In this document: piece by piece, positions 1-64,000 of the stretch
Layout of the letters: each line of letters begins with the position of its first letter
How positions within the stretch are numbered: position 1 is the first letter of the stretch
Notes under the pieces: generated by a model
Told to the model about the DNA's origin: nothing
Database searches by the model: none
Seen by the model: the letters and a program-made list of their open reading frames with translations, nothing else
NCBI RefSeq assembly: GCF_000024025.1
Contig: NC_013131.1
Coordinates: 7,130,001 to 7,194,000 of the forward strand
Length of the DNA: 64,000 nucleotides
Direction of reading: 5' to 3'
From: Catenulispora acidiphila DSM 44928
GTDB lineage: Bacteria > Actinomycetota > Actinomycetes > Streptomycetales > Catenulisporaceae
Made by a program: the position numbers and the translations under genes

Positions 1-893
1 GCTGCTAGGTAGGCACCGATGTACTTGCGGATGCGGTAGCAGTAGGCGTCGAGGGCGAGTTGCGCTGCTTCGTCGCCGGTTGCGGCGGCGGTGTCGACGT
101 CGCGGAGGTCGTTGCTGCCGGCCAGGGCTAGGAGGCCGCTCTCCTTGTTGAGCGTCTGGTCGATCTGCTCGGGGCTGCGGCCGGTTTGGCGGGCGATGTA
201 GGCCGGGATGGCCGGGTCCAGGTCGCCGGAGCGGGTGCCCATGATCAGGCCTTCGAGGGGGGTCATGCCCATCGAGGTGTCAATGCTCTTACCCTCGCGG
301 ATCGCGCAGACGCTCGCGCCGTTGCCCAGGTGCAGGACGATGACGTTCACCTCCTCCGGGCGCCGGCCCAGCATCGCCGCCGCGCGCCGCGACACGTACT
401 GGTGCGACGTGCCGTGGAAGCCGTAGCGCCGCACGCCGAGGTCCGTGCGCCACGACTGCGGCACGGCGTAGGTGTGGGCAGCGGCGGGCAGCGTCTGGTG
501 GAACGCCGTGTCGAACACCGCGACCTGCGGGGTGTCGGGGAACGCCGCGCGCGCCGCCTCGATCAGCGTCAGGTTCGCCGGGTTGTGCAGCGGCGCCAGG
601 GGAATCAGCTCCCTGACGGCGTCGCAGACCTCGTCGTCGATGAGCGTCGGACCGCGGAACCGGTCGCCGCCGTGCACCACCCGATGCCCGACCGCGGCCA
701 GCTGCGAGCGGTCCAGCGCGCCCTCCAGCTCGGCCAGCACCACCTTCATGCCCGCAGCGTGGTCGGCGACGGCGCCGGAAGACTCCCCGATCCGTTCTAT
801 CGCCCCGACTGCCAACCGCGCACGGTCGTCCATATCGATCAGCTGGTACTTGATCGACGACGAGCCGGAGTTCAAGACGAGCACCTGGTTCAC
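1..893 (-). CDS. ackA: Acetate kinase, C-terminus cut by the window edge
   Basis: Catalyses acetyl phosphate + ADP = acetate + ATP in the cytoplasm. The N-terminus reads [20 protein letters not shown]; the NSGSSSxKY stretch is the signature of the ASKHA acetokinase family. About 297 residues are present of the usual 390-400, so the C-terminal quarter lies outside the window. The GTG start overlaps the TGA stop of pta (GTGA), so the two are translationally coupled. Together with pta and the divergent phosphoketolase gene it turns phosphoketolase-derived acetyl phosphate into acetate plus ATP or into acetyl-CoA. Confidence 0.95.
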   Translation of the reverse strand, partial: MNQVLVLNSGSSSIKYQLIDMDDRARLAVGAIERIGESSGAVADHAAGMKVVLAELEGALDRSQLAAVGHRVVHGGDRFRGPTLIDDEVCDAVRELIPLAPLHNPANLTLIEAARAAFPDTPQVAVFDTAFHQTLPAAAHTYAVPQSWRTDLGVRRYGFHGTSHQYVSRRAAAMLGRRPEEVNVIVLHLGNGASVCAIREGKSIDTSMGMTPLEGLIMGTRSGDLDPAIPAYIARQTGRSPEQIDQTLNKESGLLALAGSNDLRDVDTAAATGDEAAQLALDAYCYRIRKYIGAYLA

Positions 894-3034
894 GGTCCGC
901 TCACTTCTCCCGTCTTACCCGTCTCTCCCGTCTCGCCCTGTGCCTGCACCGCCGTGATCACGATCGTGTTCACGATGTCCTGCACCAGAGCCCCGCGCGA
1001 AAGGTCGTTCACCGGCTTGCGCAAACCCTGCAACACCGGCCCGACCGCAATCGCGCCGGCACTGCGCTGCACCGCCTTGTAGAGGTTGTTGCCGGTGTTC
1101 AGGTCCGGGACGATGAACACCGTCGCACGCCCCGCGACCGCACTCCCCGGCAGCTTGAGCGCCCCGACCTCGGGATCGGCGGCCGCGTCGTACTGGATCG
1201 GGCCCTCCAGCAACAGATCCGGATCCCGCGCGTGCGCCAGCTTCGCCGCCTCGCGAACCTTCTCGACGTCTTCTCCGGACCCTGATTCACCGCTGGAGTA
1301 CGACAGCATCGCCACCCGCGGCTGCACCCCGAAAGCCGCGGCGGTCCGTGCCGACGAGACCGCGACGTCCGCAAGCTGCTCGGCGTCCGGATCGGGGATG
1401 ACCGCGCAGTCGCCGTAAACCAGAACCCTGTCAGCCAGCAGCATGAAGAACACGCTCGACACCACCGAGACCCCGGGCACCGTGCGAATGATCTCGAACG
1501 CCGGCCGAATGGTGTGCGCCGTCGTGTGCACCGCCCCCGACACCATGCCGTCGGCACGCCCGGTGTGGACCATCATCGTCCCGAAATAGGAGACGTCCTG
1601 AACGATGTCGCGCGCCTTGTCCAGCGTCATGCCCTTGCGCTCGCGCAGCCGCGTGTATTCGTGGGCGAATTCCTCGACCAGTACCTCATCGGTCGGGCTG
1701 ACGATCCGCACTCCGGCGAGGTCCAAGCCCAAGGCGTTGGCACGCGCCCGAACCTTCTCCTCCTCGCCGAGCACCAGCAGATCGGCGGCGCCGCGTCGCG
1801 CCACGATGTCGGCGGCGCGCAGAATCCGGTCGTCGCCGCCCTCCGGCAACACGATACGCCGACGCTGCGAACGAGCCCGTTCCAACAGCTGCGCCTGGAA
1901 CATCAGCGGCGTGACCGCCACCGACCGCGTCACGTTCAGCCGGTTCAGCAGCACCGAGGTGTCCACGCCCCGAGCGAAAGCGCCAAGCGCGGTCTCGACC
2001 TTGCCCGGATGTCCGACGGTGATCTCCCCGCGCACCGCCGCCAAATGCAGCGCGGTGGGCAACGTGTCCTCATGGCTGGTGATGATCGGCAGCGGCGAGG
2101 AAACTCCTTCCAGCAGCCGCGAAACGCTGGCCGGCAGCGTGAACCCGCCGGTAAGGAAGACCCCTGACAAAGCCGGGAAGTTCGCCGCCTCATGCGCCGC
2201 CAACAGTCCCGGCACCAGACCCGCGGTGCGGTCGCCGGGCGCGATGATCGCGACGCCCTCGGTCAGCCGATCCAACACGTTCGGCAACGACATCGCCGCC
2301 ACGACCAAGGACGACGCCTCGCGGTCCAACAACGCCTCGTCGCCGCTGATCAGCTGTCCGTCGGCGGCGCGGACCAAGTCGCGGATCGTCGGCGCGGTCA
2401 GGCCCGGGACCTCGGGGATGGTGCAGACGAGCGGGGTCGCGTCGTCGATCGCCGATCCGAACGCCGCGGCGACCTCGCGCCGTACCGCGTCCTCCTGCCC
2501 GGGCTCCACCCGATTGACGATCACGGCCAGCTCGGTCGCGTGCAGCCGCGTCAGCTCCTGCCGCGACACCCGCACCACGGCGGCCACGTCCTGCGGCGTG
2601 CGCTCCATCCCGCCGACCACCAGCAGCACCGGCAAGCCGAGGTTGGCCGCGACCGTCGCGTTGAAGCCGAACTCGGCGGTGTTCGCGGCGTCGGTGTAGT
2701 CCGAGCCGACGACGACCACGGCTTCGCAGCGTGCTGCCAAAGCCCGGTAGCGGTCGACGATCGTCTCGACCGCGCGCGCCGGGTCCAGGTGGACCGCGTC
2801 GTAGGTGGTGCCGACGCAGTCCTCGTACGGCTCGTCGATCCGGTAGCGCGTCCGGATCAGCTCCACGACCTCGTCGACCGCCCCGCCGCCGGGGACCACC
2901 GGCCGGAACACCCCGAGCCGGCGCACGCGCCGCGACATGGCCTCGGCCACCCCGAGCGCGACGACGGTCTTCCCGCTGGCGGCATCGGTCGCGGTGATGT
3001 ACAGGCCCTGTGCCGCGCTCGCCTCTCGGCCCAC
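890..3034 (-). CDS. pta: Phosphate acetyltransferase (long, DRTGG-containing type)
   Basis: Interconverts acetyl-CoA + Pi and acetyl phosphate + CoA. The N-terminus ([22 protein letters not shown]) is the P-loop, BioD-like domain of long Pta enzymes; a DRTGG-type middle region follows and the C-terminal third ([15 protein letters not shown] onward) is the PTA_PTB catalytic domain. The length of 714 residues fits the long type (about 690-710). I chose the GTG at 3034 because GGAGAGG lies 5 nt upstream; an in-frame ATG at 3064 has no clear ribosome-binding site. The 3' end overlaps ackA by 4 bp. xfp diverges 96 bp away. Confidence 0.95.
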
Positions 3035-3130
3035 TCGATCCTCTCCGTCCACGTCAGCGATCATGCCAGGGTGACCCGTCCGGCGCAGCACAAGGGGCGC
3101 CGCCCGCGACCGCCGACAGAGGCTGGAGGA

Positions 3131-5533
3131 GTGACTCGCCTCTCTCGACAATCACCGCGCAAGAGCCCGCTGTCCGCCAAGGACCTCGACGCCGTCAACG
3201 CCTATTGGCGTGCCGCCAACTACCTGTCGGTGGGTCAGATCTACCTGCTGGACAATCCGCTGATGCGCCGGCCGCTGAGCCTGGACGACGTCAAGCCGCG
3301 GCTGCTGGGCCACTGGGGCACCACGCCGGGGCTGAACTTCATCTACGCGCACATGAACCGGGTCATCAAGGCGCGGGATCTGGACGCGATCTACGTCGCC
3401 GGTCCCGGGCACGGCGGTCCCGGCGTGCTGGCGAACGTCTATCTGGAAGGCACGTACAGCGAGATCTACCCGGGGATCGGCCAGGACGAGGACGGGATGC
3501 GCAAGCTGTTCCGCCAGTTCTCCTTCCCCGGCGGTGTGCCCTCGCACGTCGCGCCGGAGACGCCGGGCTCGATCCACGAGGGCGGCGAGCTGGGCTATTC
3601 CCTGGCGCACGCCTACGGCGCGGCGTTCGATAACCCGGACCTGCTGGTGTGCGCGGTGGTCGGCGACGGCGAGGCGGAGACCGGGCCGCTGGCCGCGTCG
3701 TGGCACTCGAACAAGTTCGTCAACCCGGTGCGCGACGGCACGGTGCTGCCGATCCTGCACCTGAACGGCTACAAGATCGCCAACCCGACCGTGCTGTCCC
3801 GCATCCCGCAGGCCGAGCTGGAGCAACTGATGCGCGGGTACGGCTACGAGCCGTTCACGGTCGTCAGCGAGGAGGGCGCCGATCCGCTGGAGGCGCACCA
3901 GGCGATGGCCGCCACGCTGGACGCGATGCTGGACCGGATCGCCGACATCCGGACGCGCGCGCTCACCGGCCGAGACAACGGCGAGCGCCCGGCGTGGCCG
4001 ATGCTGATCCTGCGCACGCCGAAGGGCTGGACCGGCCCGAAGACCGTCGACGGCAAGCGCACGGAGGACTCCTGGCGCTCGCACCAGGTGCCGATGGCCA
4101 ACGTGCACACCAACCCGGCGCATCTGAAGGTGCTGGAGGAGTGGATGCGCTCCTACCGCCCGGAGGAGCTGTTCGACCCGGCCGGTGCGCTGATGCCGGA
4201 GTTGGCGGCGCTGGCGCCGTCCGGGCTGCGGCGGATGGGGGCGAACCCGCACGCCAACGGCGGTGTGCTGCTGCGGGATCTGAAGATGCCGGACTTCCGC
4301 GACTACGCGGTCGAGCCGGCCGGGCACGGCGTCGAGCACGCGGAGTCCACGAAGATCCTCGGCACGTTCCTGCGCGACATCATGAGCGACAATTCGGGTG
4401 CTGACAACTTCCGGGTCTTCGGGCCCGACGAGACGGCGTCCAACCGGCTGCAGGCGTTGTTCGAGGCGACGGGCCGGATGTGGAACGCCGAGACGGTGCC
4501 GTGGGACGACGAGCACCTGGCGCTGGACGGCCGGGTGCTGGAGCCGCTGAGCGAGCACATGTGCCAGGGCTGGCTGGAGGGCTATCTGCTGACCGGGCGG
4601 CACGGGTTCTTCTCGTGCTACGAGGCGTTCATCCACATCGTGGACTCGATGTTCAACCAGCACGCGAAGTGGCTGAAGACGACCCGGCACATCCCCTGGC
4701 GGGCGCCGATCGCCTCGCTGAACTACCTGCTGACCTCGCACGTATGGCGGCAGGACCACAACGGCTTCTCGCACCAGGACCCGGGCTTCATCGACCACGT
4801 CGTGAACAAGAAGGCGGACGTGATCCGCGTGTACCTGCCGCCGGACGCGAACACGCTGCTGTCGGTGGCGGACCACTGCCTGCGCTCGCGGGACTACGTG
4901 AACGTCATCGTCGCGGGCAAGCAGCCGCAACTCCAGTACCTGTCGATGGAAGAAGCGATCGTGCACTGCACGCGCGGCATCGGCATCTGGGAGTGGGCCT
5001 CCAGCGACGGCGACGGCGAGCCGGACCTGGTGATGGGCTGCGCCGGCGACGTCCCGACGATGGAGACCCTGGCCGCCGTGGACATCCTGCGCCAGAACTT
5101 CCCAGACCTGAAGGTCCGCGTGGTGAACGTCGTGGACCTCATGCGCCTGCAGGGCAGCGACGAACACCCGCACGGCCTGTCCGACAAGGAATTCGACGCC
5201 CTGTTCACCACCGCCAAGCCAGTGGTCTTCACCTACCACGGCTACCCCTGGCTCATCCACCGCCTGACCTACCGCCGCACCAACCACGGCAACCTCCACG
5301 TCCGCGGCTACAAGGAGGAAGGCACCACCACCACCCCCTTCGACATGGCCATGCTGAACGACATCGACCGCTACCACCTAGCCATCGACGCCATCGACCG
5401 CGTCCCCGGCCTCGCCGAACGCGCCGGCCACCTCCGCCAGCAACTCCTGGACGCACGCCTGAAGGCACGCCAGTACACCCGCGAGTTCGGCGAGGACGAC
5501 CCGGCGATTTCGGGGTGGGCGTGGCCTTACTGA
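3131..5533 (+). CDS. xfp: D-xylulose-5-phosphate/fructose-6-phosphate phosphoketolase
   Basis: ThDP-dependent enzyme splitting xylulose 5-phosphate (and usually fructose 6-phosphate) with Pi into acetyl phosphate and glyceraldehyde 3-phosphate (erythrose 4-phosphate). The 800-residue product has the family's size. Visible landmarks are [11 protein letters not shown] and GPGHGGPG near the N-terminus, the ThDP region [13 protein letters not shown], and the C-terminal [10 protein letters not shown] and [16 protein letters not shown]. The GTG start has GGAGG only 1 nt upstream, too close for a standard site; an in-frame GTG at 3071 is an alternative. Divergent pairing with pta-ackA gives a complete phosphoketolase shunt. 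Confidence 0.95.
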
Positions 5534-5567
5534 GGCGGTGTGTGGTGGGGGGCGGCGCGGGGTGGTG

Positions 5568-5613
5568 CAGTGCGGTGCGGCTCGGGCCTGATGGCTCGGG
5601 CCGCACCGCACTG
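5568..5613. terminator. Long GC-rich hairpin after xfp
   Basis: Perfect 14-bp inverted repeat (CAGTGCGGTGCGGC at 5568-5581, its complement at 5600-5613) around an 18-nt loop, 34 nt after the xfp stop. No T-run follows. Its place between two same-strand genes suggests a terminator or an mRNA 3'-end stabiliser; it ends only 13 nt before the next start codon. Confidence 0.6.
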
Positions 5614-5626
5614 TAGGTTCTGTGCA

Positions 5627-6160
5627 ATGCCGATCCGCCACTATTCCTACGTCGGACCCGCCGACATCAAGGCGATGGTCGCCGGGTCTCCCGCCGGCAC
5701 CGCGCTGACCGGGCTCGACGCGCTGGCACGTTGGCACGCAGCGCAGCCTCCCGACGAGCGCGCCGAGCCCTTCACCTACGTTGTCGGCCTCGACGGTGTC
5801 CTTCGCGTGGCGCCCCGCCGCAGCGAGCACGTCGCATGCGCCGGCGGTGCTTCGGTTCTGGCCGCCGGTGAGATCGCCTTCGAATGCGGCGACGGGCAGT
5901 GGTCCGTCACCTCCGTCAGCAACCAGTCGACCGGCTACTGCCCCGACGTAACCTGCTGGCCTGCCGTCGCCGCCGCCCTGGACCAGCTCGGCGTGGCCCA
6001 CCCGGCTGCCTTCACCACCGAGGTCCAGTTCCGCCGGTGCCTCAATTGCCGCGAGCTCACCATCGTCCGCGACGGCGACTTCGTCTGCGTGTTCTGCGAT
6101 GCAGATCTGCCCGCAGGATGGAATATCGGCGCGCCGATTTCACCCGATCCCCTGGTTTGA
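5627..6160 (+). CDS. Hypothetical protein with C-terminal zinc ribbon
   Basis: A 177-residue cytoplasmic protein of unknown function. Four cysteines form two CxxC pairs, C138-L-N-C141 and C154-V-F-C157, with the spacing of a treble-clef or zinc-ribbon knuckle, followed by DADLPAGWN. The first 130 residues are mixed alpha/beta with no signal peptide or membrane segment. The ATG at 5627 begins MPIRHYSYVG; the reading frame extends upstream only through the hairpin and that part is not coding-like. I do not recognise a named family; zinc binding is inferred from the cysteine pattern. Confidence 0.75.
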   Translation: MPIRHYSYVGPADIKAMVAGSPAGTALTGLDALARWHAAQPPDERAEPFTYVVGLDGVLRVAPRRSEHVACAGGASVLAAGEIAFECGDGQWSVTSVSNQSTGYCPDVTCWPAVAAALDQLGVAHPAAFTTEVQFRRCLNCRELTIVRDGDFVCVFCDADLPAGWNIGAPISPDPLV

Positions 6161-8476
<2,316 letters not shown>

Positions 8477-8537
8477 CCAGCCAGCCATCCGGCCGGCAGC
8501 AGGCCAGCGGGCCGCCCGGCCAGCCAACCACCCACAC

Positions 8538-9692
8538 CTACCCCGCGAACACCCCGCCCTCCCCGAACACGATCCGAGCGAACCGCTCCCCGATCACCCG
8601 ATACCCGGCGGGCGTCGGATGCAGCCCCTCCCCCAAGTACTCGTCCGCCTCGTCCAGTCCCATCAACCGCAAGCCGTCCAAGTAATAGATGTTCGGGTCC
8701 TGCTTCGCCCGCTCCGTCACGATCCGCCGCAGCTCCCGCCGCACCACCTGCAGCGTCAGCTCCCCGCTCGCCGCCGCCGGATCGCCGGTCGCGTACAGCA
8801 CGTCCTCGCGCCACACCGTCGGTCCGGGCCGCGCCTCCAGCGCCGGGCAGGCGATCGGCGAGACGACGAGGATCGGCGTGTCCGGATGGCCCTCGCGCAC
8901 CGTGTCGAGGAAGCCGTGCACGGTCGGGGCGAACGTGCGCACCCGGTACGCCGCCTTGGCGGTGAGGTTGATGCCCAGCTTCAGGCTGATCACGTCCGCT
9001 GCGGCATCGCGGATCGAGCGCGCCACGAACGGGTCCAGGAAACAGTTCCCTGCCAGTCCCACGTTCACCGGGTCCACCCCGGCCGCCCGCGCCGCGATCA
9101 CCGGCCACACGCCCAACGGCGAGTCCGCCTCGTTGCACTGGCTGATCGAGCTTCCATGGTGCAGCCACACCCGGCGGCCGGTCGGCGCGGGCGGCTCGAC
9201 GTCGGCGTCCGCGCGCAGCGCCACCAGTTCGGTCTTCACCCAGTGCGGCAACCAGATCTCGACGTCCTTCACGCCGGCCGGCAGCGCCTCGAACCGCACC
9301 GTCGCCGTCTGCCCGGCGACGTAGCCGACCTGGGTCATCGTCGGGTCCATCAGCAGCACGTTGCCGACCGGGGCGCGCTGCGGGTCGCCCACAGCGGCGC
9401 CGTCGCACGTGATCTCGAAAGCTCCCGCGTCGTCCGGGTGCGGCTCGTTCTCGGCCATCATCGGCACGGTGGTCAGCACGTCCAGCTCGAGCGCCGTGGC
9501 AGCCGTCCGGAACGCCAGCCGCACCCCGGACCCGGCCGTGGCCTGCCGCTCCATCGAGGCGTCGGACTGCGCGATCGTCCACTCCGGCAGCCGCCGCGCC
9601 AGCACACCGGCCTCGGTCGTGACGACTTCCAGGGCTCCGCGGATCTCGACCGGACCGTCGATGAGCGGCACCTGCCGCAGCACGTCTGTCAT
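8538..9692 (-). CDS. SGNH/GDSL-type hydrolase
   Basis: A 384-residue probable esterase. An N-terminal beta-rich domain (about residues 1-185) precedes an SGNH hydrolase domain. Blocks seen: LHHGSSISQ (block I, Ser nucleophile), GLAGNCFLDP (block III Asn), SLKLGINL, and GLHPTPAGY (block V Asp/His pair as D/GxHP). There is no signal peptide, so it is probably cytoplasmic. The two-domain layout resembles carbohydrate-esterase-like SGNH proteins of actinobacteria; the substrate is unknown. It converges with geoA. Confidence 0.82.
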   Translation of the reverse strand: MTDVLRQVPLIDGPVEIRGALEVVTTEAGVLARRLPEWTIAQSDASMERQATAGSGVRLAFRTAATALELDVLTTVPMMAENEPHPDDAGAFEITCDGAAVGDPQRAPVGNVLLMDPTMTQVGYVAGQTATVRFEALPAGVKDVEIWLPHWVKTELVALRADADVEPPAPTGRRVWLHHGSSISQCNEADSPLGVWPVIAARAAGVDPVNVGLAGNCFLDPFVARSIRDAAADVISLKLGINLTAKAAYRVRTFAPTVHGFLDTVREGHPDTPILVVSPIACPALEARPGPTVWREDVLYATGDPAAASGELTLQVVRRELRRIVTERAKQDPNIYYLDGLRLMGLDEADEYLGEGLHPTPAGYRVIGERFARIVFGEGGVFAG

Positions 9693-9815
9693 GCGGTCGA
9701 AGATAACAGGGGAAGATCGCGGACGGAGGGGCGGCGGAAGAGGGGGGACAGCCCTACCAGCACTCGGGTGGCAGCTCTCTGACCTGCGACCCGCTTCCTC
9801 CGGGAGGGTGGAGCC

Positions 9816-10556
9816 ATGCGAAAGACGTCAGCTCTCCTCGCGGCCACCACCGTCGCCGCCGCCACCCTCGCCGTGCCGGTCGCCGCGAGCGCCGCGACCC
9901 CACCGACCGCCGCCAGCACCGCCCCCGCCGCCTCCGCAACCACCGCCACCCCCACCTTCGACTTCCGCGACTGCCCGAAGCTGCCCGCCGGCGTCGACCC
10001 CGCCGCGTGGCGCTGCGAGGTCCTGGTCGCCGAGGGCACCGCGACCATCGGCGGCGTCGTAGTCCCCTTCGACTTCACCGCCGTCACCCACGCCGAGGGC
10101 CCGATGCCCGACGGCACGCCCGGCCAGGTCTTCGGCGGCTTCCGCGCCGCGCGCCTGCCGGTGTCGGGACGCCAGTCCGGCGACGGCCACGGCCCGAAGC
10201 TGTGGATGCAGCCGCACATGACCGCCGTCCCGGACTTCTACAGCCAGACCGGCACGATGAGCCTCGCCTTCCAGCTCACCGGCCCGCGCCTGGGCGAGCA
10301 CTGCACGATCGGCACCCCCGCCGCACCGGTCCAGGTCGCCGCCGCACGCGTCGCGGGCACCACCCAGTGGCTGTCGCAGGACCCGCCGATCATCACCTTC
10401 GAGGTCCTGGACCAGACGCTGAGCGTGCCGAAGGTCAGCGGCTGCGGACGCGCGAGCGAGGAGCTGGACCGCCGCTTCGCCCTGCCCTCGCCGTCCGGGG
10501 CGAACCAGCTCAGCGGGACCGCCTTCTACTCCTTCAAGACCTACGACCAGCTCTAG
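9816..10556 (+). CDS. Secreted hypothetical protein
   Basis: A 246-residue protein with a clear Sec signal peptide: MRKTSALLAATTVAAATLAVPVAASA, with cleavage expected after ASA. A 25-residue Ala/Thr/Pro-rich spacer leads to a conserved-looking globular region holding four cysteines (DCPK, WRCEV, GEHCTIG, SGCGR), probably two disulfides. The ATG has GGGAGG about 8 nt upstream. I recognise no enzyme motif. It converges with the GNAT gene across a 16-bp gap. Confidence 0.75.
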   Translation: MRKTSALLAATTVAAATLAVPVAASAATPPTAASTAPAASATTATPTFDFRDCPKLPAGVDPAAWRCEVLVAEGTATIGGVVVPFDFTAVTHAEGPMPDGTPGQVFGGFRAARLPVSGRQSGDGHGPKLWMQPHMTAVPDFYSQTGTMSLAFQLTGPRLGEHCTIGTPAAPVQVAAARVAGTTQWLSQDPPIITFEVLDQTLSVPKVSGCGRASEELDRRFALPSPSGANQLSGTAFYSFKTYDQL

Positions 10557-10572
10557 AAACGCTTGCCAGGCC

Positions 10573-11445
10573 TCAGCCGAGCTCCAGCGTCGTGGTCCCG
10601 AAGACCTTGCTGTGGTCGACGTCGCGCACCGGCCCGGTGTACATCCGGGCCATCTCGAAGGAGGGCTCCAGCCCGAGGGCGCCGACCATCGCCAGGGCCT
10701 CGGGGTTGGTGTCCGGGACGTCGATCACGATGCGTCGGCCGCCCTCGCCTCCGTCTCCGACGGCGCCGGCGACCAGCGCGTCGAGGATCACCTCGGCGTA
10801 GACGCGGGAGTCGGCGAACAGCGGGCCGACGCGGTAGCCGTCGTGGGCCGGGCGCAGGACGCCGTAGCCGACCAGGCGGCCGTCGACGATCAGGGCCCTG
10901 CCGACGTGGCCGGGGGCGGCGAACCACTCGCGCAGGAACACGGGGCGCGGCGCCGGGAAGCACAGCGCGTCGTAGTCGGCGATCTCGGCGAAGCCGGCGC
11001 GGGCCAGCGGGACCGCGGCGGCCGGGCCGGAGCCGTCGGAGGCCAGGTCGCCGACGTAGCGGACGGTGCGGTACGCGTCGTCGAAGCCGGACTTGCGGTA
11101 GATGTCCTGCTGGGCGGCGGTGCTGTCGAGCCCGACGGTGCGCGCGCCGGCCCGGGGCAGCGCCGCCTTCCAGGTCGCCAGGCCGTGGCCGCGGCCGCGG
11201 AACTCCGGCCTGACCAGATGCAGCCCGAGGAAGGCGAAGGCGTCCCCGTAGTGCACCACGGACACCGCCGACACCGGCTCCCCGTCGACCCGCCCGACGA
11301 AGAAGCCTTCGGGGTCCTGCGCGAGGAAGCAGGGTCCGTCGTGGTCTCCGGGGTTCCATCCCTCGTCGGCGCACCAGCCCTGGATGAGCGGCCAGTCGGC
11401 GAGGGACGCGCGCGTGATCTGCATCGTCTGCTGGCGGTCCGTCAT
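10573..11445 (-). CDS. GNAT-family N-acetyltransferase with extra C-terminal GNAT-like domain
   Basis: A 290-residue protein. The first half is a GNAT fold with the acetyl-CoA loop region HLVRPEFRGRGHGLATWKAAL (Q/R-x-x-G-x-G/A type) near residues 80-100. The second half (from about residue 150) matches the YitH-type GNAT-like domain that often follows it, ending TGPVRDVDHSKVFGTTTLELG. I start at the ATG encoding MTDRQQTMQITRA because upstream sequence lacks coding character. The substrate is unknown. The start lies 85 bp from the divergent Ddn-like gene. Confidence 0.85.
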   Translation of the reverse strand: MTDRQQTMQITRASLADWPLIQGWCADEGWNPGDHDGPCFLAQDPEGFFVGRVDGEPVSAVSVVHYGDAFAFLGLHLVRPEFRGRGHGLATWKAALPRAGARTVGLDSTAAQQDIYRKSGFDDAYRTVRYVGDLASDGSGPAAAVPLARAGFAEIADYDALCFPAPRPVFLREWFAAPGHVGRALIVDGRLVGYGVLRPAHDGYRVGPLFADSRVYAEVILDALVAGAVGDGGEGGRRIVIDVPDTNPEALAMVGALGLEPSFEMARMYTGPVRDVDHSKVFGTTTLELG

Positions 11446-11530
11446 GACAACATCTTTGCGTGCGCGGGCCGCAGGTCCGGGTGCGACACGCGGACCCCGG
11501 CGAGCGGTCCGGAGATGCCATGATGAGCCC

Positions 11531-12025
11531 ATGACCAATCCCTGGAACGCCCTCATCGTCCGGGTGGGACGCCAGAAGTGGTTCGCGACCGCCTTCAAGG
11601 GGGTGGCGCCGCACGTCGACCGCTTCCTGGGCCGGGTCACCGGCGGCCGGGTGTCCATGCTCACCGGCACCGGGATCAAGACCCTGCTGCTCACCACCAC
11701 CGGACGCAAGTCGGGCCAGCAGCGCACGGTACCGCTGCTCTACTCGCGGCACGAAGGCGCGCTGCTGGTGGTCGGGTCCAACTGGGGTCAGGAGCAGGTT
11801 CCGGCGTGGTCGCTGAACCTGCTGGCGAACCCGGAGGCGACGGTCGCGGTCGGCGGCGCGTCCGGTCCGGTCCGCGCCCGGGTCGTCGAGGGCGAGGAGC
11901 GCGAACTGGTCTGGAACACGATCCTGTTGAAGAACTGGCCCGGCTTCAAGGACTACGCCGAGCGCGCGGGCCGGCACATCACCATCTTCGCGCTGGAGCC
12001 GGTGAAGAAGACGACGGCGGGCTAG
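11531..12025 (+). CDS. F420-dependent nitroreductase-family (Ddn-like) oxidoreductase
   Basis: A 164-residue member of the deazaflavin-dependent oxidoreductase family (Ddn split-barrel). The stretch LLTTTGRKSGQQRTVPLLY and the block LLVVGSNWGQEQVPAWSLNLLANPEA are typical: GxKSG/R-x-x-R-x-P-L contacts F420 and WxxNLxANP closes the barrel. The family usually reduces quinones or nitro compounds with F420H2. Its TAG stop shares one base with the GTG of the next gene, so the two are probably an operon. Confidence 0.88.
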   Translation: MTNPWNALIVRVGRQKWFATAFKGVAPHVDRFLGRVTGGRVSMLTGTGIKTLLLTTTGRKSGQQRTVPLLYSRHEGALLVVGSNWGQEQVPAWSLNLLANPEATVAVGGASGPVRARVVEGEERELVWNTILLKNWPGFKDYAERAGRHITIFALEPVKKTTAG

Positions 12026-13143
12026 TGAACGTCCGCACCCTCAGCGACCGGGAACTCAACCGCGCCACGCTCGACCGGCAACTGCTGCTGCACCGCTCCG
12101 GCATGGACGCCGCGCAAGCCGTCGAGCATCTGGTCGGGCTCCAGACGCAGATCCCGCCGAACCACTATGTGGCACTGTGGTCCCGCCTCACGGACTTCGA
12201 CGCGCAGGCGTTCTCCCAGCGTTTCGAGAACCACGAGTTCGTCCGCATCAGCCTCCAGCGCTCCACGATCCACACGGTGACCGCCCGGGACTGTCTGCCG
12301 CTGCGCCAGCTACTTCAGCCGGTCCAGGACCGGAACCTCAAGGGCGCCTTCGGCAAACGCCTCCAGGGCATCGACCTGACGGAGCTTGCCGAGCGCGCCA
12401 GGAAGTTCACGGAGCAGGAACCCCTAACGTTGAACGACCTCGGCAAGCTGCTCGCCGAGTCCTATCCCGAACACGAAGTCCAGGCGCTCGGCGTCGCGGC
12501 CCGCAACAACCTGGCGCTGGTCCAGGTGACGCCGCGTGGGCTGTGGCAGCAGGGCGGGCTCCCTAAGCACACTACTGCGGAGCACTGGTTCGGAAACACT
12601 AAGGCGGTTCCCGCTATGCGCGCCGAGGAGTTGGTCCTGCGGTATCTCACAGCGTTCGGACCGGCTTCGGTCATGGACGCCCAGAACTGGAGCGGGCTCA
12701 CCGGTCTGCGCGAAGTGTTCGACAAGCTCCGCGCGGATCTCGTGGTCTTCCGGAGTGAATCCGGAACCGAACTGTTCGACCTTCCGGACGCGCCGCGTCC
12801 CGGCGAAGACGTCCCCGCCCCGGGACGCTTCCTGCCGGACTACGACAACGTCTTCATCGGGCACAAGGACCGCGCGCGCATCAACGACCCGCGAGTCCCC
12901 AAGGAGAGGGTCTTCTCGGGCAACACGCCGATCTCCACGTTCACCGTGGACGGCTGGATCCGCGGGGTCTGGAAGGTAGAGACAGACAAGAAACGCACTA
13001 CGGCGACTATGAATCTCACTCCCTTGGTACCCATCACCAAGGCCCAGCGCGCCGACCTGGAAGCCGAAGGCGGCAGGCTGCTGGAATTCCTGGTCCCCGG
13101 AGCGGATCATGATCTGCGATGGCATGAGGACGAGAACGGTTGA
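12025..13143 (+). CDS. Winged-helix DNA-binding-domain protein (HTH_42 / YcaQ-related)
   Basis: A 372-residue protein of the winged-helix superfamily typified by YcaQ/AlkX. Visible hallmarks are LxxRELNRATLDRQLLL at the N-terminus, the block HLVGLQTQIPPNHYVALWSR, and DYDNVFIGHKDRARI near residue 275. YcaQ/AlkX proteins are DNA glycosylases acting on cross-links or alkylated bases; whether this shorter branch is catalytic is not shown by the sequence. The GTG start overlaps the preceding stop. Confidence 0.82.
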   Translation: MNVRTLSDRELNRATLDRQLLLHRSGMDAAQAVEHLVGLQTQIPPNHYVALWSRLTDFDAQAFSQRFENHEFVRISLQRSTIHTVTARDCLPLRQLLQPVQDRNLKGAFGKRLQGIDLTELAERARKFTEQEPLTLNDLGKLLAESYPEHEVQALGVAARNNLALVQVTPRGLWQQGGLPKHTTAEHWFGNTKAVPAMRAEELVLRYLTAFGPASVMDAQNWSGLTGLREVFDKLRADLVVFRSESGTELFDLPDAPRPGEDVPAPGRFLPDYDNVFIGHKDRARINDPRVPKERVFSGNTPISTFTVDGWIRGVWKVETDKKRTTATMNLTPLVPITKAQRADLEAEGGRLLEFLVPGADHDLRWHEDENG

Positions 13144-13148
13144 ACCTT

Positions 13149-13895
13149 ATGAGAACGCGTACGGGGCTGTGCGCGGTGGCGTCGGCAGGCGTGCTGATAC
13201 TCACCGCGGCAGGTTGTGGCAGCTCCTCGTCGAGTCCGAAGACGGCATCGGCGGCGGCGTCCGGCGGCCCTGAGGCGGGCAGCGCTGCCGGGACGCCGTC
13301 CGCTCCGGCGTCTGGGTCGGCATCGACGCCGACGCCGACCCAGACGCCCGCACCGCCGTCGACACCGCAGACCCCGTCCAGCTCCCCCAGCGCCGACCCG
13401 GGGACGCTGCCGCAGATCAAGGCCCTGCCCACCGCCACCGACCCGCAGTTCACGGCCGGTGTCAACGCCCTGTGGCAGGGCATCGTGGACGACAACCCGC
13501 AGGAAGCCCTGCCGTTCTTCTTCCCGAAGAGCGCCTATCTGCAGGTGAAGGCGCTGTCCAACGCCGGCGCGGACTACGAGAACCGGCTGATCGGCTTCTA
13601 CAACCTCGACATCCACGCCGCGCACCGGCTGCTCGGCTCCGGGGCGAAGGACGCGAAGCTGGTCGGCGTGAGCGTGCCGGCCAAGGCGGCGGAGTGGATC
13701 GTGCCGGGCGTGGAGCAGAACAAGCTGTCGTACTACCGCGTCTACGGATCGCGCCTGACCTATACCGAGGGCGGCAAGACCAAGTCCTTCGGGCTGTTCT
13801 CGCTGATCTCCTGGCGCGGTCAGTGGTACGTCGTGCACTTCGGGCCGAACCCGCGGCCGGCGTCGACCGGGGTCGTGTACGAGCCGCGAGGCTGA
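13149..13895 (+). CDS. Putative lipoprotein
   Basis: A 248-residue membrane-anchored lipoprotein. The signal peptide begins MRTRTGLCAVASAGVLIL and ends in the lipobox LTAAGC, so Cys23 should be lipidated. A long Ser/Ala/Pro/Thr-rich tether (about residues 24-85) leads to a globular domain of about 150 residues. That domain contains no motif I recognise; it resembles other actinobacterial extracytoplasmic proteins of unknown function. I use the ATG at 13149; a TTG at 13140 overlapping the previous stop is possible. The gene closes the three-gene run from 11531. Confidence 0.8.
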   Translation: MRTRTGLCAVASAGVLILTAAGCGSSSSSPKTASAAASGGPEAGSAAGTPSAPASGSASTPTPTQTPAPPSTPQTPSSSPSADPGTLPQIKALPTATDPQFTAGVNALWQGIVDDNPQEALPFFFPKSAYLQVKALSNAGADYENRLIGFYNLDIHAAHRLLGSGAKDAKLVGVSVPAKAAEWIVPGVEQNKLSYYRVYGSRLTYTEGGKTKSFGLFSLISWRGQWYVVHFGPNPRPASTGVVYEPRG

Positions 13896-13970
13896 TATCC
13901 CGCCGGCCGTTTTTTATCACCGAGCGTAGTCACCTCGTCACGCACATCCGACCCCGCCGCCCCGCCCTCA

Positions 13971-13993
13971 ACAGGCGCCGCGGCGGCGCCTGT
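13971..13993. promoter_or_regulatory. Hairpin just upstream of the GGDEF-EAL start
   Basis: Perfect 9-bp inverted repeat ACAGGCGCC / GGCGCCTGT with a 5-nt loop. It ends 14 nt before the ATG at 14008 and about 9 nt before the GAGGA ribosome-binding sequence. It could be the terminator of the lipoprotein gene or could restrict translation of the c-di-GMP gene. Confidence 0.5.
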
Positions 13994-14007
13994 GACAGCT
14001 TTGAGGA

Positions 14008-17000
14008 ATGCGATCACCGTCGCTGCTGTCGGGCTGGCCGGGGCGCGAACGGCGCCTGCTCGGCATCCTGGCCGCCGTGCTCGTGGTGATCCTGGCTGTG
14101 TTCTTCTCCTCCTCCGACACGCTGCGCACCACGGCATGGTTCGCGCTGTCCGTGTGGACCACCGCGGCGATGGTCGTGGGCATCCGCGCCAACCGCCCGC
14201 CCTACCCGCTCGCCTGGTACCTGCTGGCGATCTCCGCCGGGCTGCTGACGGCATCCAACCACACCGACTTCGCCTACGCCCGGCACACCCTGCCGAACTT
14301 CGCCGACTGGCTCGGACTGCTCGGCTATCCTCTGGCGCTGGTCGGGCTGCGGCTGATCATGAAGCACCGGCTGGTCGGCCGGGACTCCTCGGCGACGCTG
14401 GACGCGCTGATCGTGGTGTTCGCCGGCGCCTACGCGGCGTGGGTCTACCTGGTCGTGCCGTACTACCAAGACGGCGGGGAGCCCTGGGACTACCGGGTGA
14501 TCGCCATCCTGGACCCGCTGGGCGACCTGCTGCTGCTGGGCATGCTGCTGCGGCTGATCATCTCCCCGGGAGCGCGCAACGCGGCGTTGTGGCTGCTCGG
14601 CGCGGGCTCGCTGTTCCAGACCGGCGCGGACGTCGTGGAGTCGGTGCTGCGCCTGAACTCCTCCAACTGGTTCGGCTCGCACGTCGGCAACCTGTTGCTG
14701 GAGCTCGCCTGGCTGATGTTCGCGGCCTGCTGGGTCGCCGCGTCGCTGGTGCCCTCGGCGCACAGTCTGACCAGACCCGTGGCCGAGACCGCGCGCGACG
14801 CCCTGCCGACCGCCTGGTCCCGGCCGCCCCGGATCTCCCCGCTGGTGCTGGCCGCGCTGGTGACGCCGGCCATCAACGCCGTCGAGCTGGCCCAGGGGAG
14901 CCTGGACACCGGCTGGGCCGGGCCGGTGATCGGGCTCGGGGTGTACCTGATGATCCTGGCGCGGGTCGCGGTGATGGTGCGCTCGCACCGGCAAGCGCTG
15001 GCGCGGGAGTCGATCCTGCTGGCCGCCAGCGAAGGGCTCGGGGTGGCCGCCGGGCGCGGGCAGGTGGCCGCGGCGCTGGCCGACGGAGCCGCCGGGCTGT
15101 TCGCCGGACGCTCGGCCGCGCACGCGGTGCTGGTCGCCGTGGACGGGACCGAGGGGGTGCGGGTGGCCGCCGCCGGAGCGGTGGACGGCGGCGCCGGGGA
15201 CGTGCGGGCCCACGCCCCGGCGGCACTGTCCGGTCCGGACTCCGCGTCCTGGCGCAAGATGCTGACCAGGGTCTGCACCTCGGCGATCGTCCACGCCGCA
15301 GAGGACGACGTGCCTTACAGTCCCGCCCTCTTCGACACCGACGGCGAGCCGGAGGTGCGCCCCGCCGAGCCCGGGAGCGGGCCGAAGCACCACCCGCACT
15401 TCCACACCGCCAACGTGGTGCACACCGCCGACCTGCCGCTGCCGCTGGCCCGCCGGCTCGGACCGCCGGAACACGCCGGGGTCGTGCCGCTGGACGGCGC
15501 GACCGGCATGCTGGTCGTCGCCGCTGCCGAGGAGGACCTGGCGGTCCTCGGCGGAGCGCTGGAGATCCTGGGACGGCAGGCGTCCGCGGCGCTGGAGCGG
15601 ATCGCGCTGAGCCAGGAGATCACGCGGCGGGACAGCGAAGCGTACTTCCGTGCCCTGGTGCAGAACACCTCGGACACGATCCTGATCGTCGACACCGGGC
15701 TGACCGTCCGCTACGCCTCGCCCTCCTCGACCGGGCTGTTCGGCGGCCGGCCGCTGCGGGACCGGCCGCTGACCGAGGTGGTCGGCAAGGTCTACGCCGC
15801 CGAGGTCGCGGTGCGCGCCGCCGACCCGACACCGCAGCCGCCGGTGCGCCGGGACTGGGAGATCTCGGCCGACGGCGGGGAGCCGCACGAGGTCGAGGCG
15901 ACGATCGCCGACCTGCGCGCCGAGCCGACGGTCGGCGGCTTCGTGCTCTCGCTGCACGACGTGACCACCGCGCGCGGGCTGGAGCGCACGCTGCAGCGGC
16001 ACGCCTACCGCGATCCGCTGACCGACCTGCCGAACCGGCTGGCGTTCATCCGCGGGCTGGAGGACGCGGTGGAGCTGGCCTCCCCGAGCGTGTCGGTGAC
16101 GGTGATGCTGCTGGACCTGGACCGCTTCCGGGAGATCAACGACTTCCACGGCCGCGAGGCGGGCGACGAGGTCCTGCGGGACATCGCCGAGCGGATCAGG
16201 TCCCGGCTCGGGCCCGGCGACGTGCTGGCGCGCACCGGCGGCGACGAGTTCGCGGTGCTGGCCGTCCGGCGCAGCGATGAGGCACCGATCCTGCCGATCG
16301 GGATGCCCGGCGAGGACAAGCCGTTCTACGTCGGGCCGATCGCCGTCACCACCTCCGGCGCGGTCGCCACCTGCACCGTCGGCGCGAGTGGGGCGTCCCT
16401 GCTGGCGGACGCGGAGATGACGCTGCACGCCGCCCGCGGCGCCGGACCCAACACCTGGCGCGCCTACGACCCGCGGCTGCGCGCCGACCTGGCCCGCAGC
16501 GCCGCCCGCCGCTCCGGCCTGGACCGCGCGCTGGCCGAGGGCTCCTTCGAGCTCTACTACCAGCCGATCGTCTGGCTCGACGACGGCGACATCGGCGGCT
16601 TCGAGGCCCTGGTCCGCTGGCCGCAGCCGGACGGCACGATCATCCCGCCCGACGAGTTCATCCCCCTGGCCGAGGCGACCGGCCAGATCCTCCCCCTCGG
16701 CCGCTGGATCCTGCGCACCGCGACCGACCAGGCCGCCCGCTGGAACGTCACCCGTCTGGCCCAGGGCGTGGCTCCGGTGAAGATCTCCGTGAACGTCTCG
16801 GCACACCAGCTCCGCGACCCCGGCTTCCCCGACGAGGTCGGCAAGGCCCTGACCGACGCCGGCCTGGACCCGGCGTTCCTCATGGTGGAGGCGACGGAGA
16901 GCTCGCTGATCGACCGCGCGGGCACGGCCCTGGCGAACCTCAGGACACTGACACGCAGCGGCGTCGGCGTCTCCCTGGACGACTTCGGCACGGGATACAG

Positions 17001-17361
17001 CTCGCTGTCCTATCTCAGAGACCTGCCGGTCAACACCCTGAAGATCGACAAGGCCTTCGTCGACGGCGTCCCGGACGAGCCCCGCCAGACCGCGCTGGTG
17101 AAGGGCATCATCGGCATCGCGAAATCGCTGACGCTGATGGTCGTCGCCGAGGGTGTGGAGACCTCCCAGCAGCGGCGGGCCCTCGCGCGCATGGGCGCCG
17201 ACCTCGGACAGGGGTATCTGTACGCGCGCCCGATGCGGGTGGACGAGGCCACGAAGCTGATGTGCGCGGGCCACGTGAAGCTGCCGCGCGGGATGGCGGG
17301 CCCGGAGGACGACGGCGAGGACGACGCGGACTACACGGACTACTTGGAGGACGACTCGTGA
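14008..17361 (+). CDS. Membrane PAS-GGDEF-EAL protein (c-di-GMP turnover)
   Basis: A 1117-residue inner-membrane protein that should make and/or degrade cyclic di-GMP. Roughly residues 15-335 hold eight or so hydrophobic segments, about 340-540 a GAF-like region, about 545-640 a PAS domain (AYFRALVQNTSDTILIVD), about 660-800 GGDEF and about 835-1085 EAL. The GGDEF motif is intact (744-748), but the RxxD inhibitory site reads GPGD, so the Arg is missing. The EAL domain keeps EALVRW (866-871), the ES of VEATES, DDFGTGYSSLSYL, KIDKAFV and VAEGVET, so phosphodiesterase activity is expected. The stop overlaps the next gene by 4 bp. GAGGA abuts the ATG almost directly. Confidence 0.93.
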   Translation: MRSPSLLSGWPGRERRLLGILAAVLVVILAVFFSSSDTLRTTAWFALSVWTTAAMVVGIRANRPPYPLAWYLLAISAGLLTASNHTDFAYARHTLPNFADWLGLLGYPLALVGLRLIMKHRLVGRDSSATLDALIVVFAGAYAAWVYLVVPYYQDGGEPWDYRVIAILDPLGDLLLLGMLLRLIISPGARNAALWLLGAGSLFQTGADVVESVLRLNSSNWFGSHVGNLLLELAWLMFAACWVAASLVPSAHSLTRPVAETARDALPTAWSRPPRISPLVLAALVTPAINAVELAQGSLDTGWAGPVIGLGVYLMILARVAVMVRSHRQALARESILLAASEGLGVAAGRGQVAAALADGAAGLFAGRSAAHAVLVAVDGTEGVRVAAAGAVDGGAGDVRAHAPAALSGPDSASWRKMLTRVCTSAIVHAAEDDVPYSPALFDTDGEPEVRPAEPGSGPKHHPHFHTANVVHTADLPLPLARRLGPPEHAGVVPLDGATGMLVVAAAEEDLAVLGGALEILGRQASAALERIALSQEITRRDSEAYFRALVQNTSDTILIVDTGLTVRYASPSSTGLFGGRPLRDRPLTEVVGKVYAAEVAVRAADPTPQPPVRRDWEISADGGEPHEVEATIADLRAEPTVGGFVLSLHDVTTARGLERTLQRHAYRDPLTDLPNRLAFIRGLEDAVELASPSVSVTVMLLDLDRFREINDFHGREAGDEVLRDIAERIRSRLGPGDVLARTGGDEFAVLAVRRSDEAPILPIGMPGEDKPFYVGPIAVTTSGAVATCTVGASGASLLADAEMTLHAARGAGPNTWRAYDPRLRADLARSAARRSGLDRALAEGSFELYYQPIVWLDDGDIGGFEALVRWPQPDGTIIPPDEFIPLAEATGQILPLGRWILRTATDQAARWNVTRLAQGVAPVKISVNVSAHQLRDPGFPDEVGKALTDAGLDPAFLMVEATESSLIDRAGTALANLRTLTRSGVGVSLDDFGTGYSSLSYLRDLPVNTLKIDKAFVDGVPDEPRQTALVKGIIGIAKSLTLMVVAEGVETSQQRRALARMGADLGQGYLYARPMRVDEATKLMCAGHVKLPRGMAGPEDDGEDDADYTDYLEDDS

Positions 17362-18761
17362 GCGCCGAGCGCTCGGGCGAGGGTGAGCCGCGGTCCTCGC
17401 CGACCACGAGCAAGCGCCCTGCCGTGCAGCCGTCCGCCGCCGATCGCCCGACCGAGCCGCCGCCGTACGACACCGAGGCCGACCGCGCCGATCGCGCTGA
17501 TCGCTCCGATCGCCCCGCCAGCGACCGCTCCGACCGCTCCGACCGCCCCGACCGCTCAGTCGCCGACCAGCCTTTCGAATCCTCGTCCAAGCCGCCCCGC
17601 GCCATCCATCCCCCGCAGCTCGGCGGCGCGCACCGCTTTCCGAAGGATCCGGCCGGGCCGGCGATCCGGCAGCGGCGGTTCCGGCGTCCGCATGTGCGGC
17701 ACACCTCGGTGACCACCGTCTGGCAGCAGAGCGAGGAGGAGTCTCGGCAGTTCGCCACCCGGTTCGCCGGGCAGTTGCTGGTCATCGGTGCCGCGCTGGG
17801 TACCGCCCTGACATTCCTGCTCAGCGTACAAACCGGCGCCTTCTCCGTCGGGTGGTACGTAGATGTCGTGACCGGCGCCGTGGCGGCGGCGTGGGGGCTC
17901 GTCTACATCCTGATGCCGCGTCCGGCACCGGATGCCGTTCTGCGCGCCACGCCTGCGATCGCCGCGCTGCTGATCACGTTCACGCTCGCGTTCAACCACA
18001 GCAACGCCGTCGACGGCATGCTCCTGCTCAGCTGGCCGCTGCTGTTCGCCGCGTACCTGCTGCCTCGGCGCACCGCCTACTGGACGCTGGGCATCGTCGC
18101 GGCGTGTCTGACCGTCATCTTCGTCGCCGGGACCGGGCCGGGACGGTTCGCCGCGTGGATCGAGACCACCACGTCGATGGCGCTGACGCTGGTGGTCATC
18201 CTGCGGGTGCGGGAGCAGGCCGACCGGCTCAAACAGGCGCTGGCCGAGCAGGCCAGCACCGATCCGCTGACCGGGCTGAGCAACCGGCGCGCGTTCGACG
18301 AGGCGTTGGAGCGCGAGGCCGCGCGGCAGCGGCGGACCCGCGCGCCGCTGTCGCTGCTGGCGGTGGACGTCGACCACTTCAAGAAGATCAACGACACCTG
18401 GGGGCACGCCGCCGGCGACGACACCCTCGCCGCGCTCGGCGACCTGCTCCCGCGCCTGGTGCGCGCCGACGACACGGTCAGCCGCGTCGGCGGCGAGGAG
18501 TTCGGCGTCCTGCTGCCCGACTGCCCGGCGCCGCAGGCCAGAGCGCGCGCCGACGCCCTGCGCGCCGAGGTCTGGGCCGCCTCGCGCGGCTGGTCTCATC
18601 CGGTGACGGTCAGCGTGGGCGTGGCGACCGTCCCGGACTCCGCCGACGCGTTGCAGGATCTGGTCGTCGCCGCCGACATGGCGCTGTACGCGGCCAAGGA
18701 GTCCGGACGCGACCGGGTCCGCGTCGCGCCGCTGATCCGCCGCCGCGACGAGCTGCCCTGA
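17358..18761 (+). CDS. Membrane diguanylate cyclase (GGDEF, intact I-site)
   Basis: A 467-residue protein. Residues 1-130 are a charged, disordered N-terminus including a run of DR(A/S/P) repeats; about 137-290 contain six hydrophobic segments; about 305-460 is a GGDEF domain. The signature is GGEEF at 378-382, catalytically competent, and the product-inhibition site RADD at 369-372 is correctly placed five residues before it. The domain also has TDPLTGLSNRRAFDE and VDHFKKINDTWGHAAGD. The GTG start has GGAGG 7 nt upstream and forms GTGA with the previous stop, so it is co-translated with the GGDEF-EAL protein: a synthase/hydrolase pair. Confidence 0.92.
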   Translation: MSAERSGEGEPRSSPTTSKRPAVQPSAADRPTEPPPYDTEADRADRADRSDRPASDRSDRSDRPDRSVADQPFESSSKPPRAIHPPQLGGAHRFPKDPAGPAIRQRRFRRPHVRHTSVTTVWQQSEEESRQFATRFAGQLLVIGAALGTALTFLLSVQTGAFSVGWYVDVVTGAVAAAWGLVYILMPRPAPDAVLRATPAIAALLITFTLAFNHSNAVDGMLLLSWPLLFAAYLLPRRTAYWTLGIVAACLTVIFVAGTGPGRFAAWIETTTSMALTLVVILRVREQADRLKQALAEQASTDPLTGLSNRRAFDEALEREAARQRRTRAPLSLLAVDVDHFKKINDTWGHAAGDDTLAALGDLLPRLVRADDTVSRVGGEEFGVLLPDCPAPQARARADALRAEVWAASRGWSHPVTVSVGVATVPDSADALQDLVVAADMALYAAKESGRDRVRVAPLIRRRDELP

Positions 18762-18801
18762 GCGCGCCCAGAGCGCCCGGAGCGCCCAGCCTGCCGGTGT
18801 C

Positions 18802-19536
18802 TCAGGCCTCTGGTTCCCGCCGGATCAAGCAGTACGTCCCGCCGCCGGGATCGCGCATCACCAGCCAGTTCGCCCCCTCGCGCACGAACTCCGCGCCGAG
18901 GGACTCGTGCCGGCGCCGGCTGGCATCGGCGTCGGTGCTGCTGACGTCCAAATGCGCCGACGTGGGCCGCTCCTCGTCGATCCGCTGGAACAACACCTCC
19001 ACCGGCGACCCGTGCACCGGTTCCAGCCAGCTGAACTCCGCCCACCGGCTGCTCGGCACGACTCTCAGGCCGCTGACACCGCCCCAGAACGCGACCTCCG
19101 TGTCGAGCGCGGACGGCGCGATGTCGATGCACACCTGGTCCAGCCGGGTCCGCGTCCCGTCCGGAGCCACGTACGGACGCGCCACCTGCCGCGCGCCGTT
19201 CCAGGCGGCGACGCAGAGCCCGTATCCGCTCGGCGAGGTCACATGCGCCCACACCTCGTCGCGCTCGACCACCGTGCCGCCGAGGTCCACGGCCCGCGCC
19301 ACGGCCTTCTCGAAGTCGTCGAATTCCAGGTCGATGTGCGCGCCGTTCCCGCTCAGCACGCCCTGTAGTTTCAGCGACGCGTCAGCGTCCCTGTCGGCCG
19401 GCACCAGGGTCGCGAACTCGCCGCGCTCACCGCGGCGCGCGGACAGCGTGGTGCCGGTGACCGCGGTCCAAAACCGGGCACTCTCCTCGAACACCCGTTC
19501 CGGACGGTCAATAAACGCCCAAGCCCACTTCAGCAT
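18802..19536 (-). CDS. VOC-superfamily (glyoxalase-like) protein
   Basis: A 244-residue protein with two vicinal-oxygen-chelate repeats, one in each half: FWTAVTGTTLS followed by HIDLEFDDFEKAVARAVDLGG, then VAFWGGVSGLRV followed by HLDVSSTDADASRRRHESLG. The pattern matches the Glyoxalase_6-type proteins common in actinobacteria. The ligand is unknown. The gene converges with the cyclase gene (40-bp gap) and diverges from the acylase gene (48 bp). Confidence 0.82.
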   Translation of the reverse strand: MLKWAWAFIDRPERVFEESARFWTAVTGTTLSARRGERGEFATLVPADRDADASLKLQGVLSGNGAHIDLEFDDFEKAVARAVDLGGTVVERDEVWAHVTSPSGYGLCVAAWNGARQVARPYVAPDGTRTRLDQVCIDIAPSALDTEVAFWGGVSGLRVVPSSRWAEFSWLEPVHGSPVEVLFQRIDEERPTSAHLDVSSTDADASRRRHESLGAEFVREGANWLVMRDPGGGTYCLIRREPEA

Positions 19537-19584
19537 GCCACCAGGCTATTCCCAACCCGCGACGGCGACCCGTAATCTGCCGCG

Positions 19585-22161
19585 ATGCAGACCGACGACG
19601 ATCTCCCGGAACCGGCGCCCGCACCGGATCCGTCATCAGAGCCCGAGCAAACCGCCCGGCGCCCCCGCCGCCGTCTGCGCACGCTGAAGATCGCCGCCGC
19701 GGTCCTCGCCGGTCTGCTCGTCGTCGCGGCCGGCGCCGGAACCTGGTGGCTGAACACCTCCCTGCACGCCTCCTACCCGCAGACCAAGGGCACCCTCCGC
19801 GTCGTCGGCCTGCAAGCGAGCGTCGAAGTGGACCGCGACGCGCAAGGCGTCCCGCAGCTCTACGCCTCCTCCTCCCACGACCTCTTCTTCGCTCAGGGCT
19901 ATGTCCAAGCCCAGGACCGCTTCTGGCAGATGGACGTCTACCGCCACGTCACCGCCGGCCGACTGTCCGAGATGTTCGGCTCCAGCCAGGTCGACACCGA
20001 CAAGTTCATCCGTACCATGGGCTGGCGCGACGTCGCAGAGCAGGAATACGCCGGGCTGAGCCCGGAGACGAAGGCCTACGCGAACGCCTACTCCGATGGC
20101 GTGAACGCGTATTTGAAGGATCACAAGGGTTCCAAAGCGTCAGTCGAGTACGCGGTCCTGGGTCTGCAGACCGACTACACCCCCTACGCCTGGACCCCGA
20201 TCGACTCGCTGTCCTGGCTCAAAGCGCTCGCCTGGGACCTGCGCGACAACATGCAGTCGGAGATCGACCGCGCCCTGTCCTCGCAGACGGTGACCAAGGC
20301 CCAGGTGGACCAGCTCTTCCCGCCCTACCCGAGCACGCATCCGACGATCGTGGATCAGGGTGCTGTCGTGAACGGCGCCTTCGACCAGAACGCGACACCC
20401 ACGCCGGACAATCCGTTGTCCGGAGCGGCGCTCCCCGCGGCCGCAGCGAGCGCGCTGGCGAACCTGTCGCACACCGTCTCCAACCTGCCGGCGTACCTGC
20501 AACCGACCGTCCAAGGCGTCGGCTCCAACTCCTGGGTGGTCTCCGGCAGCCTGACGACCACCGGCAAGCCGTTGCTGGCCAACGACCCGCACCTGGCTCC
20601 GCAGCTGCCCTCGATCTGGTACCAGATGGGCTTGCACTGCACGACCGTGGACGCCGCCTGCCCCTACGATGTCTCCGGCTTCACCATGCCCGGCACACCC
20701 GGCGTGGTCATCGGCCACACGCCGACCATCGCCTGGGGCTTCACCAACGGCACCGAGGACGTCAGCGACCTGGTGCTGGAGAAGGTCACCGGCAGCACCT
20801 ATGAATACGACGGCCACCAGGTCCCGTTGACCGTCCGCCAGGAGACCATCAAGGTCGCCGGCGGCAAACCCGTCCCGATCACCGTCCGCACCACGAATCA
20901 GGGCCCGTTGGTCTCCGACGCCGACAAGGACATCGCCAGTGCGGGCAACGGATACGCCGTGGCGCTGCGCTGGACCGCGCTGTCCCCCGGACACACCGCC
21001 GACGCGCTGTTCGCCCTGGACCGCGCGACCGACTGGACCTCGTTCCGAGCCGCCGCAGCGAACTTCGCCGTGCCCTCGCAGAACATGATCTACGCCGACA
21101 CCTCCGGCAACATCGGCTACCAGACCCCCGGCCAGATCCCGATCCGCAAGAACGGCGACGGCCGCTGGCCGGTGCCGGGCTGGACAGACCAGTACGAGTG
21201 GACCGGCTTCATCCCCTTCGACCAGCTGCCGCACGTCCTGAACCCGACCCCCGGGTTCGTCGCCACCGCCAACAACCCGATCATCGGCTCGCAGTATCCG
21301 TATGTGCTGTCGGAGGACTTCGACTACGGGTACCGCGCGAACGAGATCACCCAACGCCTGCAAGCCGCCACCGCGGACGGCAAGAAGATCGACGCCGACG
21401 GCATGCGCGCGATCCAGTCCGACACCCGCAACGAGTTCGCCGCGGTGCTGGTGCCGTATCTGCAACGCCTGCCGGCGTCGTCGAAGAAGCAGACGCGGGC
21501 AGCGGCGGCTTTGTTCACCGGCTGGGATGACACGACCTTTGCCACCTCTGCCGCCGCCGCGTACTTCTACGAGGTCTGGAAGTTCGTCTGCAAGGATGCC
21601 TTCGAGGCGAAGCTGCCCTCCTCGGTCGACGTGGACGGCGGCGACCGCTGGTTCGCGGTGGCGACCAACCTCCTGCCGGACGCCTCCAGCTTCTGGTGGA
21701 ACGGCAACCGGGACGCCTTGCTGGCCAAGGCGATGGACCAGGCATCGGCCGAGCTGACCTCGCAGCAGGGCTCTGATGTGAAGAAGTGGCAGTGGGGCGC
21801 GCTGCACAAGCTGACGCCGACCAACCAGACGCTGGGCACCGGCGGACCGTGGTTCGTCAAGTGGCTGGTGAACGGCGATCCGGTCCCGGTGTCCGGCGGC
21901 TCGGCGGTCGTCGACGCGACCGGCTTCGACATCGCCAAGGACTTCTCGGTCGACGAGCTGCCCTCGATGCGCATGATGGTGGACCTGTCGCATCTGGACG
22001 CCTCGACGTGGGTGAACCTCACCGGTGCGTCAGGGCACGTCGATGATCCGCACTATCTGGACCAGCTGCGCCTGTGGCGGACGTTCCGGACGCTGCCGTG
22101 GCCGTCTTCAAGGCCCGCGGTTCTGGCCGCGACCAAGGACAAGCTGACGCTCCTGCCGTAG
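19585..22161 (+). CDS. Penicillin-acylase-family Ntn-hydrolase, membrane-anchored
   Basis: An 858-residue amidohydrolase of the penicillin G acylase / acyl-homoserine-lactone acylase family. An N-terminal membrane segment (about residues 33-56) follows a short cytoplasmic tail, so the enzyme should be extracytoplasmic. The alpha-chain region shows GVPQLYASSSHDLFFAQGY and QAQDRFWQMD. The expected autoproteolytic site is VGSNSWVV with Ser314 as beta-chain N-terminal nucleophile, followed by LLANDPHL. The substrate cannot be told; beta-lactams, N-acyl amino acids and quorum signals are all known for the family. Confidence 0.9.
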   Translation: MQTDDDLPEPAPAPDPSSEPEQTARRPRRRLRTLKIAAAVLAGLLVVAAGAGTWWLNTSLHASYPQTKGTLRVVGLQASVEVDRDAQGVPQLYASSSHDLFFAQGYVQAQDRFWQMDVYRHVTAGRLSEMFGSSQVDTDKFIRTMGWRDVAEQEYAGLSPETKAYANAYSDGVNAYLKDHKGSKASVEYAVLGLQTDYTPYAWTPIDSLSWLKALAWDLRDNMQSEIDRALSSQTVTKAQVDQLFPPYPSTHPTIVDQGAVVNGAFDQNATPTPDNPLSGAALPAAAASALANLSHTVSNLPAYLQPTVQGVGSNSWVVSGSLTTTGKPLLANDPHLAPQLPSIWYQMGLHCTTVDAACPYDVSGFTMPGTPGVVIGHTPTIAWGFTNGTEDVSDLVLEKVTGSTYEYDGHQVPLTVRQETIKVAGGKPVPITVRTTNQGPLVSDADKDIASAGNGYAVALRWTALSPGHTADALFALDRATDWTSFRAAAANFAVPSQNMIYADTSGNIGYQTPGQIPIRKNGDGRWPVPGWTDQYEWTGFIPFDQLPHVLNPTPGFVATANNPIIGSQYPYVLSEDFDYGYRANEITQRLQAATADGKKIDADGMRAIQSDTRNEFAAVLVPYLQRLPASSKKQTRAAAALFTGWDDTTFATSAAAAYFYEVWKFVCKDAFEAKLPSSVDVDGGDRWFAVATNLLPDASSFWWNGNRDALLAKAMDQASAELTSQQGSDVKKWQWGALHKLTPTNQTLGTGGPWFVKWLVNGDPVPVSGGSAVVDATGFDIAKDFSVDELPSMRMMVDLSHLDASTWVNLTGASGHVDDPHYLDQLRLWRTFRTLPWPSSRPAVLAATKDKLTLLP

Positions 22162-22187
22162 ACCAGCTGAGAACGACGCAGGGTAAC

Positions 22188-22230
22188 CGCGATTCCGGCT
22201 CGGCGCAGGTCGCCTGGGCCCGGAATCGCG
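22188..22230. terminator. Hairpin after the acylase gene
   Basis: Inverted repeat with 11-bp arms (CGCGATTCCGG / CCGGAATCGCG) and a 21-nt loop, starting 27 nt after the acylase stop. No U-tract. Placement supports a terminator. The rest of the gap to 22358 holds no gene that I can support. Confidence 0.55.
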
Positions 22231-22358
22231 CCGAAGGTCACCTAAATGCAGTAGCACGACCGCCGCGCGCCTTCGGACCCGGCTTGAATGAAGGGAAGGC
22301 CGTCTCGGCGTGCCGTCGGGGCGGTGAGGGCTAGGCTCCTTTGGAAGGGGGCACTCGG

Positions 22359-22556
22359 ATGACCCGCAAAGTCGCCGACTGCCGACAGTTCCCCAGCGAG
22401 ATGAACTGCACGCTGACGATCTCCGGCGAGGAGCAGGAAGTCGTGGACGCCGCGGTGATGCACGCGGTCGCCGTCCACGGCGAGACCGACACCCCGGAGT
22501 TCCGCGAGCAGCTCAAGACGTTCCTGGCCGATGAGAAGGTACCGGTCAGCCACTAG
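22359..22556 (+). CDS. DUF1059 small protein
   Basis: A 65-residue cytoplasmic protein, MTRKVADCRQFPSEMNCTLT followed by an acidic helix region and HAVAVHGETDTPEFREQLK. The C-x-x-F-P-S-x-x-N-C opening and the H-x(4)-H spacing are those of DUF1059 (PF06348). The function is unknown. AAGGGGG lies upstream of the ATG. It is followed 35 bp later by the cupin gene on the same strand. Confidence 0.85.
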   Translation: MTRKVADCRQFPSEMNCTLTISGEEQEVVDAAVMHAVAVHGETDTPEFREQLKTFLADEKVPVSH

Positions 22557-22591
22557 CGTCCCGCGTCTCCGGGGCGAGCCTAGGAGGGCTC

Positions 22592-22957
22592 ATGACAGGA
22601 CTCTTACACAAATCTCTCGACACGCCCGAGGAGACCCGTCCCTTCGAGCAGAACATGGGGCACCTGGACCTGGTCGCGATGGACGAGGGCGGTTTCGGCC
22701 GCGCCGTCTTCGAGCCGGGCTGGCGGTGGTCCCAGCATGTCAAGCCGATCGCCCACACCGACAGCTGCCAGGCCGCGCACCTGGGCTACTGCCTGTCCGG
22801 CCACATGCACATCGCCATGGACGACGGGGACCAGGCCGACATCGGACCCGGCGAGTTCCTCGAGATCCCGCCGGGCCACGACGCCTGGGTCGTCGGCAGC
22901 GAGCCCTGCGTCATGATCGACTGGCAGGGCTACTCCGACTACGCCAAGGAGAAGTGA
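22592..22957 (+). CDS. Small cupin-domain protein
   Basis: A 121-residue single-domain cupin. The core runs from FEPGWRWSQHVKPI through HLGYCLSGHMHIAMDDGD to GEFLEIPPGHDAWVVG. Metal-ligand candidates are His in WSQHVKPIAHTD and the His of PPGHD. GGAGG lies 8-9 nt before the ATG. The ligand is unknown. It may be co-transcribed with the DUF1059 gene. Confidence 0.82.
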   Translation: MTGLLHKSLDTPEETRPFEQNMGHLDLVAMDEGGFGRAVFEPGWRWSQHVKPIAHTDSCQAAHLGYCLSGHMHIAMDDGDQADIGPGEFLEIPPGHDAWVVGSEPCVMIDWQGYSDYAKEK

Positions 22958-23039
22958 GCAGCGACGTCCCGGCGTCGGGACCAGCGGCGTCGGGACGTGG
23001 CGCGTCGGGACGTGGCGCTGACGTGAAAGCGTGCCCGCG

Positions 23040-23846
23040 TCAGGGCTTCCGACCGATGGCGCCCAACACCGCCAGCTCCACCGGGGTCCCGATGTCGGTC
23101 GGGTCCGGCCGCCACAGCGGGCAGGGCACCAGTCCCGGGTCCACGAGGTCCAGACCCTCGAGGTAGCCGGCGATCTGCTCCGGGCTGCGCAGGTTGTAGG
23201 GAACCGCGCCGCTCTGGTTGTAGCGGCCGATGGCTTCCCGGTAGGCGTCGTTGGTGTCGGTGCCGTCGCGGATGACGAGGTAGCTGCCGGACGGGACGGC
23301 GTCCATCAGCCGGCGGACGATCGCCAGCGCGCGGTCGTAGTCCTCGATGTGCGCCAGGATGCCCATCAGCACGATCGCGACCGGTTCGCTCAGGTCCAGG
23401 GTCTTGGCCGCCTGGCTCAGGATCTCCTCGGGGTCGGCGAGGTCGGCCTCGATGTAGTCGGTCGCGCCCTCGGGCGTCCCGACCAGCAGCGCCTGCGCGT
23501 GCGCCAGGACCAGCGGATCGTTGTCGACGTACACGATGCGCGATTCCGGGGCGATGCCCTGCGCGATCTCGTGGGTGTTGTTGGCCGTGGGCAGGCCGGT
23601 CCCGACGTCCAGGAACTGGCGCACCCCGGTCTCGACCGTCAGGTGGCGCACGGTGCGGACGAGGAACTGCCGCCCGCTGCGCGCCAGATCGACGATCTCG
23701 GGGAAAACCTCACGGAAGTGGTCGCCGGCCGCACGGTCGGCAGGGTAGTTGTCCTTGCCGCCGAGCCAGTAATTGAAGATCCGGGCCGAGTGCGGAACGC
23801 TGCTGTCGATCTGCGACGCCGGCCGGTCCTGCGCATCGTTGGTCAT
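23040..23846 (-). CDS. SAM-dependent methyltransferase, DUF574 (PF04672) family
   Basis: A 268-residue protein of the actinobacterial S-adenosyl methyltransferase family. The signature HSARIFNYWLGGKDNYPADR is at the N-terminus, the SAM-binding region FLDVGTGLPTANNTHEIAQ follows, and VYVDNDPLVLAHAQALL is the acidic end of strand 2. The substrate is unknown. I start at MTNDAQDRPASQ; upstream sequence to 23918 is not coding-like. The family is often genomically linked with DUF5753 regulators, as with the next gene. Confidence 0.92.
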   Translation of the reverse strand: MTNDAQDRPASQIDSSVPHSARIFNYWLGGKDNYPADRAAGDHFREVFPEIVDLARSGRQFLVRTVRHLTVETGVRQFLDVGTGLPTANNTHEIAQGIAPESRIVYVDNDPLVLAHAQALLVGTPEGATDYIEADLADPEEILSQAAKTLDLSEPVAIVLMGILAHIEDYDRALAIVRRLMDAVPSGSYLVIRDGTDTNDAYREAIGRYNQSGAVPYNLRSPEQIAGYLEGLDLVDPGLVPCPLWRPDPTDIGTPVELAVLGAIGRKP

Positions 23847-23933
23847 AAACCACCATCCTGCCGTGAGATCGACTCCGAACGGAATAAGAGCCCTGATTCT
23901 GGGAACCGGCACCGCCATCGGAACCGGTAGAGA

Positions 23934-24845
23934 TCAGTACCCTTCGATCATCCGGGTGAGGAAACCGATGGTGTCGGCGGGGGTCAGCGCCTGCACCGCC
24001 AGCTGGTCCATGACGGTCGTGTACGCGTCCAGGTCCTCGCGCTTGTCCAGATACGCCGCACCGGTGAGCTGTTCCAAGTAGACGATGTCGGGCAGCGCCG
24101 GCTCGGCGAAGCGCAGGATGGTGAACGGCCCGGCCGCCGCCGGACCCCCGCGCGCGAACGGCGCGACCTGGACCGTGATGTGCGGCAGCCGGCACAGCTC
24201 CAGCAGGTGCTCCAACTGGGCCCGCATGACGGCCGTGCCGCCGGGCTGACGACGCACGGCCGCCTCATCGATGATCGACCAGATCCGCGGCGGCTCAGGG
24301 CTGTGCACCAGCCGCGCCCGGTTCATCCGCAGCCGAACCCGCCGCTCGATCTCGTCGGGCGCGGCGAGCGGATAGCCGTCGCGGATGACGGCACGCGCGT
24401 AATCCTCGCTCTGCAACAACCCGGGGATGAACTGCGCCTCGTAGCCGCGAATGACTGAGGCAGCCTCCTCCAACCCGACGTAGACCTCGAACCAGCCAGG
24501 CATCAGATCGGCGAACCCGTGCCACCAGCCGCGCGCATTGGCCTGCGCAGCCAGCGTGAGGATCGCGTCGCGCTCGGCCTCATCGGAGACGCCGTACAGG
24601 GTCAACAAATCGGCGACATCCCGCCGCTTGAAGCTGACCTGCCCCAGCTCCATCCGGCTGATCTTGGTATGGGAACAGCGAATCTCATAGCCCGCCGCAC
24701 CACGCGTGACACCGGCAGCGACGCGCAACTTGCGCAGCTGCGACCCCAGCAGCATGCGCAGCACAGTGGGGCCGCTGTCCGCGGGGCTGCTGTCCTCGGA
24801 CCCTTCAAGCTGATCGACCGATTGCTCAGCCGGTACCGAGCTCAT
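23934..24845 (-). CDS. XRE-type regulator with DUF5753 (Scr1-like) sensor domain
   Basis: A 303-residue transcription regulator. Residues about 30-85 form an XRE helix-turn-helix (LGSQLRKLRVAAGVTRGAAG, then HTKISRMELGQVSFKRRDV); about 110-295 is the DUF5753 domain (YEAQFIPGLLQSEDYARAVI, VQVAPFARGG, YLDKREDLDAY). Such genes are usually paired with a small DUF397 partner; none is seen here. The promoter region holds a 20-bp palindrome (24908-24927) that is a likely autoregulatory site. It diverges from an MFS gene. Confidence 0.9.
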   Translation of the reverse strand: MSSVPAEQSVDQLEGSEDSSPADSGPTVLRMLLGSQLRKLRVAAGVTRGAAGYEIRCSHTKISRMELGQVSFKRRDVADLLTLYGVSDEAERDAILTLAAQANARGWWHGFADLMPGWFEVYVGLEEAASVIRGYEAQFIPGLLQSEDYARAVIRDGYPLAAPDEIERRVRLRMNRARLVHSPEPPRIWSIIDEAAVRRQPGGTAVMRAQLEHLLELCRLPHITVQVAPFARGGPAAAGPFTILRFAEPALPDIVYLEQLTGAAYLDKREDLDAYTTVMDQLAVQALTPADTIGFLTRMIEGY

Positions 24846-24907
24846 CCGTGCTCCCAGTGCTGATCTGAAGCGCTTTGGGCTGTGCCCCGTAAGCCCTCCG
24901 GCGCCGT

Positions 24908-24927
24908 GTCTGCCCTTAAGGGTAGAC
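24908..24927. promoter_or_regulatory. 20-bp palindrome, likely XRE operator
   Basis: GTCTGCCCTTAAGGGTAGAC is palindromic in 18 of 20 positions, centred on TTAA. It lies 63-82 bp upstream of the XRE regulator start and about 125 bp from the MFS start. Position and symmetry suit an operator for the dimeric XRE protein; this is inference. Confidence 0.5.
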
Positions 24928-24972
24928 GGTACCGGCGCGATGCGTGAGAGGGCTCGTCAAGGTGCTGTGACG

Positions 24973-24999
24973 TTAGCACTCTGGGACCGAGAGTGCTAG
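24973..24999. promoter_or_regulatory. CIRCE-like element (HrcA operator)
   Basis: TTAGCACTC-N9-GAGTGCTAG. This equals the known CIRCE consensus TTAGCACTC-N9-GAGTGCTAA at 17 of 18 arm positions, with the exact 9-nt spacer. CIRCE is bound by the heat-shock repressor HrcA and normally precedes groES/groEL or dnaK operons. Here it lies 52 bp upstream of an MFS exporter start and 127 bp from the XRE start. Confidence 0.75.
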
Positions 25000-25051
25000 C
25001 GTCGCGGATGGCGAGCGCACCGAAGGCAGGGGGGCGAACGGGGGGCGAACG

Positions 25052-26290
25052 GTGAACACTTCCCACGAAGCGACCATGCTCGGCACACTGCGCATCCGCG
25101 ACTACCGCCTGCTCCTGACCGGCCAGTTGTTGTCCAGCATCGGAAACTGGCTCCTTCTGGTCGCAGCACCCTTTTTCGTCTTCCGCCTGACCGGATCCAC
25201 GATGGCGACCGGATTGTCCATGGCGGCGGAGACCGTCCCGGCCGTGTTGCTGGGACCGGTCGCAGGAGTCTTCGTCGACCGCTGGGACCGGCGCTGGACG
25301 ATGATCGCGACCGACGTGCTGCGCGCTGGAGCGGTACTTCTGCTGCTGCTCGTCCACAGTCGGGATCAGGTATGGATCGTGTACGCCGCGCTCGCGCTGG
25401 AGTCCGCGTTCGGACAGTACTTCGGGCCCGCGCAGGGTGCGCTCATTCCGAATCTCGTGGGGCGCGGCCCGGCACTCAGTGCGGCGAATTCTTTGGGGCA
25501 GTTGGTCGGCGGGACGATCCGCCTTGTCGGCGGACCGCTGGGTGGCGTGCTGTTCGCGGTTGCCGGGTTCCGTGCTGTGGTGGCGGTCGACGCTGCCAGC
25601 TATGTCGCGTCGGCGTGCCTCATAGGCCTGATTCGGTTTCGGGCGGTACGGGATGCGGTTGATGTCGGACGCGCGCCTGATGCCACCATTGGCGTCGTCC
25701 GATTGCTGGCCGAAGACCTGCGCGTCGGATTCGGCCACTTGCGACACACACCGGCGGTCCCGACACTGTTCGGCGTCGCAGTGGTCTTCTTCACCGGCAA
25801 CGCCGTGCTGACCGCACTGCTCGTCCCCTACCTCAGCACCGTCCTGGACAGCGGCGCGCAAAGCCTCGGCATCCTGTTCGGGGCACTCGGCATCGGCTTC
25901 GTCCTCGGCGCCCCCGCCAGCCGCCTGGTCGCAGGACGACTGTCGGACCGGACCACGATCGCGGCCAGCCTGGGTCTGCTCGCCGCAGTCTTCGCAATAA
26001 CGTTCAACACGCCACACCTGGCCGGGGACATCGCGCTGTTCACCCTCATCGGCCCACCGGCGGTCTGCTTCCTGGTCACCGCCGACACCTCGATCACCCG
26101 CCGGACGCCCGACCGCCTCCAGGGACGCGTCAGTTCCGTCTATCTGGCCGCGCAAGGACTGGCCACCTTGGTCGGCATGATCGCCGGTTCACTGCTCGGC
26201 CAACGGCTCGGCGTCGTCGCCACGATGGACGGCGCCGCTGTATTGATCGCAGTGTCGGCGGGAGGGGCTCTGCTCTTGCCAGGCTCCTGA
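25052..26290 (+). CDS. MFS transporter (exporter type), downstream of CIRCE
   Basis: A 412-residue, roughly 12-helix major facilitator of the MFS_3 type. It begins LRIRDYRLLLTGQLLSSIGNWLLLVAAPFFVFRLTGS and has the loop-2/3 motif VFVDRWDRRWTM. These features match actinobacterial drug or macrolide exporter relatives; the substrate is unknown. The GTG start at 25052 follows a G-rich sequence at a good distance; an ATG at 25076 (MLGTLRIRDY) is possible. The CIRCE-like site just upstream suggests control by HrcA. Confidence 0.88.
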   Translation: MNTSHEATMLGTLRIRDYRLLLTGQLLSSIGNWLLLVAAPFFVFRLTGSTMATGLSMAAETVPAVLLGPVAGVFVDRWDRRWTMIATDVLRAGAVLLLLLVHSRDQVWIVYAALALESAFGQYFGPAQGALIPNLVGRGPALSAANSLGQLVGGTIRLVGGPLGGVLFAVAGFRAVVAVDAASYVASACLIGLIRFRAVRDAVDVGRAPDATIGVVRLLAEDLRVGFGHLRHTPAVPTLFGVAVVFFTGNAVLTALLVPYLSTVLDSGAQSLGILFGALGIGFVLGAPASRLVAGRLSDRTTIAASLGLLAAVFAITFNTPHLAGDIALFTLIGPPAVCFLVTADTSITRRTPDRLQGRVSSVYLAAQGLATLVGMIAGSLLGQRLGVVATMDGAAVLIAVSAGGALLLPGS

Positions 26291-26295
26291 CGCGC

Positions 26296-26511
26296 GGCGC
26301 CGCGCCTGCTCGGCGATCAGCCGGTCAGCGTGGTCGGTGGTCGACACCCAGATCATGCGTACGTTCTCGTGCGTGTCGGGAGACTGCAGCCAGGCAGCGG
26401 GATCGGCCAGTACCGCGGCGCGGCGAACCGCGGAACTTGTTTGCGGGCAGCTGCTCGAAGGTCATGCGGTTCAGAACAAGCGTGTTCCCGACCTCGGCCC
26501 AGTTGATCCAT
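26296..26511 (-). pseudogene. Possible frameshifted gene relic between two MFS genes
   Basis: This 297-bp gap holds two protein-like stretches in adjacent minus-strand frames: WINWAEVGNTLVLNRMTFEQ continuing to LPANKFRGSPRR, then after a frame change near 26410-26428, VLADPAAWLQSPDTHENVRM continuing to IWVSTTDHADRLIAEQARRR. A stop lies directly upstream of the first, and the second has no stop before running into the MFS gene. The composition looks like decayed coding sequence of unknown family. The call rests on appearance only. Confidence 0.3.
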
Positions 26512-26522
26512 CACACCTCGCA

Positions 26523-26573
26523 TGGTTGCGAAAAGCAACCACCTTTTCTAGGGTGGTTGCATTCGACTACCAC
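26523..26573 (+). promoter_or_regulatory. Promoter with two operator-like repeats before MFS gene
   Basis: A plausible promoter is TTGCGA (26526-26531), 17-bp spacer, TAGGGT (26549-26554). A perfect 7-bp inverted repeat TGGTTGC-N5-GCAACCA (26523-26541) covers the -35 box. A second partial repeat, GTGGTTGC...CTACCAC (26553-26573), covers the predicted start of transcription. The TGGTTGC halves are 31 bp apart, three helical turns. This is typical of a MarR/HxlR-type repressed exporter, but no such regulator gene is adjacent. Confidence 0.5.
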
Positions 26574-26587
26574 TTTGGGGGTGCGGG

Positions 26588-27811
26588 ATGGGCTTCGCCC
26601 TGCTCTTGGCGACGGCCGGCGGCTTGTCGGTTGCGAACGTCTACTACGCGCAGCCGCTGCTTGAGCAGATCGGCGGGGCGTTGCACGTGAGTGCTGGGAG
26701 TCTGGGTTTGACCACCGGGGTGACGCAGCTGGGCTATCTGGTGGGTTTGATTCTGCTTGTCCCGCTGGGTGATCTCGTGGATCAGCGGCGGCTCATCAGT
26801 TGGCTGACTTTGGTGGCGGGTGTCGGGCTGGCTGGTGCCGGGTTCGCTGATGGGCCGGTTGAGTTCTTTGCGGCTTGTGCGGTGGTGGGGTTGGCTTCGG
26901 CGGTGGTGCAGGTCATCGTCGCCTATGGTGCGGTGCTGAGTCCGGTGGAGCAGCGTGGGCGGGTCATCGGGGTGGTGACCAGTGGTGTTGTCCTCGGGAT
27001 TCTGTTGGCGCGCACGGTTTCCGGGCTGGTTGCCGCGGCGTTGGGGTGGCGCGCTGCGTTTCTGCTGCCTGCGGTGCTGATGGTCGTGATGGCGGTGACC
27101 GTGAATCGGCTGCTGCCTCGTCGCCGCCGTGCGGTGGCGGCGTCTGTCTCCTACCTGCGGCTCATCTCCTCGGTGTTCACGCTTACCGCGCGGGACCGCG
27201 TCTTCCGGACTCGCAGCCTGCTCGCGTTGTTCCTGTTCGGCTGCTTCGGGGCGCTGTGGGGATCGGTGGCGTTGCCGTTGTCCGCGGCGCCGTGGCAGCT
27301 GTCGACGTCGCAGATCGGCTTGTTCGGCATCGCCGGGGCGGCGGGCGCGCTCAGTGCGAGTGGCGCCGGGCGGCTCGCCGATCGGGGGCGCGCGCCGGTG
27401 GTCACCGGTGTCACGCTGGTGCTTCTGCTGCTGTCGTGGGCGGCGATCGGGGCGGCGCCGTTCTCGCTGACGCTGCTGACGCTCGGGATCGTCGTGCTGG
27501 ACTTCGCCGGGCAGGCGCTGCATGTCACCAACCAGCATCTGATCGTCGCCGGCGATCCGGCCGCGACCAGCCGGGTCATCGGCGGCTACATGGTGTACTA
27601 CTCGATCGGCACCGGCGGTGGAGCGATCGTCGCCACGAGCCTTTACAGCGCCTACGGATGGGGCGCTGTGTGTAGCTTCGGTGCGGCGTTGGCGGTGCTG
27701 GCACTGGTGGTGTGGAGTCTGGACCTCCTGCCTGAGGCGACCCGCGGTGTCCGAGCCCGAGGGTCACACACTGGCGCCTGCGCCACGGGTAATGTCGGGC
27801 GAAACGGGTGA
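26588..27811 (+). CDS. MFS transporter (YgaY/arabinose-efflux-like)
   Basis: A 407-residue 12-helix major facilitator. It opens MGFALLLATAGGLSVANVYY, and the AQPLL just after is a hallmark of a broad exporter branch whose members sit next to HxlR/MarR/LysR genes. Further signs are GLILLVPLGDLVDQRRLI (motif A) and PVEQRGRVIGVVTSGVVLGI (motif C-like). The substrate is unknown. Codon use in the first third is less C-biased than in neighbours. The ATG has GGGGG 7 nt upstream. The C-terminal tail beyond residue 385 is not membrane sequence. Confidence 0.88.
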   Translation: MGFALLLATAGGLSVANVYYAQPLLEQIGGALHVSAGSLGLTTGVTQLGYLVGLILLVPLGDLVDQRRLISWLTLVAGVGLAGAGFADGPVEFFAACAVVGLASAVVQVIVAYGAVLSPVEQRGRVIGVVTSGVVLGILLARTVSGLVAAALGWRAAFLLPAVLMVVMAVTVNRLLPRRRRAVAASVSYLRLISSVFTLTARDRVFRTRSLLALFLFGCFGALWGSVALPLSAAPWQLSTSQIGLFGIAGAAGALSASGAGRLADRGRAPVVTGVTLVLLLLSWAAIGAAPFSLTLLTLGIVVLDFAGQALHVTNQHLIVAGDPAATSRVIGGYMVYYSIGTGGGAIVATSLYSAYGWGAVCSFGAALAVLALVVWSLDLLPEATRGVRARGSHTGACATGNVGRNG

Positions 27812-27838
27812 TACCAGAACTCAGATTGGGAGCCGACC

Positions 27839-28321
27839 ATGCCACTGGACACTCCTAGCATCGCGCCCCGGGTCATGCTTCGGGTCATGTCTACAGCCCG
27901 CCGCCGCGTCGCCCTCGCCGGCGCGGTCGCCGCCACCGCCGCGCTCGCGCCGGGTGTCGCGAGCGCCACCGCGCCGTCGGGGGTGTCGGTGACCGAGACC
28001 AGCCGGACCAGCCTGCTCGGCGTGGACCACGTCCTGCGCCAGGTGACGATCCAGCCCGGCGGCAGCACGGGGTGGCAGTGGCACGCCGGGACGCTGTCGG
28101 TGTACGTCGAGAAGGGCTCGGTCACGCACAACGAGTCGGACTGCTTCTCGACCCAGGTCTACAGCGACAACTCCTCGTTCCTCGAGCCGGACGGCGCCGA
28201 CAACGTGCAGATCGACCGGAACCTGGGGACGACGCCGCTGGTGTTGGACATCCTGTACGTCTCTCCGGCCGGCAGCCCGCTGGACCAGGACGCCCCGAAT
28301 CCCGGGTGCGCCTTCCAGTAG
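27839..28321 (+). CDS. Secreted cupin-like protein
   Basis: A 160-residue exported protein. The signal sequence STARRRVALAGAVAATAALA ends in PGVASA. The mature part has the cupin-type pattern VTIQPGGSTGWQWHAGTLSVYV and two cysteines that may pair (DCFSTQ, PGCAFQ). The ATG at 27839 has GGGAG 6 nt upstream; an internal ATG at 27887 would give a more usual signal-peptide length. The ligand is unknown. Confidence 0.78.
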   Translation: MPLDTPSIAPRVMLRVMSTARRRVALAGAVAATAALAPGVASATAPSGVSVTETSRTSLLGVDHVLRQVTIQPGGSTGWQWHAGTLSVYVEKGSVTHNESDCFSTQVYSDNSSFLEPDGADNVQIDRNLGTTPLVLDILYVSPAGSPLDQDAPNPGCAFQ

Positions 28322-28401
28322 CCGCCGATGGGTAAAGTCTGAAAGCGGTCGGCCGCCGACGAGCAGACCTCCGGACTACCACCCCAAGGCGGACCCCTGA
28401 C

Positions 28402-28866
28402 ATGCCCCGCACCATCGCCACCAACACCTCCGTCGACCTCGACGCGCTCCTGGAGTTCGTCCGTCCCCGCCACCGCGCCCTGCTGATCACCCGCCGCGCC
28501 GACGGCAGCCCGCAGGCCTCCCCCCTGACCTGCGGCGTCGACGACGACGGCCGCCTGGTCATGTCGACCTACCCCGAGCGCGCGAAGACCACCAACGCCC
28601 GCCGCGACACCGCCGTCAGCGTCGTGATCCTTTCCGACGAGTGGAACGGACCCTGGGTCCAGATCGACGGCGAGGCCGAGGTCCTGGACATCCCGGACTC
28701 GGTCGAACCGCTGGTGGAGTACTTCCGCACCATCTCCGGCGAGCACCCCGACTGGGACGAGTACCGCGAGGCGATGGTGAAGCAGGGCAAGTCGCTGATC
28801 CGCGTCACGCCGCGGCGCTGGGGTCCGGTGGCGACCGGCGGATTCCCGGCGCGGCTGGCGGATTGA
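28402..28866 (+). CDS. PPOX-class F420-dependent oxidoreductase-like protein
   Basis: A 154-residue split-barrel flavoprotein-type protein. Sequence such as ALLITRRADGSPQASPLTCG, VMSTYPERAKTTNARRDTAV and VQIDGEAEVLDI follows the PPOX-class family in which a conserved Arg/Lys-rich loop binds FMN or F420. In actinobacteria most such proteins use F420; that is family knowledge, not shown here. The preceding 80 bp hold no other feature that I can support. Confidence 0.83.
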   Translation: MPRTIATNTSVDLDALLEFVRPRHRALLITRRADGSPQASPLTCGVDDDGRLVMSTYPERAKTTNARRDTAVSVVILSDEWNGPWVQIDGEAEVLDIPDSVEPLVEYFRTISGEHPDWDEYREAMVKQGKSLIRVTPRRWGPVATGGFPARLAD

Positions 28867-29000
28867 GCCGCGCCGGAGTCGATCGCGGTTTGGACAGCCC
28901 TCGTTAACGTGGCGTTCGAATGGTGTTCCGCCTTGTCGGCGGCGAGCCCTCTAGCTTGCCGAGCAGGATGATCAGCGGCGCGCCGAAGGACGGAACCTCC

Positions 29001-30119
29001 ATGACGAATCCGGATGCGGAATCAGCGGACGTACTTGTCGTCGGCGCCGGCATCGTGGGACTGGCGTGCGCTTACGAGGCAGCCGAGCGCGGGCTCTCGG
29101 TCGTCGTCGTCGAGCGCGACGCCCGCGCCACCGGCGCCTCGGTCCGCAACTTCGGGCACGCCTGCGCGACCGCCCAGTCCGGCAAGGCTCTCGGCTACGG
29201 CCGCGTGGCGCGCGAGGTCTGGCTCCGGCTGGCCGACGCCGCCGGGTTCTGGGCCGAGCGCACCGGAACCCTGATGGTCGCCCGCAGCTCGGAGGAACTC
29301 GCCGTCCTGGAGGAGTTCTCCGACCTGCGCGGCGAGGAGGCGCAGATGGTGACGGCGGCCGAAGTGGCCGAGCACGCCGGCTTCGGCGCGGGCGTGGTCG
29401 GCGGAGCGTGGCTGCCGCAGGACCTGCGCGTGGACCCCCGCGAGGCCGTCGCGAAGATAGCCGCGTACCTACAGGCGCGCGGCGTCCGCTTCCACTGGAA
29501 CACGACGGCACACGGCATCGAGCCCGGCGAGGTCACGACAAGCCGCGAAACCCTGCACGCCGACCAGATCGTCGTGGCGACCGGACACGACGTCGACCGC
29601 CACTTCCCGCAGCTGGCCGCAGCGCACGGCGTCCAGCGCTGCGCACTGCGCATGCTCCGCGTCGAGAACCCCGGTGGCGGCGCTATCGAACCGGCCGTCC
29701 AGACCGGCTTTTCGATGCTCCGCTATGGCGGCTTCGCCGAATGCCCCTCACTGCCGACCCTGCGCGACCGCCTCACCCGCGAGACCCCCGACCTGGTCGC
29801 CATCGGCCTGAACCTGATGTTCACGCAACGCCCCGACGGCACGCTGACCATAGGCGACACGCACAGCTACGCCACGACGCCCGCCCCCTTCGAGGACGAA
29901 GAACTCGACGCCGCAGTCCTTCGCGAGACGGCGAAGCTGCTCGGCGCGGAGCGCCTGACGGTGCGCGAGCGCTGGCGCGGCATCTACGCCTCGGCGCCGG
30001 AGCCGTTCCTCGATGCGACACCGGTGAAGGGCGTGCGCGTCGCAGCGGTGACGGCAGGAGTCGGGATGACGACGGGGTTCGGTTTCGCTCGCGAGGTCAT
30101 GACGGATGTGCTGGCCTAG
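29001..30119 (+). CDS. FAD-dependent oxidoreductase of the TIGR03364 type
   Basis: A 372-residue DAO-family flavoprotein. The N-terminal FAD-binding site is VLVVGAGIVGLACAYEAAER, followed by RDARATGASVRNFGHACATAQ; the C-terminus has GVRVAAVTAGVGMTTGFGFA. The RNFGH-containing segment is characteristic of the TIGR03364 subfamily, found elsewhere beside phosphonatase-like hydrolases and proposed to act in phosphonate breakdown. No phosphonate gene is present here. I start at the ATG encoding MTNPDAESADV. It converges with the dehydrogenase gene (9-bp gap). Confidence 0.85.
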   Translation: MTNPDAESADVLVVGAGIVGLACAYEAAERGLSVVVVERDARATGASVRNFGHACATAQSGKALGYGRVAREVWLRLADAAGFWAERTGTLMVARSSEELAVLEEFSDLRGEEAQMVTAAEVAEHAGFGAGVVGGAWLPQDLRVDPREAVAKIAAYLQARGVRFHWNTTAHGIEPGEVTTSRETLHADQIVVATGHDVDRHFPQLAAAHGVQRCALRMLRVENPGGGAIEPAVQTGFSMLRYGGFAECPSLPTLRDRLTRETPDLVAIGLNLMFTQRPDGTLTIGDTHSYATTPAPFEDEELDAAVLRETAKLLGAERLTVRERWRGIYASAPEPFLDATPVKGVRVAAVTAGVGMTTGFGFAREVMTDVLA

Positions 30120-30128
30120 CACTAGGCC

Positions 30129-31280
30129 TTAGGCGTGCCGGTAATACGCCTTGTTCGCGATCCGCCACCCACCCTCGCCGTCCACCAACAAGAAGATGTC
30201 GGTGAAGGTGTCCGCACCGTGGTGCAGCGTCATGCTGGCGGACGCGACGTTCCCGTGGACCCGAACGCTGTCGATGCGCCGCGTCCGGCTCGCCTCGTCA
30301 GCCGCGGGCTGCCCGCGAAAGAGCGCGCAGTACTCCTCCAACGGCCAGGAAACGAAAGCCCCGCCCCGGATTCCCTCGACATGCGCGCTGGCGAGAAACG
30401 CCTCGCGGAAGTGCGCGGGGTCGCCGGTCGCGTGTCCTCGAATGTAGGCGCGCAACGGCTCGAGCACGGCATCGTCCACAGCCGGTGTCGTCATCGCGAC
30501 CGCGATGTCAGCCTCGGGGACACCAGCCGCATCAGCCGCGTCAGCCAGTTCGGCAGCGCTCGACACCGGCTTCGACGAGGCGTCAGCCAGCAGCGCCATG
30601 TCCTTCGCCAGCGCCCCGATCGTGAACTCCGCCTCGGCGACAGAAGACGCGGTCGGTGGTTGGGTCAGGAAGTCCCGCTTGCGCGCGACAAGCCCGCCAA
30701 GCTGACCGAGTTCGAGCACGTCCAAAGCCTCGTCCCGGGACAACCCGAGCGCCTCAGCCTGCTGCAACGCGTCGCGCACCGCGAGGGCAGCACCGGCAAG
30801 ACTCGAGTTCGCCACCAACTTCAGCGCCGCAGCCTTGGCCGCGTCCTCGATCCGCAGCACGGTCCCGAGCGCTTCGAGGATCGGCTGGACCCTGTCGAAG
30901 GACTCTGCGTCACCGGCGGCGAGCAGCTTCAAAGCCCCAGCCGCCACGGCACGCACCGACCCCAGCACCGGTACGTGCACGTAGCGCGGCCCGAACCGCC
31001 GCGCGAACTCAGCCGCCTCGCCAGGCGCGATCGTGCTGGTGTTGAGCACGATCGCGTCCGCCTTCAGCGAGTCGCGAACATGGTCGAGCACCTCGCGGCA
31101 CGCCGTCCCGTCGAACAGGCACAGCAGGACGACGTCAGCCTTCTCCACCGCCTCGTTCGCGTCCGTACCGCCGGAACGCGTCCAGCCGACGACGCTCTGT
31201 CCCTGATCGCCGAGTCGGTTCGCGATCGCGGATCCGAGGTGTCCCAAGCCGAGAACGGCGATCGTCTGCGGTGTCTTCAT
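30129..31280 (-). CDS. NAD(P)-binding 6PGDH/HIBADH-type dehydrogenase fused to NTF2-like domain
   Basis: A 383-residue two-part protein. Residues 1-250 form a beta-hydroxyacid/imine-reductase-like dehydrogenase: Rossmann motif VLGLGHLGSAIANRLGDQG, then NTSTIAPGEAAEFARRFG and KLVANSSLAGAALAVRDAL with the catalytic-Lys position of the HIBADH family. Residues about 255-383 form an NTF2/SnoaL-like domain (GDPAHFREAFLASAHVEG, FTDIFLLVDGEGGWRIANKA). The fusion is unusual. I start at MKTPQTIAVLGLG. Downstream LysR and the dehydrogenase share a strand with a 97-bp gap. Confidence 0.85.
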   Translation of the reverse strand: MKTPQTIAVLGLGHLGSAIANRLGDQGQSVVGWTRSGGTDANEAVEKADVVLLCLFDGTACREVLDHVRDSLKADAIVLNTSTIAPGEAAEFARRFGPRYVHVPVLGSVRAVAAGALKLLAAGDAESFDRVQPILEALGTVLRIEDAAKAAALKLVANSSLAGAALAVRDALQQAEALGLSRDEALDVLELGQLGGLVARKRDFLTQPPTASSVAEAEFTIGALAKDMALLADASSKPVSSAAELADAADAAGVPEADIAVAMTTPAVDDAVLEPLRAYIRGHATGDPAHFREAFLASAHVEGIRGGAFVSWPLEEYCALFRGQPAADEASRTRRIDSVRVHGNVASASMTLHHGADTFTDIFLLVDGEGGWRIANKAYYRHA

Positions 31281-31377
31281 ATGCCGAGCCTGCAACATCA
31301 CCCGCTCTGCGACAAGCGCAGACTTCGCAGAGCATCCATGCGTAACACGCATGTCAGCGGCTCAGCGGCGTGCTACT

Positions 31378-32226
31378 TCACCGCTCCGCCATCCTCAGCA
31401 CCGCCTCGACGAACGAAGCGACCAACGGCCGCCGGTCGTGCTCGTTCCACGCCAGGACGAGATGGCTCGGCGGCGCATCGGCGACCGGAACGAGGACCAC
31501 GCCGGCCGGGAGCGCCGGGACGAGCGAGCGCGGCAGCACCTCGACCACCCGGCTCACGGTGATCATGTGCAGCATCTGGACCACGTCGGCGATGGCGGCG
31601 CTCCCTTCGGTATCAGAATCCTTACCGGCTCCCTTCCAGACCGGTCGCTTCTCCCCCTCGAGCTCCGTTAACCGCACCGAGGCACGCCCTGCCAATCGAT
31701 GCTCAGCCGGAAGAACGGCGACGCGGTCCTCGGTGTACAAAATCTCGTGTGCCAGGCCGTCGAGCGGATCGAAGGGCGCATAGAGCAGCCCGACGTCTGC
31801 CCGACCGTCGAGCAGGAATTCGGCGCGGTCGATCGGACCGCTGAACAGGATGTCCACGTACCGCGCGTCGGGCTGTTCGGCATACGCCGCAAGCATTCCG
31901 GACAGCAGCCCGCCGTCGCCGCCGGGCTTGAGCACGAGCCGCAGGTGTGTCTGTGCACCGCCCGCGCTCTGCGCGTGCCGCACCGCAGCACTGATCGCGT
32001 TGAGCGCGTGCCGACCGTGCTCCTGCAACGCCTTTCCCGCGCCGGTCAGCTCGACGTGCCGACTGGAACGCACGAACAATGCCACGCCGAGCCGGTTCTC
32101 GATCCGCCGGATCGCCTTCGACAGCGCCGGCTGAGCGATCGAGAGCCGCACCGCGGCCCGCCCGAAGTGCAGCTCGTCCGCGACCGCGAGGAAGTACTCC
32201 AGCTCGCGCGTCTCCAGGTCATTCAT
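31378..32226 (-). CDS. LysR-family transcriptional regulator
   Basis: A 282-residue LysR regulator. The N-terminal winged helix-turn-helix (residues about 5-64) reads TRELEYFLAVADELHFGRAA with LSIAQPALSKAIRRIENRLG. The rest is the effector-binding domain, ending in the window's usual Leu/Val-rich helices. It is divergent (70 bp) from a small gene at 32297 and sits upstream of the fusion dehydrogenase, either of which it may control. The effector is unknown. Confidence 0.92.
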   Translation of the reverse strand: MNDLETRELEYFLAVADELHFGRAAVRLSIAQPALSKAIRRIENRLGVALFVRSSRHVELTGAGKALQEHGRHALNAISAAVRHAQSAGGAQTHLRLVLKPGGDGGLLSGMLAAYAEQPDARYVDILFSGPIDRAEFLLDGRADVGLLYAPFDPLDGLAHEILYTEDRVAVLPAEHRLAGRASVRLTELEGEKRPVWKGAGKDSDTEGSAAIADVVQMLHMITVSRVVEVLPRSLVPALPAGVVLVPVADAPPSHLVLAWNEHDRRPLVASFVEAVLRMAER

Positions 32227-32296
32227 GCCTCCAGGTTATCGCTGAAGAACAAGACGGTCTTGGACGCCGAGCTACCTACGTGCCGAGAATTGACGC

Positions 32297-32626
32297 ATGA
32301 TCAACCACACCATGATGGTCTCCTTCGTCGAACCCCTACCGGATGCCGAGCTGGATCGATACCTCGCGGACATCGAACGCGTGCTGCTCGAGACCGGCGT
32401 CGTCCAGTCCTTCGCCTCCGCGCGCCACATCACGGTCCCCGGCGAGGAGGAGATTCCGGCGCTGATCGCGACCGTGATCGTGCAGATCGGTGTCGCCGAC
32501 CGCGACGCGCTGGCGAAAGCGTTCGCCGCGCCGGGGATCGAGGAGGTCATCGGGCACTGGCAGGCGCGCCATCCGTACAAGGTCGGTTGGGCGAACCACG
32601 AGCCTCTGCTTGCTACACAGCCCTGA
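32297..32626 (+). CDS. Small conserved hypothetical protein
   Basis: A 109-residue cytoplasmic protein: MINHTMMVSFVEPLPDAELD opens with a beta-strand and an amphipathic helix, and VIVQIGVADRDALAKAFAAP supplies a second beta-alpha unit. This suggests a ferredoxin-like/Dabb-type dimeric barrel, but I do not recognise the family. It diverges from the LysR gene, a common place for a LysR target. Its last 14 bp overlap the tail of the opposite-strand kinase gene. Confidence 0.65.
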   Translation: MINHTMMVSFVEPLPDAELDRYLADIERVLLETGVVQSFASARHITVPGEEEIPALIATVIVQIGVADRDALAKAFAAPGIEEVIGHWQARHPYKVGWANHEPLLATQP

Positions 32627-33773
32627 CGCGCGGCGTGTAGGGCGGAAAGGCGACCGGGTCGCTGACGTCCACGTCCGCATCGGGCCACCGACGCCGCAGC
32701 GCCTCACCCGCACTCCGCAGCCATCCCGACAGCGCGGGCAGAGCGCGGTACGCATCGGCAGTCCGGGCAGCCGACTCCACCGTCTCGACGAGTTGGAGTC
32801 GGCTGTGGTCGCCGGGTACACGCGCGTCGATATCGGCGAGGCGCTGGAGTCGCAGCAGTGCCCAAGCGGTGCAGGCAGCAGCCAGACCGAACCCATAACG
32901 CTGGTCGTCCTGCGCTTGCGGTACACCTTCGGCCAGCGCACGCCGATAGTGCTCGGCAAGACCACCGCTGCCGGTCGGGTCGCCGACGCTGATCCAGCGC
33001 GGTCCAGGGACGTACAGACAGACGGCGTCCAGCAGCACGTGGACGTAGCCGCCGGCTTCGAAGTCGATCAGGCGCGCATCGGCGGGCCCTGATTCATGGA
33101 CCAAACAGTTGTTGGACTCCGCATCGCCGTTGCTCAGCGCCAGAAACGGTCCCGGCGAGCACAGCTCGTCGAATGCGGCGGTCAGTTCGGAGGCAGCCGC
33201 TCCGGCGATCGGCACTCCGAGCGCGGTGGCGTCCTGGTGCCCTTGGGTCCAGAGCGTGGTGAACCTGCTTCGTTGATCCGCCGCCGATCTCGGCACGCCG
33301 AGCGCGTCGCAGCGTGCACGGTACCTCTCGCCATGACCAGCCGTCGCCGCACCCAACTCCCCCAGCGCCCGCGCGAAGGCTGCCAGCCGCTCGCGGTGCG
33401 CCCCGGCGCCGTCGCGGCAGATGAGCTGGTCGAGAGCGGCGCGCGGCGCGAGATCGTCCAGGACGAGGAATCCGCCGGGCAGGTCGGCAGCGATCACGCG
33501 CGGGGCGATCGCGAGTGCCAGATCGTCGCGCAGGAAACGCAATGCGGCGAGTTCGGTAGCCAGCCGCCACCTCTCCGCGCGGGCGAGGGCAGTACCAGCG
33601 CGCAACCACTTCACGATCACGGTCCTGCTGCCCTCGACCCCCGAGACCAGTACTCGGGCAACGGCCCACGGCTCGATGGGGTCCCAGCGCTCGACGGCGA
33701 CCGGCGCGCCGCAGACCTCCGTCAAAGCAGCTTCGACCGCGCCTAGGTGCAAGGGCGTCGCAGAATCGGGCAT
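32613..33773 (-). CDS. Aminoglycoside-phosphotransferase-like (APH-fold) kinase
   Basis: A 386-residue protein of the APH/choline-kinase fold. TVIVKWLR carries the ATP-binding Lys; DLPGGFLVLDDLAPRAALDQ is the hinge region; LSNGDAESNNCLV corresponds to the catalytic HGDxxxxN loop with the usual His replaced by Asn; LIDFEAGGYVHVLLD is the DFE metal site. Catalytic Asp, Asn and DFE Asp are all present, so activity is possible. The substrate is unknown. It ends tail-to-tail with the 32297 gene. Confidence 0.82.
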   Translation of the reverse strand: MPDSATPLHLGAVEAALTEVCGAPVAVERWDPIEPWAVARVLVSGVEGSRTVIVKWLRAGTALARAERWRLATELAALRFLRDDLALAIAPRVIAADLPGGFLVLDDLAPRAALDQLICRDGAGAHRERLAAFARALGELGAATAGHGERYRARCDALGVPRSAADQRSRFTTLWTQGHQDATALGVPIAGAAASELTAAFDELCSPGPFLALSNGDAESNNCLVHESGPADARLIDFEAGGYVHVLLDAVCLYVPGPRWISVGDPTGSGGLAEHYRRALAEGVPQAQDDQRYGFGLAAACTAWALLRLQRLADIDARVPGDHSRLQLVETVESAARTADAYRALPALSGWLRSAGEALRRRWPDADVDVSDPVAFPPYTPRVRAV

Positions 33774-33792
33774 CCGCGCACTGTAGCTGTCT

Positions 33793-34862
33793 TCAGTGCA
33801 CGGACGCAGCGACGCCGCTCATCGAGGTCCGGACAGCCAAGATCACCGCGAGCACCGTCGTCACCACGGCAACGCCGAACGCGGCGTGGAAACCGGCAGC
33901 CGCCGCGATCGTTCCGCTGAGCGGACCCGCGACCAGAATCCCGAGGTCCCAGAACGAGGTCATCGCCCCGACCGCCGCTCCCGCCGTCTCCGCCCGAGCC
34001 ATGCCCAACGTCATCGCGGCGGTCGCCGGATAGATGAGTCCGAGCCCGGCGCCGGTGATCGCGGCGCCTGCGAGCGTGACGACGAGATCCGGCGCCGCCG
34101 CCAACAAGATCAGCCCCGCGGCCTGCACCACCAAGGTGACGCAGGCGACCACCGCGCCGCCGTGACGATCGACCAGCGGGCTCCCGAACCCTCGGACCAC
34201 CAGGAACGCGCAGGCGAAGACGGGCAACGCCACGACCTTGCCCGCAGAGTGCCCCAGCGAGAGCACGAGCACCGCCGCGAGCGTGCCGTATCCGTATGCT
34301 GCCAAGCCGATGATCGACCCCGGCAGACTTACACCTGGAGGTACGAGCGGGCCCGGAATCCGTTTGGTAGTAACGAATTCCGGCTTGCGAGCGGTCGCCG
34401 CCAGGACCGCCGACACCAACGGCAACGCCGCGACCGTCCACCACACCGCGTCGGCGTTCGCGGCCTCCCCGATGGTCGCGGCGAGCACCGGTCCCAGCGT
34501 CAGCCCGCCCCACATGGACAAGCCGAACCAGCCCGCCACCCGGCCGCGCTGCTCGGGCAGCACGTCGGCGAGCACCCACGGCAGGGCGCCGGAGAACAGC
34601 GCCGCCTCCCCCGCACCCATCACGAGGCGGCATAGTAAGAGCACTGCGACATCGGGCGCGAACACCGTGCCCGCACCGGCTGCCGACGCCAGCAGCCCGC
34701 CGAGGACGACCACCGCGCGCGACCGTCCCGCATCGCCCCACCGGCCGGCGAAGGGGCGCCCGGCCGCCGTCGCGGCGAAGGCGGCGCCCACGACCAAGCC
34801 GGTCACCGCCGGTCCGACGTGGAACTTCGCGGACAGGAAGGGAGGGAGTTCCTGCAACGTCG
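33793..34862 (-). pseudogene. MFS transporter truncated at the 5' end
   Basis: Recognisable MFS homology starts abruptly at LQELPPFLSAKFHVGPAVTG, i.e. after the position of the first transmembrane helix, with motif A (GRPFAGRWGDAGRSRAV) and the rest intact to the stop. Sequence further upstream on this strand (to 34944 in the same frame) is unrelated Arg/Gly-rich translation of the TetR relic's antisense. About 350 residues survive. Without helix 1 it is probably non-functional. The break coincides with the break in the divergent TetR relic. Confidence 0.7.
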
Positions 34863-35072
34863 CGCACCCACCTGCACCGCTATCGCGACCTGCTCGAAGA
34901 CCGCCTCGCAGGCCTCGACATCGAGGACCCCGCAGCACTGGCACGTCGGCTGCTTCTGCTGATCGAAGGCGCCAGCGTGATCGTCACCATCGAGGGGAGC
35001 ACCGACGCCGGCGCGGATGCCCGAGAGGCGGCGGCGATGCTGCTGCTGGTGGCGTCAAGACGATCGGGATGA
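34863..35072 (+). pseudogene. TetR-family regulator relic (C-terminal part only)
   Basis: An open stretch ending in TGA at 35070-35072 encodes about 69 residues, including HLHRYRDLLEDRLAGLDIED and ALARRLLLLIEGASVIVTIE. This is the pattern of the last helices of TetR ligand domains. There is no helix-turn-helix and no start codon with ribosome-binding site; homology begins at the point where the opposite-strand MFS gene breaks off. It is read as the remains of the divergent regulator of that transporter. Confidence 0.65.
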
Positions 35073-35093
35073 CGGCGCGGCTAACGCCGGTCT

Positions 35094-35432
35094 TCAAAAA
35101 GCCTCCCAGCTCATGGCATCCGCCGTGGGGTCGAGCGGCGCCACCTCCCAACCGGTCAGGGACGGGGCAGCCGCGAGCGCTCGGTGACACAGCCGCAGAG
35201 CGACGTCGGTGGTGGAGCCGGCGGATCCAGCAGCTCCCGCTCCGGTCGGCAGGACGAACAGCACTGCGTCGACGGTCCCCGGCGCCGGGCCGTGCCGCGC
35301 CCGGATGTGTTCCAGCCGGTCGGTGGGGATCGCGGCGGCCCACAGGACGTCGACCACGGTCTCCGGGCTTGGAGGCCGGTCGCGGTTCGGGGCTTCGGCG
35401 CCCGCGGACAGCCGGACGGGGACGAGGTCCAT
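35094..35432 (-). CDS. 112-residue hypothetical protein, partner of the exported peptide gene
   Basis: A 112-residue protein starting MDLVPVRLSAGAEAPNRDRP with a central segment TVVDVLWAAAIPTDRLEHIR and VDAVLFVLPTGA, and a C-terminal helix ALRLCHRALAAAPSLTGWEV. It has one Cys, no signal peptide and no confident membrane segment. Its ATG lies 1 nt after the stop of the small exported peptide gene, so the two form one operon. I recognise no family. An immunity, processing or binding role is conceivable only from context. Confidence 0.6.
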   Translation of the reverse strand: MDLVPVRLSAGAEAPNRDRPPSPETVVDVLWAAAIPTDRLEHIRARHGPAPGTVDAVLFVLPTGAGAAGSAGSTTDVALRLCHRALAAAPSLTGWEVAPLDPTADAMSWEAF

Positions 35433-35433
35433 G

Positions 35434-35586
35434 TCAGCCGCCGCATGATGAGCACGGGACCGAGGCCACGGCCAGGTTCGCAGCCTGCTGAGTGGCGCCG
35501 GCGGCGGCCGCGGCGGCGTGGCCGGTCAGTGCGAACAGGGCGGCGACCAGGAGCGTGACGGCGGGTCGGCGGGCGGTTTTCGGCAT
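35434..35586 (-). CDS. 50-residue exported peptide with C-terminal CSSCGG
   Basis: A small protein: MPKTARRPAVTLLVAALFAL is a Sec-type signal peptide followed by an Ala-rich cleavage region (TGHAAAAAAGA), leaving a mature peptide of roughly 20 residues, TQQAANLAVASVPCSSCGG. The only two cysteines are in the C-terminal CxxC. The frame continues upstream without a start before 35769, but the ATG at 35586 best explains a signal peptide. No known peptide family is recognised. The next gene is 1 nt away. Confidence 0.6.
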   Translation of the reverse strand: MPKTARRPAVTLLVAALFALTGHAAAAAAGATQQAANLAVASVPCSSCGG

Positions 35587-35661
35587 GGCGGTATCCCCAT
35601 CGCTGTGGTCGGTGATCGGTGGCCGGTGATCGTCCGCGGGGCGGCGAGCGGCGTCCCCGGC

Positions 35662-35691
35662 GCCGGCTCCGGCGTGTCGTCCGGAGCCGGC
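35662..35691. promoter_or_regulatory. 11-bp-arm hairpin in the peptide/LuxR intergenic region
   Basis: GCCGGCTCCGG / CCGGAGCCGGC, perfect 11-bp arms with an 8-nt loop, 75 nt upstream of the exported-peptide ATG. It could form in that gene's leader RNA (attenuator or stability element) or be an operator. Confidence 0.5.
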
Positions 35692-35738
35692 ACATAGAAC
35701 TCTGCCAAGCGGTGACCTGCACAGGAAGGGAAATCCGA

Positions 35739-35767
35739 GGCACCAAGACGCCTGGCAGCTTGGTGCC
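35739..35767. promoter_or_regulatory. Inverted repeat GGCACCAAG-N11-CTTGGTGCC
   Basis: Perfect 9-bp arms with an 11-nt spacer, midway in the 363-bp gap between the exported-peptide gene and the LuxR-type regulator. Centre-to-centre spacing of the half-sites is 20 bp, about two helical turns, as expected for a dimeric regulator. The rest of the gap (35587-35949) shows no gene that I can support. Confidence 0.5.
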
Positions 35768-35949
35768 AATCCCGGCGCAGCTCACCATCGGCGCGGCCGG
35801 CGGAGCAGGATATTGGCACGCCTCAGAATTCGCTTCCGCACCCCTTCCGTCGGACCACCGGAAATGCGAAGATCTTTATCCGGCGCTGCGATCGGTGGGG
35901 GAACACTTGCCGCGGCGCCCTATCGAAGCTGACGCACAGGGGGTATGCC

Positions 35950-36957
35950 ATGCCTGCCTCGGCCCGTATCGACGTGGCCACACTGCTGGGACTCGGGCTG
36001 GAGGAACGGCTCGCTCAACTATGGATCGCAATGGCGTCCGCGCCCGGCGCCGGCGTCGAAGAGCTCGCCGATGTCCTGGGCATCAGCGAGTCCCAGGCGC
36101 GCGTGGCGCTGGACGCCCTGGCCGACCGCGCCCTGGTCCGCGTCTCTCAGCAGACCCCTGGTCTGCTCGTGCCGGTGACCGCCGAGGCCGCGCTCAGGCA
36201 GTTGCTGCGCCGCCAGGAAGAGGAGTTGGCCGAGCAGCAGCGCCGGATCGAGGAGCAGCGGGACCAGATCACGAAGGCCGTCTCGGCATCAGCCCGGGAC
36301 AGCGACGACGGCCGCGTCGAGCACATCGTCGGCGCCGACGCCATCCACGCCCGCTTCGAGCAGCTCGCCTACCGCACCGAGACCAGCATCGACTCGCTGC
36401 TGCCGGTGACCGGCCTGCCCGCCCAGATGCTCTCCGACGCCAAGCCGCTGGACGTCGATCTGCTCCAGCGCGGCGTGGCCATGCGCTCGCTCTACCTCGA
36501 GGCCATCCGCAACGACGCGCCCCTCATGGCCTACGCCCGCGACATGCAGGCCGCCGGCGCCGACGTCCGCACCAGCCCCACGCTGCCGCAGCGGCTGTTC
36601 ATCAGCGACCGCTGCCTCGCCGTCGTCCCGGTGGACCCCTCGACCCGCGCCCACGGAGTGCTGCTGGTCCGGACGCCTGGAGTCGTCGCCTCACTGCTCG
36701 AACTCTTCGAAACCGTGTGGCACAACGCCGCCCCGCTCGACGTCGGCAACCCCATCGACACCGCCACCGGCCTGTCCGACACCGAACGCATCCTGCTCAC
36801 CATGCTCGCCGACGGCGCCACCGACGAGAGCGCCGCCAAGCGGCTCGGGGTCTCGCTGCGCACGGTCCGGCGCATCATGGCGGACCTCATGCGGCGCCTG
36901 GACGCCGGATCGCGGTTCGAGGCGGGGATCAAGGCTGCTCGGCGGGGATGGCTGTAA
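35950..36957 (+). CDS. TrmB-like/LuxR-type HTH transcriptional regulator
   Basis: A 335-residue regulator. The N-terminal winged helix (about residues 10-70; GVEELADVLGISESQARVAL) is TrmB-like, followed by a Gln/Glu-rich coiled coil (about 85-115), a phospholipase-D/HKD-like middle region, and a C-terminal LuxR helix-turn-helix (about 275-335; LADGATDESAAKRLGVSLRT, then VRRIMADLMRRLDA). GGGGG lies 6 nt before the ATG. It is divergent from the exported-peptide operon and is the likely regulator of it. The same domain layout occurs widely in Streptomyces-type genomes. Confidence 0.85.
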   Translation: MPASARIDVATLLGLGLEERLAQLWIAMASAPGAGVEELADVLGISESQARVALDALADRALVRVSQQTPGLLVPVTAEAALRQLLRRQEEELAEQQRRIEEQRDQITKAVSASARDSDDGRVEHIVGADAIHARFEQLAYRTETSIDSLLPVTGLPAQMLSDAKPLDVDLLQRGVAMRSLYLEAIRNDAPLMAYARDMQAAGADVRTSPTLPQRLFISDRCLAVVPVDPSTRAHGVLLVRTPGVVASLLELFETVWHNAAPLDVGNPIDTATGLSDTERILLTMLADGATDESAAKRLGVSLRTVRRIMADLMRRLDAGSRFEAGIKAARRGWL

Positions 36958-37080
36958 CTGTTCCAGAGCTGTGCGCCTCTAGTACCGGTGAGAGACGATG
37001 CTTTAGCGCATCAGGGCACTGACGACACGGTCTTGAGACAGTAACCCTCGGATCCGGCCACCATGGCACGCAGGATCTGT

Positions 37081-37665
37081 CTACGATCGCCGCAAGTCGC
37101 GGAGCCCGCGTTCGACCGTCTCAGGGCTGATGTCGCCGAGCAGGAGATGGCCGAACATGTAGCCCGGGGTCATCGTGAACAACACCGTGCCGACCGCTTC
37201 GGTATCAGCATCCTGAGCCAGGCGGCCGGCGGCTTGCTCGTGCCGGGCGATCCCGGTCCAGAAGTCGCGCATCCGCCGCAGGTTCGCGGTGACGACCGGG
37301 ACCAGCGCCGGGTTGTGGGTGGCTTCGGCCCACACCTGCGGCGCCACCGAACCGGGACCGGCAGCGAGCTCCTGGAGCTGGATCGTGTAGCGGCGCATCA
37401 CGTCCTCGAGCGGCGGCGCCGGTTCCTCGGCGAGCACCGCGTCCAGGAAGGGGACGATCATGCGGACGGCGCGCTCGGCCATCGCGACGATGATCTCGTC
37501 CTTGCTCTTGAAGTAGCTGTAGACGGCGCCGGCGGACAGGCCGGCCTCGGCGAAGACGTCGTTCATCGAGGTGGCGTGGAAGCCCTTGCGGGCGAAGCAG
37601 CGCTGGGCGGCGGACAGGATCTGCTCCCGCCGGGCGGCGGCGTGTTCTTCGGAGACCTTGGGCAC
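37081..37665 (-). CDS. TetR-family repressor
   Basis: A 194-residue TetR regulator. The HTH region ARREQILSAAQRCFARKGFH with VFAEAGLSAGAVYSYFKSKD occupies residues 10-57. The C-terminal ligand domain belongs to the TetR_C type found beside efflux genes. The GTG start lies 103 bp from the divergent membrane protein gene; two related palindromic sites in between (37682-37693 and 37742-37751) are probable operators for both genes. The 123 bp downstream (36958-37080) hold only a small GATGC/GCATC hairpin. Confidence 0.92.
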   Translation of the reverse strand: MPKVSEEHAAARREQILSAAQRCFARKGFHATSMNDVFAEAGLSAGAVYSYFKSKDEIIVAMAERAVRMIVPFLDAVLAEEPAPPLEDVMRRYTIQLQELAAGPGSVAPQVWAEATHNPALVPVVTANLRRMRDFWTGIARHEQAAGRLAQDADTEAVGTVLFTMTPGYMFGHLLLGDISPETVERGLRDLRRS

Positions 37666-37677
37666 CCCGCCAACCTA

Positions 37678-37753
37678 AAACGAACGCTCGTTCTTGACAA
37701 TCCGGGCCGGTCGGACGACCATGGAGTCGCGATTAAAACAAAACGAGCGTTCT
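37678..37753. promoter_or_regulatory. Divergent promoter region with two TetR operators
   Basis: Site 1, GAACG-CT-CGTTC (37682-37693), lies next to the TetR start; site 2, AACGAGCGTT (37742-37751), overlaps the sequence just before the GGAGG of the membrane gene. The two share ACGAGCGTTC in opposite orientation. TTGACA at 37694-37699 is a good -35 box for the plus-strand gene, with GACCAT 17 bp further. The arrangement fits autoregulation plus repression of the transporter-like gene. Confidence 0.6.
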
Positions 37754-37768
37754 TTTTGGAGGTTCGGC

Positions 37769-38872
37769 ATGCGGCACCTCACCCGTCCGACCGGGGTGGC
37801 CCTGGCCGCCATCGGCATCCAGGCCTTGATGGTGTTCGCCTTCACCGCGCCGACCGTCCACAACGCGCCGCACCGGGTCCCGCTGGCCGTGAGCGCCCCG
37901 GCTCCGGCGCGCGGGGCGGTCGAGCTGCGGCTGGAGCAGGCCGCCCCGGGCGCGTTCGCCGTGCACGAGGTCGCGGACGAGGGCGCGGCGCGCGCCGCGC
38001 TCGCCGATCGGGAGGCGTACGGCGCCGTCGTCGTGACGACTCAGGGCCCGCACATGCTCGTCGCCTCTGCCGCGAGCCCGACGGTCGCGACGCTGTTGAC
38101 TCAGGTCGGTTCGCATCTGGCAGCGACTGGTTCCGACAGCTCAGCGCAGGTGACGGACGTGGTCCCGGCGTCGGCGGCGGACCCGCACGGCGCGGCGTTC
38201 ACCTCGATGGTCCTGCCGTTGGTCATGTCCGCGCTGATCGGCGGGGTTCTGTTGACGATCAAGCTGCCGCGCCTGCGCGAGCGGGTCCTCGCCACCTTGT
38301 TGTTCGCGCTCGGCGGCGGTACGGCCGTGACGCTGATCGCCAGCCACGCGCTGGGGTTCCTGCCTGGTTCGTTCCTTCCGGTCGCCGCCTCGATCGCCGT
38401 GCCGATCCTCGCCATCAGCGCCTTCAGCATCGCGACCGCGTCGCTCATCGGACGCTACGGTTTCGCCCTCGCCGGCGCGATCATGATGCTGCTCTCCAAT
38501 CCGCTGTCGGCGGCGTCGAGCGCGCCGCAACTCCTCCCGACGCCGTGGGGACGGATCGGCCAGGACCTCCCCGCCGGCGCCGCCGCGACGCTGATCCGCT
38601 CGACGGCGTTCTTCCATGGACACGGCGCCGGGCACGCCGAGGTCGTGCTCGGCGTGTGGGTCGCAGCCGCGGCCGCGATGATGGCCGCCGCGGGTGTGCG
38701 GGGCTGGCTGCGGACGAGGACTCATGCGGATCATGGCACGCACGCGGGACATGGCACGCACACAAGCCACGGCGCTCATGCCGCTCATGCCGCGCACCCG
38801 GGGCGGGGCGCGGAGGTCGCCGAGGTCGTATCCCTTACGGCAGCGAGGGGAACGAGTGGTGTTCGTGCGTGA
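37769..38872 (+). CDS. Membrane protein, ABC-2/YhgE-like, with His-rich tail
   Basis: A 367-residue integral membrane protein. One helix at residues 10-32, a large extracytoplasmic region (about 35-145), then five helices (from AFTSMVLPLVMSALIGGVLL to VWVAAAAAMMAAAGVRGW). This topology resembles YhgE/Pip or ABC-2 permease-type proteins, but no ATPase gene is adjacent. Residues about 310-345 form a His-rich tail (THADHGTHAGHGTHTSHGAH and on). GGAGG lies 6 nt before the ATG. The divergent TetR gene is its likely regulator. Its 3' end overlaps the next gene by 38 bp. Confidence 0.75.
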   Translation: MRHLTRPTGVALAAIGIQALMVFAFTAPTVHNAPHRVPLAVSAPAPARGAVELRLEQAAPGAFAVHEVADEGAARAALADREAYGAVVVTTQGPHMLVASAASPTVATLLTQVGSHLAATGSDSSAQVTDVVPASAADPHGAAFTSMVLPLVMSALIGGVLLTIKLPRLRERVLATLLFALGGGTAVTLIASHALGFLPGSFLPVAASIAVPILAISAFSIATASLIGRYGFALAGAIMMLLSNPLSAASSAPQLLPTPWGRIGQDLPAGAAATLIRSTAFFHGHGAGHAEVVLGVWVAAAAAMMAAAGVRGWLRTRTHADHGTHAGHGTHTSHGAHAAHAAHPGRGAEVAEVVSLTAARGTSGVRA

Positions 38873-39275
38873 CGATCCAGCGACCGTCCCGCTTCCGCAA
38901 GCCGACAGTGAGCCGCAGCCGGTTGTCCGGGTTGGCGGCGGTGCCCTCCGGGGTGTCGCAGAGCAGCAGCGCGTAGACGAACGCGACGTCCGCACCGGCG
39001 ACCACGTTCAACTCCACGAAGTCGAACGAGGCACCCTTCGCCAGGTATTCGAAGAACGGCGGCCAGGATTCGCGGTAGGCGTCCATGCCGCGGATGCCCT
39101 GGTAGGGAGGCGGCACATCGAACATGACGATGTCCGCGTCGTGGTCGGCGACGACCGCGTCCAGATCGCCGCGGCGCACGGCAGCGGCCCAGCTCTCGAT
39201 CAGCCGGCGGATCTGCTGCTCGTCGGTCCCCGCGGCGGGCGAAACGGTGTCAGGTGTGTCAGGTGTATCGGTCAT
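38835..39275 (-). CDS. SnoaL-like / NTF2-family protein
   Basis: A 146-residue cone-fold protein: IRRLIESWAAAVRRGDLDAV, DADIVMFDVPPPYQGIRGMD, FVYALLLCDTPEGTA and RDGRWIVTHEHHSFP follow the SgcJ/EcaC-type NTF2 family. Such proteins bind small hydrophobic ligands, some catalytically; the ligand here is unknown. The ATG at 39275 is chosen over an upstream TTG. The last 38 bp overlap the opposite-strand membrane protein gene, forming the antisense of its His-tail end. Confidence 0.85.
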   Translation of the reverse strand: MTDTPDTPDTVSPAAGTDEQQIRRLIESWAAAVRRGDLDAVVADHDADIVMFDVPPPYQGIRGMDAYRESWPPFFEYLAKGASFDFVELNVVAGADVAFVYALLLCDTPEGTAANPDNRLRLTVGLRKRDGRWIVTHEHHSFPSLP

Positions 39276-39296
39276 GCCCCTCAATCCTTCTCAGTG

Positions 39297-39344
39297 CGGG
39301 ACTCTTAGCGCCGGACTCTTAGCCCCGGACTCTCAGTGCCGGAC
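39297..39344. repeat. 14-bp tandem repeat, 3.4 copies
   Basis: Units CGGGACTCTTAGCG, CCGGACTCTTAGCC, CCGGACTCTCAGTG and a partial CCGGAC. The array fills the gap between the NTF2-like gene start and the dehydrogenase stop and includes the dehydrogenase TGA codon, so slippage could alter that gene's end. Confidence 0.75.
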
Positions 39345-40334
39345 GCGCACCACGAGCTTGCCGGTGGCGCGGTCGTGCTCCATGTCGTCGTGAGCCTGGC
39401 GTACCTGCTCCAAACCGTCGTAGACGCGGTCCACCGGGAAGGTGAGCTGCCCGGCCGCGACCGCGTCCAGGATCTCCTGGAACACGTCCTGCGGCAGGTC
39501 GCTGGCGTCGCCGAAGTAGCCCGCGAGCCGCACGCCCCGGGGCAGGTACTCGTTCGGGGAGAAGTCCCGCACGCTGTATTGGTTGGACAGGCTGCCGCCG
39601 AAGCACGCCGTGCCGTGCACCCGGACCGCGCGCAGCGTGTCCGGCAGGGTCGGCGTGCCGACCAGGTCGAGGGCGGCGTCGACGCCGTCGGGGTAGAGCT
39701 CGCGCACGGCGGCGGCGACGTCGCCGTCGTCCAGCAGCGGATGGTCAACGCCGCGTTCCTTCAGCAGAGCGAGCCGATCGGCCTTCCGGGTGGTGGACAG
39801 GACCGTGCAGCCGCGCCAGCCGGCGAGCGCTGCGGCGGCCAGGCCGACCGAGGACGTCCCGCCGCGGATCAGCACGGTCTGCCCGGGCTGGATGTCCAGA
39901 CCGACGGTGAGCGAGCCGTAGGCGGTCTGCACCATCTCCGGCAGCGCGCCGAGCACTTCCCATGGCAGATCGGTGTCGATGGGGATGACCTGGGACAGCG
40001 GAACCGAGGTGTACTCGGCGTATCCGCCGTCGTAGGTACGTCCCATGTCCCCCATCATCGCGACGACCTTCTGGCCGCGGACCAGTCCGCTGTCGGCCGG
40101 TGCCGCGTCGATGGTGCCCGCCGCCTCGATGCCCGGCACGCGGGGGAAGCTGACGCCGACGCTCACGCCGAGCCGGAGCTTCAGCTCGGAGCGGTTGAGG
40201 CCGAACGCCTCGACGCGGATGCGGACCCAGCCGTCCTTCTCGGGCGGGAGCGGGACAGTGGTGAGCTCGAGATTGTCCACGGGACCGGGACCGGAGAGTC
40301 GGACGGCACGCATGGTGCTCGGCGAGGACGTCAT
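39333..40334 (-). CDS. Zinc-binding-dehydrogenase/quinone-oxidoreductase family (MDR) enzyme
   Basis: A 333-residue medium-chain NADPH oxidoreductase of the zeta-crystallin/quinone reductase branch. GroES-like part: [13 protein letters not shown] and [12 protein letters not shown]; Rossmann part: [20 protein letters not shown] (GGxSxVG nucleotide site). Zinc-ligand cysteines of alcohol dehydrogenases are absent, as expected for quinone reductases. I start at [15 protein letters not shown]. The preceding gene on the same strand is an alpha/beta hydrolase 141 bp upstream. Confidence 0.9.
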
Positions 40335-40475
40335 GGGTCTGCCTTCGGCTCGGAGGTGCGAACGTCGATCAGGGGCAATCAACATGCTGTCGCCACGGCT
40401 TCATTCCCGGATAAGCGTGCCCTTTCTTCTGGCGCCGTGCCACTGGCTTGGCGCCACTGGCTTGGTGCGACCACG

Positions 40476-41297
40476 TCACGCCTCGTCGGGCTTGACCACG
40501 GTGTCGACGAACTCCCCGAGGGCGCCGAGCGTCGCGCCGATCTGCTCGATCTGCGGGAAGTGCCCGGCGTCGGCGATCGGGGCGAAGTGCCCGTTGCCGA
40601 GCGCGGCGGCGAAGTCGCGGCCGTAGCCCAGCGGCGCTATGCCGTCCTGCTCGCCCCAGATGACCAGCGCCGGGATGGTGATGCGGTGCAGGCGGCGGCG
40701 CAGCTTGGAGTCGTGCATGTACTCCTGGCCGGTGTAGACCGCCATCGTCTGCTGGTTGGCGGCGGCCACCGCCTTCTGCTCGTCGGTGAACGAGGCGAAG
40801 TCGGGGCGGAACTCGGCGTTGGCGAACGACAGCTGGCTGAGCTGCGGCGGCGCCATGGTGCGGACGTCGACGACCTGCTCGTCCCCGGCGGCCTTGATGC
40901 CGACGGCGTTGACCAGCACCAGCGCGCCCAGCCGGCCGCGGTTGTCGCGCAGCGCCATCTCGGCGCCGATCCAGCCGCCGAGCGAGCTGCCGATCACCAT
41001 GACGCCGGTGAGGTCCAGCTCGTCGAGCAGGTCCAGGTAGGCGTCGGCGAGGTCGGCGACGGTGTCGAAGCGGTCGGGGCGCGGCGTGCCGTCGAAGCCG
41101 GGGTGCGTCGGGACGATGCCGTAGGCGTGCTCGGCGAGGGCGCCGGCCAGGCCGAGCATGGTGCGCGGGCCGGCGCCGCCGCGCAGGAGGAGGACGGCGG
41201 TGCCGTCGGAGTTGGTGCCGAACTCGCTGAACGTGATGCCCATGCCGGTCGGGATAGTGACGGTGCGGGCGGCGGGAGTCGAGGTCGAGGTGCTCAT
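40476..41297 (-). CDS. Alpha/beta hydrolase
   Basis: A 273-residue alpha/beta-hydrolase-fold enzyme. LLLRGGAGPRTM is the oxyanion loop region, GSSLGGWIGAEMAL the nucleophile elbow (Ser of GSSLG), WGEQDGIAP the acid region and DAGHFPQIEQ the catalytic His. The substrate is unknown. I start at the ATG encoding MSTSTSTPAAR. A strong promoter (TTGCAC-N17-TATATT) with TetR-type half-sites lies just upstream. Confidence 0.9.
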   Translation of the reverse strand: MSTSTSTPAARTVTIPTGMGITFSEFGTNSDGTAVLLLRGGAGPRTMLGLAGALAEHAYGIVPTHPGFDGTPRPDRFDTVADLADAYLDLLDELDLTGVMVIGSSLGGWIGAEMALRDNRGRLGALVLVNAVGIKAAGDEQVVDVRTMAPPQLSQLSFANAEFRPDFASFTDEQKAVAAANQQTMAVYTGQEYMHDSKLRRRLHRITIPALVIWGEQDGIAPLGYGRDFAAALGNGHFAPIADAGHFPQIEQIGATLGALGEFVDTVVKPDEA

Positions 41298-41330
41298 GGA
41301 TGAGGGTCCCTTGCGCTTGGAGTGGCTTCG

Positions 41331-41389
41331 TGAGAGCTGACTCCCATGAATATAGGGAGCTCTCACTCGTTGTGCAAGTGGACTCTCAT
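41331..41389 (-). promoter_or_regulatory. Hydrolase promoter with TGAGAGT-type operator sites
   Basis: Minus-strand -35 TTGCAC (41372-41377), 17-bp spacer, -10 TATATT (41349-41354). An imperfect operator TGAGAGCTGACTCCCA (41331-41346) covers the predicted start, GGGAGCTCTCAC lies in the spacer and GACTCTCATG is upstream of the -35. The sites resemble the perfect palindrome before the cupin gene. Confidence 0.65.
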
Positions 41390-41407
41390 GAAGCGTCCCG
41401 ACCCGCA

Positions 41408-41899
41408 TCATTCCGCGGCGTCGGCGGGCGGCGACGTCGGCGGCTGGGCGAAGTCGGTGGCCGGCGTGGTCGCGTAGCGGGGCATGACCTCGGCCGCGGC
41501 TTCCGGCATCGAGGCGCCGCGGGCCATGGCGTCGCGCACGTCGCCGAAGTAGTGCACGTACAGGTCCGGAGTGAAGGTGTTGATCATGACCAGCGGCTCG
41601 TCGCCGGGGTTGGCGAAGGTGTGCGGCGCGCCCGGCGGGACCATGACCAGGGTTCCGGGCGGCGCTTCGTAGTCGGTGGCGCCGACGGTGAAGACCGCCG
41701 TCCCGGAGACGACGTAGAACCCTTCGTCGTGCTCGGCGTGGCGGTGCTGCGGCGGTCCGGCGCTGCGCGCGGCCAGCCGGATCTCGGCGACGCCCAGGCG
41801 GCGGCCGGTGGTGGAGCCGTCTTCGAGGACGGTGATGCGCGCCGGTCCCAGGTCGATGGGTTCGCGATCGCCTGGCCCGACGATAGAAACAGAATTCAT
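41408..41899 (-). CDS. Cupin-domain protein
   Basis: A 163-residue cupin. The motif-1 region is PPQHRHAEHDEGFYVVSGTA (metal ligands H, H, E) and motif 2 is PPGTLVMVPPGAPHTFANPG (His). These are the ligands of dioxygenase- or isomerase-type cupins. Its promoter contains the perfect palindrome TGAGAGTTGACTCTCA. It is divergent from a TetR gene and shares operator type with the downstream hydrolase, so the three probably form one regulon. Confidence 0.88.
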   Translation of the reverse strand: MNSVSIVGPGDREPIDLGPARITVLEDGSTTGRRLGVAEIRLAARSAGPPQHRHAEHDEGFYVVSGTAVFTVGATDYEAPPGTLVMVPPGAPHTFANPGDEPLVMINTFTPDLYVHYFGDVRDAMARGASMPEAAAEVMPRYATTPATDFAQPPTSPPADAAE

Positions 41900-41916
41900 T
41901 GGAGATCTCCCTTTCG

Positions 41917-41994
41917 TGAGAGTTGACTCTCATGACATTAGGTCGGACGATAGCCATCGTGCAAGCAAGCTCTTATCATGGGAGTGGACTCACC
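41917..41994. promoter_or_regulatory. Cupin/TetR divergent promoters with operators
   Basis: Perfect 16-bp palindrome TGAGAGTTGACTCTCA (41917-41932) and a related site TGGGAGTGGACTCACC (41979-41994). Minus-strand promoter: TTGCAC (41959-41964), 18-bp spacer, TAATGT (41935-41940), with the palindrome directly after the -10. Plus-strand TTGACT (41923-41928), 17 bp, GACGAT could serve the TetR gene. This fits repression of both directions by the TetR protein at 42018. Confidence 0.65.
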
Positions 41995-42017
41995 GATCTC
42001 GGCGCGAAAGGATCCCG

Positions 42018-42662
42018 ATGACGACCCCGCAGGCCGCGCCGGCCACCCCTGCCACTCCGACCACTCCGACCAACCCCGCCAGTGGCCGCGTCAACCAGAA
42101 GCGGCGCACGCACGCGGCCATCGTCACCGCCGCCGCCGACCTGATGCTCACCGGCGAAGAGGTGACGATGCCGGAGGTCGCCAAGACCGCGCTGGTCTCC
42201 GAGGCCACCGCCTACCGCTACTTCCCGGACCTGGCCAGCCTGCTGTCCGAGGCGATGGCGGACACCCTGCCGCACCCGGATCAGGCCTTTGCGACCGTCG
42301 CGGGCTCCACCGACCCCGTCGAACGCGTCGCCGCAGCCGCCGAACACCTGGCCCGGCACGTCCTCGCACGCCAAGGCGCCGTCCGCGCGATGATCGCCGC
42401 CACCATCGTCCGGCCGAACGCCGCACCCCCGCGCCCGGGCCTCCGCTTCGGCCTCATCGACGAGGCACTGCGACCCCTGGCAGAAGCCGCGAACACCGAC
42501 CAGGAGATGCTCACGCACCTGAAGCGAGACCTGTCGATCGTCATGGGCGCCGAAGCCCTGTTCTCCCTGATGGATCTCAACGGCCTGCCCCCCGAGGACG
42601 CCGTCGCCAGCATCGTGCGCACAGCGACGACGCTGACGCGCGCCGCGGTTTCCGCACCCTGA
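42018..42662 (+). CDS. TetR-family repressor (probable regulator of cupin and hydrolase)
   Basis: A 214-residue TetR regulator. After a Thr/Pro/Ala-rich N-terminus (about residues 1-25) the HTH reads KRRTHAAIVTAAADLMLTGE and VAKTALVSEATAYRYFPDLA. The remainder is an all-helical ligand domain. GAAAGGA lies 5 nt upstream of the ATG. It diverges from the cupin gene across a palindrome-bearing region and is followed 18 bp later by a second TetR gene. Confidence 0.92.
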   Translation: MTTPQAAPATPATPTTPTNPASGRVNQKRRTHAAIVTAAADLMLTGEEVTMPEVAKTALVSEATAYRYFPDLASLLSEAMADTLPHPDQAFATVAGSTDPVERVAAAAEHLARHVLARQGAVRAMIAATIVRPNAAPPRPGLRFGLIDEALRPLAEAANTDQEMLTHLKRDLSIVMGAEALFSLMDLNGLPPEDAVASIVRTATTLTRAAVSAP

Positions 42663-42680
42663 TCGACTAACGTCGGACCA

Positions 42681-43373
42681 GTGAGCCCCGACACCCGCGA
42701 CCGCCTGCTGGCAGGCACGATCGATGCCCTGCGCGCCCACGGCATCGCCGGCGTGTCAGCCCGCACCATCGCCGCAGCCGCCGGCGTGAACCAGGCCCTG
42801 ATCTTCTACCACTTCGGAAGCGTGGACGAACTCCTCGCCGCCGCAACCCTCCGCTCGACCGAGGAGCAGGTAGCGACGTACCGCGAGCGCTTCGCGCAGG
42901 TGCGATCGCTACGAGAGCTGCAACAGGTCGGCCGCGAGCTGCGCGTCCGGGAACGCGAGGCGGGCAACGTCGCCGTCCTCGGGCAACTACTCGCCGGCGC
43001 GCAGACCAACGCAGTGTTCGCCGCGGCGACACGGGACGCACTGCGCCTGTGGATCGCCGAGATCGAAGAGGTACTGAACCGGGTCCTCGCGGGCTCAGTC
43101 CTGGCCGAAATCGCCGACGCACCAGGGCTGGCCCACGCGCTATCAGCCTCCTTCATCGGCATGGAACTGATGGCCGCCGTCGACCCCGCCGGCGACGAAA
43201 CAGCCGCCGCCGCACTCGACGACCTCGGCCTACTCGCCGAGCGCCTGGACGAGCTCGGCCCGGTGACGCAGCGCGCGCTGCGAGGCGCGGTGCGACGGAC
43301 GGCGAAGAAGGGGCGCGGTGCGGACAGAGCACCGGGCGGGAGCGCCAAGCGGGGCAGCGATCAGGGCGGCTGA
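42681..43373 (+). CDS. TetR-family regulator with repeat-derived C-terminus
   Basis: A 230-residue TetR regulator; HTH: RDRLLAGTIDALRAHGIAGV and IAAAAGVNQALIFYHFGSVD (residues 6-53). The GTG start is 18 bp after the preceding TetR gene. The last about 25 residues (KKGRGADRAPGGSAKRGSDQ and GG) are low-complexity and the gene's last few bases are the start of the 44-bp repeat array, so the true stop may have been displaced by the array. The target is unknown. Confidence 0.88.
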   Translation: MSPDTRDRLLAGTIDALRAHGIAGVSARTIAAAAGVNQALIFYHFGSVDELLAAATLRSTEEQVATYRERFAQVRSLRELQQVGRELRVREREAGNVAVLGQLLAGAQTNAVFAAATRDALRLWIAEIEEVLNRVLAGSVLAEIADAPGLAHALSASFIGMELMAAVDPAGDETAAAALDDLGLLAERLDELGPVTQRALRGAVRRTAKKGRGADRAPGGSAKRGSDQGG

Positions 43374-43585
43374 CGCTAGGCAGAAGCACGGAGCCGAGCG
43401 GCGATCAGGGCGGCTGACGCTTGGCAGAAGCACCAAACCGAGTGGCGAACCGGGCAGCTGACGCTCGGCGGAAGCACCAAACCGAGCAGCAACCAGGGCG
43501 GCTAACGCTTGGCAGAAGCGCGGAGCCGAGTGGCGCACCGGGCAGCTGATGCTTGGCGGGAGCACCACCTCGAGCGGCTGACCAC
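43366..43585. repeat. 44-bp tandem repeats, five copies
   Basis: Five diverged units of 44 bp start at 43366, 43410, 43454, 43498 and 43542. Shared core: GCGGCTGACGCTTGGCAGAA, then GC, a variable CACCAAACCGAG-type part and CGG or AGG at the end. The period is not a multiple of three, so no frame is conserved across units. Each unit contains GCTTGGCAGAAGC, a small potential hairpin. The first unit overlaps the TetR stop codon region. Confidence 0.8.
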
Positions 43586-43806
43586 TCCGCCGGCGCAGCA
43601 ATGAGGCACGAAGACACATCTGCCGCAGCACCGACCGACCCGCGCGCCTGACACCACCGAGCCGAGTCGCAGGCAGGGCGGCGGACCACTCTCGGCGGCG
43701 CGGCAATGAGGCACAGGAGACACATCCGCCCCAGTGCCTGCCAAGGATTCCCGGAGCATCGATAGCACCGAGCGGCAAGCACCGCGGCCGACCACTTCCG
43801 GCGGCC
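43574..43806. repeat. About 105-bp diverged repeats continuing the array
   Basis: Related copies begin at 43574, 43678 and (partial) 43784: GCGG(C/G)(T/G)GACCACT is followed in the first two by GGCGC(A/G)GCAATGAGGCAC and, a few bases on, AGACACATC. The sequence between them resembles the second half of the 44-bp unit, so this looks like a higher-order extension. From 43374 to 44028 I see no gene on either strand that I can support. Confidence 0.65.
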
Positions 43807-44028
43807 ACCGACAGACTTCCCAGGTGACAGCCCCGAGCCGCGCCACCGGCATCGCCGCTGGCACCTCCAGCCCTTCGCCACTAGGCCAAACGGGTGACCT
43901 CCGTCCCCGCGTCGAGCTGCCGGCAGCGCAGCACCGTGTGAGGATTGAGCGGTCGGTTAAATCGCTCGCTCAAAATGTGGGCGGCCGGCTGCTCACCGGT
44001 GCGTCCGGTTCCCGGAAGGGGCTTCGTC

Positions 44029-44577
44029 ATGGTGCGGTTGCATGAACATCTTCCCGCTGACCACCGTCTCGGGCAGGTCTATCGGTGGGGTTCAATTCTG
44101 TCCGCCGTGGTGCTGCTGGTGTTCGGGGTCATGGGGTTGTTGGATTCCATTCCGTTCTTCGGTACGCAGGGGCAGCATGTGATGGGCATGTCGAGCAATG
44201 GGCTGCTGTCTGTCGTCTCGATCGTGGTGGCGGTGTTCCTGCTGGTGGCGGCGCGGATCGGGGGGAACTTCGCCTCGACGGCCAACATGGTCATGGGCGG
44301 GGTGTTCATCGTCGCCGGGCTGCTGGGGCTGGCGGTCATGGACACCACGGCCAACTTCCTGGCGTTCGGGCTGTCCAACGTCTTCTTCAGCTTCGTCGTC
44401 GGGCTGGTCATGATGACGTTCGGCATGTATGGCCGCGTCAATCTCTACCTGCCCTACGACAACCCCTACTACCAGGCGCGTCACCCCGAGGTCGCAGAGG
44501 TCGTGGACGTCGCGGAGCTCTCCTCGGCCGCCCGCCGCAGCAAGTTGCGGACCATCCCGCCGAAGACCACGGCGTGA
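44029..44577 (+). CDS. DUF4383 membrane protein
   Basis: A 182-residue four-helix membrane protein: SILSAVVLLVFGVMGLLDSI, GLLSVVSIVVAVFLLVAARI, TANMVMGGVFIVAGLLGLAV and GLSNVFFSFVVGLVMMTFGM, then a cytoplasmic tail. Start LHEHLPADHRLGQVYRWGS and the helix pattern match DUF4383. The function is unknown. GGAAGGGG lies upstream of the ATG. Its last 97 bp overlap the opposite-strand SDR gene. Confidence 0.88.
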   Translation: MVRLHEHLPADHRLGQVYRWGSILSAVVLLVFGVMGLLDSIPFFGTQGQHVMGMSSNGLLSVVSIVVAVFLLVAARIGGNFASTANMVMGGVFIVAGLLGLAVMDTTANFLAFGLSNVFFSFVVGLVMMTFGMYGRVNLYLPYDNPYYQARHPEVAEVVDVAELSSAARRSKLRTIPPKTTA

Positions 44578-45998
44578 AACGGCGCCACTGACCACCAATA
44601 CAGGTGGCCGAACAGGCCGTGAGGATAGAACAGGGCGCGCTGCCGGTACCGGGTGCGCCCTGTTTCCGTCGGCTCGACCCGCATCTCCAGCCAAGCCAGA
44701 CCGGGCAGCTTCATCTCCGCACGCAGGCGCAGCAGATGCCCGCGCTCGAGCGCTTCGACACGCCAGAAGTCCAGCGTGTCCCCCAGACGCAGCGTGTTGG
44801 GATCGCGCCGCCCGCGCCGCAGCCCGATCCCGCCGACCATCCGGTCCAGCCAGCCGCGAACAGCCCACGCCAGCGGGAACGAATACCAGCCGGTCTGCCC
44901 GCCGATCGCCTCCACAGCACGCCACACCCGCTCCGGCGCGATATCGACCTCTGCCTCACGCACGTCGCGATACAGGCTGCCGCCGGCCCAATCCGGGTCG
45001 GTGGGCAGCGGGTCGCTCGGCGCGCCGAGCACGGAAGCCGACGACCAACGCGTCGTGACGTTGGCTTCCTGCACGCGAGTACGCGCCAGCCGCACCGCCT
45101 CGTCGAAGCCGATCAGTCCCTGAGGCGGGTCCGGAACCAACTCGGCGACGCGATGATCGGCGCAGACGACCTCGTGGCGCAGCGACTCCACCAGAGGCCT
45201 GGCGATGGAAGCCGGGACCGGCGTGACCGCCCCGACCCAATGGCTCGACAGCCCCGGCGTCAGCACCGGAACCGGGAGGATCCAGCGCCGTGGCAGCCCT
45301 GCCACTTGCGCATAGCGCAGCATCATCTCGCGGTACGTCAGTACATCGCGACCACCGATGTCGAAGACACCACCGGCGCCGACCACATCGTCCGGCGCGC
45401 TGGCGCTGCCCACGAGATAGCGCAGGACGTCGCGAACCGCGATCGGCTGAATCCGAGTACCGACCCACCGCGGAGTCACCATGACCGGCAGCCGCTCGGT
45501 GAGATAGCGCAGCATCTCGAAGGACGCCGACCCCGACCCGATGACCACGGCCGCACGCAGCTCCACAGTCGGAATCCCCGAGCTCCGCAACGCCTGACCA
45601 ACGCGGACCCGAGAACGCAGATGCGGCGAGAGCTCCGTGACCGGAGTCTCCTCGGGCGCCATGCCGCCGAGATAGACGATCCGCGACACTCCCGCGTCCC
45701 GGGCAGCGGATGCGAAGCTGCGCGCCGCCTTTTCCTCGGTCTGTTCGAAGCCGGCGCCTGTGGTCAGCGAGTGGATCAGGTAGTAGGCGACGTCGATGCC
45801 TTCCAGCGCCGGAGGCAGCGTCTCGGGCGAGAGCACGTCCCCCCGCACCCGCTCCACACGCTCGGCCCAGGCGTGATCACGCAGCCGATCCGGATCACGG
45901 GCCATACATCGCACGTCAAACCCGGCGTCGAGCAATTCGGGGACCAGCCGTCCGCCGATGTAACCGGTCGCACCTGTCACCAACGCTGATGGCTTCAC
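44481..45998 (-). CDS. NAD(P)-binding SDR-type protein with C-terminal DUF2867
   Basis: A 505-residue two-domain protein. The N-terminal atypical SDR domain has the dinucleotide motif VTGATGYIGGRLVPELLDAG and the continuation GVSRIVYLGGMAPEE. The C-terminal domain from about residue 335 (GSLYRDVREAEVDIAPERVW, GRTRYRQRALFYPHGLFGHL) is DUF2867, a START-like lipid-binding-type domain. The combination is common in actinobacteria; function unknown. The 97-bp overlap of its 3' end with the DUF4383 gene encodes the Ser/Thr/Ala-rich tail of this protein. Confidence 0.88.
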   Translation of the reverse strand: MKPSALVTGATGYIGGRLVPELLDAGFDVRCMARDPDRLRDHAWAERVERVRGDVLSPETLPPALEGIDVAYYLIHSLTTGAGFEQTEEKAARSFASAARDAGVSRIVYLGGMAPEETPVTELSPHLRSRVRVGQALRSSGIPTVELRAAVVIGSGSASFEMLRYLTERLPVMVTPRWVGTRIQPIAVRDVLRYLVGSASAPDDVVGAGGVFDIGGRDVLTYREMMLRYAQVAGLPRRWILPVPVLTPGLSSHWVGAVTPVPASIARPLVESLRHEVVCADHRVAELVPDPPQGLIGFDEAVRLARTRVQEANVTTRWSSASVLGAPSDPLPTDPDWAGGSLYRDVREAEVDIAPERVWRAVEAIGGQTGWYSFPLAWAVRGWLDRMVGGIGLRRGRRDPNTLRLGDTLDFWRVEALERGHLLRLRAEMKLPGLAWLEMRVEPTETGRTRYRQRALFYPHGLFGHLYWWSVAPFHAVVFGGMVRNLLRRAAEESSATSTTSATSG

Positions 45999-46088
45999 GG
46001 TTCCATGGTCCGTGTCTACCTCCGGTGGCGCATTCCGGCCACGCCATACAGTTACGCCGCGACCGGCCCGGCCGCCATACTGTCGCGC

Positions 46089-46895
46089 ATGGGCGACCTC
46101 GGATTCCTTGTCTCGCGGCTCGTGCGCCGTTATCGCGACCCCGTGGTGGGCACGCTGCGGCTCACCGCCAAGGACTGGCGGGGCTCGCGCGTGAAGTACG
46201 TCGGCGTGGTCAGCGCCCCGGGCCTGTCGCCCACGCCGGTCTCCTACCGCACGTCAGAGCCCACAAAGCGCTGGGTCATGGACGGGATGGACCTGCCGGT
46301 CGTCGTCGACCGCACCCGCCCGGCGAAACTCAGGATCCTGTGGAAGCAGGTCCCCACGACAAAGCAGTACCGTGCGAATCTCCAGGCGCAGCAGATGCGC
46401 CAGGCCGCGGAGACCGCCGCGCACATGGCGTCCGGGGACAGCGCCGCCGGCACGCCTCCCCTGCACAACATCTTCGCGATGCGCGGGAACCTCTTCGGCG
46501 ACGGAGGCGACCTGGCTCAGGTGGTCAGCAACGCCATCTCCGAGGCGTTCGGCAGCCAGTCGAGCACGGTCTGGGGCGAGTCTCACGTCCACATGCAGAT
46601 CAGCGAGGGCGCGCCGATCGTCGGCGGCATCCGCGGCACGGCCATCGTGATCGCGGAGCGCGACGTGTCCGTGCCGGCGATGTTCGGCGACGCCATGGCC
46701 GGCGGCCTCGTGGACCTCACGCTGGAGGTCACGCCGCCGGACGGCGTGCCCTACCCCGCGCGCGCCCGCTTGGTGTTCTCCACGCCGGAGCGCCGCGCCC
46801 GCATCGCCGCGGTCGGCACGCGGCTACCGATCCGGATCGATCCGACGCGGCGAGCGCATGTCGAGATCGACACGGCGGCGCTCAACCTGGACTGA
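46089..46895 (+). CDS. Conserved hypothetical protein
   Basis: A 268-residue cytoplasmic protein with two similar beta-rich halves: GTLRLTAKDWRGSRVKYVGV...PVVVDRTRPAKLRILWKQVP, and SEGAPIVGGIRGTAIVIAER...LPIRIDPTRRAHVEIDTAAL. Between them is a Gln/Ala-rich helical stretch. This duplicated layout is seen in actinobacterial proteins of unknown function. I start at MGDLGFLVSRLVRRYRD; the frame extends upstream but less convincingly. A short GAGCCCGAGC-type repeat follows the stop (46893-46960). Confidence 0.7.
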   Translation: MGDLGFLVSRLVRRYRDPVVGTLRLTAKDWRGSRVKYVGVVSAPGLSPTPVSYRTSEPTKRWVMDGMDLPVVVDRTRPAKLRILWKQVPTTKQYRANLQAQQMRQAAETAAHMASGDSAAGTPPLHNIFAMRGNLFGDGGDLAQVVSNAISEAFGSQSSTVWGESHVHMQISEGAPIVGGIRGTAIVIAERDVSVPAMFGDAMAGGLVDLTLEVTPPDGVPYPARARLVFSTPERRARIAAVGTRLPIRIDPTRRAHVEIDTAALNLD

Positions 46896-46953
46896 GCCTG
46901 GAGCGAGCCGAGCCCGAGCCGGAGCACAGCCCGAGCCCGAGCGCAGCCCGAGC

Positions 46954-47352
46954 TCAGCCCTTCTTGGAAGCCTTCCCCGGCTTACCCGCCTTGCCCGCCA
47001 CCTTCAGCGCCCACCACACGAGCGGCACCTGAAGCGGAAGCCGTCCGAGCGCCGCCGCCTTGGCCGGAGCAGGGCGATCGCTCCAGTCGCGGGCCATCTT
47101 GACGTTCGCGGGGAAGACCGCGACGAACAGCCCGGCAGCCGCCAACCCGCCCTGCCGCCGCGACTTGCCGTTCGCCACCGCGACGGCCACCGCCATCTCG
47201 GCGACGCCGCTGGCGTAGGTCCAGGTGCGCGGCTTGCCGGGCAACGAACGCGGCACGATCGCGTCGTACTGCCGGGGCGCGACGAAGTGGGTGACGGCCG
47301 CTGCGGCGAGGAGGCCAGCGAGGGCGGCGTGCGGGGAAGTCAGTCGGGACAC
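46954..47352 (-). CDS. DoxX-like membrane protein
   Basis: A 132-residue four-helix protein. AALAGLLAAAAVTHFVAPRQ YDAIVPRSLPG contains the HFxxPxxYxxIVP motif seen in DoxX-family relatives, followed by ASGVAEMAVAVAVANGKSRR and a final helix before a Lys/Gly-rich tail. Reported roles of the family include redox homeostasis at the membrane; the role here is unknown. GTG start. It converges with the hypothetical gene (58-bp gap). Confidence 0.82.
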   Translation of the reverse strand: MSRLTSPHAALAGLLAAAAVTHFVAPRQYDAIVPRSLPGKPRTWTYASGVAEMAVAVAVANGKSRRQGGLAAAGLFVAVFPANVKMARDWSDRPAPAKAAALGRLPLQVPLVWWALKVAGKAGKPGKASKKG

Positions 47353-47400
47353 GTCGGTGATCCTAAGAGTTATTGGACACCGTGTCGATAGCGTCCGCGT

Positions 47401-48600
47401 CTATCCGGCCAGGTAGCCTGCCAGATGGTCGATCACGTCTCGGGCGTCGTCCTCGGCGCCGTGGATGAATGTGGACTTGCGCCGGCGGAGCACGGGCAGC
47501 CCCAACGCGTACAGCCCTGGGCTGTCGACCACTCCCCCAGTGTGCCGCAGCCGTCCCTTGCCATCGAGGACCGACACCTCGAGCCAGGAGTAGTCGGGCC
47601 GGAATCCCGTCGCCCACACGACTGTCTCTATCTCACCGCTGCGCAGGTCGAGTTGCAGGCGTGGGGACGCCGGTATCTGGGTGGGCACGACGGGTTCGGA
47701 CTCGTCGTACGCATCGGGAGCCCAAGCGTCGAAGGTCGCCAGCAGGCGCTCCATCTTGAGATCCGCGAGCGAGCACACGTTGCGCAGCCCGCCGGAGAAC
47801 AGCGCACGACCGTCACGGACCGCCGCCCACCGACCCACCGGCTCGACGCCCATCGCCATCAGGGTGTTGAGGTCGAGATCGCCGCGGTCCGCGGTTCCGG
47901 CAAGCTGCGGCGAGGGGAGGCCGCGCGCTCGGTCCACGTCGTCGAGCTCGTCGTGCCGCTGGTCCCAGACGCCCGAGGCGTCCATCCACCACAGCACGTC
48001 CCGACCGCGATACACGCGCGGCAGCCGCACATGCTCCCCGACCGAGAGCACCACCGGCCGACCGGTCCGCCTGATCTCCGCCGCCAACTGCACGCCGGTC
48101 GCGGACGCGCCGACGACCAGGACGCCGCCGTCGGGAAGCTCGTCCGGACCGGTGTAGTCGAAGGGAGTCAGTTGCCTGATGGACTCCGGAACCGCGCTGC
48201 TGATCGCCGGCACTATCGGCAGATTGCACGCACCGCTGGCGATGACCACGGTCCGAGTCTGGATCTCGCCCTGGTCCGTCCGCACTCGGTAGCCGTCTCC
48301 TTCGCGCCGGACCGACGTGACCGCCATCCCGGCGCGGACGGGAGCCTGCGAGGACTTGGCGAAGCCGTCGATGAAGTCGGCGACCTCGCTCGCCGTCATG
48401 TAGCCGTCGGGATCAGGTCCCTGATACCGGTGGCCGGGCAGCCGGGTCAGCCAGTTCGGCGTGAGCAGCCGCAACGAGTCCCAGCGCTCGCGGCGCCACG
48501 AGTTCGCCACCTCGCCGCGTTCCAGGACGAGGTGGTCGATGCCGGCGGCGGTGAGGAAGTGGCTGGCGGCCAGACCCGCGTGCCCGGCGCCGACCACCAC
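47401..48600 (-). CDS. FAD/NAD(P)-dependent oxidoreductase (flavin monooxygenase-like)
   Basis: A 399-residue two-dinucleotide-site flavoprotein. The FAD site is VVGAGHAGLAASHFLTAAGI at the very N-terminus; RERWDSLRLLTPNWLTRLPG is typical of FMO/BVMO-like enzymes; the NADPH site is VLVVGASATGVQLAAEIRRT; VVWATGFRPDYSWLE is the ATG motif. The substrate is unknown. The start is unclear: the first usable GTG leaves only one residue before VVGAGHAG, while GAGAGGG stands 26 nt upstream, with an ATC codon at the right distance. The OsmC stop is 30 bp upstream in the same frame. Confidence 0.86.
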   Translation of the reverse strand: MVVGAGHAGLAASHFLTAAGIDHLVLERGEVANSWRRERWDSLRLLTPNWLTRLPGHRYQGPDPDGYMTASEVADFIDGFAKSSQAPVRAGMAVTSVRREGDGYRVRTDQGEIQTRTVVIASGACNLPIVPAISSAVPESIRQLTPFDYTGPDELPDGGVLVVGASATGVQLAAEIRRTGRPVVLSVGEHVRLPRVYRGRDVLWWMDASGVWDQRHDELDDVDRARGLPSPQLAGTADRGDLDLNTLMAMGVEPVGRWAAVRDGRALFSGGLRNVCSLADLKMERLLATFDAWAPDAYDESEPVVPTQIPASPRLQLDLRSGEIETVVWATGFRPDYSWLEVSVLDGKGRLRHTGGVVDSPGLYALGLPVLRRRKSTFIHGAEDDARDVIDHLAGYLAG

Positions 48601-48630
48601 GGCGTCGCTGTGCTCGATGGCTCGGCCCTC

Positions 48631-49179
48631 TCAGAGGACTTCGACGGTGACGTCGGTCGGGTTGGTCAGCGCGTCGAAAACCGCCGAGCGCTTCTGCGAC
48701 TGCGCGACCAGCGCCTCGATCTCCTGCTGCGAGGCGTCGGCGTCGATGCTGAAGGAGACCTTGATGTCGGTGAAGCCGTTGCGCACATCGCTGTCGGCGC
48801 CGAGGATCCCGCGGATGTCGTGCCGGCCCTCGACCGTGGAGGAGACCGAGCGCAGCTGGATCCCGCGGTTCTGCGCGACCGACGCCACCCCGGCGGTCAG
48901 GCAGCCGGCCAGCCCGACGAGCAGGTACTCGATCGGCGTGATGCCGTTGTCCTCGGCGGCGAAGACCGCCGGGTGGTCGGCCTCGAACACCGACTCGGTC
49001 TTGTGGTTGTGCTCCTCGCCGAGGCCGAAGAAGTCCTTGACGGTCGTGGTGCTGTGCACGCCGTCGCGCCAGGTGGAGGTGGCACGCCAGGTGAACTGGG
49101 CCGCCTCGGGCGCGCCCTTCAAGACCTCGCGCGCGTCCAGCAGCGCCTGCACGTTGACTCCGTTGGTGACCGTGGTCAT
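48631..49179 (-). CDS. OsmC-family protein
   Basis: A 182-residue OsmC/Ohr-superfamily protein. TPIEYLLVGLAGCLTAGVAS holds the conserved Cys, and a second peroxidatic Cys is absent, as in the YhfA/OsmC-like branch without clear peroxidase activity. LRSVSSTVEGRHDIRGILGA is the second conserved block. I start at MTTVTNGVNVQALLDA. It is co-directional with the flavoprotein (30 bp) and probably in one operon with it, and divergent from metX. Confidence 0.88.
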   Translation of the reverse strand: MTTVTNGVNVQALLDAREVLKGAPEAAQFTWRATSTWRDGVHSTTTVKDFFGLGEEHNHKTESVFEADHPAVFAAEDNGITPIEYLLVGLAGCLTAGVASVAQNRGIQLRSVSSTVEGRHDIRGILGADSDVRNGFTDIKVSFSIDADASQQEIEALVAQSQKRSAVFDALTNPTDVTVEVL

Positions 49180-49218
49180 GGGACGAGCCCGCCCTTCCGC
49201 ACGATGGCGCAGTGAATC

Positions 49219-49246
49219 TTGAATTCCTATCTGGTTACTCGACAAT
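49219..49246 (+). promoter_or_regulatory. Likely metX promoter
   Basis: TTGAAT (49219-49224), 16-bp spacer, GACAAT (49241-49246), followed by the metX ATG 30 bp downstream. The short leader leaves no room for a SAM riboswitch. Confidence 0.5.
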
Positions 49247-49276
49247 ACACGGGAGCGGGGGCGTACCATAGCCCTC

Positions 49277-50512
49277 ATGCACAAACCCGCCACGGTGCCG
49301 CCGACCGGCTCGGTCGGCACCGTCGAGACGCGGTTCCTCGACCTGCCCGAACCGGTCCCGCTGGAATGCGGCCGGGAACTGAGCGGAGTGCGGGTCGCCT
49401 ACGAGACGTACGGGAGCCTGTCCCCCGCGCGTGACAACGTCATTCTGATCTGTCACGCCTTGAGCGGGGACGCCCACGCCGCCGGGATATCCGCGGCCGC
49501 AACCACGACGGCAGGCACGCGCGACGGCTTCGCCGCCGAGGACCGCGACGGCAGCGCCGGAGCGAGCCTGGGCTGGTGGGACGGGATGATCGGGCCCGGC
49601 AAGGCCTTCGACACCGAGCGATACTTCATCATCTCCACCAACTTGCTGGGCGGATGCCGCGGGACGACCGGACCGCGATCGACGAACCCTGGCACCGGGC
49701 TCCCCTACGGACCGGACTTCCCGGTGATCACCGTCGCGGACATGGTGCGGACCCAGCGACGCTTTCTGGACCGGCTCGGCATCGAACGCCTCGCGGCGGT
49801 CGCGGGCGGATCCCTTGGCGGTATGCAGGCGCTGGAATGGGCTGTGCTGTTCCCGGATCAGGTCGACGCGATCGTGGTCATAGCGTCCACGCATGCCCTG
49901 CATCCGCAAGGGGTGGCGTGGAACGCAATCGCCCGCGAAGCCATCATGGGCGACCCGGCGTGGCAGGGTGGCCGCTACCACGGGACCGGCCGGACGCCTG
50001 ACGCCGGCATGGGTGTGGCGCGCATGGTCGGGCATGTCACCTACCTGTCGGGTCCTGCGCTGGAGGCGAAGTTCGCCCGGCGGTTGCAGGCCTCCGAGCA
50101 GATCCGCCACACCCTCACCGAGCCTGAGTTCGCGGTTGAGAGCTATCTGAACCATCAGGCTGCCTCGTTCGTGAAGCGGTTTGATGCGAACACTTATCTA
50201 TACATGTCGCGCGCGCTGACGTACTTCGACCTGGCGCGCCAGCACGGCGACGGCTCGTTGAAGCACGCGCTGGAAGGCGTCTTGGCGCGGACGCTGCTCA
50301 TCGCGTTCAGCTCGGACTGGCTGTATCCGCCTTCGGCTTCGGACGAGATCGCCGATGCGTTGCGCTCGCTCGGCAAGCCGGTGGACTACCACTTGATCGA
50401 GGCGCCGTACGGGCACGACAGTTTCCTGCTTGAGGAAGCACGCCAGATTCCCATCGTCCGCCAGTTCCTGGAGGATGGGATCCAGACGACGATGAGGACT
50501 GCGACTCCATGA
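49277..50512 (+). CDS. metX: Homoserine O-acetyltransferase
   Basis: Transfers acetyl from acetyl-CoA to L-homoserine, the first committed step of methionine synthesis. A 411-residue alpha/beta-hydrolase-fold enzyme: VILICHALSGDAHAAG, GCRGTTGPRSTNPGTGLPYG, the nucleophile elbow AGGSLGGMQALEW with Ser179, acid SSDWLYPP and catalytic His in APYGHDSFL. These match MetX; a succinyl-transferring variant cannot be excluded from sequence alone. Its stop overlaps metY (ATGA). Confidence 0.95.
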   Translation: MHKPATVPPTGSVGTVETRFLDLPEPVPLECGRELSGVRVAYETYGSLSPARDNVILICHALSGDAHAAGISAAATTTAGTRDGFAAEDRDGSAGASLGWWDGMIGPGKAFDTERYFIISTNLLGGCRGTTGPRSTNPGTGLPYGPDFPVITVADMVRTQRRFLDRLGIERLAAVAGGSLGGMQALEWAVLFPDQVDAIVVIASTHALHPQGVAWNAIAREAIMGDPAWQGGRYHGTGRTPDAGMGVARMVGHVTYLSGPALEAKFARRLQASEQIRHTLTEPEFAVESYLNHQAASFVKRFDANTYLYMSRALTYFDLARQHGDGSLKHALEGVLARTLLIAFSSDWLYPPSASDEIADALRSLGKPVDYHLIEAPYGHDSFLLEEARQIPIVRQFLEDGIQTTMRTATP

Positions 50513-51837
50513 CCGGCGACCTTCCGCGCTCGCGTCCGCGCACCGAGCAGCCCCACGAATTCGGCTTCGACACGCGGCAACTGCATGCCGGGCAGCGTCC
50601 CGATCCGAACACCGGCGCGCGGGCGGTGCCGATCTTCCAGACCGCCAGTTATGTGTTCGAAGACCCGGAGTCCGCGGCGGCGTACTTCAATCTGCAGGAG
50701 TACGGAAACACTTACTCCCGCATCATGAATCCGACTGTCGCAGCCTTCGAAGAACGGGTGGCGAACCTGGAGGGCGGCAGCGGCGCAGTGGCGTTCGCCA
50801 GCGGGATCGCAGCGCAGGCGGCGGCGCTGTTCACGCTGCTCGAGCCCGGCGATCACGTGGTGTCCTCCTCGGCGCTCTACGGCGGGACCGTCAACCAGTT
50901 CAAGCATCTGTTCCGCAAGATGAACGTCGAGCTGAGCTGGGCCGACCTCGACGATCCGGCGGCGTGGGAAGCGGCGGTCCGGCCGACCACGAAGGCGTTC
51001 TTCGGGGAGACGATCGGCAATCCGGCGGGCAATGTGCTGGATATCGAAGCGCTGGCAGGCATCGCGCACCGGCACGGCCTGCCGCTGATCGTGGACAACA
51101 CGTTCGCCACGCCGTACCTGTGCCGCCCGATCGAGTGGGGCGCGGACATCGTGGTGCACTCGGCGACCAAGTTCCTCGGCGGGCACGGGACGAGCATCGG
51201 CGGCGTCGTGGTCGAGGCCGGGACGTTCGACTGGTCGAACGGACGCTTCCCGGTCATCGCCGACCCGTCCCCGGCGTACCACGGGCTGAAGTTCCACGAG
51301 ACGTTCGGCGAGTACGGGTACCTGATGAAGCTGCGCGCCGAGACCCTGCGCGACCTCGGCGCGGCGCTGTCGCCGTTCAACGCTTTCCTTTTCCTGCAAG
51401 GGATCGAGACGCTGTCTCTACGTATGGACCGGCATGTCGCGAACGCGATGACGGTCGCGGCGTTCCTCGACGGGCACGAGGCGGCGGCGAACGTCACCTA
51501 CCCCGGTCTGCCGGGCAGCAAGTACCAGCCGCTCGTGGAGAAGTACCTACCGCGCGGAGCCGGCGCCGTGTTCTCCTTCGACTGCGTAGGCGGTCGGGCC
51601 GGTGGGCAGGGGTTGATCGGGGGCGTGCAGCTGTGGTCGCACCTGGCGAACGTCGGGGACGCCAAGAGCCTGATCATCCATCCGGCCAGCACGACGCACC
51701 GGCAACTCGGCGACGATGAGCTGCGCGCGGCCGGTGTCGGGCCCGGGACGGTGCGGCTGTCGGTCGGGTTGGAGACGGTCGAGGACCTGATCTGGGATCT
51801 GGAGCAGGCTTTGGCGAGGGAAGGCGGGACGGCGTGA
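50509..51837 (+). CDS. metY: O-acetylhomoserine sulfhydrylase (PLP-dependent)
   Basis: Makes homocysteine from O-acetylhomoserine and sulfide. A 442-residue Cys/Met-metabolism PLP enzyme: TRQLHAGQRPDPNTGARAVP and IFQTASYVFEDPESAAAYF open it; LPLIVDNTFATPYLCRPIEW and HSATKFLGGHGTSIGG contain the cofactor Lys (K221). The C-terminus GGVQLWSHLANVGDAKSLII HPASTTHRQ is typical. ATG overlaps the metX stop and the GTG of the next gene overlaps its own stop, so all three are one operon. Confidence 0.95.
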   Translation: MTGDLPRSRPRTEQPHEFGFDTRQLHAGQRPDPNTGARAVPIFQTASYVFEDPESAAAYFNLQEYGNTYSRIMNPTVAAFEERVANLEGGSGAVAFASGIAAQAAALFTLLEPGDHVVSSSALYGGTVNQFKHLFRKMNVELSWADLDDPAAWEAAVRPTTKAFFGETIGNPAGNVLDIEALAGIAHRHGLPLIVDNTFATPYLCRPIEWGADIVVHSATKFLGGHGTSIGGVVVEAGTFDWSNGRFPVIADPSPAYHGLKFHETFGEYGYLMKLRAETLRDLGAALSPFNAFLFLQGIETLSLRMDRHVANAMTVAAFLDGHEAAANVTYPGLPGSKYQPLVEKYLPRGAGAVFSFDCVGGRAGGQGLIGGVQLWSHLANVGDAKSLIIHPASTTHRQLGDDELRAAGVGPGTVRLSVGLETVEDLIWDLEQALAREGGTA

Positions 51838-52364
51838 GCGGCTTGGGCGAGGTGAGCGGCGTGGGCGACGTGGGCGGCGTGAGCGACGGCGTGGCGCGGT
51901 ATCAGGACCCGACGACCATCCAGCGCGTACTCAACACCGCCAGGACGATCGCGGTGGTCGGGCTGTCGAAGAACGAGCTGCGGGCAAGCTACTTCGTCGG
52001 CTACTACCTCAAGCGGCACGGCTTTCGGGTCGTGCCAGTGAACCCGCGCGAGACCGAGATCCTCGGCGAACGCTGCTACCCGAGCCTGCGCGACATCCCA
52101 GAGCCGGTAGACGTCGTGGACGTGTTCCGAGCGTCGGACGCCGTGCCAGGCGTCGCGCGGGAGGCGGTGGAGATCGGAGCGTCCGCGTTGTGGTGCCAGT
52201 TCGGCGTAATCAATCCCGAGGGGAATCAGATCGCTGAGAACGGCGGCCTGAGTGTGGTCGTGGACCGCTGCATCAAGATCGAGCACGCGCGGTACGTGGG
52301 GCGGATGCACTGGCTCGGGTTCAACACGCATCGGATCACGTCGGTGCGGACCGGTTTGCAGTAA
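51834..52364 (+). CDS. CoA-binding-domain protein (YccU-type)
   Basis: A 176-residue protein with a single CoA-binding Rossmann domain: TARTIAVVGLSKNELRASYF, YYLKRHGFRVVPVNPRETEI and VVDVFRASDAVPGVAREAVE. It ends RMHWLGFNTHRITSVRTGLQ. Proteins of this type bind CoA, and co-occurrence with metXY is frequent in actinobacteria. GTG start overlaps metY by 4 bp. The first 18 residues are Gly/Val/Ser-rich and come from GGCGTGGGC-like repeats. It ends 16 bp from the converging nuclease gene. Confidence 0.87.
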   Translation: MSGLGEVSGVGDVGGVSDGVARYQDPTTIQRVLNTARTIAVVGLSKNELRASYFVGYYLKRHGFRVVPVNPRETEILGERCYPSLRDIPEPVDVVDVFRASDAVPGVAREAVEIGASALWCQFGVINPEGNQIAENGGLSVVVDRCIKIEHARYVGRMHWLGFNTHRITSVRTGLQ

Positions 52365-52380
52365 CTCAGGCTGCGCAAAT

Positions 52381-53712
52381 TCACTCGCGCCGTACATCCG
52401 GTTCGACGGCGGGCCAGCGACCTCTCGACTGGAAGTACTCCAGGGCGGCGGGGGTCTCGGTGAATTCCAGCAGGCCGCCGACTTTCTGCTCCAGAATGAC
52501 GCGGACCTCGGCCGGGGTGGCGAAGAAGAACTCGCGGCGTTCGTTGACGTAGTTCACGCGGCGGTGGGCGAACGACTTGTGGAGTTCGTGCTCGAGTGCG
52601 ATGGCGTCGTCGGAGAAGAACAGCGCGTGCACGTCGTATCGGAACGGCACGGAGGCGTCCCCAAGTTCTCGGACACGGTCCATCGGCTCCAGGCGTCTGG
52701 TCATGCCGATCTTCACGACGCCCGGCCCGAACGCGCCGATGTTGGAGATGACGTACACATAGCCGGCGCGGATGTTCGCGATGCGGTAGTCGTTCGTCGC
52801 GATGGCCTGCTCGATGTCGGACAAACGGCCGGCGAGCTCGGCAGCCGCACTCTCATCACCCTTGGCCCGCAACGACTCCAGCACCGTGACGTAGTGGCTG
52901 CGCTCCTTCTCCAGGCGCTCGCGCTCAGCAGCAAGCTCAGCCTCGACACGGCGCTGCTCGCGAAGAAGCTCGCGTTCCTCGCGCGCCTTCTGCCGCTCTT
53001 CCTGAGCCTTCATCTGAAAGTCGGCGGTCAGCTCCAGCTCGGCGACGCGCAGCGCGTGATAGGCCGGGCTGATCCGCATCTCCATGATGCGTCCGAGCCT
53101 CTCGATCGCAGCCATCGCGGACTCAAGGCGCCTCTTCGCCGTGTGCACGTTGCCCGACCGAAGCGAGCGCACGCAGTTGTCCGCCTCAGCGTTGTACGCC
53201 CGCAGCATCAGCTTCGACAGGTCAGCGACAAGCTTGCGCCCCTTCGCCAAAGACCCGCTGAAGGTGAACAGCTCAGATGCCAGGATCGCCTGCCCCGCCT
53301 TGATGACCGCATCGATCTGGCCATCCAGCTCCTGAAGGCGCTCCTTGTACGCCGCCGCGTCCTCAAGGGGATGGTGGTAGCGGTAGATGCCGACGTCTTG
53401 CAGGATCCGCTGATCGGACAGCTCGATCACATCAGAAGCCGCCTCTCCGCCTTGGGCCGCGGCGAGTGCCGCCTCCAGCGACGCGATCCGCGCCAGCAGC
53501 ACTTCTGTCCCGGCTGGAGCCACTGACACAGGCGCTGGTGCCGCGACGGCCTCCGGCTGCGCCTCAGCCTCGGCTCCGGCGTCATCTCCGTCATGGATAA
53601 AGAGTTCCCAGCCCTCAGGCGGGGCGGGCCACGAAGCGTCCGGTACCCACCCGGCTGGCGGCGTCCAGCCTTCCGGCGGAGTCGGCCAACCCGGCGGTGG
53701 ATTGAACCGCAT
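52381..53712 (-). CDS. DUF4041 / T5orf172 (GIY-YIG-like) nuclease-domain protein
   Basis: A 443-residue multidomain protein. Residues 1-35 carry four PP(x)GW motifs (PPPGW, PPEGW, PPAGW, PPEGW); about 65-85 a short helix; about 100-300 a helical, coiled-coil-rich DUF4041 region (ELSDQRILQDVGIYRYHHPL, EEERQKAREERELLREQRRV-like); about 320-410 a T5orf172/Mug113 domain, a GIY-YIG relative. Its key residues are visible: YVYVISN, VVKIGMTRR, Arg of MDRVREL, Glu of ALEHELHKSF and Asn of NERREFF. Start 2 nt after the stop of the coiled-coil gene; both are probably one operon. GC is lower than in neighbours. Confidence 0.85.
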   Translation of the reverse strand: MRFNPPPGWPTPPEGWTPPAGWVPDASWPAPPEGWELFIHDGDDAGAEAEAQPEAVAAPAPVSVAPAGTEVLLARIASLEAALAAAQGGEAASDVIELSDQRILQDVGIYRYHHPLEDAAAYKERLQELDGQIDAVIKAGQAILASELFTFSGSLAKGRKLVADLSKLMLRAYNAEADNCVRSLRSGNVHTAKRRLESAMAAIERLGRIMEMRISPAYHALRVAELELTADFQMKAQEERQKAREERELLREQRRVEAELAAERERLEKERSHYVTVLESLRAKGDESAAAELAGRLSDIEQAIATNDYRIANIRAGYVYVISNIGAFGPGVVKIGMTRRLEPMDRVRELGDASVPFRYDVHALFFSDDAIALEHELHKSFAHRRVNYVNERREFFFATPAEVRVILEQKVGGLLEFTETPAALEYFQSRGRWPAVEPDVRRE

Positions 53713-53714
53713 CC

Positions 53715-55040
53715 TCAGGCGCTCCGTATCGCCCGGACGCCGGGCGCCGTGTCGGCGGGCGTCAGGTCGAACGGAGACTTCGACAGTGCCGCGCCGAGGT
53801 GCTCGAGTGTCGCCTTCGGCACGACGTTGGACAGGTCGAACTTCGTGAACGCCTCACGCTCGGCGGCCACCACCACGAGCGGGATCGTGCCGAGAAGACC
53901 TGTGCCGGGGTCGATGGTCTCCACGCCGACCGTCAGGGAGATCGAATGTATCTTGCCTGCCCGATCTGCTTCGAAGACCTCGTGCAGCGTGCGGACGGCC
54001 ACCTGGTACACGGCATCGGCGAATCGGCTTTTCTGCTCGCGGGCCGACAACAGGGTGGCTGCGATCTCATTGTGTGCCTTGATGTACTTGTACTCTTTGA
54101 CCGTCGGCATCTTCGACGGTTCCGGTACCGTCACGGTCAAAGTCAGCTCACGGCCGTGCAGCGCGAACGCGTGGTCGTGCTCGACCGGGAATATCTCGGG
54201 GTATACCGAGTTGGCGAGCACGATTCCGACGTATTCGTCGATGGCTGACTCCACGTCGAATGCCAGACCGTTGATCAGTGTGTCGAGTTCCGCGTTGCGG
54301 GCGGCGGCTTGCGCATTCCGAGCCTCGCACTCATCCCGGTATTTCGCTTCCGCCTCCGCGAGCTTGCGCTTGCGCGCCTGCTCCAGTTCATCGCGGTGCG
54401 CGAGTTCCCCCTGATAAGCGGCTTGCAACGCTTGGTCGGCACGCCACCATTCAGCGTACGTCGCCTCGAAGGCAGCTCTGGCCTCAGCAACGGTCTTCTC
54501 GTAGCGCTTCCTCCCGCCGAACGCGGCGCCCATGCCGGCCGGCGGCATCGGCTCGTTCCACACCGGCGGATACCACCGCTGGGGAGTGGGTACCGCCTGG
54601 GTCTCGACCGCCAGCACGCCGGGCTCGAAGGGCGGATGGTCGACCGTCGTTATCTTCAATGTGGCCAAGTCGACGTAGTCGTCCACTTCGAGCGTTGAAG
54701 CCAGAATGCCGTCGATGTCCGAGTATTGAGCCGCCAGGTTTGCGTTCAGCTCTTCCACTTCGGCAAGACGCGCCTCAGCGAGCAAGCGCGCGGCTTCCCG
54801 CTCCGCAGCCTTCTGCTCCGCTATCGACGCGCGCGTGGCAGCGGCCTGCGCCCGTTCATAGTTGCGCATTGCCTGCTCGTAGCCGCGTTGCGCCGTGGCG
54901 TGCGCTCGCTGCGCAGCCGCATGTGCCCGTTGAGCTGCGGCTGCTTGTTGCCGGCGCCGTTTTTCCGCCTGTTGCGACTGATACTGCAACTCTGCGAAAA
55001 ACCCACGCCGCTTTGCCACCACAACCCCCAACGTTCGCAC
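53715..55040 (-). CDS. Coiled-coil protein partnered with the GIY-YIG-like nuclease
   Basis: A 441-residue cytoplasmic protein. Residues about 10-105 are a long Gln/Arg/Ala-rich coiled coil beginning AKRRGFFAELQYQSQQAEKR; EELNANLAAQYSDIDGILAS and TLEVDDYVDLATLKITTVDH follow; about 175-240 is a second coiled coil; about 250-440 is a conserved C-terminal domain (SAIDEYVGIVLANSVYPEIF, KMPTVKEYKYIKAHNEIAAT). The same N-terminus precedes Mrr-type restriction domains in some actinobacterial proteins, as I recall; here no Mrr domain follows. Start: GTG at 55040, with GTGs at 55022 and 55019 as alternatives. The 162 bp upstream is AT-rich and likely holds the promoter. Confidence 0.72.
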   Translation of the reverse strand: MRTLGVVVAKRRGFFAELQYQSQQAEKRRRQQAAAAQRAHAAAQRAHATAQRGYEQAMRNYERAQAAATRASIAEQKAAEREAARLLAEARLAEVEELNANLAAQYSDIDGILASTLEVDDYVDLATLKITTVDHPPFEPGVLAVETQAVPTPQRWYPPVWNEPMPPAGMGAAFGGRKRYEKTVAEARAAFEATYAEWWRADQALQAAYQGELAHRDELEQARKRKLAEAEAKYRDECEARNAQAAARNAELDTLINGLAFDVESAIDEYVGIVLANSVYPEIFPVEHDHAFALHGRELTLTVTVPEPSKMPTVKEYKYIKAHNEIAATLLSAREQKSRFADAVYQVAVRTLHEVFEADRAGKIHSISLTVGVETIDPGTGLLGTIPLVVVAAEREAFTKFDLSNVVPKATLEHLGAALSKSPFDLTPADTAPGVRAIRSA

Positions 55041-55202
55041 CGGAGCCCGTCTCGATTCACCCTAGTCGAACATAGTGAGCCGCCGATACATGGTGAATAT
55101 ATCGTTCAAGTATCGGTGCCGTAGCGGCATCGCGATCCTTATACCGGTTAACGCTAGGGTTTTATATTCACTAGTAGCTGCTACCGGTGGTGATCCAGCC
55201 CC

Positions 55203-56141
55203 TCAACTCCCGCAATCAGGGACCTGAGCCCCCGGGGCGAAGCCTACGTAGTGGTCGGGGACCCACCAGAGGCGGTCTTCGAAGTAGATCTCGTACCAGC
55301 CGGTGGAGTTTTCGTGGTTGGTGTCGAGGCGTTCGTGGGTGAGGCGGCCGTGGGGGGTGTGGCAGACGACTTCTACGAGGTCGCCGTCGTGGTGGGGGCC
55401 TACTGAGTGGGTCAGGGAGTAGGGGGTTGGGAAGACTTCTACGCCGATGGAGCCGCCGTGGCCGTTGTTGGCGTCTTGGTTCCAGGTGCGGACTATTTTG
55501 CCGGGGATGGTGGTGGGTGGGGCGTTGGTTACCAGGATTGCGGTGGTGCGGTCGGTGTTGGGGGCTGGTGGGGTGGCGGTTTTGGGTGGGGTGTGGGGGG
55601 TGCCGCCGATGAAGGCGAAGGCGCTGATGGCCACTATCGCTGCTGCTGAGCCTGCTATGGATGCCGGGATGAGGAGGGGGTGTCGGCGGCGGGGTGGGGT
55701 GCGGCGGGGGTCGCGGTCGATGGGGGGTGCCGGTGCGAGGAGGGTGGGGGTCAGGAGGGTGGGTTGCAGGACCCCGACCGAGACCGGTTGTAGGACGGCG
55801 GGGAGGTCGGGGGATTCGCCGCGTGATCGGGCTTGCCATTCCTCTTGTGCCGCTTGCCATTGGGGTTGGAAGGGTGCCGGGTCGACGTCCAGGGCGTAGA
55901 GGAGGCCCTCGTAGTAGGACCAGGCGGGGAGGCTTTGGTCCTTCGCGGTGGGGTCGGGGGTCAGGATGCGGGAGAGGGTCGACTTGGCGAGGGTGCCGCG
56001 GCCGGCGCGCACGTTGCGGGTGTCGAGGTGGGTGAAGGAGGGGGAGCCGGCACTGCGGTGCGCCGTGCGGATCTCCAGCGTCAGTGCCCGGGTCAGGGGC
56101 GGTACAGCAGCGTCAAGATCCTTCAAAGCGCGCGCGGCCAT
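55203..56141 (-). CDS. XRE-like membrane-anchored protein with extracytoplasmic domain
   Basis: A 312-residue protein. The first about 105 residues (TLEIRTAHRSAGSPSFTHLD, GTLAKSTLSRILTPDPTAKD) resemble the degenerate helix-turn-helix of actinobacterial XRE-like proteins; a Pro-rich linker follows, then one membrane helix (about 155-175, PASIAGSAAAIVAISAFAFI) and an extracytoplasmic domain of about 110 residues with three Cys-containing or Trp-rich segments (DLVEVVCHTPHG, GWYEIYFEDRLWWVPDHYVG), SH3-like in look. Function unknown. The 5' 200 bases use many G-rich codons in the opposite direction but the frame is continuous. Confidence 0.68.
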   Translation of the reverse strand: MAARALKDLDAAVPPLTRALTLEIRTAHRSAGSPSFTHLDTRNVRAGRGTLAKSTLSRILTPDPTAKDQSLPAWSYYEGLLYALDVDPAPFQPQWQAAQEEWQARSRGESPDLPAVLQPVSVGVLQPTLLTPTLLAPAPPIDRDPRRTPPRRRHPLLIPASIAGSAAAIVAISAFAFIGGTPHTPPKTATPPAPNTDRTTAILVTNAPPTTIPGKIVRTWNQDANNGHGGSIGVEVFPTPYSLTHSVGPHHDGDLVEVVCHTPHGRLTHERLDTNHENSTGWYEIYFEDRLWWVPDHYVGFAPGAQVPDCGS

Positions 56142-56323
56142 GTCACCCGTCCCGTAATCAAACAGTGCGCGTCAGCGACAAATCACCAGGTCACTCCGGG
56201 GTCGGAGGATCCGGCGCGGCGATGGCCGCCGTCGGGATCCACCGACTCGTCCGGTCACCCTATGGCCTCGCTCGCTCGCGCAACGCCAAGATGGCTGAAC
56301 TGTTTGCCAACTCTTTGGGCGGT

Positions 56324-56358
56324 CCTTGATCGCCCCCACCCGCCGGGGGCGATCAAGG
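56324..56358. terminator. Strong terminator of the NlpC/P60 gene
   Basis: Perfect 14-bp arms CCTTGATCGCCCCC / GGGGGCGATCAAGG with a 7-nt loop, 70 bp after the NlpC/P60 stop (minus-strand reading). No long U-tract. The rest of the 287-bp gap (56142-56428) shows no gene that I can support. Confidence 0.75.
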
Positions 56359-56428
56359 TGACACGGGTCTCAGCGTCCTGTCACACCCGTCGGTGCGCCG
56401 GACGCCGGACGGTTCCGATGGGCCCGGA

Positions 56429-57286
56429 TCAGAACCGGTAGTAGCCGATGACGTGGCCGCCGGCGGAGACCGGGTCGGTCTCGATGTAGTGGCCGGTTTC
56501 CAGGGCGTCGATCATCTTGCCGCCGCCGATGTAGATGCCGACGTGGTGCGGGGTGTTCCCGCTGCCGAAAAAGACCAGGTCGCCGGGCACCGGGCTGGAG
56601 ACGCGGTGAGTCTCGTGGATCTGGACGGCGGTCCCGTCCGGACCGAGCACGTCGCGACCGTAGGCCAGCGCGTAGACCCAGCGCACGAAGCCCGAGCAGT
56701 CCAGCGAGATCTGGCCGTTGTGCCCGAGCGTGTGGTGGCTGGTCGCGGTCCAGCACGCCGGGTCGCCGCCGGAGGCGCCGCAGTTCGCCGCGCTCGGTCC
56801 GGGCTTCGCGCCGTGGCCGCCGACCCAGCCGTACGGCACGCGGCCGCCGCCCCAGCCCTTCTCCGCGTCGCCCGCCTCGATGGCCTTCGCATAGGAGATG
56901 ATCTTCGACTGCACGCTCCCGGTCGGCGGAGGAGGCGGGGTGCTGTTGCCGCCGTCGAGCGAAGCCTTGGTCTTCGGCCCGACGATGCCGTCCACCGACA
57001 GCTTGTGGCTCGACTGGTAGCTCTTGACCGCCGCCCGGGTCGCCGGACCGAAGTCACCGTCGACCGCCAGGTGCGCGCCGTGTTTGTTCAGCAGCTGCTG
57101 AAGCTCGGTGACACAGCCGCTCTTCTGGCCGTAGGAGATGTTCGTCGGGCAGGAAGAGGACGTGAGCTTGATCGGCGACGGCGCGCTCGCGGCGTTCGCC
57201 GTCCCGGCGGCGAGCCCGACGCCGGCGACCGCGACGGCCGTCGCGGCGACGAGTTCCATCCGGGCTATTCGGGTGCGCAGTTTCAT
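56429..57286 (-). CDS. Secreted NlpC/P60 peptidoglycan endopeptidase with PG-binding domain
   Basis: A 285-residue cell-wall hydrolase. Signal peptide MKLRTRIARMELVAATAVAV to AGTANA; peptidoglycan-binding-1 domain (GCVTELQQLLNKHGAHLAVD, GDFGPATRAAVKSYQ, GIVGPKTKASL); Pro-rich linker; NlpC/P60 domain with catalytic Cys197 (LDCSGFVRW) and His of HHVGIYIGGGKMIDA. It should cleave the stem peptide at the D-Glu-mDAP type bond. The Gly/Asn/Cys-rich insert before the Cys is unusual. Start ATG 57286; upstream frame is not coding-like. Confidence 0.92.
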   Translation of the reverse strand: MKLRTRIARMELVAATAVAVAGVGLAAGTANAASAPSPIKLTSSSCPTNISYGQKSGCVTELQQLLNKHGAHLAVDGDFGPATRAAVKSYQSSHKLSVDGIVGPKTKASLDGGNSTPPPPPTGSVQSKIISYAKAIEAGDAEKGWGGGRVPYGWVGGHGAKPGPSAANCGASGGDPACWTATSHHTLGHNGQISLDCSGFVRWVYALAYGRDVLGPDGTAVQIHETHRVSSPVPGDLVFFGSGNTPHHVGIYIGGGKMIDALETGHYIETDPVSAGGHVIGYYRF

Positions 57287-57640
57287 AGCAGGACCTTTCG
57301 TGGGGGACAACGGTTCTGGCCATGGATGATCGCGACCGGTCGGATCCCGGCCGGGCACAAGAAGATCCGGGTACGCGAGCGCGCAGCCGTGCGCGCTTCG
57401 CCATCGCTCTCGCGGAGCGGTCCATCCTCAATCCGAGGTAATCAAGCGCCGGCTCCGCTCGCTGTGGCTTCACGCGAGCTGCCGGACCCCGTTGTGAGCG
57501 TCATGCGATCCCCTTATGCGACTACAGGGCGAACGGACGGCCCAAATCATCACGGGGGTTCAGTTCACGGCACAACAGTTCGGACCGGTCGTGGCCCGAC
57601 TCGGAACGTTTCATCGTTCCGAGCTGGCACCATGCGGCGC
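57287..57640. other. 354-bp leader/intergenic region without a gene
   Basis: Lies between the NlpC/P60 start and the CGNR gene stop. It holds a GCGCGCA-N4-TGCGCGC hairpin (57379-57396) and the palindrome at 57600-57623. A 5' leader this long before a cell-wall hydrolase gene is where c-di-AMP (ydaO) riboswitches often sit in actinobacteria; I could not recognise the conserved ydaO blocks, so none is called. Confidence 0.5.
57600..57623. terminator. Palindromic hairpin after the CGNR gene
   Basis: CTCGGAACG-N6-CGTTCCGAG, perfect 9-bp arms, beginning 17 bp beyond the CGNR stop in the direction of transcription. Likely its terminator; it could also be an operator. Confidence 0.5.
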
Positions 57641-58186
57641 TCAGGAGTCCTTGCTCTTCAGATAGTGACGAGCCACACGCGCTCGGTTCCCACACGCGGC
57701 GCTGCACCATTCGCGGCGCGGGTGGTCCTTGACGAAGTACTGCACGCAGCCGGGAGCGTGGCACGCGCGCACATCCTCGCGCAGCGGTCCGCCGAGGACG
57801 GCGATCGCATCGCGCGCGATCCGGGCTCGCGCTGCCGACAGGGGATCGGCGGAGGACACCTCGATCACGCCGTAGCCGGAGTCGGCCGAACCCGCGAGCG
57901 CCGGCCAGCTCGGAGCCTGCTCCGACGCCGTGTTCAGCGTCGCCTTCGCCGCCTCCGGCAGCGCTTCGCCCTCGGTCGTCGCACGCAAGAGGGCGCGGAT
58001 CGCATCGCGCAGCGTGAGAAATTCGCGGACGTCTCCCCCGCCGACGCCCCCTTCCCCGACGCCAGCCGAAAGCCGCTGCGAGTCCAGCCATTTCGCCAGG
58101 TCAAGCGGGGTCCCGACACCTTCCCGCTCGTCACCGCGGACGGCGTACCAGGTGTTCGCGAAGGCGACGGCCAGCGGTTCGGTCAT
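57641..58186 (-). CDS. CGNR zinc-finger (ABATE-domain) regulator
   Basis: A 181-residue protein. The N-terminal ABATE-like region (AFANTWYAVRGDEREGVG, LRDAIRALLRATTEGEALPE) is followed by the C-terminal CGNR zinc finger: C-HAPGC, RREWCSAACGNRARVARHY. The family consists of probable transcription regulators divergent from transporters. Exactly this context is seen here: an MFS gene starts 92 bp away, with three related repeats between them. The ATG is at 58186. Confidence 0.9.
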   Translation of the reverse strand: MTEPLAVAFANTWYAVRGDEREGVGTPLDLAKWLDSQRLSAGVGEGGVGGGDVREFLTLRDAIRALLRATTEGEALPEAAKATLNTASEQAPSWPALAGSADSGYGVIEVSSADPLSAARARIARDAIAVLGGPLREDVRACHAPGCVQYFVKDHPRREWCSAACGNRARVARHYLKSKDS

Positions 58187-58189
58187 GAC

Positions 58190-58266
58190 CTAATGGTAGA
58201 TCACACTTGCGCCCGTTAGGAACCTGCTGCCATGATCTAACTATTGGAAGCCGCATCAACCATTAG
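58190..58266. promoter_or_regulatory. CGNR/MFS divergent operators: three CTAATGGTTAGAT-like half-sites
   Basis: Copies: CTAATGGTAGATCA (58190-58203, plus), CCAATAGTTAGATCA (58233-58247, minus) and CTAATGGTTGAT (58255-58266, minus). They give nested inverted repeats: CTAATGGT/ACCATTAG at the ends and TAGATCA/TGATCTA inside. This probably is the binding region of the CGNR protein controlling both genes. Confidence 0.6.
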
Positions 58267-58278
58267 AAAGTGGGGGAC

Positions 58279-59580
58279 ATGACGTCGACCGTCGGGCAGG
58301 AACGGGAGCAGGAACTAGCCGCCGCAGCCACCGCGCCCCAGCCCGCCTCGCTCTGGCGCAACCACGACTTCCTGAAGTTCTGGTCCGGCGAGACGCTCTC
58401 CCTGTTCGGGACACAGATCACCACGCTGGCGATCCCGCTGACCGCCGTCCTCGTCTTCAATGCCTCGCCCTTCCAAGTCGGGCTGCTCCGCTTCCTGCAG
58501 CTCGTCCCCTACCTCGCGCTGGCGATGCTGTTCGGCGTCTGGGTCGACCGCGCGCGCCGCAAGCGCGTCATGATGCTCGCCAACGGCGCCCGCATGGTGC
58601 TGATCGCGGCGATCCCGCTCCTGTCGGCGACGCACCACCTCACACTCGGGCTGCTGCTGGCGATCGCCTGCGCGGTCGGCGTGTTCTCAGTGCTCTTCGA
58701 CGTCAGCTGGATGGCGTTCGTGCCGGCGCTGGTGAAGGAGCCGAAGCAGTACGTCGAGGCCAACCAGAAGCTCGGCGTCACCTCCTCCAGCGCGGACGTC
58801 GCCGGACCGGGGGTCGCCGGTGCGGTCATCAGTGCCCTGAGTGCGCCGACCGCCCTCGCCGCCGACGCGATCTCCTACCTGTTCTCGCTGGCGACGCTGC
58901 TGTGGATCAGGACGCCGGAACCGAAGGCGCCTCCCACAACGACCAAGCGGCGGCTGCGGACAGAACTCGTCGAAGGATTGCGCTTCGTGTTCGGCGACCG
59001 GATCCTGCGGCCGCTGGCGCTCATCGCGCCGTTCTGCAACTTCGTGATGGTCGGCGTGTGGACCATGTTCCTGCTCTACGCCTCGCGCGGCGTCGGGCTG
59101 AGTTCGGCGCAGATCGGCGTGGTGTTCGCGTCTTCTTCGGTCGGCGGGCTGGTCGGGGCGACGGTCTCGCGTCGGCTGCTCCAGCGCTTCCGGCTCGGCA
59201 GGGTGTACGCGGTCTCGATGTCCGCGATCTTCCTCGCGCCGCTGCTCATCCCGCTCGCCACCGGCTCGCGACCGGTGCTGCTGGCGACGTTCATCGCCTC
59301 GTTCTTCCTCGCCTATCTGGGCTTGGGCGTCGCCAACGTGGTGGTGATCAGCCTGCGGCAGGCGTCCACGCCGCAGCACTTGATGGGACGGATGAACGCG
59401 GCGTTCCGCACCGCCCTGTTCGGCGGCGGCTCGCTGGGCGGCTTGGTCGGCGGGCTGATCAGCGGCGCCGCCGGTCTGCGGTCGGGGTTGCTGGTGGTGG
59501 CGGTCGGATCGGCGGTGATGGTGCTGCCGGTACTGCTGTCGCCGGTGAGCCGGCTGCGCGCGATGCCGACCTCGGAGTAG
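58279..59580 (+). CDS. MFS transporter (MFS_3 type)
   Basis: A 433-residue 12-helix major facilitator. It opens SLWRNHDFLKFWSGETLSLF, with VWVDRARRKRVMMLANGARM as the motif-A loop, and ends at RLRAMPTSE. The MFS_3 branch includes macrolide and other drug exporters. Substrate unknown. ATG at 58279 preferred (a GTG 9 bp upstream is in frame). Divergent from the CGNR regulator, its likely controller. Confidence 0.9.
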   Translation: MTSTVGQEREQELAAAATAPQPASLWRNHDFLKFWSGETLSLFGTQITTLAIPLTAVLVFNASPFQVGLLRFLQLVPYLALAMLFGVWVDRARRKRVMMLANGARMVLIAAIPLLSATHHLTLGLLLAIACAVGVFSVLFDVSWMAFVPALVKEPKQYVEANQKLGVTSSSADVAGPGVAGAVISALSAPTALAADAISYLFSLATLLWIRTPEPKAPPTTTKRRLRTELVEGLRFVFGDRILRPLALIAPFCNFVMVGVWTMFLLYASRGVGLSSAQIGVVFASSSVGGLVGATVSRRLLQRFRLGRVYAVSMSAIFLAPLLIPLATGSRPVLLATFIASFFLAYLGLGVANVVVISLRQASTPQHLMGRMNAAFRTALFGGGSLGGLVGGLISGAAGLRSGLLVVAVGSAVMVLPVLLSPVSRLRAMPTSE

Positions 59581-59629
59581 GAGCGGCAGCAGGAGCAGGA
59601 GCAGCAAAGGAAAGAAGGAGAATCAGGAC

Positions 59630-60331
59630 ATGTATGTCAAGGAGCTGTGGCGCTACCCGGTGAAGTCGATGCAGGGCGAGCGCCTGGAATCGGCCGACGT
59701 CACCTCGAACGGCGTGGCCGGCGACCGGCTGCTCCACGTCCGCGATCCGCGCGGCGTGCTCACCGGTCGGACCCGGCACGCCCTGCTCGGTGTGCCGGCG
59801 GCGACCGGCGCGGACGGCGAGGTGCGCGTGGCCGGTCGGCCGTGGAACGCCCCGCAGACCGCCGAGCTGGTCCGGGCAGCGGCCGGTCCAGGCGCCGAAC
59901 TGGTCCGCTATGCGGGCCCGGAGCGTTTCGACGTCCTCAACCTGCTGGTCGCCACCGACGGCGCCGTCGCAGAGCTCGGATACGATCGGCGCCGGCTGCG
60001 GCCGAACATCGTCATCGGCGGCGTTCCCGGTCTGGCCGAGCGCGGGTGGCCGGGGCACGCGCTGCGGATCGGCGAGGTGCTGATCGGCATGCTCAAGCTG
60101 CGCGCGCGGTGCATCGTCACCACGATCGACCCGGACACCGGCGAGCAGGACCTGGACGTGCTGCGCACGATCCGCCACGGCTACGAGGGAACGTTCGCCC
60201 TGGACTCCTGGACGGCGGCGCCGGGGACGATCCGCGTCGGCGACGAGGTGGAGCTGGTGGATCTGGATCCCGGCCGGGCGCGTCCCCGGCCGGGAGGGTG
60301 GATCGTCGGCGCGCCCTATCTGGTGGCGTGA
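59630..60331 (+). CDS. MOSC-domain protein
   Basis: A 233-residue protein of the MOSC beta-barrel family, related to mARC/YiiM-type molybdenum cofactor-binding sulfuryl carriers. MYVKELWRYPVKSMQGERLE is the MOSC_N opening, and LRARCIVTTIDPDTGEQD contains the conserved Cys (proposed Mo ligand/sulfide carrier). Roles in reduction of N-hydroxylated compounds are known for relatives; the substrate is unknown. It lies 49 bp after the MFS gene with a purine-rich AAGAAGGAG before the ATG and may be co-transcribed. Confidence 0.9.
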   Translation: MYVKELWRYPVKSMQGERLESADVTSNGVAGDRLLHVRDPRGVLTGRTRHALLGVPAATGADGEVRVAGRPWNAPQTAELVRAAAGPGAELVRYAGPERFDVLNLLVATDGAVAELGYDRRRLRPNIVIGGVPGLAERGWPGHALRIGEVLIGMLKLRARCIVTTIDPDTGEQDLDVLRTIRHGYEGTFALDSWTAAPGTIRVGDEVELVDLDPGRARPRPGGWIVGAPYLVA

Positions 60332-60367
60332 CCGGCTATCCCGTATCCGGTGGCGTGAGCAGCTATC

Positions 60368-62581
60368 TCACGGCACCAGTGTCCAGTCCTGGTTCTGCCC
60401 GCCGTTCGCAGTGAACTGAATCACCGCCGTACCGGTGTTGGTGCTGCCGTTGGAGACGTCGATCATCTGTCCGTCGTAGACGCTCCTCAGCCCGACGACG
60501 CCCGGTCCTTCGTCGACCAGCGTCCAGCGGGAGTTGCTGTTCCCGTCGTCGGAGAACTGGATCAGCTGCGTCGCCGTCGCGGTGGTCGGGCCCGGGATGT
60601 TGACCAGCTTGCCGCTGTTGGCGTTGACGATCGTGTACGCGCCGCCGCTCTGCTTGGCGAAGGTCCAGCGCTGGTCGGCCTGGCCGTTGTCAGACCACTG
60701 CACCAGTGTCGCGCTGTCGGCGGTGGAGTCGCCGTTCACGTCCAGCCGGCCGCCGGTCAGCAGGTTCTCGACCCGGTAGCCCTGGTTCGCGTCCGGGACC
60801 GGGACCAGCGTCCACTTCTGGTTCGCGCCGTTGTTGGCGGGCCACTGGATCACCGACGCCCCGGCGCTCGTCGAGGCGCCGGACACGTCGGCGACCTGTC
60901 CGTCGGAGGAGGACTTCAGCGTGTACGAGCCGCTGCCGGTCGGGACGAAGCGCCATTGCGAGTCGGCGGCGTTGTCGTTGGCCTTCTGCGTGAGCTGTGC
61001 ACCCTGAGTGGTTGAGGGAACGGCCAGCTGCTGGTGGCTGGTGCGGTTGAGGACCTTGTAGCTGCCGTCGCCGACCGGGACCAGCTGCCACTCCTGGTCG
61101 AGGGCGTTGTCAGGGCTCTGCTGCACGATCGAGGAGCCCGAGGTGGCCAGGTTCATGCTGCTGTTCGCGTTGACTATGTTGTAGGAAATCGCGTTGTAGC
61201 TCGCCGCGCCGGTCGGGACCACCTTGAGCAGCGTCGTGCCGTGCGCAGGCAGTGAAACGCCGTAGCTCGTCGCGAACGTGCCCAGGTTGCTGTGCGACCA
61301 GTCGTCGTGCACCGTCGCCGAGGAGCCGGTGAACCCGATGTCCTTCCAGTTCGCCGTGACCGTGGCAGCCGAGCCCGACAGGTTGAACAGAGCCACGGTG
61401 TAGCTGCCGTCGCCGTTCGCGGCGTACCAGGTCTGCAGCGGCGTCGTGCGGTCGACCGCGCGCGCCGGGTGTCCGGCCTGGTCCACGGCGAGCACTTCGC
61501 TGTTGGTCAGCAGCCCGACGTCGGTGGAGTCCAGGTGCGTCATGTCGACGCCGAGGGTGAGGTTGGAGTTCTCGATCGCCCACAGCGTCAGCTGCGTCTT
61601 CCGCTCGTCGAGGGTGAGCCCGTCGTTGGAGCCGTTGCCGATCTCCACCGAGTCCAGGTCGTTCCAGCCGCCGGTGCCGCCGACGCCGATCCACGGCTGC
61701 ACGTCGGTGAAACGCTGGCTGACGTTGTTCCAGTCGGTCAGCGGGAAGGAGGAGTTCGAGCCGCAGTAGCACTCGACGTCCCCGTCGATGCGCCAGCCGT
61801 TGGAGTACTGCTGCCAGGAGGCGGCGTCCGCGGGCGTCAGCGAGTTGGACAGCTCCAGGTGGATGGTGCGGCCGGTCTGGTTGAGCGCCTGGGACCAGTG
61901 CTGGGTGTCGGCCACGCCCTGGGCGTCGCCGTCGTTCGGGCTGATGCCGTCGACCTTCAGGTAGTCGATGCCGTAGCCGGCGAGCTCGTTGGCCCAGGAG
62001 TTCAGGAACGCCTGCGCGGCGGCGGGGTTCTTGGCGTAGTCGATGTTGTACATCGCGCCGTTGCCGAAGTTGTAGTTCGTCGCGTAGCTGCTGGTGTTGG
62101 ACACGATGTCCTGGGCGTGGAACGAGGTCCCCTGGATCGGCGTGTTCTGCTTGTACGCCGCGACCGGGATGCCCGGGGTCAGGTACATCCCGAACTTCTC
62201 ACCGAGGGAGTGGATGTACGAGCCCAGATTCGCCATGCCGTCGGGGAACTTGCCGGTGTCGATGACCCAGCGGCCGTAGGAGTCGACGGTGGTCCCGGGG
62301 TTCAGGTAGTAGAAGTCGTCGAGGTTGACGTACTTGTAGCCCGCGGCGACCAGCCCGGAGCTGGACATGGATTGGGCTTGGGCCTTCATCTTCGCCTCGG
62401 TCGGCGCGCTGCGCAGGAAGGACCAGCTGCTCCAGCCCATGAGCGGCGTGAGCGCCGCGCCGTTGCTCTGCGCGTACGCCTTCGGCTGGCTGCCGTTGGC
62501 ACAGAACAGGGCGAGCAGCGCCGCCAAGAAGACGGCGAAGACGCGGCGTGGACCGGGACGTACCAGTGGTGCGGTGTGCAT
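60368..62581 (-). CDS. Secreted GH27 alpha-galactosidase-like enzyme with ricin-type lectin repeats
   Basis: A 737-residue exoenzyme. A signal peptide (RRVFAVFLAALLALFCANGS to KAYA) precedes a GH27 catalytic domain: ALTPLMGWSSWS, YKYVNLDDFY, DYLKVDG with nucleophile Asp211, and WRIDGDVE as acid/base candidate. From about residue 455 there are two or so ricin-B-lectin (RICIN) domains with repeated QxW-type motifs: NALDQEWQLVPV, NAADSQWRFVPT, NGANQKWTLVPV, NGQADQRWTFAKQ, NSNSRWTLV, GGQNQDWTLVP. GH27 includes alpha-galactosidases and beta-L-arabinopyranosidases; specificity is not resolved. Confidence 0.9.
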   Translation of the reverse strand: MHTAPLVRPGPRRVFAVFLAALLALFCANGSQPKAYAQSNGAALTPLMGWSSWSFLRSAPTEAKMKAQAQSMSSSGLVAAGYKYVNLDDFYYLNPGTTVDSYGRWVIDTGKFPDGMANLGSYIHSLGEKFGMYLTPGIPVAAYKQNTPIQGTSFHAQDIVSNTSSYATNYNFGNGAMYNIDYAKNPAAAQAFLNSWANELAGYGIDYLKVDGISPNDGDAQGVADTQHWSQALNQTGRTIHLELSNSLTPADAASWQQYSNGWRIDGDVECYCGSNSSFPLTDWNNVSQRFTDVQPWIGVGGTGGWNDLDSVEIGNGSNDGLTLDERKTQLTLWAIENSNLTLGVDMTHLDSTDVGLLTNSEVLAVDQAGHPARAVDRTTPLQTWYAANGDGSYTVALFNLSGSAATVTANWKDIGFTGSSATVHDDWSHSNLGTFATSYGVSLPAHGTTLLKVVPTGAASYNAISYNIVNANSSMNLATSGSSIVQQSPDNALDQEWQLVPVGDGSYKVLNRTSHQQLAVPSTTQGAQLTQKANDNAADSQWRFVPTGSGSYTLKSSSDGQVADVSGASTSAGASVIQWPANNGANQKWTLVPVPDANQGYRVENLLTGGRLDVNGDSTADSATLVQWSDNGQADQRWTFAKQSGGAYTIVNANSGKLVNIPGPTTATATQLIQFSDDGNSNSRWTLVDEGPGVVGLRSVYDGQMIDVSNGSTNTGTAVIQFTANGGQNQDWTLVP

Positions 62582-62669
62582 GTCGTGCTCCCTGATGGCG
62601 GTCGATGGAGCCAGAAATCAAACAGGAAGGCAACCAAATTCACAGAATGAATCAGGCTTGTACGACTGG

Positions 62670-62698
62670 AGTAAACGGATCCGACCGTTACTCGTCAA
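62670..62698 (-). promoter_or_regulatory. GH27 promoter with palindromic spacer
   Basis: Minus-strand TTGACG (62693-62698), 17-bp spacer, TTTACT (62670-62675), giving a leader of about 80 nt. GTAAACGG...CCGTTAC inside it forms an imperfect palindrome, as LacI-type sugar operators do. No LacI gene is in the window. Confidence 0.5.
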
Positions 62699-62735
62699 GG
62701 GGCGGCTGTCACCGGCTTCCTCTACGGTCGGGGAC

Positions 62736-63917
62736 GTGATCACCACGCTGGCCGTCGAGAACTACCGCTCGCTGCGAAACCTGTGCATTCCTGTCGGCCG
62801 GCTGACCGTGGTCACCGGTGCCAACGGCAGCGGCAAATCCAGCCTCTACCGGGCCGTACGCCTGCTCGCCGACGTCTCGCGCAACGGCGCGGTGGCGGCG
62901 CTGGCGCGCGAGGGCGGGCTGAGCTCCACGCTCTGGGCCGGACCGGAGCAGGGCACGAAGGCGGGTCGCAGGACGCAGGGCACGGTGCGCAGCGCGCCGG
63001 TCGGGCTGCGCCTGGGCTTCGGCGGCGAGGAATTCGGCTACGCGATCGACCTCGGGCTGCCGGTCCCCAGCGGGGATCCGGAGGCCGCGAAATTCAACCT
63101 GGACCCGGCGATCAAGACCGAGGCGGTCTGGAGCGGCCCGGTGCTGCGTCCGGCGACCTCGCTGATCGAGCGGCACAACGACAGCGTCAAGATCCGCGGC
63201 GCCGACGGGAAGTGGGCCGCCAAGCCGTATCCGATCCAGCAGTTCGACAGCATGCTCAGCGAGTTCGCCGACCCCGAGGCCGCCCCGGAACTGTTCCGCA
63301 TCCGCGACCGGATCCGCTCATGGCGCTTCTACGACCACTTCCGCACCGACTTCGACGCCCCGGCGCGCGCCCCGCAGATCGGCACGCGCACCCCGGTCCT
63401 GGCGCACGACGGCGCCGATCTGGCCGCCGCGCTCCAGACCATCGTGGCCACCGGACGCCGCGCGGAGCTCGACGAGGCGATCGACAGCGCCTTCCCCGGC
63501 AGCCGCCTGGAGATCCAGGTCGGGCCGGACAGCCGCTTCTCCCTCCATCTGTGGCAGCACGGTCTGCTGCGTCCGCTCGGCGCCGCCGAACTCTCCGACG
63601 GCACGCTGCGCTACCTGCTGCTGGCCGCCGCGCTGCTGACCCCGCGCCCGGCCGACCTGATGGTCTTCAACGAGCCGGAGACCAGCTTGCACCCGGACCT
63701 GCTGCGGCCGCTGGGCGCGCTCGTCGCGGCGGTGTCGGAGCGCAGCCAGATCATCGTGGTCTCGCACTCCGCCGGGCTGATCGAGGCCATCGGACGCGCG
63801 GCGGCGAAGCTGCGGCGCGATGTCGGGATGGTCGAGTTGGAGAAGGTGAACGGCGAGACCGTGCTGCCCGGGCAGGGGTTGCTCGACGCGCCGTTGTGGT
63901 TCTGGCCGAAGCGGTGA
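62736..63917 (+). CDS. AAA-family ATPase (RecF/SMC-like)
   Basis: A 393-residue ABC-type ATPase without transporter helices. VENYRSLRNLCIPVG opens it; Walker A is GANGSGKS (residues 28-35), the ABC-like LSDGTLRYLLLA signature is near residue 285, Walker B is LMVFNEPETSLHP near residue 310, and IIVVSHSAGL is the H-loop. The pattern matches AAA_21-type ATPases, which occur as housekeeping proteins and in defence systems such as OLD/Gabija or retron partners. No partner gene is seen before the window ends. GTG start. Confidence 0.88.
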   Translation: MITTLAVENYRSLRNLCIPVGRLTVVTGANGSGKSSLYRAVRLLADVSRNGAVAALAREGGLSSTLWAGPEQGTKAGRRTQGTVRSAPVGLRLGFGGEEFGYAIDLGLPVPSGDPEAAKFNLDPAIKTEAVWSGPVLRPATSLIERHNDSVKIRGADGKWAAKPYPIQQFDSMLSEFADPEAAPELFRIRDRIRSWRFYDHFRTDFDAPARAPQIGTRTPVLAHDGADLAAALQTIVATGRRAELDEAIDSAFPGSRLEIQVGPDSRFSLHLWQHGLLRPLGAAELSDGTLRYLLLAAALLTPRPADLMVFNEPETSLHPDLLRPLGALVAAVSERSQIIVVSHSAGLIEAIGRAAAKLRRDVGMVELEKVNGETVLPGQGLLDAPLWFWPKR

Positions 63918-64000
63918 GGGCAGCTCTCGTACACCGAATGACGCACCCGCCGCGTGCGCCCCACGAAGCGCGCCTAGCGTCGGATCCGACGCGCAATCGA

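Follow-up and report, generated by a model that had tools for sequence, protein, structure and literature searches.

Here we analysed a two-gene locus in a 64,000-nucleotide stretch of the Catenulispora acidiphila DSM 44928 genome (the window), and on balance we favor the view that its products, A and B, are two subunits of a SNIPE-type anti-phage nuclease, with A acting in trans as a restriction-enzyme-derived sensor or tether. SNIPE, published in Nature in 2026, is itself already known, and the two-gene form with A is best read as a variant of it. The original prediction had proposed a defence module pairing a coiled-coil protein with an uncharacterised nuclease. Linkage strongly supports a genuine two-gene module with a probable part in defence, but the nuclease belongs to the known PD-Lambda-1/SNIPE family, and its partner is not merely a coiled coil. 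The features of the locus are collected in Table 1.

Table 1 Features of the A-B locus, in positions of the window.
Feature	Position	Strand	Description
Gene A	53715..55019	-	434 aa, most likely start GTG 55019; homologous to the N-terminal module of Mrr-type restriction endonucleases but without Mrr; proposed to be the sensor/tether subunit
A conserved N-terminal motif	54978..55019	-	type M[AG][RK]RRGF[FL]AE[LMI]
A first long helical stretch	54711..55001	-	residues 7-103 of 434; AlphaFold2 model
A second long helix	54261..54515	-	residues 169-253; AlphaFold2 model
A C-terminal alpha/beta domain	53775..54251	-	~residues 257-415; part still aligning with distant plasmid restriction endonucleases
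Gene B	52381..53712	-	443 aa; nuclease of the PD-Lambda-1/SNIPE family, no transmembrane helix
B PPxGW tryptophan/proline-rich N-terminal domain	53593..53712	-	residues 1-40; mean pLDDT 87-91, almost no secondary structure
B DUF4041	53047..53214	-	residues 167-222
B long connecting helices, DUF4041 to nuclease	52768..53067	-	residues 216-284 and 287-315, predicted structure
B GIY-YIG nuclease domain (T5orf172)	52489..52764	-	residues 317-408
B E374 codon	52591..52593	-	aligns with E414 of a 500-aa E. coli homologue
Intergenic stretch upstream of A	55041..55202	.	AT-rich, GC 0.525
Imperfect palindrome upstream of A	55083..55116	.	10-nt arms, 90% complementary, 14 nt apart; possible candidate operator

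Both open reading frames lie where they had been predicted, on the same strand with a 2-nt gap, and the 162-bp spacer upstream is AT-rich as claimed. The lower GC content of the pair was borne out, though the difference is modest (0.654 against 0.693 for the whole window). The preference for A/T-ending codons holds for A, whose GC3 of 0.771 is below that of all ten flanking genes measured (0.808-0.931); the value for B, 0.813, falls inside this range. A consensus scan found no sigma-70 promoter in the spacer, and promoter and terminator scans at the pair gave no match above chance. Translation of A most likely begins 21 nt inside the predicted 441-residue frame, which does exist and opens at position 55040, because N-termini of the M[AG][RK]RRGF[FL]AE type are common to the homologues; with a loose pattern, a start codon could be placed before this motif in 77/80 loci.

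The three elements first noticed in B, the PPxGW repeats, DUF4041 and T5orf172, are all present. Pfam identifies DUF4041 (PF13250, E 2e-20, 72.8 bits against a cut-off of 27) and T5orf172 (E 2.9e-14). The PADLOC PD-Lambda-1 model PDLC03976 covers residues 90-430 of B (E 9.2e-104) and phrog_1847 covers residues 90-429 (E 3.9e-106), whereas the PDC-S57 GIY-YIG proteins of PADLOC resemble B just in that domain (residues 316-409, E 1.2e-18). Like the E. coli SNIPE/PD-Lambda-1 protein (PMC9519451, PMC13190303), B carries DUF4041 and a GIY-YIG domain joined by long connecting helices, and its N-terminus is of a variable kind. The catalytic-type residues of T5orf172 are conserved, with Y318, Y320, K334-G336, R346, H362, E374, N387 and N390 invariant in 75 aligned B proteins encoded beside A (A-linked Bs). 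Ten of the 11 positions compared are identical in an E. coli homologue, the exception being Y318, which is a His there. A fold search with B returned no PDB structure at E <= 0.001, with Slx1 among the weak matches, and a PDB sequence search gave none at 0.1.

The PPxGW domain is found in 68/77 A-linked Bs. It is absent from four Rhodococcus/Rhodococcoides loci, one Nocardia and two Mycobacterium loci, and in L084 and L150 it is missed through reading-frame problems. G188 in the class set lacks it as well. We considered whether PPxGW is a private docking motif for A, which is not supported, as it also occurs on other proteins of the genus and family and on solo DUF4041 proteins. A column scan of A found just four weak positions changing in parallel in both lineages that lost PPxGW.

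Protein A is colinear with the N-terminal ~400-430 residues of Mrr-type restriction endonucleases (PADLOC mREase_IV, PDLC03663; PF04471) and ends shortly before the Mrr nuclease domain begins in those enzymes. The mREase_IV profile is matched over positions 5-380 of 544 (E 5.5e-31), and identity to Mrr-fused proteins is 25-38% by tblastn. Unlike these enzymes, A lacks the Mrr_cat PD-(D/E)xK nuclease domain, with no Pfam family found at E <= 0.001. A tblastn search with one Mrr-domain query likewise found no Mrr domain in 80 linked loci, while the same query finds 28/28 fused relatives. A is thus part of a restriction enzyme and not just the coiled coil of the original prediction. Its AlphaFold2 model has a mean pLDDT of 91.6, and conserved positions are spread along its length. 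A PDB fold search found no solved structure at E <= 0.001, and the best VIA-align Z of 7.0 is within the range called common. Searches further gave a single BFVD match (E 6e-4), to a protein of unknown function, seven weak PDB sequence matches, mostly to coiled-coil proteins (best E 0.042), and no match among INPHARED phages. We rejected the reading of A as a pseudogene or truncated Mrr gene, since all 79 readable loci repeat this Mrr-less end (tails of 0-11 aa) and no Mrr remnant was detected there. By the PADLOC models A counts as a type IV restriction enzyme, although the nuclease is missing.

This homology could also indicate a two-subunit modification-dependent (type IV-like) restriction enzyme, in which A reads DNA modification or structure, B is a substitute nuclease, and neither injection machinery nor the membrane is involved. 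The Mrr-fused relatives of A are assumed to read DNA in this way, and the PADLOC family name is type IV. Among plasmid records matching A, 14/15 are annotated as restriction endonucleases at the match, and 20/21 more distant A relatives in the class carry Mrr_cat. From another plasmid search, 40 of 188 records were covered. Against this reading, the DUF4041 region stays conserved across the 75 A-linked Bs aligned; the SNIPE counterpart binds DNA and probably tape measure proteins too (PMC13190303). No tool result points to what the A module recognises, and we regard a type IV-like enzyme as somewhat unlikely.

The pair is conserved together across genomes. In a scan of one genome per species, where the best 80 of 150 A relatives were read, B lies directly downstream of A on the same strand in 79/80 loci, and in the remaining one the contig ends inside A. 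The linked loci represent 37 named genera plus 23 loci without a genus name. In 78/79 the distance between the stop of A and an in-frame B start is within -8 to +36 nt, mostly -4, -1 or +2, a spacing that is partly selected because the start nearest the A stop was chosen. By comparison, B is adjacent to none of 28 Mrr-fused A relatives (20 genomic, 8 viral), and none of the 21 more distant relatives in the class has B within 1.5 kb after the match. Of 43 other matches, the 29 that came with loci were covered. Among nine A relatives on viral contigs, the sole Mrr-less one has B and the eight with an Mrr domain do not. In the class sample 8/9 Mrr-less As, the window included, have B; in the ninth, only ~39 residues from the start of B are present, and transposase-like ORFs lie close by. 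The Mrr-less As read are therefore linked rather than singletons, with one exception of uncertain state, L024/L072 (G071), an A relative that lacks both Mrr and B. In 296 genomes of the class, 15/23 DUF4041 genes have no A upstream, so the pairing marks one group of DUF4041 proteins and not all of them.

Linkage and shared history bear on whether this is an ordinary accessory locus, with two separate, functionally independent defence proteins side by side since one ancestral event. In trees that each take in every second linked locus, one branch (100/99) separates 42 A-linked B cores from 26 solo DUF4041 cores, and one branch (100/100) separates 40 A-linked A cores from 20 Mrr-fused cores. No A relative was found in the upstream DNA read for those 26 solo genes. 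Distances of A and B correlate at r 0.87 over 73 pairs, the top of 1000 permutations being 0.11. Alignment set A4 is without L096, L100, L150 and L151, and set A5 without L084, L093, L100, L112, L118 and L150. Such shared history could reflect hitch-hiking, and both proteins are of defence type, a kind of gene that clusters. However, the extent of linkage, its spread over genera and the close starts are more than expected from island clustering, and Mrr-less A without B occurs in 0/79 readable loci, which makes functional independence very improbable. In line with the suggested enrichment near defence genes, a neighbour scan at 37 of 56 eligible loci gave matches to 155 PADLOC models for 148 ORFs beside the pair, against 8 for 136 control ORFs, a contrast that counts models and not proteins, one kinase alone hitting 31. 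Of ten large neighbours scanned singly, 6/10 match no PADLOC model. In one case DarT lies 2 nt after an A-Mrr gene, and one A-Mrr-TerD frame was seen.

As characterised in E. coli, SNIPE is a one-gene system that cuts phage DNA as it is being injected. The searched passages of PMC13190303 report that an N-terminal transmembrane (TM) anchor restrains E. coli SNIPE and is predicted in 66% of homologues, that TM-less SNIPE is highly toxic in E. coli, and that E414A removes this toxicity and abolishes defence; they describe no partner gene. Neither A nor a two-gene SNIPE form was described in the papers that our literature search listed. Unlike E. coli SNIPE, B has no TM helix and stands behind A. 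With a 19-residue Kyte-Doolittle peak above 1.6 as the criterion, 0/77 A-linked Bs exceed the threshold (peak 1.32 in B against 3.37 in the E. coli homologue), compared with 7/26 solo DUF4041 proteins. Outside Actinomycetota the peak occurs in 0/11 A-linked Bs and 5/7 solo proteins, a contrast that rests on those seven. Within the class, 14/15 solo proteins, one of them a fragment, are also without a TM helix, so the missing anchor is not peculiar to A-linked Bs. As a simple rule, replacement of the TM anchor by A is weakened by these proteins, and we keep it only as a contrast outside Actinomycetota. PPxGW or DUF2510 N-termini could localise B in the absence of A. A itself has no clear TM helix (3/80 over the threshold, all within the C-terminal domain), and a membrane role for it is therefore unsupported.

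The anchorless nuclease also raises the prospect of a toxin-antitoxin-like pair, in which A merely neutralises a B that would otherwise cut host DNA, and B is set free when phage attack A or the cell. We take the gene order and coupling of A and B to resemble those of such pairs, and the toxicity of the TM-less E. coli protein is in keeping with it, the A-linked Bs being TM-less. On the other hand, A is about as long as B, has conserved positions along its length and corresponds by homology to the first part of an enzyme, and the TM-less solo relatives of B in the class need no A. Mere neutralisation by A thus appears quite unlikely.

In the favored reading, a two-subunit SNIPE-type nuclease, B would supply DNA binding through DUF4041 and cleavage through GIY-YIG, and A would be the sensing and restraining part. 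A may descend from an Mrr-type restriction endonuclease, as an N-terminal module that shed the nuclease and now stands as a separate protein. In trans, and probably in complex with B, it would take the role that the N-terminal membrane region has in E. coli SNIPE, holding B off host DNA and delivering it to incoming phage DNA or a phage component. On meeting its cue, for which injection machinery, DNA modification and DNA state are candidates, A would release or position B, and the invading DNA would be cut, protecting the cell from phage.

These results expose a pitfall in annotation, in that PADLOC scores A as a type IV enzyme, while its PD-Lambda-1 model, which fits B, makes no provision for a partner. 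The SNIPE nuclease has been described as distinguishing self from non-self through its location in the membrane, while the A-linked group is anchorless and has a partner related to restriction enzymes. We tentatively suggest that the A module serves as a portable sensor of infection whose cutters can be exchanged, either Mrr fused to it or a SNIPE GIY-YIG protein in trans, sometimes with further effectors adjoining or fused; a SNIPE nuclease may then be confined in two ways, by a membrane anchor or, in the two-gene form, by a soluble partner. Since this anchorless group of B proteins has a defined partner in A, the restraint and targeting of TM-less SNIPE proteins can be tested on this gene pair.

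The locus consists of two minus-strand genes (see table), gene A upstream and gene B downstream, in a genome that is a single contig of 10,467,782 bases (window at 7130001-7194000). Coordinates and spacing agree with the original prediction of a 441-aa ORF whose partner follows 2 nt on; the ORF stands, but homologues favour a start of A at GTG 55019, making 441 residues the less likely protein length. The flanking order flavoprotein-Ohr-metX-metY-CoA-binding gene (the first two presumably so, to judge from their sequence) is kept in the regions compared from six genomes, five of the same genus and one of the same family. DNA similarity to these six stops where the CoA-binding gene ends, and the matches to B in 20 related genomes, including nine congeners (two < 85% complete) and three family members, reach no further than residues 1-64, its PPxGW part. 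The pair is therefore an accessory locus in the Catenulispora acidiphila genome. An imperfect palindrome, CCGATACATG-N14-CAAGTATCGG, lies in the spacer upstream of A (window 55083-55116) and is a possible operator.

Genes and domains of the A-B locus (window positions for genes, residues for domains)
Feature	Position	Strand	Source
Gene A ORF, 441 aa	53715-55040	minus	
Gene B ORF, 443 aa	52381-53712	minus	
DUF4041 of B	residues 167-222		Pfam
T5orf172 of B	residues 317-408		Pfam

B matched PD-Lambda-1 in PADLOC over residues 90-430 (E 9.2e-104) and phrog_1847 in PHROGs (E 3.9e-106), and its AlphaFold2 model (mean pLDDT 88.1, pTM 0.60) has long helices connecting DUF4041 with the nuclease. The E. 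coli PD-Lambda-1 protein reportedly came from a functional selection (PMC9519451) and is now named SNIPE, an inner-membrane-anchored nuclease that cuts phage DNA during injection; SNIPE is toxic without its TM, E414A removes both defence and this toxicity, and 34% of homologues have no predicted TM (PMC13190303). Compared with a 500-aa plasmid-borne E. coli homologue, B is identical at 10 of 11 nuclease positions, the exception being Y318 of B (His in the homologue), and E374 aligns with E414 of that homologue. These residues are invariant across 75 aligned rows of A-linked B (B with A directly upstream), bearing out the catalytic-type residues first read in the T5orf172 domain.

For A, Pfam gave no significant family. 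The AlphaFold2 model (pLDDT 91.6, pTM 0.76) contains two long stretches of helix and, at ~257-415, an alpha/beta domain, and neither sequence nor structure comparison yielded a convincing related solved structure. PADLOC matched A to mREase_IV (PDLC03663, profile positions 5-380 of 544); a type IV-like reading of DNA by A is the main rival explanation of its role, and we consider it rather unlikely. Relatives of A occur in 40 of the 296 Actinomycetes genomes sampled (44 matches), and the 29 matches given as loci besides the window's own were read. Of these, the closest eight (L003-L010, 40-60% identity) stop as A does. The next 21 (L011-L031, 25-38% identity) are mostly ~160-200 residues longer (337 in L031, only 33 in L024), and 20 of them carry Mrr_cat; at L011 it spans 434-545 of 562, the A-like part stopping ~160 residues before the protein end. 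Because near relatives end like A and distant ones continue into Mrr_cat, A is, judging from sequence, the N-terminal portion of an Mrr-type enzyme, made as a separate protein: Mrr-type restriction endonucleases have Mrr_cat after the A-like part, whereas A ends before it. In the A-core tree a long branch (100/100) parts 40 A-linked from 20 Mrr-fused sequences, three of the latter being nearest neighbours of the A-linked group. Midpoint rooting makes the Mrr-less form derived; since this root serves for drawing only, we infer that direction of change rather than read it from the tree. One relative of A, at L072:5825-7378, has neither Mrr nor B and no Pfam match. At L011:3084-3770 another effector, a DarT ADP-ribosyltransferase (PF14487, E 1.7e-55), follows an A-Mrr restriction gene by 2 nt, and L031:1333-3549 is a single frame of A-like part, Mrr_cat (434-546) and TerD (590-733).

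Scanning one genome per species with a profile built from nine Mrr-less As gave 150 relatives, of which the 80 best were read. In 79 of these best 80 of 150 the gene directly downstream, on the strand of A, is B, and at the one exception, L100, the contig ends inside A; the proposed check, conservation of the pair in unrelated genomes, was thus answered positively. The B frame looks broken at L084 and L118 and runs off the contig at L093 and L112. The same 80 span 37 named genera (23 loci have no genus name) and comprise 65 Actinomycetota, four Nitrospirota, four Pseudomonadota, two Verrucomicrobiota, one each of Acidobacteriota, Gemmatimonadota and Ca. Peregrinibacteriota, and two unassigned. 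Thirteen assigned loci lie outside Actinomycetota: going by their titles, 12 of them are from MAGs, where mis-binning could have occurred, and the other is from an isolate, Aliidiomarina maris. This set overlaps the class set, some genomes seeming common to both. Viral contigs hold nine A relatives: the sole Mrr-less one adjoins B, and no B was found in the 2-6 kb after the match for the eight carrying Mrr. The pair also sits on a Kocuria rosea plasmid, where its genes carry the annotations "hypothetical protein" and "DUF4041 domain-containing protein" and have DUF262 and HEPN genes nearby. A matches 14 further plasmid records, all through its C-terminal part, at genes labelled restriction endonuclease. 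At L069:4279-6738 (genome G088) A is open, the match to B is confined to its first 39 residues, and ORFs that look transposase-like by eye are close by.

DUF4041 occurs in 23 of the 296 class genomes, with A upstream in eight and absent upstream in 15. These 15 and 11 plasmid genes (L189-L199) form a solo set of 26, with no A relative (E <= 0.01) in the 1.8-4.6 kb examined upstream. One branch of the B-core tree (support 100/99) parts 42 A-linked from the 26 solo sequences. On a Hymenobacter plasmid (L194:2078-4083) a gene annotated NINE protein stops 17 nt before the DUF4041 gene, and other solo SNIPE genes, also at L192 and L196, may have other partners. An E. coli plasmid (L189:3611-5113) has a SNIPE-like gene amid phage replication genes, next to ren.

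Using Kyte-Doolittle windows of 19 (threshold 1.6) as a TM proxy, we found none of 77 A-linked Bs above threshold, in contrast to the inner-membrane anchor of E. coli SNIPE; 7/26 solo proteins exceeded it (1/15 class, 6/11 plasmid). Outside Actinomycetota the counts were 5/7 solo versus 0/11 A-linked (Fisher p 0.0025, a guide only, as rows are related). A missing anchor alone does not explain the presence of A, since most solo class proteins likewise have no TM. Every one of the 11 A-linked Bs that came from other phyla carries the PPxGW N-terminus, otherwise seen, among the proteins compared, in actinobacterial ones, suggesting that the pair was passed on from Actinomycetota. PPxGW also begins further proteins within the genus and the family (L183, L184, L185, L186, L187), followed in 3/5 by a hydrophobic segment, by eye.

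Neighbour ORFs were taken from 37 of the 56 eligible loci, two per side (n=148, called by a simple codon-position rule), and matched 155 PADLOC models at E <= 1e-10; 136 control ORFs from 20 stretches, chosen at round coordinates in six genomes that bear the pair, matched eight. Ten large neighbours were scanned singly: six had no match, and four matched, namely a type IV enzyme (L131), IetS (L120), a kinase (L091) and a TPR protein (L077). The contrast favours a defence setting, as had been anticipated; with redundant models and differing taxa it is one of model counts, not a measured enrichment.

In the literature searched (mainly open journal papers, largely by title and abstract) we recognised no description of A or of the pair, and passages of one review present SNIPE without a partner gene (PMC12904381). 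The two genes form a conserved variant of SNIPE, in which, on a somewhat better than even judgement, A would act in trans to aim and restrain B.
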